From an uncultured Myxococcales bacterium (GTDB lineage Bacteria > Myxococcota_A > Polyangia > Polyangiales > Polyangiaceae): a stretch of 41,667 nt of DNA. The notes below the pieces were generated by a model. It was not told the origin of the DNA, searched no databases, and saw only the letters and a program-made list of their open reading frames with translations. The translations under genes were made by a program, and so were the position numbers. Shown in pieces: positions 1 through 41,667 of this stretch (position 1 is the first letter of the stretch; every line of letters begins with the position of its first letter). Where the stretch lies: the NCBI GenBank assembly GCA_937902985.1, contig CALFNG010000494.1, positions 1 through 41,667 of the forward strand, written 5' to 3'.

Positions 1-2
1 GC

Positions 3-1610
3 CTCGGTCTGCCGATCATCGGCGCTCCGTTTCACCTCGTGGCGCGGCTCTTCGGAGCCCCCGGATTTCCGGATCACGTTCGCTTCCTCATCCTGTACGC
101 GGTCACCATCGCGCTCTTCGCCCGCGCGCTGCAGCTCGCGTCTACAAGGGTGAGCGCGTTCGCCGCGAGCATCGCGGCGTCGGCGCTGTTCCTGTCGTTC
201 CCCACCTTCGTGGGCCTCCTCGGAGCGCGGTTCCTGATCTACGATCAGACGATCGCCGTCGGCGCACTCTGGACGGTCCTGCTCCTGGCGGGCCTCCTTT
301 CTTTGCTCGAGCGGGCAACGACGCGACGCCTGACCGCCGTCTGCACCGCCGCCGCCTTCGTCACGTTCATCCGGCCCCCGCTGGCTGCTTACGGGTTCAC
401 GACCGCCGTCCTCGCAGCGGCGCTCGCACACCGCCGCGGGCTCCGGCTTCGCGGCATCGTCGCGAGCGTCTCGGCCGGCCTCGCGGTGACGGCGCTCTAC
501 TTCGCCGCCAACGTGGCGCGGTTCGGCTGGCCCCTCGAGGCGGGATACGCGAACATCGACTCGGGGCCTTTCGTCAACCGCCTGACGCGCTGGGGACTGG
601 AGTTCGCCGGGGTGCCGTTCGCGAGCGCGGCGAGGGAGCTCTTCGCGACGCTGTTCCGACTCGATCCCGTGTCCGCACCGCTCATCGCGACCACCGCCGC
701 GGCCGTCCCGGCGGCGATCGCACCCTATGCCGTCGGCGAGCGGTGGCGCGAGTACTACTCGCCGACTTACGACCTGTGGGTGCTCGGGGCCTGGCTCGTC
801 GCCTTCGGCGTCGTCCTGTCGCGCGTCATTCGACGTCGCCTCTGGCGGCGGGATCGAGACCTCGGCCGCGAGGTGACGACGATCGTCGGGCTCTGGGCGC
901 TGCCGCCGTCGCTCGCCCTCTTCGTCCTCTACGCGAAGGTCGGCAACCTCGTGACCCGGTACCTCGTCGACATGTACCCCGCGTTCGCCGCCGTGATGCT
1001 CTGCGCCGCCATGGCCGTCGTGGACGTCGTCCGCGAGCGTGGGCCGAAGCGGGTCTGGGCGGCCCAGCTGGGCCTCGCGGTCTTGGCCGTCATCTACGAC
1101 TCGGCGAGGCCCGGCTGGCCACACCAGATCAATCGCCCCGTGGACCGCGCGGCCGTCGAGGCGCGACTCGAAGGCATCGACGCGCGCTCCCGCGAGCAGC
1201 CGATCCCCTCGGACCACGTGGCGGCCACCGACCCGCGCGGGGTCGACCCGGTCTACCACCACTTCGCGGAGTGGAAGCGCGACGGGACCTTCCAGTCGGG
1301 AATGGTCTTCGCCATGCCGCGACACCCTTGCCTCGAATTCACCTTTGCGCCCCGCGGCGCCGGCTGGACCGCGTCGGACGAAGCGTCGCTCGCCGGGTTT
1401 CGCGCCAACGCCGACTTCGACGCGCTCGTTCGTTGCGATGCGCCGAAGACCGACGGCGCGACGCGAACCGTCACGCTGTGCGAACCCCACCCGCCGCGGT
1501 TCCTGGTCGACGGGATGCGTCTCTACGCGATCGCGTCGCTCGACGCCGAGCTTCGCCCCATCGACGGGCTGAAGCTCGAACGCATCGACGGCGTCGACGC
1601 TTGCCCTTGA
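3..1610 (+). CDS. Multi-pass membrane protein, GT-C-like (5'-partial)
   Basis: The frame is open to the left edge of the window and reads sensibly upstream of the first possible start (GTG at 39), so the gene almost certainly begins outside the window. The visible part has about ten hydrophobic helices in the first 340 residues, then a soluble C-terminal domain of about 170 residues with several cysteines. The pattern of helices, a DMYP motif near the last helices and a soluble tail resembles polytopic GT-C-type glycosyltransferases or lipid-linked sugar mannosyltransferases, but the usual acidic loop motif lies in the missing N-terminus, so the enzyme class cannot be confirmed. It would act in the inner membrane. 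It ends 56 bases before a transposase relic. Confidence is high that it is coding and low for function. Confidence 0.75.
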
Positions 1611-1665
1611 GCCGGCGGGCTTCTTCGTCGAGCCAGGCGGTGCCACGGCGAACCTCACCGACGGA

Positions 1666-1840
1666 ACCCGCGAACAGCCCGAATTTGAATGCGTACGCCG
1701 AACGGTTCGTTCGGTCGATCAAGCAGGAATGCCTGCGGCACATCATCCCATTGGGCGAACGCCATCTGCGCACCGCCGTCCACGAGTTCGTCGAGCACTA
1801 CCACTCCGAGCGCACCCAGCACTGGGGCACATGTCCATGA
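1666..1840 (+). pseudogene. Transposase (rve/DDE integrase) C-terminal relic
   Basis: This is a fragment of the C-terminal part of an IS transposase integrase core. The translation contains [17 protein letters not shown], then an ECL motif carrying the probable third acidic residue of the DDE triad, then [11 protein letters not shown]. This is the conserved end of IS3-like rve transposases. The N-terminal domain, the first two catalytic Asp residues and the normal C-terminus (QGLGN-type motif) are missing. The frame ends early at a TGA after QHWGTCP. A second copy of the same segment lies at 17653-17923 in the same orientation, with 29 of 36 residues identical over the first shared stretch. 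No terminal inverted repeats were found nearby. Confidence 0.75.
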
Positions 1841-1859
1841 CTTGCGCTCATCGCGCCGG

Positions 1860-1890
1860 GGCCACCAAGGTGGCCGGCGTCGTCGCCGGC
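1860..1890 (-). terminator. Possible GC-rich hairpin terminator
   Basis: Two overlapping perfect inverted repeats lie here: GGCCACC-AA-GGTGGCC (1860-1875) and GCCGGCG-TCGT-CGCCGGC (1873-1890). They sit 27-57 bases beyond the stop of the minus-strand operon that ends at 1917. There is no U-tract, so this may be a factor-dependent terminator or simply a GC-rich hairpin. Confidence 0.3.
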
Positions 1891-1916
1891 TCAGGAACGT
1901 GATCGGCGACAGGCCA

Positions 1917-2942
1917 TCAGCGAAACACGAGCTCGAGCCCAATCGAAGCGAGCAGGAGAGGCTCACCCCATGACTCGTTGTCTTCCGTGAACGTGAAAGT
2001 CGGGCGCGGAACCGCGACCGCAGCGGCCAAGTCGGCGCGAATCCGAAGCGGACGCGCGATCGAAACGGCATATCCAATTTTTGCATACGGAGTGGCAACC
2101 CAGGTGGTGCGCGTGGCTCCGGAAAAGCCGCCGTTCGGAAAGCCGCGCGTTTGAATCGTGGCCGCGCCGGCGCCCACCCCGGCGTCGACGAGGCACCACG
2201 ACGCGGCGCTCCATTGCGCGCGAACGCCCGCGCCGACGAGGCCGAAGATCAACGTGGCCGAACCCTCGCTTTCGGTGCGCTCCGCGTGCGTGAGCGGCAG
2301 AACGCCGAGGAGCTCGATGCCCCACGTTGGCGTCCACGCCCAGTGGAGCGAGAGGAGCGCCTCCGACGATCCGCCGAACGGGCCGGTGCCCGAAGCGAAG
2401 GCGAGGCCGGCGGCGGCGCCGAATCGCGGAGGGGGCGCCTGCGGCGCGAGCACGGCACGGTCGTTGGGGATCACGGGTGCGGGTGCGCTTTGGACCGGTG
2501 CCGTCCCGCCCGGATCGCGGAGAGACGCGCGCAGTGCTTCGGTGGCGCGGAGTCCGACGACCGCTGGATCGTCGTCGATGCGCACCACGTACCGCCGTGC
2601 CATCTGGCCCGCCTTTCGGTCGATCGTCCAGATCCTGACTTCACCCGCCACGGGATCGATTTCGACCGCGGCGACGGCATCGGTTGGGCGCGTGAGCCGC
2701 TCGATTTCGCGCGCGGTGCGTGGCGCGGGCGCGTCTTGCACTGTGGTCACGGTAAGACCCGCGGCGCGGAGCTCCGCCACGACACGCGTCGCCGTTGGAT
2801 CGTCGCCGGCCGCGATCATGAGAACGGTCGCGGGCGAAGGGAGTGCCCGCTCCGCGGCGAGGGCACCGGCGTGCCATCCAACGAGGCTCACGAAGGCGAC
2901 GACGCGAACCTGACGTCGAGCGACGCGCGCCCACGACGACAT
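1917..2942 (-). CDS. Secreted protein with C-terminal barrel-like domain
   Basis: A 341-residue protein. The start ATG (2942-2940) overlaps the TGA of the upstream FecR/TPR gene by one base (TGATG), so translation is probably coupled. Residues 1-30 form a Sec signal peptide with likely cleavage after GALA. An N-terminal domain (about 30-140) has an alternating alpha/beta pattern. A Pro-rich linker (about 145-175) is followed by repeated amphipathic strands rich in Gly, Trp and aromatic residues, ending in LELVFR; a terminal aromatic plus basic end fits an outer-membrane beta-barrel. No enzyme motif is visible. As the last gene of a sigma/FecR operon it may sense or transport a ligand at the cell surface, which is inference. 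I do not recognise a named family. Confidence 0.8.
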   Translation of the reverse strand: MSSWARVARRQVRVVAFVSLVGWHAGALAAERALPSPATVLMIAAGDDPTATRVVAELRAAGLTVTTVQDAPAPRTAREIERLTRPTDAVAAVEIDPVAGEVRIWTIDRKAGQMARRYVVRIDDDPAVVGLRATEALRASLRDPGGTAPVQSAPAPVIPNDRAVLAPQAPPPRFGAAAGLAFASGTGPFGGSSEALLSLHWAWTPTWGIELLGVLPLTHAERTESEGSATLIFGLVGAGVRAQWSAASWCLVDAGVGAGAATIQTRGFPNGGFSGATRTTWVATPYAKIGYAVSIARPLRIRADLAAAVAVPRPTFTFTEDNESWGEPLLLASIGLELVFR

Positions 2943-4213
2943 CAAGGGTTCGCGGCAAGCTGTCGCGCGAGCGGCGCTTGCGCTCCGCTCGGGTACTGAT
3001 GGAGATACTCCTGCGCCGCAGCGCGCGCGCGGTCGGGCACACCCGCCCGTTGCCAGGCCTCCATCGCCCGCCCCTGCGCCTCCCGGCGGAGGTCTCCCTG
3101 GGGCTGCTCGGCCAGATACGTCTCGAACCATCGTGCGGCGGTCGCGAAGTCGCGCTCCTGCTCGAATGCGGTCAGTCCCAAACCGTACGCGCTTCGGCCG
3201 CCGCCCGGCAACTTGGCTCGCGCCGCGGTGTACGCCTGGCGAGCCCGTTTCACGCTCACGGCGAATCGCGCGACGTCTCCCAATTGGAGCAAATCGACGC
3301 CCGCCGCGCGCCGGCATTGCTCGTCGAAGCCGATCCGCTCCACGAGATCCAGCGCTTCGCGATAACGCCCGGTCGTCACGAGATCGCGCCACCCATCCGA
3401 TTCCAGAACGCTCGACGACGGTGCAGCCAAGTGCGGGGCCGGGGACACGCGCACGCCTTCCGCGGCTTCGATCGCGCCACGCGCGCCCGCATCCTCGGCC
3501 TCCGCCGCACGGGGCGGCTCGAGTTGGGAATTCGGCCGCGGCGCCGAGCTGACTTCGTCCGCCTCGTCGCTCGTTTCGACGATCTCGTCGTGCGTCGCAT
3601 GGCACGACACGCGGAGTCGATGACCGCGCCCGACGGCCCTCGGCTCTTGCATGCAAGGGCCCGACACGAGCACCGAGCCCTCGTGAAGGTCAAGGCGAAA
3701 AATTTCATCGTCGGAATCCCAATTCACGTCGAACAAGGTGCCTACGACCACGACCTCGAACGGACCGACATCGAAGGCCCATCGGCTGGCCGCCCGGTGC
3801 GTCACGGAACCGCTCGCGCCTCCTCGCTCAATCACGACCCGCGCGCCATTTTCGTCCGACGCCGCGACGCGCGCGCGCGATCCGGCATAGAGCGAGACGA
3901 GCGACCCATCCGAAAATCGCAACGGAAGTGGACCTTCCGGCGGCGCCGCAATCCACGCGCCCACGCGCCCCACTTGCCCCCCCGGTGCCGTGAACGCGAG
4001 TCCGGCCGCGACGCGCGAACGCCATAGGACCGCGAAGATCGCGGCGGCGGCGACGAGCGGGAGCGTCACGGCGAGCGCCCACCGCCCGCGCCGGCTTGGC
4101 GTACGCCACGACAAGGCGCGACGCCCCGCCGCCTCGGCCAAGTATTGATTGCGCTCGCAGGCGCGATCTTGCTCGCCGCGAACGCTTTCGCGGAAACGCT
4201 CGTAGGAGTTCAT
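2942..4213 (-). CDS. FecR-domain membrane protein with TPR-like C-terminus
   Basis: A 423-residue putative sigma-factor regulator. The chosen start (ATG 4213) overlaps the TGA of the sigma gene as ATGA; an upstream in-frame start at 4285 would lie deep inside the sigma gene and is less likely. Residues 1-44 are cytoplasmic and charged, and 45-64 form a single transmembrane helix. Residues of about 75-195 are a FecR domain (SDGSLVSLYAGSRARV, VGTLFDVNW, LHEGSVLVSG). An acidic linker follows, then from about 285 to the end tetratricopeptide-like helical pairs (GRYREALDLVERIG, FATAARWFETYLAEQP). In the FecR family the periplasmic domain signals to an ECF sigma factor. Here the cytoplasmic part is short and lacks a recognisable zinc anti-sigma motif, so it could be an anti-sigma or a co-activator. 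Confidence 0.88.
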   Translation of the reverse strand: MNSYERFRESVRGEQDRACERNQYLAEAAGRRALSWRTPSRRGRWALAVTLPLVAAAAIFAVLWRSRVAAGLAFTAPGGQVGRVGAWIAAPPEGPLPLRFSDGSLVSLYAGSRARVAASDENGARVVIERGGASGSVTHRAASRWAFDVGPFEVVVVGTLFDVNWDSDDEIFRLDLHEGSVLVSGPCMQEPRAVGRGHRLRVSCHATHDEIVETSDEADEVSSAPRPNSQLEPPRAAEAEDAGARGAIEAAEGVRVSPAPHLAAPSSSVLESDGWRDLVTTGRYREALDLVERIGFDEQCRRAAGVDLLQLGDVARFAVSVKRARQAYTAARAKLPGGGRSAYGLGLTAFEQERDFATAARWFETYLAEQPQGDLRREAQGRAMEAWQRAGVPDRARAAAQEYLHQYPSGAQAPLARQLAANP

Positions 4214-4794
4214 GTCTCGTCCCCCGAAGGGTCCTCGGGCAGCGCGTGTTCGCGCAGGATCGGGTCGCGCCGGGCCCTTCGCCAAAAAGTCCGCTTCGCG
4301 CGCGCGAGCCGTCTCTTCGCCGTCGCCAGCGAGACCCCCGTCATCTCCGCGATCTCCGCCACGTCCGTCCCGTCGATGACCTGCAACGCGAAGGCGATGC
4401 GCTCATCGGCGGGAAGGGTGTCGAGTATCAAGTAGGTGCGCGCGAGCGCCTGACTCACCTCGGGAGACGCCACCGCCGCTGGAGCCTCCGGTACTTCGTC
4501 GAGAGAGAAGACACTGAGCCAACGGCGCCGCGATCGACGATTGCGGAGAAATCCGCGCGCCGTGAAGAGCGCAACGCTGCCGATCCATCCCTTCAACGCC
4601 GACGGGTCACGCAAGCGCCGAATGCCCTCGAGCGTGCGCGCGAAGGCCTCGTTGATGAGATCGGGAACTTCGGAGTGTAGGCCCACCGAGCGCACGATCA
4701 AGCGCTGGACGTACGGCCCGTAGCGCTCGAAGAGGAGCTCCGCCGACCCGGCCTCGTTGCCCTTGAGCGCCTTGACCAAAGCCGCGTCCGTCAT
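4210..4794 (-). CDS. ECF-type RNA polymerase sigma factor
   Basis: A 194-residue sigma-70 family protein. Region 2 is at about residues 15-65 (ELLFERYGPYVQRLI, DLINEAFARTLEGI). Region 4 is at about 120-175 (LDTLPADERIAFALQVIDG, then a helix-turn-helix VAEIAEMTGVSLATAKRRL). Region 3 is absent, as in ECF factors. The gene overlaps the FecR gene by four bases (ATGA). The start is uncertain: ATG 4794 fits the domain edge but has no Shine-Dalgarno, whereas GTG 4866 is preceded by AGGA about ten bases upstream and would add 24 residues. It presumably directs polymerase to a small regulon, possibly the surrounding glycan genes; no target promoter was identified. Confidence 0.9.
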   Translation of the reverse strand: MTDAALVKALKGNEAGSAELLFERYGPYVQRLIVRSVGLHSEVPDLINEAFARTLEGIRRLRDPSALKGWIGSVALFTARGFLRNRRSRRRWLSVFSLDEVPEAPAAVASPEVSQALARTYLILDTLPADERIAFALQVIDGTDVAEIAEMTGVSLATAKRRLARAKRTFWRRARRDPILREHALPEDPSGDET

Positions 4795-4958
4795 CGTCGG
4801 CGGAAAGAGGCGCGTCACGCCGCTTCGCGCGGGGCCGCCGGGCCGGCGATGGATGGGGGTGCTCACGATCTGACCATCCTGTTTCGATTCTCGTGATACC
4901 AGTGTCCGGGCCCTCCGGGAAGGCTCAGACTTCCCGCGCATCCGCCGAAGCGCCGCCG

Positions 4959-6827
4959 CTACGGCAGTCCGTAGACGTTGAGCGCGTTCGAGAAAGTCGC
5001 AACGAAAACGCGACCGTTCGCGACGACGGGCGAGTTGAACTTGGCGACATCCGCGAGTGTCCCATTGTCGAGCGTCAGCGGGTCGGCCTTCCAAAGCACG
5101 TGCGTGATGTCCGCCGCATCGACCGCGTAAAGGACGCCGGTGTCGAGGACATGCCACGCGCCGTTTCCCGGGTCCTTCGGCGTGGACGCCCAAAGGATCG
5201 CCGTGCCGGCGGCGTTCCCGTTTGCCGAGAGGGTCATGATCCCGCCGGGATGACCCGGCAGGACCGCGGCGAATCCGCCCTGGGCGAGCGGGCCGCCCGA
5301 CGCGTTGGTGGTGAGCAAATGGGTCGTCGGATCCATCCCGTATTCGATCAGCTGCGAATCTTCCGGCCACAGGTACACGCGCTCGCCCGCGCCGTTGGGG
5401 AGATCGTAGTATATGGGGCCGCCGTGCAGATGCCCGTTCAAACCCGCCGCTTTTCCGGGCGTCACCAGCGTTTGCAGAATCTGGTCGCCGGATTTGCTGT
5501 ACTTGCCCAGATTCGTCGAATTAAGGACGTACAGCGCGCCGCCCTTACTCCCCGTCAGAAGCAGGTTGTGCGGCAAGAGAACGGCGCCGGTGCTCAAATC
5601 CGAGTCGGCCCGGTTGAGCGACACGTAAGCGGTGGGCGTCCAATAGTCTTGGACGCTGAAGTCCGACAGCGCGAGGCGGATCACGCTTTCCGAAAGATCG
5701 GGCGGAGTCGCGGTGGGGTTTGTGCTCCCGTTTCCCGCTGCGAGGAACAGGCTCGTTCCGTCGCTCGACAATCCGACCCCACCTTGCCAGATGCCCCCTT
5801 GGCTGCCGTTGGGCGTCACGTTGAAAACGCGCGCCTGCGTGAACTTTTTACCGTCGTAGGAATAGCCGAGGACCCATCCGTGATATGGCTGTATATCGCA
5901 ATGGCTCGCGAAGGCGGCGTAGACAATCCCGTTTTCGAGGAGCATGCCTGCTCGCCCGAGTTGGTATGTTGGGTCGAACGACACGATGCCGCCTACGGCG
6001 TCGCTCGCGGTCCCCTTGACGGACGCCGTGATGCGGATCGGCGATCCCGGGAGCTCCTTTCCACTGGCGACGTTGAGCGCGTGCAGCATCTGCGCCCATG
6101 ACGTTCCGGTGTAGGTTTTGTTGACGACGTAGAGGACGCCGGCGACGGGGTCGATCACCGGCGTCGCCGTGATTCCCACCGCGGGCGCGAGGTTGTCGCA
6201 CTGGATCGGGCCGGAGGTCGACGGCCCCGACGGGCCGAGCGACGTCTCCCATAGCGGAACCGACGAGCGGGTTTCGGCCGCGTCGAACGCGTCGACGACG
6301 TTGTGTTCCGTCGCGACGAAGACGACGTCATGCACACTCCCGTCCGCCATCGTCAGGTGACTGAGATAGAGCGGTTGCGCGTAGATCTGACCGTCGACCG
6401 CCTGGGAGAAGAGCAGGTGAAAATTGGTCGTATTGACGTTCGAGGTCGTGAGCACCTGTTCGCTGAGGTTGACTCCGGAGCGCGCATCATCGTAGCGATT
6501 GGTCAATACGGAAAAGCCAGAGCTCGGGGCCCCGGTCGCGTCGGTTGCGTTCGCATCCACCGCGGCGTCGCCCGAAGAGGGCGGCGCGCTCGCACCATCT
6601 TGACTCGGCGCCGGAGGGCTCGACCCATCGTCTCCGCTCATCAGCGATCCTGCGCCGTCGGCGCGAAACGACGCCCCGCCGTCCCCGCTTTCATTCGAGC
6701 TCGGCTGCCCGCACGCGCTCGCGATCGCCAGCGCAAAGGCCAGCGCTCCCGCGGCGCCGCCGCCACGTCGAGCGAGCCCCAGCGGGCCTCCGTGCCGGTC
6801 GCTCCGACTCACTTTGAACAATCGCAT
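4959..6827 (-). CDS. PQQ-like beta-propeller lipoprotein
   Basis: A 622-residue lipoprotein. The start at 6827 is supported by AGGAGG eight bases upstream and by a TGATG overlap with the stop of the upstream gene. Residues 1-38 form a long basic n-region plus hydrophobic core; Cys39 (IASAC) is the likely lipidation site, followed by a Ser/Gly/Asp-rich linker to about residue 110. The rest is a set of propeller-blade repeats of the PQQ/BamB type (TATPVIDPVAGVLYVV, LLTGSKGGALYVLNSTN, NSPVVANGRVFVATF). No PQQ-dehydrogenase catalytic signature was seen, so a binding or scaffold role on the surface is more likely than an enzyme. It is the third gene of a coupled minus-strand set starting at 9345. 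Confidence 0.85.
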   Translation of the reverse strand: MRLFKVSRSDRHGGPLGLARRGGGAAGALAFALAIASACGQPSSNESGDGGASFRADGAGSLMSGDDGSSPPAPSQDGASAPPSSGDAAVDANATDATGAPSSGFSVLTNRYDDARSGVNLSEQVLTTSNVNTTNFHLLFSQAVDGQIYAQPLYLSHLTMADGSVHDVVFVATEHNVVDAFDAAETRSSVPLWETSLGPSGPSTSGPIQCDNLAPAVGITATPVIDPVAGVLYVVNKTYTGTSWAQMLHALNVASGKELPGSPIRITASVKGTASDAVGGIVSFDPTYQLGRAGMLLENGIVYAAFASHCDIQPYHGWVLGYSYDGKKFTQARVFNVTPNGSQGGIWQGGVGLSSDGTSLFLAAGNGSTNPTATPPDLSESVIRLALSDFSVQDYWTPTAYVSLNRADSDLSTGAVLLPHNLLLTGSKGGALYVLNSTNLGKYSKSGDQILQTLVTPGKAAGLNGHLHGGPIYYDLPNGAGERVYLWPEDSQLIEYGMDPTTHLLTTNASGGPLAQGGFAAVLPGHPGGIMTLSANGNAAGTAILWASTPKDPGNGAWHVLDTGVLYAVDAADITHVLWKADPLTLDNGTLADVAKFNSPVVANGRVFVATFSNALNVYGLP

Positions 6828-8215
6828 CAGATTCCTCCTGCGGTCGATTGGCGGCGTCGCGGCGCCGTGCGCATCCGTTTCCGAGAACGGTGACGGGCCG
6901 CTGCGAGACCCAGCCATCCGAAGAGCAACGCGCCGGAGGTCCGAGCCGAGGGGACTCCAACCGCGGGGAGCGCGCATGCGCATCCCGCCGGGGCCGAAGG
7001 CAACGATGCAGACGATGCCTCCGGAGGGCGCGTGCCCGAGTCGGTGGGCTCCACGAAGCCGTCGCTCGCGTCGATCTCACACGCCGGAAGCATCGCGCAC
7101 AGAGACGGCGCCTCGACCGCACACACGCTCGCAGAGGTGGCCGGAGGGCACGTGACCACCCGGGAAGCGCTGGCAAGATGGAGGAGCGGCGTGAAGGATC
7201 GGCCTTCGTCGTTCGATTGACCCAGCGCGAACACGGTGTCGTCCGAGCACGCATAGAGCCGAGTGCCGGCGGTGGCGAGGCATTGAATCGCGGTGCTCGA
7301 AACTTGCGTAAATGAGAGCGTCGCCGCGTCGCCGACCCAAAGTCCGTCGTCGGGACCGCCTGCGTAGATGGTCGTCCCGTCGGGCGAGAGCGCAAACCCT
7401 TGCATCTCGCCTGCGAACGACAACGGCGCGGAAAACGTTTGCCCGGCGTCGTCCGAGACGAGCAAGCGGGAGATCGGCCACGTGCGCAGGTAGATCCGGT
7501 CGGCGTTCTGGGGATCGACGGCGGCGATGTACGCGGCCGACTCGAGCTTGGGATCGATCGGGACGGCGCTCTCGACGAACGTCGACCCACCGTCGCGAGA
7601 GACGTAGAGAGCGGCGTTCTCCGTCTCGTAGATCCCGTGGACTCCGCAGGCGTAGATCCGATTGGGATCGGACGCGGCCACGTCGACCGTTTGCAGCAGC
7701 GCGGTCGGGTCGATGGACGGGCTCGCCGGAGACCAATGCAAGCCGTCGTCGAGCGTTTGAAAGACGTGGGTTTCGAAGGTCGACAGACCGGCATCATCGG
7801 TGTGCTGCTGCCACGCCAGAGAGACGGCGTGGTCTGGGTTGTCGGGGTGAACCGCCACGTCGGCGCTGACCCAGCCGGAAAGGTCGGACGCGAAGGCCCA
7901 CGCACAACCCGTATCGCTCGACGTCGCCATCCCCTGGTACGTCGCCGCAAGAATCGTCCCGTTCGCCGTCACGCCAACGGCCGGATCCTCCTCCGAATCC
8001 GGCGAACCAAAGGCTGATTCGCAGATCCAGCCCCAGCTCTGGCCGGCGTCGCGAGACACGAGGAGTCCGAAGGTCGCGCGGAGCACGAGCACGTTCGCGT
8101 CGGACGGGTCCACAACGAGCTGATTGGTCGCCGGGAACCGCCCATTCGCCCGCGCCGGCGTGCTCGCAAAGAGAATGCTGGACGATAGGACGCCGAGCAG
8201 ACCGCGACCTCTCAA
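6827..8215 (-). CDS. Secreted BNR/VPS10-like beta-propeller with MYXO-CTERM
   Basis: A protein of about 462 residues. No ATG exists near the natural N-terminus; the best start is TTG 8215 (or TTG 8221), overlapping the stop of the upstream gene (TTGA), which gives a clean signal peptide ending ARA-NG. The body contains repeated Asp-box-like blades (VSRDAGQSWGW, QTLDDGLHWSPA, VSRDGGSTFVES, VSDDAGQTFSAP), typical of BNR/sialidase-like or VPS10-like propellers. No catalytic Arg triad or other sialidase signature was recognised. The C-terminus has GCACA, a hydrophobic stretch and an Arg/Lys cluster, matching the MYXO-CTERM anchoring pattern of myxobacteria. Its TGA overlaps the ATG of the PQQ-repeat gene. 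Likely a surface-anchored binding protein. Confidence 0.8.
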   Translation of the reverse strand: MRGRGLLGVLSSSILFASTPARANGRFPATNQLVVDPSDANVLVLRATFGLLVSRDAGQSWGWICESAFGSPDSEEDPAVGVTANGTILAATYQGMATSSDTGCAWAFASDLSGWVSADVAVHPDNPDHAVSLAWQQHTDDAGLSTFETHVFQTLDDGLHWSPASPSIDPTALLQTVDVAASDPNRIYACGVHGIYETENAALYVSRDGGSTFVESAVPIDPKLESAAYIAAVDPQNADRIYLRTWPISRLLVSDDAGQTFSAPLSFAGEMQGFALSPDGTTIYAGGPDDGLWVGDAATLSFTQVSSTAIQCLATAGTRLYACSDDTVFALGQSNDEGRSFTPLLHLASASRVVTCPPATSASVCAVEAPSLCAMLPACEIDASDGFVEPTDSGTRPPEASSASLPSAPAGCACALPAVGVPSARTSGALLFGWLGLAAARHRSRKRMRTAPRRRQSTAGGI

Positions 8216-9345
8216 TTCCAATTGACCACCGGGGTGACGAGGCCGATGCGGAGCGCGGGCGGGCCGCCGGGCCCCGACGGCTGAAACGAGGGAGCCCCCG
8301 CGCCGGACGGCTGGACGTCGAGAGCATCGATGTCCGCAGCGTCGGACGTAGTGAAGCCGGGAGCCTTGATCTCGATCATATTCGGCCCCGCGCGGAGCGA
8401 TAGAGCGACAACGGCGCCGTGCACAATCGCCCAAGAATCAGGATATGCAGGAAACTCGTAGTACACCGCCTCTTGCCCGCCGACGGTCGCCGAGGTCTGG
8501 ACGCCGTTCACCAGGATGAGATGCGGCCGGCATCCGCTACCCGCACCGGTATCGTAGTTCACTCCACCGCAATGAGCGTCTCCATACGTGTCGGCCTTGC
8601 CGGGTGTCAGTTGGCCGCTGTGATACCAAAACGTCACGTCGTACGTGCCATCGACCGGGACCGTCACGCCGTTGAACGTGACTCCCCCTCCCAGATTTCC
8701 GCAACCGGTGTAGCTCGTCGCCGAAGTCGGCGGAGTGCACGGGGATCGCCCGAGGACCTGATTGACGACGTGGCCGCCCGAAGCGCAATCGGCCCCCTCC
8801 TTCACCCCGTCCGAGCTCGTCCCGGGGACGCCCGAGCACGGCTGGGCCCCGTCGGTCACGACGCCTTCGACGGGAAAGCTCCGCGTGTTCATGGCGGACT
8901 CGGCCTCGTAGCGCACGAAGAACGTCGCTGGCACGTCCGCTTCGGAGTCGTCGCGGGAGGACGACCCGTCAGCATTGGCGCCCGTCGCGCCGTCGCCCAC
9001 CGAAGCGCTCCCGCTGGCGTCGAGGAGGCTGTCGTCGATCGGACGTGCATCGATCAAACCGGAGTTGCTGGACCCGGCGGAGCCGTCAAGGTTCGAGAGG
9101 GAGGTCGAGTCGGGACCCCCGCCCTCCGGCAGCGGACCCGAATTTGTCGAGCCGTTGCCTCCATCGGTACGACCGGACCCGCCCGGATTGGAGTCGCTCG
9201 AACCGCATCCCGCCACGAGCGCTGCGGCCACCAGGGCGGCGCCCGTCAGACGAGGCAAGCCCATCAGGCGAAGCAAGATGTACGCCGTGGATTCGGAGCA
9301 AGAACTGACGGCCAGTGGCTTCACGTCGCTGCGCTCATGGGTCAT
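8212..9345 (-). CDS. CBM-like Cys-rich carbohydrate-binding lipoprotein (paralogue A)
   Basis: A 377-residue lipoprotein. ATG 9345 has GGAGGA 12 bases upstream; ATG 9264 gives a more usual signal length but has no ribosome-binding site. With the first start, Cys47 (LVAGC) is the lipidation site, followed by a Gly/Ser/Asp linker to about residue 140. The C-terminal domain begins with VRYEAES, a common start of CBM6/CBM35-like beta-sandwiches, and has GTYDVTFWYHSG and DAADIDALDV near the end. It is Cys-rich and shares DGVKEGADC, HCGGVNY, CRPHLILVNGV and a VTPVV C-terminus with the protein at 11770-12537, so the two are paralogues. It starts a minus-strand set divergent from the GH31 gene, with 142 bases between. 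Probable role: holding a glycan at the cell surface. Confidence 0.85.
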   Translation of the reverse strand: MTHERSDVKPLAVSSCSESTAYILLRLMGLPRLTGAALVAAALVAGCGSSDSNPGGSGRTDGGNGSTNSGPLPEGGGPDSTSLSNLDGSAGSSNSGLIDARPIDDSLLDASGSASVGDGATGANADGSSSRDDSEADVPATFFVRYEAESAMNTRSFPVEGVVTDGAQPCSGVPGTSSDGVKEGADCASGGHVVNQVLGRSPCTPPTSATSYTGCGNLGGGVTFNGVTVPVDGTYDVTFWYHSGQLTPGKADTYGDAHCGGVNYDTGAGSGCRPHLILVNGVQTSATVGGQEAVYYEFPAYPDSWAIVHGAVVALSLRAGPNMIEIKAPGFTTSDAADIDALDVQPSGAGAPSFQPSGPGGPPALRIGLVTPVVNWN

Positions 9346-9487
9346 GGCCTTCTCGAGTCCTCCATAGGGTCGTCGCCCGCTGTCGGCCGGTCAGTGTCGC
9401 GGGGGCTGGGATTCGGCTCATGCCGCGCGTCGTCCGCGCCGTCGTCGATGGGTGAGCCTTCCAAGGGGCGACGGACACAGAACTCGC

Positions 9488-11569
9488 ATGAGTCAACGTT
9501 CAACGCGCTCTGGCGCCCTTCGCCGCGGCGCGGCGGGGCCGAGGCCCCCTCGCTCCTTCGCGCTCGCGCTCGCGCTGTCGGGCGCCCTCGCGTGCGGCAG
9601 TTCCGACTCCGGCTCACCGGAGTCCATCGACGGCGGCGCGCCGGCGGATGGGACTTTGCGCTCCACGTCTGGCGCGGCGAGTGACGCGAACGTCGGCGAG
9701 GGTCCCGATGCAAGCGTGAGCGACGACGACGCGAACGCAAGCGCGACTACGAACGATGCCAATCAGGTGACGACGGCGTGCGAGGGACCAGGGGTGCCCG
9801 TTCCCGCGGCCGCGCGTGTCTCCAACGGAAATCCGCTTCTGCCTCCGAAGTGGGCCTTCGGCATTCTGTGGGGCAGTTACTACGATCAGATCGGAAGCAC
9901 CTTTGCACAAAATGGCAACATCTTGACCGCGGCGACCCAGCTTCGCGCGCAATACTCGGGCGACCTGATGTGGATCGATTCGAGCTGGCTGTGGCACAAT
10001 TACAGCGGCGACCCCGCAGGCACGCCCAACTATATCAATTTCAAGTTCGATACCACGACCTTTCCCGATCCGGCCGGGATGATTAAAACTCTTCGGGAAA
10101 ATCACTTCCATTTCGGCGTGTGGGAGTGGCCGTGGGAGGACCACGGGGCTCCGTACTTTCAGGATGCAGTCACCAACAAGTACTTCGTCATGAACGGGAC
10201 GGCCGCTGCGCTTGCGACCACCGGCTGGCACGGCGATCCGAATCCCGCGGAATTCGACTTCACGAACCCCGCGACGGTCACCTGGTGGACGGGCTTGAAC
10301 ACGACCCTCGCGGACTGGGGCCTCGATTTTCTCAAGCTGGATACGACCGTCGCGCAACAGAGAAGCCCGATCAGCGCGGGCGGTGGCCAATACTTCGACA
10401 CGGCGAAAAGCTACCAACACGAGCGCAACGGCGCGGCCTACGAGATAACGAAGGTTTATGCGGCGGCGCACGATCCCAACGCGATGATGAACGGCGCGCG
10501 CGGGTTCATCATGCCCAAGGCGGCATCGCCCGCCAACGATCAATTCCCCGGCTGGTGGACCGACGACACGGACGCGACCTGGGCCGATTTGGCCGTCGAG
10601 ATGGGCCGCGCGTCGCAGCTCAACACGTCGACGACAGCCGCCTACTGGTGCGGCGACACCGGGGGGTACAACCACGTACCGACCGACGAGCTATACGTTC
10701 GCTGGCTCGAGTATACGGCCTTCACTCCGCTTCAGGAGTTCTTCGGCGGCAAAGCGCCGGGCATCGGGGCGAGGTTCCCCTGGCTCTTTGGAGCGCAAGC
10801 GCAGCAGATCGAGCAACAATACTCGGACCTCCGCTACCGCCTTTTGCCCTTCCGCTACTCGAACGCATTGGCCGCGTACGAAGTGACGCCGGTGGCCTAT
10901 CCCGTCACCTGGATCGGATCGACCCAGCTTCTCGTGGGCAACGGCTCGAGCCAAATGCTCGTCCAACCGGTGACGACGCAGGGCGCGACTTCGGCGTCCG
11001 TCAAGCTCCCAGCCGGTGCGACCTGGATCGACTACTGGACCGGAAAATCGTATCCCGGAGGAACGACGCAAGTCGTCCCGGCGCCGATCGCGCAGGAGCC
11101 CGTATTCGTCAAGGCGGGCGCCATCCTCCCGATGGGCCCCGTGCAGCATTACGTCGGCGAACACACGGCCGACCCCCTCACCCTCGACATCTACCCGGCC
11201 GGGGCGACGAGTTACACGCTCTACGAGGACGACGGGACGAGCGAAGGCTACCTCGGGGGCGCGTACTCCACGACGACGTTTTCCAGCAATGACACCGGCG
11301 GAACTCTGGTCGTCACGATCGGTCCTCAGGTGACTGCCAAATACTCCTACGCAGGTCAACTGTGCGCGCGAACTTATCTGCTCAAAATCAATGGGCAGAC
11401 AGCCGCCCCGACCTCCCTGACGCGCGATGGGCGTCCCGAGCCGATGGTGTCGGCGGCCGCGTTCGACGGCGGCACGCCCGTGGAGGGCTGGTACTATGAT
11501 CCGATCGCAAAAACGGTTTGGGTCGAGTTTCCGCTCGCGTCGACCGACAAAACGAGCGTGTCTCTCTAG
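9488..11569 (+). CDS. Glycoside hydrolase family 31 lipoprotein
   Basis: A 693-residue protein. An upstream GTG at 9452 is possible; ATG 9488 gives a basic n-region, a hydrophobic core and Cys36 (GALAC) as lipobox, then an Asp/Ser-rich linker. The catalytic barrel begins near residue 118 (KWAFGILWGSYYDQIG). The probable nucleophile is Asp285 in DFLKLDTT, and the probable acid/base is Asp360 in GWWTDDTDATW, matching the GH31 WxGDNxATW motif. A C-terminal beta domain follows (LPAGATWIDYWTGKSYPGG, EPVFVKAGAILPMGP). The N-terminal mutarotase-like sandwich usual for GH31 is missing or replaced by the linker. GH31 enzymes are retaining alpha-glucosidases or alpha-xylosidases; specificity cannot be told here. 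It is surface-anchored rather than intracellular. Confidence 0.92.
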   Translation: MSQRSTRSGALRRGAAGPRPPRSFALALALSGALACGSSDSGSPESIDGGAPADGTLRSTSGAASDANVGEGPDASVSDDDANASATTNDANQVTTACEGPGVPVPAAARVSNGNPLLPPKWAFGILWGSYYDQIGSTFAQNGNILTAATQLRAQYSGDLMWIDSSWLWHNYSGDPAGTPNYINFKFDTTTFPDPAGMIKTLRENHFHFGVWEWPWEDHGAPYFQDAVTNKYFVMNGTAAALATTGWHGDPNPAEFDFTNPATVTWWTGLNTTLADWGLDFLKLDTTVAQQRSPISAGGGQYFDTAKSYQHERNGAAYEITKVYAAAHDPNAMMNGARGFIMPKAASPANDQFPGWWTDDTDATWADLAVEMGRASQLNTSTTAAYWCGDTGGYNHVPTDELYVRWLEYTAFTPLQEFFGGKAPGIGARFPWLFGAQAQQIEQQYSDLRYRLLPFRYSNALAAYEVTPVAYPVTWIGSTQLLVGNGSSQMLVQPVTTQGATSASVKLPAGATWIDYWTGKSYPGGTTQVVPAPIAQEPVFVKAGAILPMGPVQHYVGEHTADPLTLDIYPAGATSYTLYEDDGTSEGYLGGAYSTTTFSSNDTGGTLVVTIGPQVTAKYSYAGQLCARTYLLKINGQTAAPTSLTRDGRPEPMVSAAAFDGGTPVEGWYYDPIAKTVWVEFPLASTDKTSVSL

Positions 11570-11769
11570 TGTCTCGAGTCAGAGTTCGTCGCAGAGGGGT
11601 TCGACCAACCGACAGCGCCCAGGGTTGCAGAATTCCAAGGTCTCGCCGGCCAATTTCTCCCTCACGGGGTGTGGTGAATCTCTGATCCATGGGCGCTTCG
11701 TCCATTTTCTCGCGCGAGCCTGCGTGCCCTCTCGCGCACGGCCAGTCTTCGTCCCACACTAGGGAGACG

Positions 11770-12537
11770 ATGGGGTGTGTGATCCGGCACCTTTTTGCGA
11801 TGGCGCTCGTTGGCGTGGCCTGCGGCTCCTGCGATGACTTGACGGTACCGGTTCTTTGGCGTACTTCGTCCGCGTCTCCGGTCGACAGCGGCGCGAGCCT
11901 CCCGCGGCGCTATGAGGCCGAGGCGACGCCCCCAAACGTCCTCACGCAGAGCGCGATCGCCGATCTCACCTGTTTCGGGACCAACCAGGTCTGCCCCGCG
12001 GACGGAGTGAAGGAAGGGGCGGACTGTTGTTCCGGCGGCGGAGTCGTGACGGGAATACTTGGACGAGTTCCCTGCAGTGGCCCTCCGGGCAATGCTGGTG
12101 ACTACGTCGACTGCCAGATGGTGGGCGGGGGCGTCGAGTTCCGCGATGTGACCGTTGCTTCGACCGGCACGTACGACGTGACGTGGTGGTACCACTGCGG
12201 AGAAAATAACAGCTACGGAGACACGGCATGCGGCGGCCTCCACTACGCCGTCGGCTCCTCGTGTCGACCGCATCTCATCGACGTCAATGGCGTGCCGGTG
12301 TCCGCGGAGACCGACGGACAAGCGGCTCTCATCTACCAATTTCCGTGTTACGCGGGCGCCTGGTCGATTGTTCACGGCGCGACGACCGCCCTTCCGCTCC
12401 TCGCGGGGCAGAACACCGTCTTGATTCACGCGCCGCACGAGCTCGATCTCGACAGCGCCGACATCGACGCGATCGAGTTGCAAGCGCTGGGCCAAGGTCC
12501 CCAACCGCTCGTCACGCCGGTGGTGTCGGGATATTGA
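11770..12537 (+). CDS. CBM-like Cys-rich carbohydrate-binding lipoprotein (paralogue B)
   Basis: A 255-residue lipoprotein. ATG 11770 has GGGAGA five bases upstream; the in-frame ATG at 11689 is less likely. The signal peptide ends at Cys18 (VGVAC), and the linker is short compared with paralogue A. The domain starts with RRYEAEA and keeps DGVKEGADC, GGGVEFRDV, GTYDVTWWYHCG, CGGLHY, CRPHLIDVNGV, WSIVHGA and SADIDAIEL, all aligning with 8212-9345. The ends VTPVVSGY and VTPVVNWN also match. Conserved cysteines suggest disulfide bonds. It lies 200 bases downstream of the GH31 gene on the same strand, which suggests that it binds the GH31 substrate or product. The CBM6/35-like assignment is a fold-level guess. 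Confidence 0.85.
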   Translation: MGCVIRHLFAMALVGVACGSCDDLTVPVLWRTSSASPVDSGASLPRRYEAEATPPNVLTQSAIADLTCFGTNQVCPADGVKEGADCCSGGGVVTGILGRVPCSGPPGNAGDYVDCQMVGGGVEFRDVTVASTGTYDVTWWYHCGENNSYGDTACGGLHYAVGSSCRPHLIDVNGVPVSAETDGQAALIYQFPCYAGAWSIVHGATTALPLLAGQNTVLIHAPHELDLDSADIDAIELQALGQGPQPLVTPVVSGY

Positions 12538-12771
12538 ATCGCGGTCTTCCTGGTCACCGTCACCGCCGCCTGGACTGCACGTAGACTTTTCGCTCCACAG
12601 CGGACGCCCGCTCCATTTATCAGCGCCGCGTGCTCTGACGCGCCATGGGCTGACCCGCCACTCGAACCTGGCGGGCCGACACGTCCATGGCCAACGCGGT
12701 GCCTCGCTCGCCGCACGTCACCGATCGCGATCGCGTGAGCCGTCCCGGGGGGGTTGGGACACCGAGCCGCC

Positions 12772-13911
12772 ATGAGTCGATCCTCCGCGATCAACATCAA
12801 CAAGGAAACGCAACGCGCGCCTCGTCCGAGCCACACCGTCCGCCCCACGCTCGGTCCCGACACCCGCATGCGGTCCGATGGGCTTCGCCCGTCCCGCGAG
12901 CGTGCAGTAACGAATCCTGTCGCGTTCGTCCTGTTCTTCGCCGCCTTGGGCGCGGCGGGATGCAGCTCCGAAACTAAAGCCACGAACCTCGTCGACCCCG
13001 GCCTCCCGCCAGACGGCAGGATTCCGGGCGACTCCACGCCCGACTCCGCTAGCAGCGCTGGGATCGATGGTAGCATCCAAGGCTCACTTGACGGAAGCCG
13101 CCAAGATGACGGCGCCGGCTCCGACCTCGATACCGGGATGAGCGATACCAGAAATGACTCTGCAGCGAGTACGGGGCCGGCTGCCCAGCCCGACGCCGGC
13201 GCGGGTTGCGGCTCCCCGTATGGCCCCAACCTCTGCTCCATGTTCAACGGCACGAGCCTTGCCGGGTGGACTGAAGTGGTCAACGGCAAGGTGACGAACA
13301 ACAATTGGACAGTCGTCGACGACGGACCGGGTTCGCCCGTGATGCACAGTTCAGGCGCCAACAGAAACTTCATTTATTACAACGTGAACAAGTATGGCGA
13401 TTTCCGATTTATCTTCACCGTAAAACTCATCTCCGACGACGCGGACAGCACTCCCCACGTCCCGTGCGTGCTCTTTTGGGGCTCGTCGACGACGGCCGAC
13501 GCGATGAATGCCCTGCAGCTTCAACCCCCTAAGGGGTACACTTGGGACTATCGCAAAAACAGTACCAATACGGGCGGCGCCCTCGGCACGAAGGCAGTCA
13601 AGGGCTATCCGGGGGCAGACACATCGTGGGCTCAGTGCGAAATGTTGGCCAACGTCGCGGCAGGCACGACGCGGATGGCCTGCTGCCCCAGCAACGGGGA
13701 GGCGAAATGTGCGAGCACACCCGCCGTGGAGATCGTGGATTTCACGGTGGATGACGCGGAGCCGAACGTGATTGCCCAGATGCCTTACTATCTAGCCCTC
13801 CAGGCTCACACCGGCAACAGCGGCGCAAAGACGGGTCAGATCGAGGAATTCAAGGACCTCTACGTCGAATCGCCCGTGGTGAATCCAACGACATTCGTTA
13901 CTACGCAATAG
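12772..13911 (+). CDS. 3-keto-disaccharide hydrolase (DUF1080)-like lipoprotein
   Basis: A 379-residue protein. Starts at 12754 (TTG), 12772 and 12868 are all possible; none has a clear ribosome-binding site, and 12868 would give the most usual signal length. Hydrophobic core VAFVLFFAALGAAGC provides the lipobox, then a Ser/Asp/Gly linker. The C-terminal domain starts with LCSMFNGTSLAGWTEV, the hallmark opening of the DUF1080 concanavalin-like fold, and ends with the expected QIEEFKDLYVES strand. Family members are often secreted by planctomycetes and myxobacteria; some hydrolyse 3-keto-glycosides, others may only bind glycans. It sits between the second CBM-like gene and the GH39 gene on the same strand. 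Confidence 0.82.
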   Translation: MSRSSAININKETQRAPRPSHTVRPTLGPDTRMRSDGLRPSRERAVTNPVAFVLFFAALGAAGCSSETKATNLVDPGLPPDGRIPGDSTPDSASSAGIDGSIQGSLDGSRQDDGAGSDLDTGMSDTRNDSAASTGPAAQPDAGAGCGSPYGPNLCSMFNGTSLAGWTEVVNGKVTNNNWTVVDDGPGSPVMHSSGANRNFIYYNVNKYGDFRFIFTVKLISDDADSTPHVPCVLFWGSSTTADAMNALQLQPPKGYTWDYRKNSTNTGGALGTKAVKGYPGADTSWAQCEMLANVAAGTTRMACCPSNGEAKCASTPAVEIVDFTVDDAEPNVIAQMPYYLALQAHTGNSGAKTGQIEEFKDLYVESPVVNPTTFVTTQ

Positions 13912-13951
13912 CCCCTGCAGTTAATAGCTCCCAACGAAACGACAACTTCGC

Positions 13952-16114
13952 GTGAATAACCGGATGCAAAATTGTCGTTCTTTTTCCCCATCGAGCGCTC
14001 TCGCCAGGGCGACGACGCGTTCTCCCTGCAGGTCTCGGGGTAACCTACGCATCATAGCCATCTGGGCTGGAGTCTCCCTGGCAACGTACGACAAGATGCC
14101 AGAGGCGCTCGCCCAAACGGCGACCACCGTGAGCATTTCGGTGGACGCAACCGCGCCCGGGACTCCCATCGAGCCCATCTGGGCATTCCATGGATTCGAC
14201 GAGGTCAACTACACCACGACGGCTGAGGGCCAAGCGCTCCTCCAGCAGCTGGGATCGATTCCGCCGACCCGGCCACACATTCGCTCGCATTTCCTGCTGA
14301 ACACCGGAAACGGGACACCATCGTTCAAGTGGGGGTCGACCAATGTGTACACAGTCGACGCCGCGGGCAGTCCAATTTACGATTGGACGTCGATGGACGG
14401 TATCATGGATACGGTCACGAGCTCAGGCGCCGCACCCTATGCCGAAATTGGATTCATGCCGGAAGCCTTGTCTTCGCACCCCACTCCGTATCAAAATTCC
14501 GGGATCTACACGCTGGACGGCGGCTGCTTTTATCCCCCGACCGACTACGCGAAATGGGGGAGCCTCATTCAGGCTTGGGCCACACACTCGAACACTCGTT
14601 ATCCATCAGCCGCGAGCACGTGGCAGTGGGAACTATGGAACGAGCCCGACATCGACTATTGGAAAGGCACCGCCGCAGAGTACGATCGGTTGTTTGACTA
14701 CACTGAATCGTCCTTGCATCAAGTGATGCCCACCGCCCCCCTTGGAGGGCCGGCGACGGCGGGGACGGGCGCCTTTTTCACCCAGTTTCTTCAACACTGC
14801 GCCACCGGCACCGACGCGGTTACGGGCAAGCAAGGCGTGCGCCTCGACATGGTGTCCTTTCACGCCAAGGGCGGCGTCACCGTGACGGGCGGGCACGTCG
14901 AAATGAATCTGGGCCATCAGCTCCAGCTTCATAGCGATGGTTTCAAAGCCGTCGCCGCCTTCCCGCAATACAAGCACACGCCCATCGTCATTAGCGAAGC
15001 CGATCCCGACGGATGCGCCGCCTGTCCCAAGAGCCAGAACGCTTCCTACGCCTACCGCAACTCGCCAGTCTACGGCGCGTACGAAGTAGCGATGATGAAG
15101 CACACACTCGAGCTCGAATCAAGCATCGGCGTCAACGTCCGAGGCGTCCTCGCCTGGGCGTTTCTTTTTGAGAATCAGCCCTATTTTGCGGGGTATCGCG
15201 TCCTGTCGAGCCATGGCATCGACCTTCCCGTCTTCAATGCGTTCAAGCTCCTGGGAAGTTTGAGCGGCCAGACGATTCCCGTCACAAGCACGGGAGCGCT
15301 GACGCTCGACGCCATCCTCGCGAACAGCGTTCGCGGGCAGGCCGACGTCAATGCCATGGCCACTCTCAACGGCCAGCAGATTCAGGTTCTCGTTTGGAAC
15401 TATCACGATGACCTGGTGGCGGTGCCCGCTTCGCCCGTGCATTTGACCGTCCGGGTTCCAGCCGCCTTCGGTCCGCTCGCGGTCGTCGACCATTTGCGCG
15501 TCGATGACACGCATGGGGACGCCTACACGGTCTGGGTATCGCAGGGCACTCCGGCGGTCCCCACGGCGACACAGCTGACGCAACTACAACGAGCGATGGT
15601 GCCCGCGGTCTTTCAGCCAGAACAAGCGGTGCCCGTGACGGCCGGCGCCGTGGCCCTCGACTTCGACTTGCCGCGTTTCGGGATTTCGCTCGTGACCCTG
15701 GCTCCTCCCACCGGCGCTCTCGATGCGTCGACGCGCGAGGCTGGTTCCGAAGGGGACAATCTCGACGACGCCGGCCCGGCGCCGGATGCCACGAGTCCAT
15801 TCATTTCGGTGGAAGATGCATCGCCGTCGCCTGGCTCCGCCCACGGCGCGGGAGACCAAGCCGGGGGGCCCGGCGCCGCCGGGTGCGGTTGTGGCGTCGG
15901 TCCCGCTGGGCTGGCCCCGCAGTCACTTTTGGTCTTGTTGCCAATGGCCGCGTTCCTGTTCCGGCGGCGCCAGCGTGTTCATTTGTCGGCGACCAGCGGC
16001 CGACGTGGCGGTCGCTATCGTAACGGAGAATTGACGCACATTGGTACCTCGAAATCATGGAAGGTTGGAGGGGTGACTGAACCCTGGCGTCGGCGGTCAC
16101 GAAAGGCCACGTGA
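13952..16114 (+). CDS. GH39-like glycosidase with MYXO-CTERM anchor
   Basis: A 720-residue protein (GTG 13952; ATG 13964 is an alternative; neither has a clear ribosome-binding site). A hydrophobic segment near 32-56 ending ALAQ is probably the signal peptide. The catalytic domain spans about 65-460: WELWNEPDIDYW places the acid/base at Glu231, as in GH39 beta-xylosidases and related clan GH-A enzymes; the probable nucleophile is Glu349 in TPIVISEADPDG. A beta-sandwich region follows (about 470-600), then an Asp/Gly linker and GCGCG, a hydrophobic helix and RRRQR, the MYXO-CTERM pattern. The frame continues about 50 residues past the Arg cluster, which is unusual. Its TGA overlaps the GTG of the next gene. 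GH39 members act on beta-xylosides or uronosides. Confidence 0.9.
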   Translation: MNNRMQNCRSFSPSSALARATTRSPCRSRGNLRIIAIWAGVSLATYDKMPEALAQTATTVSISVDATAPGTPIEPIWAFHGFDEVNYTTTAEGQALLQQLGSIPPTRPHIRSHFLLNTGNGTPSFKWGSTNVYTVDAAGSPIYDWTSMDGIMDTVTSSGAAPYAEIGFMPEALSSHPTPYQNSGIYTLDGGCFYPPTDYAKWGSLIQAWATHSNTRYPSAASTWQWELWNEPDIDYWKGTAAEYDRLFDYTESSLHQVMPTAPLGGPATAGTGAFFTQFLQHCATGTDAVTGKQGVRLDMVSFHAKGGVTVTGGHVEMNLGHQLQLHSDGFKAVAAFPQYKHTPIVISEADPDGCAACPKSQNASYAYRNSPVYGAYEVAMMKHTLELESSIGVNVRGVLAWAFLFENQPYFAGYRVLSSHGIDLPVFNAFKLLGSLSGQTIPVTSTGALTLDAILANSVRGQADVNAMATLNGQQIQVLVWNYHDDLVAVPASPVHLTVRVPAAFGPLAVVDHLRVDDTHGDAYTVWVSQGTPAVPTATQLTQLQRAMVPAVFQPEQAVPVTAGAVALDFDLPRFGISLVTLAPPTGALDASTREAGSEGDNLDDAGPAPDATSPFISVEDASPSPGSAHGAGDQAGGPGAAGCGCGVGPAGLAPQSLLVLLPMAAFLFRRRQRVHLSATSGRRGGRYRNGELTHIGTSKSWKVGGVTEPWRRRSRKAT

Positions 16115-17448
16115 CCTCGGCTCTTGCGCGCGAGGCTTCCAAGCTGGCTTGTAGCTCGATGGACGAGACGAAGGGGATGCTCTGGGCAATCGCGACCCTG
16201 ATCGTTGCGACCGACGGTCTCTGGGGCTGCTCGACTTCGAACGAAACGACCAGCGTCGCGGCCGACGCCACGAGCGAGCTTGGACAGCCCGACGGCTCTT
16301 CGAGTGGCAATGCTGCGCGGTCCGACGGGGGTCCCGCCGACGACGGGCTCGATGGCGCTGCGGACGGCAGCGTGGACGACACAGGGCTTGGGTACAGCGA
16401 CACGGCCGACACCGGGTCGGACGGCGGCGGTTCGGCCGATTCGGGCTATTCGGGCTCCACGACGCCCGGCGCGAGTCTGAGCTGCGCACCCGGCGGAGAG
16501 GGCATGACGAACTGCGGCGCGGGGGGAAACGGAAGTGAGAGCTGCTGCGCCAGCCTGGAAGTGACGGGTGGGACATTTTATCGGAGCTACGACGGCGTCA
16601 CATATACGAACAAGGGCAATCCGGCGACAGTAAGCACCGTTCGCCTGGACAAGTACGAGATCACAGTGGGGCGATTCCGGCGGTTCGTCGCTGCGGTTAT
16701 CGGTGGTTGGCGGCCGCCGGCAGGTTCAGGCAAACACACTCACTTGAACGGCGGCCGAGGGTTGAACGCGACGGGCGGCGGTTACGAGACTGGATGGGAC
16801 GCCGCAAACTGGGATGGCCTCCTCTTGACGACCGCCAGTGCATGGACCACCAACCTGGCGATGGCGCATGGAACTTGGACGCCGTCGGCCGGGAGCAACG
16901 AGAACAAGCCGATTAGCAACGAGACGTGGTACGACGCATATGCTTTCTGCATCTGGGATGGCGGCTTTCTGCCGAGCGAGGCGGAGTGGAATTATGCAGC
17001 GGCGGGCGGTGGCGGACCAACCGGCCAGCGCGTCTATCCGTGGTCGATCCCCTCGACGAGCGCGACAATCGACTGCTCGTACGCGAACTACGCCCCCCAG
17101 CAGCCCGGTACCGCCACTACGTCGTGCACCACACCGAGCTGCGTCGGCGGCTGCCCGGCGGACGCGCCGAACAACGTCGGTTCAGAATCTCCCAAGGGGG
17201 ATGGTGCGTATGGGCAAACGGACTTGGCAGGCAATATAGAGGAGTGGACGCTGGACCATGCTGGCGCCTACGTCACCCCATGTATCGATTGTGCGAATCT
17301 CACGGCGGCTTCTCCCAGGGAGTGGCGCGGCGGCGGCTGGAGTCCTGACTCGACGCGAGATGGAAACCTCGTCATCTCTTATCGCTTCAACTTCGCCTCG
17401 TCGAGCCGCTTCAACGATATGGGGGCTCGGTGCGCGAGGATTCCATGA
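16111..17448 (+). CDS. SUMF1/formylglycine-generating-fold lipoprotein, catalytic Cys absent
   Basis: Up to 445 residues. GTG 16111 overlaps the upstream stop (GTGA); ATG 16159 or 16177 would begin closer to the signal peptide (MLWAIATLIV to LWGC lipobox). After an Asp/Gly linker, the C-terminal domain has the SUMF1/FGE-sulfatase fold signatures: VRLDKYEITVGRFRRFV, FLPSEAEWNYAA, DLAGNIEEWTLD, WRGGGW and the closing MGARCAR. True formylglycine-generating enzymes carry a Cys pair just after RGGSW; here that stretch (SPDSTRDGNLVISYRFNF) has none, so sulfatase activation is unlikely. No sulfatase gene lies in the window. A ligand-binding or structural role in the surface locus is more probable. 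Confidence 0.85.
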   Translation: MTSALAREASKLACSSMDETKGMLWAIATLIVATDGLWGCSTSNETTSVAADATSELGQPDGSSSGNAARSDGGPADDGLDGAADGSVDDTGLGYSDTADTGSDGGGSADSGYSGSTTPGASLSCAPGGEGMTNCGAGGNGSESCCASLEVTGGTFYRSYDGVTYTNKGNPATVSTVRLDKYEITVGRFRRFVAAVIGGWRPPAGSGKHTHLNGGRGLNATGGGYETGWDAANWDGLLLTTASAWTTNLAMAHGTWTPSAGSNENKPISNETWYDAYAFCIWDGGFLPSEAEWNYAAAGGGGPTGQRVYPWSIPSTSATIDCSYANYAPQQPGTATTSCTTPSCVGGCPADAPNNVGSESPKGDGAYGQTDLAGNIEEWTLDHAGAYVTPCIDCANLTAASPREWRGGGWSPDSTRDGNLVISYRFNFASSSRFNDMGARCARIP

Positions 17449-17624
17449 TTGTGAGTGCCGCCCCTCGGACGTACTCAGCGCTTTGTCCCCGCAAGAGCCC
17501 GGAGCAATGGTCTGTCCTCCTCGACGAGCTGTCGGGGTCTGGCGAGGCGGTCGAGTCGTTCTGCCGCCGACGGGGGATCCGTCGCTCGACGTTGTACTGT
17601 AAGCCGTTCACCAAGGACGTGTAG
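17445..17624 (+). CDS. IS66 TnpA-like helix-turn-helix fragment
   Basis: A 59-residue protein starting at ATG 17445 (overlapping the upstream TGA as ATGA) or GTG 17430. It contains [20 protein letters not shown] followed by [12 protein letters not shown], the typical N-terminal HTH of IS66 accessory protein TnpA and related transposase OrfA proteins, in which a Trp-led helix is followed by SG...V..FC...G...STLY. The region after the HTH ends quickly at a stop and the remaining IS66 genes (tnpB, tnpC) are absent. With the rve transposase fragment just downstream it marks a graveyard of insertion sequences at the right edge of the glycan locus. Probably not functional. Confidence 0.6.
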
Positions 17625-17652
17625 AGGAGGGGCTGAGGGCGTGGCGCTCGGC

Positions 17653-17923
17653 CGAACGGCGCACAGCCCGAACCTCAACGCCTACGCCGAAAGGTTCGTG
17701 CGGTCCATCAAGTACGAGTACCTCAGGCACATCGTTCCTCTTGGCGAACATCACCTGCGCGCCGTCGTGCGAGTTCGTGGAGCACTACCATGCCGAGCGC
17801 AACCACCAGGGCCTGGGCAACGTCATCCCCTTCCCCTCCCGCGGTTCGTTCAACGCGGTCGGCCGCATCGAACGACGGCAACGGCTCGGGGGCCTACACT
17901 TCTACGAGCGAACAGCCGCATGA
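17653..17923 (+). pseudogene. Frameshifted transposase (rve) C-terminal relic
   Basis: This is the second copy of the transposase end seen at 1666-1840. It reads [17 protein letters not shown] up to HLRAVV in one frame, then continues as [18 protein letters not shown] in another frame after about 17768. Alignment with the first copy shows a 2-base deletion at this point. Here the C-terminus (QGLGNVIPF to FYERTAA) is intact, whereas the first copy lost it. The glutamate of the DDE triad is kept (KYEYL) but the N-terminal domain is absent. No inverted repeats or target-site duplication could be recognised by eye. Confidence 0.75.
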
Positions 17924-17925
17924 AT

Positions 17926-18191
17926 CAGGCTGGATCGAATATCGGGAGAGTACGCGGTCGCCTTTCTGGGCGAAGGCGTCCTGCGCGATGACCTCGTCGT
18001 CGCCAAGCAGTCCGCCGGTTGTTTCGGATGGACCGGCCGGCGCGCGAACGCAGCGCTTGCGCGGGCGCGAAGAGAACGCGCAGCGTCGGCGCGGCGATCC
18101 CTCCCAAGCCCACAGCGCACCCGACGCGATCCGCCGTCTCGGTGCGCGGCACGGCGAATGCATCCCATGGCTCATCATGGGCGAGCCGCGA
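17926..18191. other. Non-coding stretch after IS relics
   Basis: About 266 bases between the transposase relic and the next gene. Frames are open on both strands because of GC bias, but none shows a recognisable motif or a convincing start. Nothing else is seen. Confidence 0.4.
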
Positions 18192-18722
18192 ATGGTGAGA
18201 TGCTACCAAACCGTGAACCGAGCGTATGAAGACGTCAGCATGCTCCTGCGTCGAGAGCCCCTCGACCTCTTGCAACGGGCGACGACGACGGCAAGCGCCC
18301 GCGCCCGGTCCCTCGCGACCAGCTTGCGGGTCGAACTGGTGGGCCTCGAGGTCAGTGTCGACGTGCGACTCTACGTTCGCGGCATTCGCGACGGCGAGAA
18401 GATGGCCGGCGTGTTGCCCGCCCTGCGCATCGAGCTCACCTGGGAGGCGATCCACAACCGCGCGCTTTTTCCCTCGATGCTCGCCGAGCTTTTGGTGTGG
18501 CCTCCGTCGGCGCGCGAGACGCAGATCGAGATCCACGGCGTCTACTGGACCCCGATGGGCCCCATCGGGACTGCCCTCGACGCGGCCGTCGGGCACCGCA
18601 TCGCCGAGGCCGCCGTGTATCGCTTCCTGAGCGATGTGGTCGAGCAGCTTCATTGCGAGCTGCCGCCTCTTGACTCGCCGCGAGGCAAGCAGAACCACGG
18701 CCGTCCGCGATGGCCATTGTAA
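18192..18722 (+). CDS. Conserved hypothetical protein, about 176 aa
   Basis: I do not recognise a named family. ATG 18192 begins MVRCYQTVNRAYEDVSMLL; ATG 18177 would add five residues. The protein has no signal peptide or membrane helix. It shows an N-terminal helical segment, then strands (VELVGLEVSVDVRLYVRGI, LPALRIELTW), then WPPSARETQIEIHGVYWTP, GPIGTALDAAVGHRIAEAAV and a C-terminal helix FLSDVVEQLHCELPP. The strand/loop/strand order with a final long helix is reminiscent of SRPBCC (START-like) lipid- or ligand-binding proteins, which is inference only. Codon use and third-position GC fit real coding sequence, and the opposite-strand frame here looks like a shadow. Confidence 0.65.
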   Translation: MVRCYQTVNRAYEDVSMLLRREPLDLLQRATTTASARARSLATSLRVELVGLEVSVDVRLYVRGIRDGEKMAGVLPALRIELTWEAIHNRALFPSMLAELLVWPPSARETQIEIHGVYWTPMGPIGTALDAAVGHRIAEAAVYRFLSDVVEQLHCELPPLDSPRGKQNHGRPRWPL

Positions 18723-18891
18723 CGGCGTCGTGGTCGAGAGGCTTGTCAGTGACGATGCAAGCGCCCGCCTCGGCCAACGTCCTTTCCGGTCTCCCCGCTC
18801 AGGCGGTAGCCACGACGAGACCGGCCTCCAGTAAGGGTTCACGGGGGAAGCGACCGACGACTTAGTTGCCAGTCGAATACGAACGCCACGC

Positions 18892-19251
18892 TCAAAGCAC
18901 CCCGAACCGCCCGAGCGCGATGAAGACGCACAGTGCCCCCAGCACCGCGGGCGGTACCAGCGGCTCCTTGCGATCCACGTGCGTCTTCACGGCGCCCCCC
19001 ATGATGACGGTCAGCGCGACCGCGGCGACCGGCGTCAGGACTGGCGCAATCCCGGTGAGCCACGGCATGATCAATCCGACGGCCCCGAGAGCCTCGGCGA
19101 GCCCGAGCAGCTTCACGTTGGCGTCGCTCCACGTCGCGGCCCACTTCAGCTTCTCGGCGAGCTTCACACGCGGGGTGGCGACTTTCAGCCCTCCCGCTGC
19201 GAGCATCGCCAAGGCGACGAGACCTTGCGCGATCCAGAGCGAGACGTTCAT
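18892..19251 (-). CDS. DoxX-family membrane protein
   Basis: A 119-residue protein with four hydrophobic helices (about 5-22, 46-65, 69-86 and 98-115). The opening WIAQGLVALAMLAAGGLKV and the middle GLAEALGAVGLIMPWLTG are typical of DoxX or DoxX-like inner-membrane proteins. The family is linked to quinone-dependent or redox membrane functions, but this small type has no assigned reaction. It stands alone between a hypothetical gene and a Cys-rich secreted protein. A perfect hairpin with 7-bp arms (CCCCGAC/GTCGGGG, 19264-19281) lies 13-30 bases upstream of its ATG and could affect translation; no ribosome-binding site is evident. Confidence 0.85.
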   Translation of the reverse strand: MNVSLWIAQGLVALAMLAAGGLKVATPRVKLAEKLKWAATWSDANVKLLGLAEALGAVGLIMPWLTGIAPVLTPVAAVALTVIMGGAVKTHVDRKEPLVPPAVLGALCVFIALGRFGVL

Positions 19252-19550
19252 GACGCTTGGATGCCCCGACGCGGGTCGGGGAGGCGAAGAAAAGCGCTAC
19301 CCTGAGGACGCCAGCACGACGGGCGCGCAGCGAGAGCCGCGCGGCCCATCCCCTGGAACGGCCGCCGGCAGTCGATCATCGTCACTCTCCCGCCGCTCGC
19401 GCGGTGTTCTTCAAGCCGGACGGGTGACCCGCTTGACGTGTGCCGCCTCGTGCCACGCCTGCCTGACGGATCATGACAAGACCTGCCGGGCGCGCACGAA
19501 AGGCTATGTTTTCGCGGGTGGCTCGTCGTGTGCTAACGACGACGTCAGCC

Positions 19551-20279
19551 ATGAAGCCCTCGCCCCGCCTCGCTGCGCCTCTATCGGCCGCGCTCGCGCT
19601 TCTCGGCGCCGTTCACTGTGGCGGTGCCCCGTCCGCTGCCGCGAACGGCGACGCGTCAGGCGCTGACCCGATGCACGAGGTTCCCGACGGGTCCGGCGGA
19701 GGCGTGGTCGCTGCCGACGACGGGGGCGGTCCCGACGCATCCGGCCTGTACGTCGGTCCGACGGACGACGGCGGAGGGGTTCCCGATTTGCGGCGGAGCG
19801 ACGCAGCCCGCGGCGACACGTGCGCGCCTTTCTCGACCGTCGCCCAGCGCCGCCCCGCCGCGGTGGCGTGCGCGCCGACCCCTGCGCCCGATGCCGCCCT
19901 GCCCCCGTACGGCAGGGGCAATCTCGACGGGGGAAGCCCCGATCTGTGCCTCGTGGACGGGGACTGTTCGGACGGCGGTCCGTGCAGCTGCAAGGGAGCC
20001 ACGCGAGGCTGGGCAGGCAGCAGCAACGGGAACGCATGCATTCCGGGCAACTGCCGGATCGACTCGGACTGCGGGTCGGGCGGTGCCTGCTCGCCCACCG
20101 TCGACCCCGGCTGCGGGAGCTTCTACGGCGTGGTCGGCTACTACTGCCACACGTGCACCGACCAATGCGTCAACGACAGCGACTGCTCGTCGAATCCCAA
20201 CGGGGGACCCGCAGGGTACTGCGCATTCGATCCGGCGGTGGGGTACTGGGCATGTGGGTACAGCTTTTGCGCAGGGTGA
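19551..20279 (+). CDS. Cys-rich secreted protein (lipoprotein-like)
   Basis: A 242-residue protein from ATG 19551; ATG 19506, with AAAGG four bases upstream, would add 15 residues. A signal peptide (LSAALALLGAVHC) ends at a Cys whose preceding His is atypical for a lipobox, so it may be lipidated or simply secreted. An Asp/Gly linker follows, then a C-terminal domain with about 14 cysteines in spaced pairs (DLCLVDGDCSDGGPCSC, CRIDSDCGSGGACS, CHTCTDQCVNDSDCSS, YCAFDPAVGYWACGYSFC). The C-x-x-D-S/G-D-C pattern is common in small disulfide-rich domains of myxobacterial secreted proteins. The next gene begins 28 bases before its stop. Function unknown. Confidence 0.78.
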   Translation: MKPSPRLAAPLSAALALLGAVHCGGAPSAAANGDASGADPMHEVPDGSGGGVVAADDGGGPDASGLYVGPTDDGGGVPDLRRSDAARGDTCAPFSTVAQRRPAAVACAPTPAPDAALPPYGRGNLDGGSPDLCLVDGDCSDGGPCSCKGATRGWAGSSNGNACIPGNCRIDSDCGSGGACSPTVDPGCGSFYGVVGYYCHTCTDQCVNDSDCSSNPNGGPAGYCAFDPAVGYWACGYSFCAG

Positions 20280-21577
20280 CCTGGCTGGCGGCGGCGGGCC
20301 TACTCGGCGCATGCGCCTTTTCGCCGACCTCCGGGCAGGATCCCGCGCCGCGCGTCCCCTACCTGGACGACGCCTCGTTCCGTCGCGCGGAGCTCGAGGC
20401 GTCGCTCGTCAACCCGAGCAACGCGTACTCGCAATTGCGGTTGGCGCGCTACGCGTCGGGAGATGGCGCCGACTGGGAGCGGTTGCCGGAGTGGAACCCG
20501 CCCGTCGAGCCCATCGTCGCGAGCGAGCTCGATGCTCCCGGAGGGGCCTCGACGACCGCGCTCTCGCGGCGCGCAGTGCCTCTCGCCTTGCCCGCGACCG
20601 TGGCCTCGGAAGACGACCCGGCACTCGTCGCCCTCGGAGAGCTCGCCTTCCACCGCTACCCGACCCAGGTCGGGGCTTACTTCGGCGTGGGGCTGACGTC
20701 GCGGAGCGCGGCGGCGCGCTACGGCCTGTGGGTGGACGAGACCCGCGGCGTCGGGGGTCTCGTTCGCGCGCGCATGGCGGACGGCTCCGGGGCCGTCTCG
20801 CTCACGTGCTCGACGTGCCACTCGGCGCAAGGGGCCGAAGGGGACCTGGTCGCGGGTCTCCCGAACGCGCGCCTCGACGTGGGCGCCGCGACGCTCGCCG
20901 CGCAAGGGGTGCCGGAGGGGGCTGCGACCGGCGACCCCATCGCCGCATGGGGCCCCGGGCGCGTCGACGTAACGACCACCGCCGGGACCGAGCCCGTGCG
21001 CATCCCCGATCTGCGTCCCGTCCGCTGGCTCACGCACCTCCAGCAGGACGCGACCGTGCGCTCGCGCGATCTCACGGCGCTGGCGATCCGTATCGAGACC
21101 CTCATCATCACGTCCGGCGACCAGGTCGTTCGGCCCCCGCGCGTCGTCGCGCTGGCGCTGGCGGCTTACGTCCGCGCGCTGGCGGCGACCTTGCCTTCGC
21201 CGGACGGCGCCGCGCGCGCGTCGCCTCGAGGTGCGGCCGCATTCGCCTCGCAGTGCGCGGGATGCCACATCGCTCCCGCTCTCACCGGCCCGCCCGTGCC
21301 GCTCGCGACGATCGGCACCGACCCGACGTTCGGGCTATCGGCGAGCCGCGGCACGGGGGCGTACCGGGTGCCGTCGCTCCACGGTGTCGGCTCGCGCGGG
21401 CCCTTGCTCCACGACGGGACGATCGCGTCCGTCGACGCGCTGTTCGACGCCGGTCGCCTGGCGCCGTCGTTCGCCGGGCGGCTGCACGGCTCCGGCGCCG
21501 TCCTCGGGCACCTCTTTGGGCTGACCCTCGGCGCCGAAGATCGATCCGCGCTGCTGGCTTACTTGCGGGCTCTCTAG
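20252..21577 (+). CDS. Dihaem cytochrome c lipoprotein, MauG/CcP-like C-terminus
   Basis: A 441-residue lipoprotein. ATG 20252 lies inside the previous gene and gives MWVQLLRRVTWLAAAGLLGAC with a canonical lipobox at Cys21; GTG 20276 is a shorter option. Two c-type haem sites are visible: CSTCH at 186-190 and CAGCH at 335-339. The second domain ends with GAYRVPSLHGVGSRGPLLHDG, close to the RxPxLR..xxxxHDG motif of bacterial cytochrome c peroxidases and MauG proteins, then a final ALLAYLRAL helix. It would sit on the periplasmic or outer-surface side and carry out electron transfer or peroxide/substrate oxidation. Overlap with the Cys-rich gene suggests co-expression. Confidence 0.88.
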   Translation: MWVQLLRRVTWLAAAGLLGACAFSPTSGQDPAPRVPYLDDASFRRAELEASLVNPSNAYSQLRLARYASGDGADWERLPEWNPPVEPIVASELDAPGGASTTALSRRAVPLALPATVASEDDPALVALGELAFHRYPTQVGAYFGVGLTSRSAAARYGLWVDETRGVGGLVRARMADGSGAVSLTCSTCHSAQGAEGDLVAGLPNARLDVGAATLAAQGVPEGAATGDPIAAWGPGRVDVTTTAGTEPVRIPDLRPVRWLTHLQQDATVRSRDLTALAIRIETLIITSGDQVVRPPRVVALALAAYVRALAATLPSPDGAARASPRGAAAFASQCAGCHIAPALTGPPVPLATIGTDPTFGLSASRGTGAYRVPSLHGVGSRGPLLHDGTIASVDALFDAGRLAPSFAGRLHGSGAVLGHLFGLTLGAEDRSALLAYLRAL

Positions 21578-21687
21578 GGCATCGTCGAGAGAGGCGTCCC
21601 ACCCGGCGACGCGCGGCCTGACGGGTCGCGACGCTCCCCCCGAGCCCCACCTGCCGAGGCGATCGGTCCGGACTAATCTACGATGGC

Positions 21688-22068
21688 ATGCAGAGCTACA
21701 AAGGCGGGTGCCATTGCGGGCGGGTGCGCTTCCGGGTGAGCGGCGACCTCGCGCACGCGACGACGTGCAACTGCTCGATGTGCGAAAAGAAGGGCTTCGT
21801 GCACCTCATCGTCCCGCGCGATCGGTTCGAGCTCCTCGACGGCGAGGGCGAGCTGACGACCTACCGCTTCAACACCGGCGTCGCCGCGCACCACTTCTGC
21901 CGGACGTGCGGCATTCACAGCTTCTACGTGCCGCGTTCCGACCCCGACAAGATCGACGTCAACGTGCGCTGCCTCGACGGCGTCGACCTCGCGTCGATCG
22001 CGCCCACGGCGTTCGACGGACGCCACTGGGAGGCAGCGATGGCCACGCGACCGGCGCCTCATGACTGA
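21688..22068 (+). CDS. GFA-family (CENP-V/Mss4-like) zinc protein
   Basis: A 126-residue cytoplasmic protein with the GFA domain along its whole length. Zinc ligands are visible: GGCHCG (Cys8, Cys10), CNCSMC (Cys27, Cys29, Cys32) and CRTCG (Cys71, Cys74). The family takes its name from glutathione-dependent formaldehyde-activating enzyme, but most members, including short ones like this, have no proven activity. The gene stands alone with 110 bases upstream. It converges on the small secreted-protein gene that ends at 22095. The assignment to the family is firm; the reaction is not known. Confidence 0.93.
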   Translation: MQSYKGGCHCGRVRFRVSGDLAHATTCNCSMCEKKGFVHLIVPRDRFELLDGEGELTTYRFNTGVAAHHFCRTCGIHSFYVPRSDPDKIDVNVRCLDGVDLASIAPTAFDGRHWEAAMATRPAPHD

Positions 22069-22094
22069 GCGGCGTGGTGGGGAGCCCGGCGCGG

Positions 22095-22664
22095 TCACTT
22101 CGCGACCATCGTAATCGTCCCGGCACGAGCGTCGACCCAGTAGACGCACGCGGTGTCGACGTGGAACGAGGTCGACGGGTCGACCGAGCGGGCGACTACA
22201 CGCGGCGCCCCCCCATCAGGGCCGGACACCGGCGCGGCCAGGAGCCGCCCGGTCGGGCGATCGACGAAATACACGTCGACGTCGTTGTCCTGGAGGCGAT
22301 CGACGAATCCGCTCGTAGCCGCCACGGTTCGTGGCGCGCCCAGCGCGCCGTCGTTGGCGACGGCGCGGCCCACGATGGCGTCGGGCCCGCTGTACATGAC
22401 GGTCGCAGAGCCGGGGCCGAGCGCGATCGCCCCCGCGCCTCCCGCGTCCAGTCCGGCGACGCGTATCAAGGATCCCAAGGGTCCGAACGGCGCGGGCAAG
22501 AGGCACTCGACGACCTGTGCGGCGGTCGTGTCGCCTGGCGGCTCGACGCTCGGGGCGCTCGAGGGGGGCATCGGCGATCCCGGAGGCGATGCCCCCGGCG
22601 TCGGCGGCTCCGAGCCCGGCGGAGCGACGGGTTCTGCCAGCAGCGTGACGAGCACGGCGAGCAT
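22095..22664 (-). CDS. Small secreted protein with propeller-like repeats
   Basis: A 189-residue protein starting at ATG 22664. Longer in-frame readings toward 23456 run through the repeat array and are not believed. The N-terminus MLAVLVTLLAEPVAPPG could be a short signal peptide, followed by a Pro/Ser/Gly-rich segment to about residue 45. The rest contains strand pairs such as TVMYSGPDAIVGRAVANDGA, DVYFVDRPTGRLLAAPVSG and CVYWVDARAGTITMVAK, like the last blades of six-bladed secreted propellers in which each blade has a V-Y-W/F-V-D core. It is short for a full propeller and may be a truncated paralogue. It starts beside the 22-nt repeat array, which may cover its promoter. Confidence 0.65.
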   Translation of the reverse strand: MLAVLVTLLAEPVAPPGSEPPTPGASPPGSPMPPSSAPSVEPPGDTTAAQVVECLLPAPFGPLGSLIRVAGLDAGGAGAIALGPGSATVMYSGPDAIVGRAVANDGALGAPRTVAATSGFVDRLQDNDVDVYFVDRPTGRLLAAPVSGPDGGAPRVVARSVDPSTSFHVDTACVYWVDARAGTITMVAK

Positions 22665-22795
22665 ATCAGAGCTGGGTCTGGCGACGTCTGATGCTCGTCG
22701 AGTCCCTCGAGCCGGCGTCGCAGTGGATCTGGCTCGCCGCGCACACGCCCTTCGACGCGCTGACGTTGCTCGGCCCGGCGCGAACGGCGGGGCTC

Positions 22796-23155
22796 GATCG
22801 ACGGACAAGGACACTTGGATCGAGGGACAAGGACACTTGGATCGAGGGACAAGCGCGTGGCGAGGAGGGATGCGCGCACTTGCATGGAGGGATACGCGGG
22901 GATCGGTCCATCGATCCCCGCTTGGACGACAGGGACACGCGGACTTGGTTGGAGGGATACGCGCACTTCCATGGAGAGACACGCGGGGATCGATGGATCC
23001 AAGTGCGGACTTGGATCGAGGGACAAGCGCGTGGCGCCGATGGAAGTGCGGGGATCGATGGATCGATCCCCGCACTTGCATGGATACAAGCCCGCTCGGG
23101 ACGGAGGGACACGCGGGGATCGATGGATCCAAGTGCACGGATCGATCGAACGATC
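22796..23155. repeat. GATC-rich degenerate 22-nt repeat array with inverted repeats
   Basis: About 360 bases made of variants of a roughly 22-base unit that begins GGACAMG or GGATACGCG and ends TTGGATCGAG or ATGGAG. Two units are identical and adjacent (22803-22824, 22825-22846). A 29-base stretch is repeated exactly at 22978-23006 and 23108-23136. Two strong inverted repeats occur, at 22896-22921 and 23044-23077. GATC occurs 16 times. All frames stay open because the unit is not a multiple of three and contains no stops, so the apparent ORFs are artefacts. Function unknown. Confidence 0.85.
23044..23077. repeat. Perfect 16-bp inverted repeat
   Basis: The arms AAGTGCGGGGATCGAT (23044-23059) and ATCGATCCCCGCACTT (23062-23077) are exact reverse complements separated by GG. 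There is no adjacent T-run, so it is not a classical terminator. It could form a cruciform or serve as a dimeric protein-binding site. Confidence 0.85.
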
Positions 23156-23210
23156 TGCGCGTGTCCCGTGACCCCGAGCGCACAGGGAAGCTCGTAAGGT
23201 TCCCCTCGCC

Positions 23211-23591
23211 ATGAGCCAAGGGGAGGGACTGCGCGAGCTCGTGACGCCGGAGCTCAAGAAGGATGACGCCATGCGCGTGCTGTGGAGCCGTGCGCGACGT
23301 CGCGCGCAGGAGGATTGGGACACGAAGGATCTCCTCGCCGAGGCGCTCTCTCGCGTGATCGATCCCGACGACATGCCGGGGGATCCGAGCAAAGACTTCG
23401 TCGGCCACGTGACGTTCGCGATCCGAACATTCGTGGTACCGGCGAACGCACCTCAAGAACGCCGAGGCCGAGGCCCTCGACGGGGGCGTCGCGCAGCATC
23501 AGGAGAACCGGCCCGTGAAGCCGTGGTTGAAGAGGCGATCCTCATGGCCACTTCCGCGGCCGTCGAGAAGGTCCCCCGCGCTACCGCCTGA
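23211..23591 (+). pseudogene. Conserved hypothetical gene, probably frameshifted
   Basis: The frame from ATG 23211 gives 126 residues. The first 75 look natural (DAMRVLWSRARRRAQEDW, DLLAEALSRVIDPDDMPGDP, VGHVTFAIRTF), resembling myxobacterial proteins related to sigma-factor region 2. After about 23435 this frame turns into Arg/Gly-rich nonsense, while a different frame reads RRTHLKNAEAEALDGGVAQ with better composition. A small indel there is likely. The annotated end also overlaps the convergent toxin gene by 11 bases. Could be a truncated relic; function unknown. Confidence 0.5.
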
Positions 23592-23937
23592 AGAAGGACA
23601 CCTGCTGGAACCGCAGCCCCGCCAGGATCTGCTCCACCCGCGCGTCGGACAGCGACCCGATCCGTTCCCCAAGGCGCGCCTTGTCGACTGAAGCGATCTG
23701 CGACACGACCACGACGCTCTGCTCGGGAAGGTTCCCCTCGCCCTCGTCGAGCAGGACGTTCCCGGGCTCGGTCGCCCGGTGCAAGTTCGTCGTCAGCGCG
23801 CACACGACCACGGTCGTGATGCGCGAGTGGTTGAAGACGTCGTCTTGGACCACCACGTGGGGATGGGAGTAGCTCGGGGCCGGCCCTCGCGAGTCATCGG
23901 GCCCTATCCAGAACACGTCGCCACGATCAATTCTCAC
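23581..23937 (-). CDS. MazF/PemK-type toxin (endoribonuclease)
   Basis: A 118-residue protein covering a whole MazF/PemK fold: opening RGDVFWIGPDDSRG, then HPHVVVQDDVFNHSRITTVVVCALTT, GNVLLDEGEGNLPEQSVVVV and SQIASVDKARLGERIGSLS. Family members cleave mRNA at short motifs and are neutralised by a co-encoded antitoxin. Here no antitoxin gene precedes it on the same strand; the only candidate is the ribbon-helix-helix gene on the opposite strand, starting 128 bases away. Active-site-type residues (Ser and Thr in SRITTVVVCALTT, Arg in RGDVFW) are present, so the toxin looks intact. The family call is firm; partner assignment is not. Confidence 0.9.
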   Translation of the reverse strand: MRIDRGDVFWIGPDDSRGPAPSYSHPHVVVQDDVFNHSRITTVVVCALTTNLHRATEPGNVLLDEGEGNLPEQSVVVVSQIASVDKARLGERIGSLSDARVEQILAGLRFQQVSFFRR

Positions 23938-24065
23938 CCGCGACCGACAGTATCTGCCCGTGAGCCCGCGCGCCTCTCAGAAGACGCGATCGTCGTGCTC
24001 TGAGAGGAAGGCGCCGTTTTTCGCGGCGGTCGCGCAGGCCAGAAAGACTGGCGTAGTATGAATGT

Positions 24066-24410
24066 ATGATCCCGAAGCAGCGCCTCTCGGCATCGGTCGA
24101 CGCCGATCTCATCGCGGCCGCCGAGGCGGCCGTCTTGCGGGGGACTTTCGACAGCGTCAGCGCCTGGGTCAATGACGCCCTTCGTCTCAAGCTCGAGCAA
24201 GACCGTCGCCTGGAAGCGCTCGGAGCGTTCGTCGCAGCGTACGAGGCCGAGCACGGAGAGATCAGGTCCGAGGAGATCCGGGACGCGGCGCGGCGCGCTC
24301 GCGCCGTCATCACCCGACCGGCGGCAGCGGGAAGCGCGGCCTCTCGACGCGCGCGAGCGGCTACGAGTTCGTCTGCGCGCGCACGAGCCATGTCGCGCCA
24401 GCGAGGGTGA
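24066..24410 (+). CDS. Ribbon-helix-helix antitoxin (MazE/VapB-like)
   Basis: A 114-residue protein. Residues 1-75 match type II antitoxins: RLSASVDADLIAAAEAAV is the RHH strand and first helix, SVSAWVNDALRLKLEQDRRL the second, and FVAAYEAEHGEI the toxin-facing helix. From about residue 85 onward the sequence becomes Ala/Arg/Ser-rich and runs 50 bases into the convergent methyltransferase gene, so the natural C-terminus may have been lost or altered. In many genomes this type is followed directly by a PIN-domain toxin; none is present here. It is divergent from the MazF gene at 23581-23937, with a shared 128-base upstream region that could hold an autoregulated promoter. Confidence 0.78.
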   Translation: MIPKQRLSASVDADLIAAAEAAVLRGTFDSVSAWVNDALRLKLEQDRRLEALGAFVAAYEAEHGEIRSEEIRDAARRARAVITRPAAAGSAASRRARAATSSSARARAMSRQRG

Positions 24411-25203
24411 GGCGCTCGCCGCGAAGCCGGGGCCGCAGAGCGGCTTGCAGCGCGCGGCGCGCGCGAGCCGTCGCGTCGTCCGTGGACTCCCTGAACAAGT
24501 GAGAGGTCGGGCCCACGGTCATCACGAACTGAACGGCCGCGTCGAGGCCTTCCTCCGAAAGGACGATCTCCGCGTCGAGCGGGGTGACGGCGACGCTCGT
24601 AAATCCGGCGCCGGCGAGGATCCCTTCGACGCGAGCCCGGTCGCCAAAGGCGAACGGGCCGGGTTCGTCGGGAGCCGCCGCCGGCTCGGCGGGCAGGTGC
24701 TGCGCCGCGGCGTCGTACGGGAGGCGCACCCATTCGTTGTCCGCCGCCGGGCGCCAGCAGAGGAAGGCGACGCGGCCGCCCGGGCCAAGAGCCGTGCGAA
24801 GGTTCGCGAAGGCCGCCACGGGGTCGCGAAAGAACATCACCCCCAGGCGAGAGAGAACGACCTCGCAGGTGGCCTCGAACACGCGCGTCGACGCGTCTCC
24901 CTCGACGTACGCGATGTTCGGACGTCCCGCGGAGCGGTCTCGCGCACGCGCGAGCATCGGGGCCGAGACGTCGATGCCGAGGACGGCGCCGGTGGGTCCG
25001 ACGGCGTCGACCGCCGCGAGCGTCGTGACGCCGCAGCCGCAACCGACGTCGAGGACGTGCTCTCCGGGCTTCAGCGCGGCGAACGCCAGGAGGCGCGCCG
25101 TCAGTGCCGCGAACGCGCGGTCGATCGCGGCTTGCTCGCGCGCCCAGCGTTCGCCCGTGGGGCCGTTCCAGCACGTGACCTGATCGGCGTTCGCAGGGGC
25201 CAT
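24361..25203 (-). CDS. SAM-dependent class I methyltransferase
   Basis: A 280-residue cytoplasmic enzyme of the UbiE/Methyltransf_11 type. Motif I is VLDVGCGCGVTT (about 50-61), followed by the acidic end of strand 2 (GIDVSAPMLARARD), then YVEGDAS and VVLSRLGVMFFRDP with GGRVAFLCWRP as post-motifs. An N-terminal helix with WNGPTGERWAREQ is often seen in small-molecule methyltransferases. The substrate cannot be inferred. It lies between the antitoxin and the dual kinase; its stop overlaps the antitoxin end in convergent orientation, and it is 77 bases downstream of the kinase stop on the same strand. Confidence 0.9.
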   Translation of the reverse strand: MAPANADQVTCWNGPTGERWAREQAAIDRAFAALTARLLAFAALKPGEHVLDVGCGCGVTTLAAVDAVGPTGAVLGIDVSAPMLARARDRSAGRPNIAYVEGDASTRVFEATCEVVLSRLGVMFFRDPVAAFANLRTALGPGGRVAFLCWRPAADNEWVRLPYDAAAQHLPAEPAAAPDEPGPFAFGDRARVEGILAGAGFTSVAVTPLDAEIVLSEEGLDAAVQFVMTVGPTSHLFRESTDDATARARRALQAALRPRLRGERLTLAGATWLVRAQTNS

Positions 25204-25280
25204 TCGCCGATCCTAGCAAGAGCAAGCCCCGGCTGGCGGGTCCCAACCGTCGACGTCCTGATGCCGTCGCATTACGATGT

Positions 25281-27839
<2,559 letters not shown>

Positions 27840-28161
27840 TGGCCGCCACGCTAAGAAGCGCGGCCCCCGGAGGCCAACTTTTGGGACACGCTTCGCTCGC
27901 GCCCGCGCCTGCGACTCGCGCCGCGCCCGCTACCAGCCCGTCACGCGCCGGATCTCTGCTTCGAGCGCGGTCGTCATCACCGTCGCGCCCGAGCTCGCGT
28001 CGCCGGGCGAGAGCGGGGCTCCCCCGTCGAGCGCGTCGTTGCCGGTCGCGTCGTCGACGGATGCGGCTTCGAGTCTCGTGCCCGCGTCGAGCGCTCCGCG
28101 GCCGCGCGACGAGCGGGAGTCGGCCACGCCCCCGCTGCATCCCGACTACACTTCTCCGTAC
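27840..28161. other. Intergenic region between divergent kinase and phosphatase genes
   Basis: About 322 bases holding the promoters of two divergent genes. On the minus strand, 27930-28127 encodes an Asp/Gly/Ser-rich 65-residue frame; a possible lipobox-like SGCSGG lies just upstream of it but is cut off by a stop. This looks like the linker of a lost lipoprotein. No clear promoter or hairpin seen. Confidence 0.4.
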
Positions 28162-28749
28162 ATGGCCCGCCGCCTCGTCTACATGACTCGTCACGGCGAG
28201 ACCGACTGGAACCTGGCTGGACGCTGGCAAGGACACACCGACATTCCTCTCAACGACAACGGGCGCGCGCAGGCCCGCGCCGTCGCCGAGGCGCTGCGCG
28301 GCGAAGGGGTGCCCGCGATCGTCTCGAGCGACCTCGCGCGAGCGCACGAGACGGCGCAGATCATCGGCGCCTCGCTGGGCATCGCCGTCGCGTACGTCGA
28401 CGCCGATCTCCGCGAGCGCATGTTCGGCGTGTTCGAGGGCCTGACGCGCGCCGAGTGCGAGCGCCTTCACCCAGAGGCGTGGCGCGCCTGGATCGAAGAG
28501 CAGCGGCCGGCCAGCGGCGTCGAATCGCCCGAGACCGTCGCGGCGCGCGTGACGGCCGCCATCGGTCGCGCGGCAGAGCGCCTTGGCCGCGTCGACGCGC
28601 CGGTGCTGCTCGTCACCCACGGCGGGGCGCTGCGGTCGGCCGTTCGTATCGCGACCGGAACGCAGCCGGCGCCCATCGCGAACGGCGCGATCTGGCGCAT
28701 CGAATGGGACGGCAGCATCGTCGCCGCGCGCGCTCTCTCCCCGCGATAG
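28162..28749 (+). CDS. Histidine phosphatase family protein (PGM-like)
   Basis: A 195-residue cytoplasmic protein. TRHGETDWN contains the phospho-accepting His11; Arg10 and the second His153 in VTHGGALRS complete the phosphate pocket, and Glu85 in RERMFGVFEG is the probable proton donor. Length and motifs match broad-specificity phosphatases of the CobC/GpmB type. ATG 28162 is the first codon of the family domain; the frame upstream is merely open. The gene converges on the membrane-protein pair at 28762 with 12 bases between stops. The substrate is unknown. Confidence 0.93.
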   Translation: MARRLVYMTRHGETDWNLAGRWQGHTDIPLNDNGRAQARAVAEALRGEGVPAIVSSDLARAHETAQIIGASLGIAVAYVDADLRERMFGVFEGLTRAECERLHPEAWRAWIEEQRPASGVESPETVAARVTAAIGRAAERLGRVDAPVLLVTHGGALRSAVRIATGTQPAPIANGAIWRIEWDGSIVAARALSPR

Positions 28750-28761
28750 CCGCGGCTCCGA

Positions 28762-30213
28762 CTATTCCGGCGACCGGGTCAGCGCGACGTGGGGAGCGGG
28801 CGGCGCGGCGAGCTCCATCGGGATCGGCGCGGCGCGGCGCACCGCCTGCACCGCTTGCCAGGCTTCTGCCGCGTCGGCGAGGGCGAGCGTCATGAGCACG
28901 CCCGCGGGCGGCGCGAGCTGGATGAGCAATCGATTGATGAGCGTCCCCTCGAACGCGAACACGCGCACGCGGTCCGGACCGAAGAGGAGCGCCGCGAACA
29001 GGACGCCGCCCTCGGCCAGGAACGCGCGCGCCGCGAACCGCGAACCGGACCGGAAGGTCTTGCCTCTCCCGAGCACGAGCGCGGCGCACGCGAACGCGAT
29101 GGGCCACAGCGCGCCCCAGCTCCGCGTGTCGGCGAGGTGCTGGAGCACCGACCGCCCGACCGCCCCGGCCGCTGCGAAATCGGGCGCGCTCGGCCGATGA
29201 TCGGCGTCGATGACGTTGTGCGCGCGGAGGATCATGCGCCAGCCGTTGAAAGGGATCGCCGCGGCCGCCATGACGACCATCGCAGGAGAGAGGGGAAGGC
29301 GCTCTCGCGACCGGAGCTGCAGGACAATGACCGCGATGGCCAGGGCTGCGACGTGCGCCATGCCCTCGTCTTTGAGGCCGGCGAGGGCCACGGCGGCCAT
29401 CGATGCGATCGCGAGATCGCCCGACCGCCCGTCGGGCCGCTCGATGCAGCGCGACAGGCGCAGCGTGCACGTCGCCGCGAGCAGACCCACAGGCAGATCG
29501 GCGTAGGCCGACCGCAGGTGAACGAAGACGAGAGGCGTGATCCCCACCAGGACGAGCGCGAGCGGAGCCCAGCGCGGCCGGTCGCCCCGCCCGTCGCGCG
29601 CGGGACCGCGATCGCCGAACGCGCTCGCGACGGCGTCGAGAAAGAGCATCAGCGTGACGAGCGTCATCGCGGCGGCTCCGGCGGCGAGCGCCTCCATCGA
29701 GCGGCCTCCCATCGACAGCCACGAAGACGCCAGCGGCCAGAACATGGGGTATCCGCTCGGGATCACGTCGGCCGAGCGATCGAGGGACGCGGCGCGCAAG
29801 GCCCCCCAGCCGGCGGACTCGATGCGCCCCTTCGCGAGCCAGACGAAGCTGTCCCAGTAGACGAGCGCCGCCGGCCGGCAGATGACGACCAGCGCCAGGA
29901 CCGCGGCGGCCACTCCGAACGCGACGCCCACGCGCCGATCCTCGGCCCGTTCGACGACGCTCGCCGGGGCTACCCGACCGCGCTTCGCGAGGCGGCCGAC
30001 GAGCGCGAGGGCGATCAGCGCGGCGAGCACGGCGGGGTGCAGCGCCGCGGCGAAGCAGGCGACCAGCCCGCACATCGCCCAGCGTACCCACTTGCCTGCG
30101 TCCCCTCCGGTGCTCTCCGCCGTACCGAGGTCGAGCGCCAGGACGCGATCGAGCACCGCGCCGCTCGCGATGAAGAGGGCCAGAGGGAGGATGGCGAGCC
30201 AGATCGGGAGCAT
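28762..30213 (-). CDS. Multi-pass membrane protein, GT-C-like
   Basis: A 483-residue protein with about ten predicted hydrophobic helices. The start ATG (30213) overlaps the TGA of the upstream gene by one base (TGATG). The region LVYWDSFVWLAKGR followed by SGYPMFWPLASSWLSM has the extracytoplasmic loop character of ArnT/GT83-like glycosyltransferases, where an acidic residue and aromatic residues follow the first helices, but no definitive motif could be assigned. A basic/Asp loop sits between helices near residue 205. The C-terminus is a Pro/Ala-rich tail. Probable inner-membrane enzyme acting on a lipid-linked substrate. Confidence 0.8.
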   Translation of the reverse strand: MLPIWLAILPLALFIASGAVLDRVLALDLGTAESTGGDAGKWVRWAMCGLVACFAAALHPAVLAALIALALVGRLAKRGRVAPASVVERAEDRRVGVAFGVAAAVLALVVICRPAALVYWDSFVWLAKGRIESAGWGALRAASLDRSADVIPSGYPMFWPLASSWLSMGGRSMEALAAGAAAMTLVTLMLFLDAVASAFGDRGPARDGRGDRPRWAPLALVLVGITPLVFVHLRSAYADLPVGLLAATCTLRLSRCIERPDGRSGDLAIASMAAVALAGLKDEGMAHVAALAIAVIVLQLRSRERLPLSPAMVVMAAAAIPFNGWRMILRAHNVIDADHRPSAPDFAAAGAVGRSVLQHLADTRSWGALWPIAFACAALVLGRGKTFRSGSRFAARAFLAEGGVLFAALLFGPDRVRVFAFEGTLINRLLIQLAPPAGVLMTLALADAAEAWQAVQAVRRAAPIPMELAAPPAPHVALTRSPE

Positions 30214-30800
30214 CAGAGCGCCGAGCTTCCGCACTCGAGCGTGTCGCCGTGAACGACGCAGCCGCTCGACAGCGCGTCCGGTCGGAGCTCGATGCGCCCG
30301 CGCGGGTGCGCGCACGTGGTTCGCACGGGGAGCGCAAACCGCACGAGCGGCTGGCATGCGAGGCAGTCGTTGCGCACTTCCTGCAAGCAGTCGTTGCGCG
30401 CCGAGGCGAACGCGTCGATGGCGCCCATGAGCGTCGTGACCTTCTTTGCCGAGGCGTCGCCGTGGAGGGGCGCGTCGGCGCGTTCGAGCCAGACGGCGCG
30501 CAAGCCCGGCGTCGCGATGAGCACCGCCGCCACGAGCAGGACCGCCAGGCGAGTCGGCGACACGCCTCGCCGCTGGATCAACGCCCACCCGAAGGCGAGC
30601 CCGAGCGCGACGCTCAGCCCGAGCGCCGCCTTCGTGCGAAAGCTCGCGCCCTCGGCGACCTCGGGCACCCCGCAGACCGCGTTCGCGCCATGCAGCAGCA
30701 ATTGGTCGGCGGTCGACGGGCAGGACGGATCAGGCAACGGACGCACGTCGGCAGAATAGCAAATGTTTCCTTCCCGTGTCGTCAGCTCATCGAGAGGCAT
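30213..30800 (-). CDS. Small membrane protein with Cys-rich C-terminal domain
   Basis: A 195-residue protein from ATG 30800; a longer frame to 31001 would pass through an 11-bp tandem repeat and is unlikely. Two hydrophobic helices lie near residues 63-76 and 83-101, followed by a domain with six cysteines (NDCLQEVRNDCLACQP, RTTCAH, SSGCVVHGDTLECGSS), probably disulfide-linked outside the cytoplasm. Two cysteines precede the first helix (NICYS, DPSCPS). Coupled to the membrane protein at 28762 by a TGATG overlap, so the two probably work together. No known family recognised. Confidence 0.72.
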   Translation of the reverse strand: MPLDELTTREGNICYSADVRPLPDPSCPSTADQLLLHGANAVCGVPEVAEGASFRTKAALGLSVALGLAFGWALIQRRGVSPTRLAVLLVAAVLIATPGLRAVWLERADAPLHGDASAKKVTTLMGAIDAFASARNDCLQEVRNDCLACQPLVRFALPVRTTCAHPRGRIELRPDALSSGCVVHGDTLECGSSAL

Positions 30801-30841
30801 TGCGGCTCGCGCGTTCAGCGCCGGATCGGGGTCTCCGGACC

Positions 30842-30885
30842 CCCAGGACGCTCCCAGGACGCTCCCAGGACGCTCCCAGGACGCT
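30842..30885. repeat. Four tandem copies of an 11-bp repeat
   Basis: The unit CCCAGGACGCT is repeated four times without change. It lies 42 bases upstream of the minus-strand start at 30800, where the promoter of the membrane-protein pair would be expected. Slippage could change the copy number. Confidence 0.9.
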
Positions 30886-31065
30886 CTTGCAATGGAGCGA
30901 CCGGCTCCGGAGACTATGACGAGCGAGCCCCCGGGATCACGCAACGCGCTGCGCGCGATGCTCCCCTGAGTGCGTTTTTTTGCTGCTTGCGCTGGACCCA
31001 TGCGGGACCCCCAGCGCGCCGAAAGACGACCCCGTACCCGCCTGCCGCCCCCGCCGTTCTTCTGT

Positions 31066-31338
31066 CTATTGAGGAGGCGCCGTGGCCGGAGCCTCGGAGG
31101 TCGTCGGGTGCGCCGCGTCGAGAGCCTGCCGCACGGCGGACGCGAGCTCGGTCATCGTGAAGGGCTTGTGCAAGAGACGAACGCTCGCTGCCACCACGCC
31201 GCCGGTGACCACATCGTCCTCGGTGTAACCGGACGCGTAGAGCACTTTCGTCTCCGGGCGGGACGATGCCAGCGCCGCCGCCACTTCAGGGCCTCGGCGA
31301 TCGGGGAGCATCACGTCGGCGAAGAGGAGCATGTTCAC
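31066..31338 (-). pseudogene. Response-regulator receiver domain relic
   Basis: About 90 residues that match the C-terminal two-thirds of a REC domain as found at the end of hybrid histidine kinases: FADVMLPDRRGPEV carries the phospho-accepting Asp, VLYASGYTEDDVV follows, and the conserved Lys is in LLHKPFTMTEL. The first strand and helix and the whole kinase part are missing; just upstream in frame lies a TAG before KYLGGRVNM. The start region touches the divergent gene at 31370. Probably the leftover tail of a deleted sensor kinase. Confidence 0.75.
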
Positions 31339-31369
31339 CCGCCCGCCGAGGTACTTCTAGAGGCGGGCC

Positions 31370-33061
31370 ATGGAGCGTCAGCCGCCAGTCGCACCTGCCG
31401 ACGAGATCGATCTCTACGTTCGCACGTACACGTCGCTGCTCCGTTCGAGCGGCTACGTCGACGTGCGCGCCTTCGAAGAGGTGCACTCCTACAGCGCTTC
31501 TTCGCTCCACGACGGCGCGCTCGCCAGCGACCCTGACGTCAGCGCCTTCGCGTATGCCGCTGGCCGCCTGCCCCTCGAGATGCCCGACGTCCGGCGGATC
31601 GTGCTCGGGCAGTCCCACGAGCTCTTCGAAGCAGCCGGGCTCGACGTTCGAACCTGGGAGGTCGTGAAGACCCGGGGGCGACGCCGGCCGCTGCGCTGGG
31701 ACGGGAGCGGAACGCTCGGCGTCTTCATCGCGAGCGCGAGCGACATCGACGATCTCGTTCCCATCGTGACGGCGTACCAGATCGAGTGGAACAAGATGCA
31801 CGCGCGCCTCCGGTCGCTCCCGCCCGACGGGCCTGGAGCCTCCGTGGCTCAGGCCCTGGGCCTCGACGACGCCGGCGCCGCCAAGCTCGCCGAGGCGTTC
31901 GGCAGTCGCTTCGACGAGGCCATTCGCGCCGTGGCGGCGGCGCCCCTCGACCTCAAGATCCGGATGCTCGCCGCATCGCACTCGCAGTATCAGCGGGCGG
32001 CGCAGCGCTGGTGGAGCGGCGTCGAGCCCGCTTACCTGGGCTCCGGCGGCTCGCGCCGACCGGTGTACTTCGTGTCGTCGAACACCCACGCCATCGCCAA
32101 CCTCGTCGGCGGTTTCGCGCGCGAGCACCGCGACGAGATCGTCGACTGGACGCGCGGCACGAACCCCGAAGGGCTCTCCCCGGAGCTCGATCGGGCGATC
32201 GCAGACGGTGACGAGATCCGATTCGCGGCGCTCCTCAATTACCTCCTTCGTGGGTGGATCGGCGCGGATCCCACCGGCGAGCGCCTGCACGCGGTTCGCG
32301 CCTTCGAGCAGCGCGGCGGCCTTTCGAACCTGGCCGTGCCCGGCAACGTGTACGTCGACGCGCAGATCGTCGAGCTCGGGCGCGTCGACACCGGGCGAAT
32401 CGATCCCCGCCTGCGCGTCCCCGGCATCGAGAAGCTCCGCGCGAGCGACGCGGTGATCTTGAACATCGACTACCCGCTCGGAATGGCGGCGTACTACCTG
32501 CTCTCCCGGCTGGGACAAGGCATCGGCGAGCTTCGCGGTGTGTACGTGATGGGCAAGGCGGCCACGCTGAACGGCCGCGTCGGCGACGTGTCTCTATCGG
32601 GGAGTTGCTACGACGAGCACTCGCGAAATACGTTCCTCTTCAAGAACGCTCTCGGCGCCGCCGACGTGGCGCCGTGGCTGCAACACGGCAGCGTCTTCGA
32701 CAACCAAGCCGCGCTGACCGTACGGAGCGCGTTCTTGCAGAATCGCCGGTACATGACCGCCTTTTACCGCGGCGGCTACACCGTGCTCGAGATGGAGCTC
32801 GGGCCCTTCCTCGGGGCGGTCTACGAGCTCATCTACCCGCACGCGCTGCCGCTCGACGAGATCGTCCACCTGAGCGACAAGACGCCCTTCGATCTCGGCT
32901 TTCTGCACTACGCGTCCGACACTCCGTACTCGCGCAGGCAGTCCCTCCTGTCGAAGAGCCTCAGCTACTTCGGGGTCGACAGCACGTACGCCTGCGCCAT
33001 CGCGATCGTCAGGCGAATCCTGGCGCAAGAGGTCGCGAGGGTGCGGGCGGCCGAGCGTTGA
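31370..33061 (+). CDS. Large conserved protein, nucleoside-phosphorylase-like C-terminus
   Basis: A 563-residue protein without signal or membrane helices. ATG 31370 has GAGG about eight bases upstream. The N-terminal half is helical and charged (DEIDLYVRTYTSLLRSSGYV, QSHELFEAAGLDVRTWEVV). The middle has RPVYFVSSNTHAIANLVGGF. The C-terminal part has GVYVMGKAATLNGRVGDVSL, CYDEHSRNTFLFKNALG, DNQAALTVRSAFLQNRR and YTVLEMELGPFLGAVYE; the last resembles the VEMEA-type ribose-binding segment of purine nucleoside phosphorylases and AMP nucleosidase. Similar large proteins of unknown function occur in Bacteroidetes and myxobacteria (I believe under DUF6909, not verified). The catalytic role is therefore a hypothesis. 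Confidence 0.75.
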   Translation: MERQPPVAPADEIDLYVRTYTSLLRSSGYVDVRAFEEVHSYSASSLHDGALASDPDVSAFAYAAGRLPLEMPDVRRIVLGQSHELFEAAGLDVRTWEVVKTRGRRRPLRWDGSGTLGVFIASASDIDDLVPIVTAYQIEWNKMHARLRSLPPDGPGASVAQALGLDDAGAAKLAEAFGSRFDEAIRAVAAAPLDLKIRMLAASHSQYQRAAQRWWSGVEPAYLGSGGSRRPVYFVSSNTHAIANLVGGFAREHRDEIVDWTRGTNPEGLSPELDRAIADGDEIRFAALLNYLLRGWIGADPTGERLHAVRAFEQRGGLSNLAVPGNVYVDAQIVELGRVDTGRIDPRLRVPGIEKLRASDAVILNIDYPLGMAAYYLLSRLGQGIGELRGVYVMGKAATLNGRVGDVSLSGSCYDEHSRNTFLFKNALGAADVAPWLQHGSVFDNQAALTVRSAFLQNRRYMTAFYRGGYTVLEMELGPFLGAVYELIYPHALPLDEIVHLSDKTPFDLGFLHYASDTPYSRRQSLLSKSLSYFGVDSTYACAIAIVRRILAQEVARVRAAER

Positions 33062-33271
33062 CGGAACACGCGCCGGCGCCGTCGAAGGGGGAAGGTGCGA
33101 GGTCGACGCGGAGACCTCTTCGGCGACGACATCCGCTTCGCCTAGACCCCGGCGCCGCATTTCGCTCAGACAGTCGCTTACCGTGCCGCTGAACGTAAAT
33201 TGACGGCATCGCCAGAAGTGACACGAAATCATACGAATTGACCCCGACGGGTCGGTGGGCCCGCGATTCAG
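33062..33271. other. Intergenic, possible IS-end remnant
   Basis: About 210 bases, less GC-rich than the surroundings in 33170-33245 (GTAAATTGACGGCATC, AAATCATACGAATTGACC). Read on the minus strand it includes TGTCACTTCTGGCG, which recalls the TGT-led ends of some IS families, but no partner end or transposase is present. Nothing else is recognised. Confidence 0.35.
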
Positions 33272-33751
33272 GTGCTAGTCATCTGCCCGGACGCAATGGA
33301 GGCCGGCGCGAACGGCACCTGTCGGCCGAGCGGGGCCTGCAACGAGCCCAAGATCCCGGTCGGGTGCCTCCTCGGCCAGTCGGTTTGCGTGAACGGAGTG
33401 AGCGAGTGCCCTCCGGTCGTCTGTCCTGACAGCGGCCCGAACGCCGACGCGGGGTCCCCGAGCGACGCCACCACCAGCGACGCCACCACCAGCGACGCCG
33501 CCACCAGCGAGGCGGGCGTCTTCACGTGCGATTCGGGCGATGGCTCGCCGATCAGCTGCGACGGGCGGACCCAGGCATGCAGGATCGTGAACGGCGGCGC
33601 GGCTCCCGGGATTCACGCGCCCTCGTGCCTCGCCCTGCCAGCTAGCTGCCTGCCCGCTCCGACGTGCGCGTGCCTGAAGACGGCGCTCGGCGGCGCGTAC
33701 CAGTGCGACGATCGCGGCGGAAACTTCACGCTGACCGAAGACGTGCCATGA
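33272..33751 (+). CDS. Cys-rich secreted-type protein, N-terminus missing
   Basis: A 159-residue frame from GTG 33272. It has the features of a myxobacterial secreted protein: 16 cysteines, an Asp/Ala/Thr/Ser linker and a C-terminal domain LPASCLPAPTCACLK then YQCDDRGGNFTLTEDVP. However, it has no signal peptide or lipobox, and the frame begins abruptly after the low-GC segment, so the N-terminus was probably lost or lies in another frame. The linker contains three tandem 15-base units (GACGCCACCACCAGC and variants, 33474-33509). Function unknown. Confidence 0.55.
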   Translation: MLVICPDAMEAGANGTCRPSGACNEPKIPVGCLLGQSVCVNGVSECPPVVCPDSGPNADAGSPSDATTSDATTSDAATSEAGVFTCDSGDGSPISCDGRTQACRIVNGGAAPGIHAPSCLALPASCLPAPTCACLKTALGGAYQCDDRGGNFTLTEDVP

Positions 33752-33797
33752 GTCGAGGAGCCCTCTCTAGGAAGGGCCGAGAGGCCGGAGGACGAAG

Positions 33798-34200
33798 ATG
33801 AAACTTTCCAATTATTTATTCTTCACGGCGAATTGCGAAACGGCTCTGCGCTTTTACACGACGTGCGGCTTCGGAAGCGTCGCGACGATGGTTCGGCATG
33901 GCGATAACGGAATGCCGGTGCGAATGGAGTCGATGCGCGGGAAGATCATGCACGCTCAGTTCACGGGGCCGGGGGTCGACTTCTTCGCCTCGGACAACGA
34001 CGACGCGGAGCCGATGCGAGGGTTTCGCCATGATGTTCGTGCTCGACGACCGACGCGAGACGGAGCATCTGTTTCGATGCCTGGCTGAGGGCGGCCGGAT
34101 CACCACGCCGCTGGGCGTGCAGCCCTGGGGTGACTACTACGGCAAAGTCACCGACCCATTTGGCGTCCAGTGGATGTTGAATTGCAGGTCGAAGACGTGA
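33798..34200 (+). pseudogene. VOC/PhnB-like protein, single-base frameshift
   Basis: Two frames together make one VOC (glyoxalase/PhnB-like) protein. ATG 33798, preceded by GGAGGA about seven bases upstream, gives KLSNYLFFTANCETALRFY through VDFFASDNDDAEPMRG; a second frame then supplies GFAMMFVLDDRRETEHLFRC, GGRITTPLGVQPWGDYYGKV and TDPFGVQWMLNC to the stop at 34200. One extra G in the GGG run at 34021-34023 explains the break. Without it the product would be about 133 residues, full-length for the family. The strong ribosome-binding site and intact motifs on both sides suggest a very recent mutation or a sequencing error. Confidence 0.8.
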
Positions 34201-34343
34201 CCCCGCCCTCGACCTGAACCGAGCGTCACGGGCACCGTGCTCGAGGCGTCCTGTACGAGAGGTGAACGAGGGTCTCGCCTCGAGCGCCCTTCACGCGCAG
34301 CGTTGCCGTATGCGTCGGCCGATCGGCGAGCGAGCCCAGACGC

Positions 34344-35360
34344 TCAGAAGTTGCAGCCGAGGAACGGGCTCGAGATGTTCTGCGTCGGATAGAAGACCGC
34401 CTGCCCGATGCACATGATGTTGTTGACGGACTCCCCGAAGGACAGCAAGGTTCCCGTGGGCGCGTAGGTGCACGAGAACGTCTCGGACGCGCCGGTCGGG
34501 AGCTGCATCGGTCCGCCGGGCGGTGGCTCCATGGGCGGATCAGACCACGCGGTCGTGTCGTAGAGCTGCATTCCGTTCATCGTCGCTGTGAAGTGGGTCG
34601 CCGTCTTGTGCATGTGGCTGTTCGAAGCGACGATCGTGATGGGCGTGGGGTTGCCGATGGCGCACGTCTTCGAGAACGTGTGGGGCTGCCCGTCGGCCGG
34701 TTCGATGAGCGCGATGTTGTTCACGAAGACGATCCCGGCGTGCTGCTTCACGACGCCCGCCTTGGTCACGTACATCGTCACCTTGACCTGGGCGTTCAAG
34801 GTCGTCGCGCCTGAGTTGATGAAGTGAACGTTGACCATGAAGCCCATCGACGTCGGGATCGTCGCGCCGACGCCTTCCGGGTACGTCTGGTACACGTGCG
34901 GCCCCTGGGCGACGAACGTGAACGGCTGGATCTGAAGGCCGCTGCAATCGGAGATTCCGGTGTCGGTCGCGTTGTTTTGATAGAACACGAACATGTGGTG
35001 GGAGCCGACGCTCATGTTGGCCTCCCACGTCTTGATGTCGACCTGCTGGCCCTTGAAGGGGTTCGCGAACGACTGGCATTTGAAGACTTCGCCGTTCGAC
35101 GGGACCGAGAACATATCGCTGGTGATCGTGTAGCTTCCGGCGATCTCGGGGTCTGAGCCGGGATCCGCGTCGCTGTTCACAGTGAGCCCGCCATCGACAG
35201 GGGCCGCGCCACCGCTGCTAGCAGGAGCGCCGGAATCGCCCGGCGAGCCTGCGTTGGTGCCCGACGAGGACGAGCTGCAAGCCGCGGCCAGGCTGAGCGC
35301 GCAGGAGGCGAGCACCCGGCCTCGGTGGCCGTGGACGGTCTGGAGTGTACGGAGGACCAT
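34344..35360 (-). CDS. Copper type II monooxygenase-like lipoprotein
   Basis: A 338-residue lipoprotein from ATG 35360. The signal ends at SLAAAC (Cys28), then a Ser/Gly/Asp linker to about residue 70. The folded part resembles peptidylglycine/dopamine monooxygenase-type beta-sandwiches: SVGSHHMFVFYQN near 115, GFMVNVHFINSG near 170, ASNSHMHKTATHF near 245 and a Met-rich tail (NNIMCIGQAVFY). Paired His residues (HH, HMH, VHF) are arranged as expected for copper ligands. No second complete copper domain was recognised, so it may bind copper without full monooxygenase chemistry. Two 22-base tandem repeats lie 28-71 bases upstream. Confidence 0.82.
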   Translation of the reverse strand: MVLRTLQTVHGHRGRVLASCALSLAAACSSSSSGTNAGSPGDSGAPASSGGAAPVDGGLTVNSDADPGSDPEIAGSYTITSDMFSVPSNGEVFKCQSFANPFKGQQVDIKTWEANMSVGSHHMFVFYQNNATDTGISDCSGLQIQPFTFVAQGPHVYQTYPEGVGATIPTSMGFMVNVHFINSGATTLNAQVKVTMYVTKAGVVKQHAGIVFVNNIALIEPADGQPHTFSKTCAIGNPTPITIVASNSHMHKTATHFTATMNGMQLYDTTAWSDPPMEPPPGGPMQLPTGASETFSCTYAPTGTLLSFGESVNNIMCIGQAVFYPTQNISSPFLGCNF

Positions 35361-35387
35361 ATTATCTGGTCCGTGGGCGCCGGCGAG

Positions 35388-35431
35388 CGAAAGAGATCAC
35401 CGGACACAACGAAAGAGATCACCGCACACAC
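35388..35431. promoter_or_regulatory. Two tandem 22-nt repeats upstream of copper-protein gene
   Basis: Copies CGAAAGAGATCACCGGACAC at 35388 and CGAAAGAGATCACCGCACAC at 35410 follow each other directly; 20 of 22 bases agree. They lie 28-71 bases upstream of the minus-strand start at 35360, a position suiting an operator. A further GGACCA...TGGTCC inverted repeat surrounds the start codon (35353-35371). Function is inferred from position only. Confidence 0.45.
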
Positions 35432-35708
35432 GGAGGTCGCGTCTTTGAAGGGGCCCGACCGCACCGCGTACCCGCGCCTGGCTCCTGCCCCGGCGTTACG
35501 GCTGGGCTGCGCGCGCGCCCGCGAAACAATGCCTTTCGGGGCCGGTGCGAAACGAACCTGGCGCCCGGTCGGCGGGCTCCGTGCCCTGTCTTCGTCTGCG
35601 TGGCGATCTTCAGAAGCGTCACGACGACGCGAGTCATTCGCCGCGAGATCGCGTGACGCCGGTCGCCGGCGCGTTGGCGAGGGACGATGGCGCGCCGGAC
35701 GGGTTCCT
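35432..35708. other. Non-coding stretch
   Basis: About 277 bases between the operator-like repeats and the 49-residue gene. Both strands have open frames with Arg-rich, shadow-like composition and no recognisable motif. Nothing convincing is seen. Confidence 0.35.
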
Positions 35709-35858
35709 TCACCAGGTGACGCGCGGCGGGTCGGACGGATTCCTCAACGGCACGGGCTGGACCGGAGGATGCTCGGACTCCTTGAGGATGCGCCGGATCT
35801 CGTCCGAGTTGATGCGGACCGTGGTGGTGCGACTGTCGTGACGCTTCGGTTCGGACAT
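35709..35858 (-). CDS. Small hypothetical protein, 49 aa
   Basis: ATG 35858 is preceded by GAGGAAA about eight bases upstream, starting right at the stop of the 130-residue gene, so the two form a tight pair (14 bases between). The product MSEPKRHDSRTTTVRINSDE is charged, continues with IRRILKESE, and ends in a Pro-rich tail. TTTVRINSDEIRRILKE could be a short ribbon-helix-like or docking segment. No family recognised. The longer reading through to 36434 is not believed. Confidence 0.5.
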   Translation of the reverse strand: MSEPKRHDSRTTTVRINSDEIRRILKESEHPPVQPVPLRNPSDPPRVTW

Positions 35859-35872
35859 TGCGGATTTTCCTC

Positions 35873-36265
35873 TCACAGCATTTTCAACGCGTCGGCGACC
35901 CACCCGGGCACCCCCGTGATCTCCAACTGGACCCACGCAGCGTCGTTGCGGGCGGCGGGGCCGTCCAGGCTCCAGTGGTCCATGTCGGACGTCATCGGCC
36001 GCAGGTGCAGGGCGCCCGAGCAGGGCTCCTGGCACTGGACCGGAAAGTTCTCGACGACTTCTTTCGTCATCTCGTCGGTGATGCGGCACCGTAGCGTGCG
36101 CCCATCGGCGAGGAGAAAGCAGGTGTTCGGTTTCGAAAAGGTCGAGTCGTACTTGAGTACTACCATGGGGCGCCCTCCGCCGGCCGCAATGGCGATTCGC
36201 GGCGTGTGTGCCGTCAAATCCGTGGGAGCAGAACTCGCGTTGACAACCATCGTCGAGGTCGTCAT
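35873..36265 (-). CDS. Hypothetical protein, 130 aa
   Basis: Starts considered: ATG 36265 (chosen), TTG 36283 and ATG 36250; none has a strong ribosome-binding site. No signal peptide or membrane helix. It contains [57 protein letters not shown] and a C-terminal [20 protein letters not shown]. Balanced composition and few Arg runs distinguish it from shadow frames. The four Cys might bind metal or form disulfides. It is followed by the 49-residue gene in the same orientation. Family not recognised. Confidence 0.6.
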
Positions 36266-36431
36266 CCAGACCGATGTGTGCAATGCAGCGGACCGGGTCG
36301 GTGCAGAGTCCGTGCCGGTCGGAGCGTGGCGGCCTTGTCAATGAAATCGAGGAGGAGAGCTCGTAGAACGCCACGTCGCGGGGAGTGTCTGACGGCGCCG
36401 TCAACCGGCCGCCGTCATCGCGTTGGCGCCG

Positions 36432-36584
36432 CAAGGCCCTGCCGATCCTACCGTCGCTGCTCAGCGCCGCGCCCCAGAGCCGCGGCGGGCGGGCGCAGGC
36501 GGACGCGTTCTCGTCGCTCTTCCAGACCAGGTACGCCGAGCCGTCGGTATCGACGAAGGGGCTCGGATCGATCGATCCGCAGAA
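36432..36584 (-). pseudogene. Glycoside hydrolase family 43 relic
   Basis: On the minus strand, from 36584 downward, one frame reads [20 protein letters not shown] followed by WKSDENA and, after a gap, [10 protein letters not shown]. The G-x-IDPxxFxDxDGxxYLxW motif is the second-blade signature of GH43 arabinanases and xylosidases, including the Asp that modulates the catalytic acid. The frame has no start codon and decays on both sides. It is thus a fragment of about 50 residues of a former CAZyme gene, 147 bases upstream of carB. Similarity is by motif only. Confidence 0.65.
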
Positions 36585-36730
36585 GCTCTGCGCTCCAGGG
36601 TGTGGGCGTCGCGCCGGGCGTCAGGCATCGGCAGCCCGAGAAGCCGTGGCGTCACTCGCGGACGGGGTTGGGCCGTCTGCCCGCTTCCCCTACCCCTCCG
36701 TCGCCCGTCCTGCTAATTCGCCCCCCCAGC
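36585..36730. promoter_or_regulatory. Upstream region of carB
   Basis: The last part of a 465-base gap (36266-36730) with no functional gene. It must contain the carB promoter if carB is not read from farther upstream. No PyrR or attenuator-like hairpin with a T-run and no ribosome-binding site better than a weak purine stretch could be seen. Confidence 0.3.
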
Positions 36731-39700
36731 ATGCCGCGCCGCACTGACCTCCAGCGCATCCTCCTCATCGGCGCCGGCCCCATCGTCATCGGGCAGGCCT
36801 GCGAGTTCGACTACTCCGGGACCCAGGGCGCAAAATCGCTGCGCGAAGAGGGGTACGACGTCATCCTGGTCAACTCGAACCCGGCGACCATCATGACCGA
36901 TCCGGAGCTCGCTGCCCGGACGTACGTCGAGCCGCTCGAGTGGCGGACCGTCGCGGCGATCATCGAGCGCGAGCGTCCCCAGGCAATCCTTCCGACCCTC
37001 GGGGGACAGACGGGCCTGAACCTCGCGATGCGGCTCATGAAGGAGGGGGTCCTCGACAGGTACGGCGTCGAGATGCTCGGGGCCCGACCCGACTCGATCG
37101 ACAAGGCCGAAGACCGGGCGCTCTTCAAGGCGGCGATGGAGAAGATCGGGCTGTCGTGCCCGCAGTCCGGGGCGGCGCATTCCGTCGAGGAGGCGCGCGA
37201 GATCGTCAAGAAGACCGGGTTCCCGGCCATCTTGCGGCCGAGCTTCACCATGGGGGGCTCCGGGGGCGGCATCGCGTACACCCAGGGCGAGTTCGACGAG
37301 AAGGTCGCGTGGGCGCTGGCGCAGTCGCCGACGCACGAGTGCCTCATCGAAGAGAGCGTCCTCGGATGGAAAGAGTTCGAGCTCGAGGTCATGCGAGACC
37401 GGGCCGACAACTTCATCGTCGTGTGCTCGATCGAGAACATCGACCCGATGGGCGTCCACACCGGCGACTCCATCACCGTCGCGCCCGCGATGACGCTGAC
37501 CGACCGGGAATACCAGCGCTTGCGTGACGCGGCGCGGGCGGTCATGACCGAGATCGGCGTCGAGACCGGCGGCGCGAACGTGCAGTTCTCGGTCGACTCC
37601 AAGTCCGGGAAGTTCCACGTCATCGAGATGAACCCGCGCGTATCCCGCAGCTCGGCGCTCGCCAGCAAGGCGACCGGCTATCCCATCGCCAAGATCGCGG
37701 CGAAGCTCGCGGTCGGGTACACGCTCGACGAGCTCAAGAACGACATCACGCGCACGTCGGCCGCGTTCGAGCCCGTGATTGACTACGTGGTCGTCAAGTG
37801 GCCGCGGTTCGCGTTCGAGAAGTTCCCCGGCGCCGACGAGACGCTCGGCACCCAGATGAAGAGCGTCGGCGAGTCGATGAGCATCGGCCGCACCTTCTGC
37901 GAGGCCCTCCAGAAGGCGGCGCGCTCGCTCGAGACGGGCAAAGACGGCCTCGTCTCGCTCTTCGGCCGCGTCGACTACCGCGCGCTGGCCGAGCCGAAGC
38001 GAAAGCGCGACCTCTCGATGGAAGCGCCCGACTTCGAGACGCCGAAGACGCTGCCGCCGGCGACCGACGACGAGACCCGGCGCGCGCTCGAGAAGCTCGT
38101 GGCGACGCCAACTGCGGACCGCCTCTTTTACCTGGTCGACGCCATGCGCGCGGGCCTCACCGAGGTCGAGCTCCACGCCCTGACGGCCATCGACCCCTGG
38201 TTCCTCGCGCAGTTCCGTCGCCTCCTGACGACCGAAGAGCAGCTGAAGCGCGGTGAAACGGGGCCCAACCAGATCCGTGCCGCCAAGCGTCTCGGCTTCA
38301 GCGACCGACAGATCGCGACCCTGACGTCGAGCAACGAAGACGCGGTCCGAAAGCTGCGCCTCTCGCAGGGCACCCGCGCCGTCTACGCGCGCGTCGACAC
38401 CTGCGCGGCCGAATTCGTGGCGCTGACGCCGTACCTCTACTCGACGTACGAGACGGAGAGCGAGTCCGCGCCCGATCCGAAGCGGCGCAAGGTGGTCATT
38501 CTCGGCGGCGGCCCGAACCGCATCGGGCAGGGGATCGAGTTCGACTACTGCTGCGTTCACGCCGTCATGGCCCTGCGCGAGGCGGGCTTCGAGACCGTGA
38601 TGGTCAACTGCAACCCGGAGACCGTCTCGACCGACTACGACACCTCCGACCGCCTGTACTTCGAGCCGCTGACGCTCGAAGACGTGCTCAATATCGTCGA
38701 CGAAGAGAAGCCCGAGGGGGTCATCGTGCAGTTCGGCGGGCAGACGCCGCTGAAGCTCGCGGTGCCGCTCGAGAAGCGCGGCGTGCGGCTCCTGGGCACG
38801 AGCGCCGACGCCATCGACCGCGCCGAAGAGCGGGGACGGTTCGACGAGCTCCTGACCAAGCTGGCGCTCAAGCGGCCGCGCAGCGGTATTGCCACCTCAC
38901 CCGAGGAGGCTGTCAAGATCGCCGAGGGCCTCGGGTACCCCGTGCTGGTGCGTCCGAGCTACGTGCTGGGCGGCCGCGCGATGATGATCGTCTACGCCCG
39001 GAGCGAGCTCGACGTCTTCGTGATGCGCGCGTTCGAAGCCGCGCGCGAGGCCGGAACGCAGACGATCCTGGTCGACGAGTTCCTCAAGGACGCGATCGAG
39101 ATCGACGTCGACGTAGTGTCCGACGGCAAGCGGTGCGTGATGGGCGGCGTCATGCAGCACATCGAAGAGGCGGGCGTGCACTCGGGCGACAGCTCAAGCG
39201 TCTTGCCGCCGCACTCGCTGCCCCGCGAGATCGTGGCGAGCATCGAGGAGCAGTCGCGGATGCTCGCTCTCGAGCTCGGCGTTGTCGGCCTCATGAACGT
39301 GCAGTTCGCGGTCAAGGGCGGCGAAGTCTACATCCTCGAGGTGAACCCGCGCGCGAGCCGCACGGTGCCGTTCGTCTCCAAGGCCACCGGCCGGCCGCTG
39401 GCGAAGATCGCCGCCATGCTGATGGTCGGCAAGACGCTCGACGAGCTCGGGATCCACGACCTTCCCCCGCCGAAGTACACGAGCGTCAAGGAGAGCGTGT
39501 TCCCGTTCGCGAAGTTCCCCGGGGCCGATACGATCCTCGGCCCCGAGATGCGCTCGACGGGCGAGGTCATGGGTATCGCCGACACGTTCGCGCACGCCTT
39601 CGGCAAGGCGATGCTCGCGAGCGGCATCGAGCTCGCTCTCCCCACGGCCGGGTCGCTTCGCCGCGGCGCCTTCGTCAGCGTCAAAGACGAAGACAAGCCG

Positions 39701-40066
39701 GCGGCCATCCAGATCGGCCGCAGGCTCGCCGGCCTGGGCTTCGAAGTGCTCGCCACGCAGGGCACGGCCGCGGCCCTGGCGCGCGCCAGCATCCCCGCGA
39801 AGGTCGTGAAGAAGGTGAACGAGGGCTCACCCCACGTGGTCGACACGATTCGAAGCGGCACGGTCGCCATCGTGGTCAACACGACCATCGGCGCGAAGGA
39901 GGTGCACGACAGCTATTCGCTGCGTCGTCAGACGCTCCTCGCGAACATCCCGTACTTCACCACCATCGCGGCCGCGCTGGCCGCGTGCGACGCACTCGAG
40001 GCGTCGCGCGACGACGTCGACGTGCACGTCCGCTCGCTCCAGGAGTGGGCTGGCGGCGGGGCCTAG
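36731..40066 (+). CDS. carB: Carbamoyl-phosphate synthase large subunit
   Basis: A 1111-residue enzyme, slightly longer than the usual 1070-1080. It makes carbamoyl phosphate from bicarbonate, two ATP and ammonia supplied by CarA, feeding arginine and pyrimidine synthesis. The start [20 protein letters not shown] is the family N-terminus. The two homologous halves are plain: ATP-grasp 1 ([35 protein letters not shown]) and ATP-grasp 2 ([35 protein letters not shown]), each preceded by a [15 protein letters not shown]-like carboxyphosphate loop. The C-terminal MGS-like regulatory domain follows ([24 protein letters not shown]). carA is not in the window. An apparent N-terminal extension back to 36206 is only an open frame. 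Confidence 0.99.
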
Positions 40067-40125
40067 ATCAACCAGCGGCGTCGCAGAAGGACCCGGTCTC
40101 GACTGGACCCGAAGGGTGGGGCGCG

Positions 40126-41397
40126 TCAGCGGTTGCGTGACGGCAGCGCGAGGACCTCCAGCCCGCGGGCCGCAATCTCCACGTCGTCTTCGAGGACGCC
40201 GCGGATGAGCGCGCGCGCCTCGGCGTCGCGATCGCACGCGAGCACCTGCGCGACGCGCGTCTTCGCCTCTTCCGGGGCGACACGAGCGAGGACCCGCGCG
40301 GCCGCGGCGCGCACGCGCACCGGCACGTCCGGGTTCTCGAGGGCCGTCCAGAGGTCCTTCGGATCGAGATCGCTTCCGCGGTAAGCGTCGGCGGACGAGG
40401 CGGTCGCGATCGACGCGGCGGCCATGTCGACCCGCTCGAGCCACGCCCGCTCGCTCTCGCTGCGGGGCGCGAGACGGGCGAGCGGGCTCGGGAGCGCGGG
40501 CGGCGGCGGCCCCTCGCCACGGGCGCGGGCGGCCGCCGAGAGCACCTGCGCCGCAAGATGCTCGCGCTCTTCGGGCAGCGATCGGCCCATAGGCACCATG
40601 ACGGGGCCGGAGTTCGTGGTCAGCAAGACCCCGGCGTCGTCGACGCTCGCGGCGCGCACTTCGGCGTAGCGAATCGGGGGGATCCATGCGGGCATCTCGG
40701 TGAAGCGGATGCCGGCCGACGTGAGCGCCACGCGCGGGCCGTGAGGCTCTTCGAGGCACGCGACGAGCATCGCCACCACGGTGATCGGGATGATGACGAG
40801 CCCGAGGGTGAGCCCGACCAGGGTGAGGTCGGCGGCCGCGCAGACCGCGATCGCCAACCAGGCGATCGCGAGGAGCGTCGAGCCCTGCAGGGCCACGCTC
40901 CGCACGCGCGTGGGCCACGCGACCTCACCGAACCCGAAATGGCCCAGCCCGAGCGGCCGACGAACGGCGTCGAGATCGGCCTCGCTCGCGAAATCGAGGA
41001 CGAGGGGGCGGTCGGTCGACCCGCGGCGCACGATTGCGAGCGCCACCCCGCCCGCCGTGCGCGCGGTGGAGGCCGCCACGACGTCGGACGCGTGGACCGG
41101 CTGGTCGAGGAGACCGGCCTCGACGATCTCGATCGAGCCCGGATGGACGCGAACGCCCGCCTCCCGTGCGCGGAAGCGCAGGCGGATCACCCGGCGGGCG
41201 AAGAAGAGCGCGGCGCCCAGAAGCAACCCGGTCGCACGGAGCCCCGCGACCAGCGGCGCGATCGGCGAGAAGAGGATGAGCACCGCGGCGATGGTGGGCG
41301 TGACCCGCCGCAGCCAGCGGGGGCCGGTGGGATCACACACTCGCGCGCGCACCATCTCCTCCATCTTGGCCGCGCCGCGTCGTCCTGCAACGGACAT
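40126..41397 (-). CDS. Membrane protein with C-terminal HEAT-like helices
   Basis: A 423-residue protein from ATG 41397 (GAGG four bases upstream; ATG 41364 is an alternative). Two pairs of hydrophobic helices (about 33-68 and 170-215) alternate with soluble beta-rich segments (GVRVHPGSIEIVEAGLLDQP; RVALTSAGIRFTEMPAWIPP) that look like the small PH-like domains found in bacterial membrane proteins. The C-terminal third is Ala/Arg-rich and helical with repeats resembling HEAT motifs (DLWTALENPDVPVRVRAAAA, ARVLARVAPEEAKTRVAQVL). No enzyme motif. It converges on carB with 59 bases between stops. I do not recognise a named family. Confidence 0.78.
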   Translation of the reverse strand: MSVAGRRGAAKMEEMVRARVCDPTGPRWLRRVTPTIAAVLILFSPIAPLVAGLRATGLLLGAALFFARRVIRLRFRAREAGVRVHPGSIEIVEAGLLDQPVHASDVVAASTARTAGGVALAIVRRGSTDRPLVLDFASEADLDAVRRPLGLGHFGFGEVAWPTRVRSVALQGSTLLAIAWLAIAVCAAADLTLVGLTLGLVIIPITVVAMLVACLEEPHGPRVALTSAGIRFTEMPAWIPPIRYAEVRAASVDDAGVLLTTNSGPVMVPMGRSLPEEREHLAAQVLSAAARARGEGPPPPALPSPLARLAPRSESERAWLERVDMAAASIATASSADAYRGSDLDPKDLWTALENPDVPVRVRAAAARVLARVAPEEAKTRVAQVLACDRDAEARALIRGVLEDDVEIAARGLEVLALPSRNR

Positions 41398-41436
41398 CGG
41401 CCTCGCGGTTCACGATCGTTCCCGCCGCGCTATTCC

Positions 41437-41472
41437 TGGGATGAGTCCCGGGATGAGTCCCGGGATGAGACG
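41437..41472. repeat. Three tandem copies of a 12-bp repeat
   Basis: The unit CGGGATGAGTCC occurs as TGGGATGAGTCC (41437), CGGGATGAGTCC (41449) and CGGGATGAGACG (41461). It sits 45-80 bases upstream of the start of the FliJ-like gene, in the gap between divergent genes, and could be a regulator-binding site or a slippage product. Confidence 0.75.
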
Positions 41473-41516
41473 ATCGGTCTCACCTCGACCGACCCTGCGG
41501 TATGCTTGGCCCGCCG

Positions 41517-41667
41517 ATGCCGAAATACCCGCTCGAGCCTCTCGTCGCGCTCCGCGAAAAGAAGGTCGAAGAAGCCACGACCGAGCTCGCCGGGGCGATG
41601 CGCCGGCGTGAGGCCGCGGCCAGCGCTCTGGGCGCGGCCGAGGCGCGTCGGGAGGCCGCGGCTCGCC
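41517..41667 (+). CDS. FliJ/type III export chaperone-like protein (3'-partial)
   Basis: The first 50 residues of a protein cut by the window edge. The start MPKYPLEPLVALREKKVEEA followed by an Ala/Arg/Glu heptad-like helix matches the N-terminus of FliJ and of SctO/YscO proteins, coiled-coil stalk partners of the flagellar or type III export ATPase. The N-terminal PLEPLVALRE is the best clue. A coiled coil clearly continues past the edge. No ribosome-binding site better than a weak one was seen. Other short coiled-coil proteins are possible, so the call is tentative. Confidence 0.6.
   Translation, partial: MPKYPLEPLVALREKKVEEATTELAGAMRRREAAASALGAAEARREAAAR

Follow-up and report, generated by a model that had tools for sequence, protein, structure and literature searches.

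An eleven-gene locus encodes what is probably a regulon of surface proteins for plant glycans, controlled by an ECF sigma factor and its anti-sigma partner and lacking both SusC/SusD and a TonB-dependent sensor. The window, which is the whole stretch of 41,667 nucleotides analyzed, is one complete contig from an assembly of 563 contigs (genome size 8.3 Mb), and linkage is visible across these 41.7 kb only. Profile searches of the window identify three signalling genes and eight others, one gene more than the ten counted in a preliminary description; the families named there are all located by Pfam and NCBIfam matches where that description put them. The gene content bears out a surface-type glycan-degradation set, with surface exposure predicted from lipobox-like signals. 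No transporter or sugar-metabolism gene for uptake or catabolism lies within the locus. The features are:

1673..1813, + strand: integrase-core (rve_3) transposase remnant, beyond the sigma operon
1917..2942, − strand: small outer-membrane-barrel-like protein with a periplasmic N-domain, without Pfam or NCBIfam match
2942..4213, − strand: FecR-domain anti-sigma-like protein with C-terminal TPR (Pfam FecR, E 1e-5; TPR_16)
4210..4818, − strand: ECF sigma factor (Pfam Sigma70_r2 and r4_2, NCBIfam sigma70-ECF), start codon uncertain
4899..4927, − strand: predicted ECF promoter of the sigma operon, TGAGCC-N16-ACACT
4959..6827, − strand: PROP1, PQQ-like propeller lipoprotein (propeller by inspection, without Pfam match)
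6827..8221, − strand: PROP2, BNR/sortilin-type propeller with MYXO-CTERM-like tail (Pfam BNR, Sortilin-Vps10)
8212..9345, − strand: CBMa, CBM35-like lipoprotein by fold matches, paralogue of CBMb
9393..9420, − strand: predicted ECF promoter of CBMa-PROP2-PROP1, TGAGCC-N17-ACACT
9453..9480, + strand: predicted ECF promoter of GH31(-CBMb), TGAGCCTTCC-N10-GGACAC
9488..11569, + strand: GH31 lipoprotein (Pfam GH31 TIM barrel, 1e-44, plus C-terminal domains)
11770..12537, + strand: CBMb, second CBM35-like protein, paralogue of CBMa
12736..12763, + strand: predicted ECF promoter of DUF1080-GH39-SUMF1, TGAGCC-N17-ACACC
12868..13911, + strand: DUF1080 (3-keto-disaccharide hydrolase family) lipoprotein (Pfam PF06439, 37.4 bits, cut-off 26.8); start approximate, an upstream ATG at 12772 also being possible
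13952..16114, + strand: GH39 with MYXO-CTERM (Pfam GH39, 1e-46; TIGR03901, 22.6 bits)
16159..17448, + strand: SUMF1/FGE-fold lipoprotein-like protein (Pfam FGE-sulfatase, 3e-25)

Relatives of the signalling module have the promoter motif TGAGCCG-N18-ACT in common: TGAGCC occurs within 400 nt of the ECF gene in 15 of 18 relatives (0.14 expected for each), mostly with nnACT 17 nt further on. A scoring matrix was built from the relatives' sites alone and then applied to the 26 window genes. Scores above 6 are found ahead of exactly four of them, the next best being 5.1, and these four lead every transcription unit in the locus: the ECF gene (12.6), CBMa-PROP2-PROP1 (20.5), GH31 (12.9) and DUF1080-GH39-SUMF1 (20.8). 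The CBMa-PROP2-PROP1 genes are joined into one unit by overlaps: PROP2 overlaps the CBMa stop, and the start codon of PROP1 overlaps the PROP2 stop (TGATG). Scores as high as those of ECF, CBMa and DUF1080 turn up in 0.14-0.6% of random draws of 150-nt windows, and the binomial probability of the matches, with the ECF site left out, is about 1.6e-6. The CBMa site is the sole exact match to TGAGCC-N17-ACACT in the 8.3-Mb genome. The sigma-operon and GH31 promoters are identical in TGAGCCTTCC-N10-GGACAC (16 defined bases, 16-nt spacer), a form with only these two exact copies in 8.3 Mb. When two mismatches are allowed, the looser form TGAGCC-N16-ACAC shows no enrichment across the window (28 occurrences against 36 expected), so the full matrix or the exact forms were used alone. 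The proposed joint regulation with the sigma operon is backed by four predicted promoters, recognized by a matrix derived from other species.

The signalling genes conform to ECF/FecR anti-sigma signalling: the ECF factor has both region 2 and region 4, and the next gene encodes a FecR-domain protein with a single TM. The ECF factor shares 35-48% identity with its counterparts in the relatives' operons. Its partner consists of a short cytoplasmic N-terminus, one transmembrane segment (by inspection), the FecR domain and TPR. The barrel, of ~340 aa, matches no TonB-dependent receptor or plug domain in Pfam or NCBIfam, and its homologues come after FecR in most relatives. FecR homologues occur in 47 of 116 genomes from the order. 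All 20 FecR neighbourhoods fetched from relatives lack the glycan genes. The trio is a free-standing module, standing in relatives beside unrelated lipoproteins, and the preliminary description's reading of the sigma operon as belonging to this locus is not supported; a sigma operon conserved without glycan genes, the outcome which that description had itself set against its reading, is what the 20 neighbourhoods display. Shared gene order, proposed there as a check, is likewise absent from these 20, from 7 PROP1 neighbourhoods and from 46 GH31 loci (other groups). Joint regulation is still supported despite the independence of the module, because the four promoter matches lie at the unit leaders.

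Pattern searches for the motif across the organism's own genome find exact intergenic sites ahead of GH8, CBM3, GH39, GH45-like and CBMa genes, and a matrix match precedes a GH1 gene. Six of nine motif-led genes encode lipoproteins by a crude rule, against none of five at control sites. Exact occurrences genome-wide exceed those of a reversed-pattern control by a modest margin (15 against 10), and single sites elsewhere in the genome are therefore not secure. Relatives also carry the motif ahead of neighbouring lipoprotein genes; in one, G110, about half of the 12 exact sites in the genome lie at its own ECF operons and their lipoproteins. Since genes of cellulose and hemicellulose type elsewhere have this kind of promoter in front of them too, the locus is probably one part of a plant-glycan regulon that is scattered over the genome and common to one or several related ECFs. 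With the motif ahead of every gene block and cellulose-type genes elsewhere, joint control becomes concretely testable.

The motif could instead serve a whole group of ECFs in the order, with the glycan genes answering to a non-adjacent ECF. The genome holds further ECF/FecR sites, such as an ECF-FecR pair on contig C241 and an operon on C508, and one ECF, 36% identical, shares a contig with the GH1 gene and its motif site. Since the motif is moreover common to a group of ECFs that are merely 35-48% identical, the local ECF may not be its user. We nevertheless consider control from elsewhere unlikely: the promoter variant shared by the sigma operon and GH31 is found nowhere else in the genome. 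We judge it similarly improbable that the set targets the organism's own slime or prey surface glycans, in gliding, fruiting or predation, and not plant food. Some myxobacteria are predators, with large coats of exopolysaccharide, the locus lacks uptake and catabolic genes, and GH31 and GH39 cover many specificities; against this, the motif also precedes a cellulose-type group of genes (GH8, GH45-like, CBM3 and GH1). That the glycan genes inserted recently beside the conserved sigma operon and are regulated independently of it is very improbable as a whole: recent arrival is likely, given that searches of 116 (CBM), 116 (DUF1080) and 284 (GH39) genomes from the order or phylum found no relatives at the thresholds used, that G+C is 63-64% against about 70%, and that a transposase remnant is close by, but independent regulation is not likely with four promoter matches at exactly the four unit leaders. 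The glycan genes of the locus are rare in the order. The transposase remnant sits where relatives often carry a further lipoprotein gene.

In the regulon that we favor, the FecR/TPR protein would tether the sigma factor to the inner membrane, and the small barrel probably passes on an envelope or surface signal. Freed sigma would then transcribe its own operon together with CBMa-PROP2-PROP1, GH31-CBMb and DUF1080-GH39-SUMF1 from the TGAGCC / nnACT promoters. CBM35-like and propeller proteins would bind the glycan on the cell surface, where it would be cut by the GH31, GH39 and DUF1080 proteins, and the products may enter via transporters encoded elsewhere.

The absence of SusC/SusD noted earlier is confirmed: SusD, which is not expected outside Bacteroidota, is missing from the whole genome, and the barrel has no TonB-receptor family match. 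The proposal that CBM and propeller proteins stand in for SusCD is likewise supported. Six lipoproteins had been proposed: a crude lipobox rule applied to signal sequences accepts PROP1, CBMa, GH31 and DUF1080, while the lipobox-like cysteines of CBMb and SUMF1 are weaker. As for the two proposed MYXO-CTERM-like anchors, GH39 exceeds the curated TIGR03901 cut-off of 20 bits, with a 45-aa tail after the anchor, whereas the C-terminus of PROP2 merely resembles MYXO-CTERM and falls below the threshold.

Among known systems, the ECF-sigma/anti-sigma-controlled polysaccharide utilisation loci of Bacteroides (reviewed in PMC10766802) likewise have an ECF and an anti-sigma of the FecR type next to glycoside hydrolases and surface proteins that bind glycans. 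The present locus has such content (hydrolases, glycan binders and a regulator, with co-regulation predicted from the motif at four unit leaders), but not the adjacent SusC/SusD pair that defines the Bacteroidota loci. A small barrel and a TPR-bearing FecR replace the TonB-dependent transducer, and the sigma module is conserved apart from its cargo. FecI-FecR-FecA also combines an ECF sigma with a FecR domain, but includes a TonB-dependent receptor. In Clostridium thermocellum, several autoregulated alternative sigmas of the sigma-I/RsgI type have, as here, a promoter motif common to dispersed plant-polysaccharide enzyme genes (PMC4711584). That system, however, is Gram-positive and serves a cellulosome. 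RsgI itself bears an extracellular sensing domain, whereas in the present locus the FecR portion lies in the periplasm and the barrel has a gene of its own. Beside the Bacteroides loci and clostridial sigma-I/RsgI, the locus may represent a third way of building glycan sensing from a sigma factor and an anti-sigma. The literature searched yielded nothing direct on ECF-FecR signalling or on loci for polysaccharides in Myxococcota, nor any account of how myxobacteria, in the absence of SusCD or cellulosomes, control and display the enzymes that degrade polysaccharides. More tentatively, ECF-FecR/TPR-small barrel may be an undescribed modular surface-sensing system of Polyangiales, with interchangeable sets of surface lipoproteins under one promoter type, acting in this lineage as master switch of a dispersed surface regulon for plant polysaccharides that replaces SusCD-type loci. 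The motif offers a directly testable regulon and a sequence-only route to more surface glycan genes in the order.

The suggested xylose- or uronate-containing glycan is weakly supported. GH39, with catalytic glutamate motifs WNEP and ISEAD characteristic of its family, has beta-xylosidases as its closest, though remote, relatives. GH31 has the TIM barrel and catalytic aspartates of its family (motifs FLKLD and WTDDTD, by inspection) and lacks the usual N-terminal beta-sandwich domain, its alignment to 6jr6 beginning at residue 257 of that structure. Its nearest structures by sequence are 6jr6/6jr8, which we take to be the dextranase FjDex31A, with an alpha-xylosidase second; all are remote and differ in specificity, so the substrate is not fixed. 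CBMa and CBMb are paralogues, 50-53% identical, on either side of GH31. The top seven Foldseek matches of CBMa are CBM35 modules, including uronate binders, from a low-confidence model (pLDDT 41.6); by sequence, CBM35 structure 2vzp is matched at E 0.11, and Pfam gives no match. The resemblance is remote, and the CBM units here are stand-alone proteins.

No solved-structure relative was found for PROP1 or DUF1080, and the single-sequence model of PROP1 has a pLDDT of 32. A few genomes that lack the glycan genes encode PROP1 homologues, about 30-43% identical. Contig C150 of the same genome carries a relic PROP1 copy beside a GH31 relic, with no motif site ahead of these remnants. The SUMF1 protein belongs to a large multi-copy family of the order, with four matches in its own genome and representatives in 38 of 116 genomes.

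Gene calling and profile searches place eleven genes in the locus, one more than the preliminary description had counted, and otherwise bear out its gene list apart from small corrections:

Minus strand: barrel, FecR/TPR, ECF, two propellers and a CBM-like lipoprotein (CBMa)
Plus strand: GH31, a second CBM-like protein (CBMb), DUF1080, GH39 and SUMF1

The window is one entire contig of an 8.3 Mb genome in 563 contigs. CBMa and CBMb are paralogues (50-53% identity) located one on each side of GH31. Neither has a Pfam match up to E 10; the sole sequence match for the CBM-like protein is a CBM35 (E 0.11), and the top seven matches of its low-confidence predicted fold are CBM35 structures. Members of the GH31 family usually have an N-terminal sandwich domain; the GH31 of this locus has none. 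The proposed MYXO-CTERM anchors are formally found in GH39, but in no other protein of the locus. The SUMF1/FGE-fold protein (16159-17448, plus strand) belongs to a large multi-copy family of the order, with up to 8 matches per genome in 38 of 116 genomes.

The strongest dyad upstream of relatives' ECF genes is TGAGCC(G), followed 17 nt downstream by (nn)ACT. In 15 of the 18 operons from relatives TGAGCC lies within 400 nt, where chance would give 0.14 occurrences per operon. We scanned the window with a weight matrix derived from those 15 relatives alone, containing no sequence from the genome itself. Upstream regions of 4 of the 26 called genes score above 6, and these genes coincide exactly with the first genes of the locus's four predicted transcription units:

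ECF: 12.6
CBMa: 20.5
GH31: 12.9
DUF1080: 20.8

The best-scoring gene outside the four reaches 5.1. The ECF, CBMa and DUF1080 scores are equalled in 0.14-0.6% of random 150-nt windows, and the binomial chance for the CBMa, GH31 and DUF1080 sites is ~1.6e-6, the ECF site being left out because it is expected there by homology. TGAGCCTTCC-N10-GGACAC is identical in the ECF and GH31 sites, with no third exact copy in the genome. The gene ends of CBMa and the propellers PROP2 and PROP1 overlap, so a single promoter can serve all three.

Of 116 genomes from the order, 47 contain a relative of the FecR gene. In the 20 neighbourhoods retrieved, FecR almost always has an ECF gene ahead of it and mostly a barrel gene behind it, and none contains the window's glycan genes, a pattern that refutes a conserved dedicated locus. 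GH31 relatives within the order are remote (26-34% identity); at the thresholds used, no relatives of the CBM and DUF1080 proteins were found in 116 genomes, or of GH39 in 284. GH31 loci of other groups (n = 46) contain no second window gene, save weak GH39 matches in two. The sigma module is therefore widespread and free-standing, and its cargo rare. The cargo was probably acquired recently, since G+C is 63-64% across 10-16 kb versus ~70% in the surroundings. A free-standing module does not refute the predicted joint regulation. Next to the sigma operon, relatives (L078-L097) frequently carry a lipoprotein gene, variable and either Cys-rich or of propeller type, that has the same promoter motif; an integrase-core (rve_3) transposase remnant lies at 1673-1813 (plus strand) of the window, where relatives' operons often hold an extra lipoprotein gene.

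Matrix matches in relatives fall at ECF genes and also at adjoining lipoprotein genes. In one relative (G110), ECF operons and the lipoproteins belonging to them account for about half of the 12 exact TGAGCCG-N18-ACT sites, which links the motif to this ECF group. The genome under study has 15 exact sites versus 10 with the reversed pattern. Nine of the 15 fall between genes and no more than 160 nt from one; by a crude rule 6 of the 9 genes concerned encode lipoproteins, versus 0 of 5 at control sites. Sites and related loci include:

Genes at sites: CBMa, GH8, CBM3, GH45-like, a further GH39-family protein, a DUF6055 lipoprotein
C241 (L215), 1878-3245, minus strand: GH1 gene, motif site ~60 nt upstream
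C241 (L215), 12399-13654, plus strand: ECF-FecR pair, ~9 kb away
C30 and C58 (L212, L213): cellulase-type lipoprotein (GH45-like, GH8) divergent from a PD40 propeller lipoprotein
C150 (L098), 7484-11801, minus strand: decayed PROP1 and GH31 copies adjoining two GH43 genes

Expansin-like DPBB lipoproteins, PD40 propeller lipoproteins and a Cip1-like protein are also encoded near sites. The C30 and C58 loci contain such expansin-like proteins, have motif sites close to their units, and their PD40 proteins bear a CIGCH haem-type motif. The C241 region is a candidate second sigma-glycan locus; the C150 copies are a relic of a related one. Taken together, the sites outline a putative surface regulon for plant polysaccharides, dispersed over the genome, where lipoproteins of hydrolase and propeller type repeatedly occur together. 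Single members beyond the window are candidates only, given the small sample and non-negligible motif background.

GH39 points to beta-xylosides and CBM35 to uronate-bearing or other glycans, in partial keeping with the xylose- or uronate-containing substrate first suggested; GH31 is ambiguous between alpha-xylosidase and the dextranase type of structures 6jr6/6jr8, which we take to be FjDex31A. As cellulose-type genes carry the same motif, the likeliest candidate is a plant cell-wall hemicellulose. The FjDex31A enzyme is described in PMC10316084. The original observation is confirmed and its interpretation partly supported: strengthened by the relatives-only matrix on joint regulation, which had been offered as inference, and weakened on its assumptions that the locus is dedicated and the substrate a specific one.

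Sequence features comprise the ECF, a predicted membrane-anchored FecR/TPR partner, a small barrel, the motif positions and signal-type N-termini. By the ECF/FecR paradigm, the FecR protein would hold the sigma factor until an envelope signal, relayed with help from the barrel, frees it to transcribe the glycan units as well as its own operon. The glycan would be held by CBM35-like and propeller proteins and cut by GH31, GH39 and the DUF1080 protein. Pfam/NCBIfam profile searches yield no TonB-dependent receptor match in the locus, a difference from FecA- and SusC-type signalling; the locus also lacks an uptake system. SusD is absent from the genome, which places the locus outside SusCD-type loci. 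The literature searched contained no account of this kind of system from Myxococcota, which is weak evidence of novelty as few subscription papers were covered. The locus would work in like manner to Bacteroides ECF/anti-sigma loci (PMC10766802) and to the clostridial sigma-I/RsgI biomass-sensing regulons, which are dispersed and autoregulated via a common promoter motif (PMC4711584).
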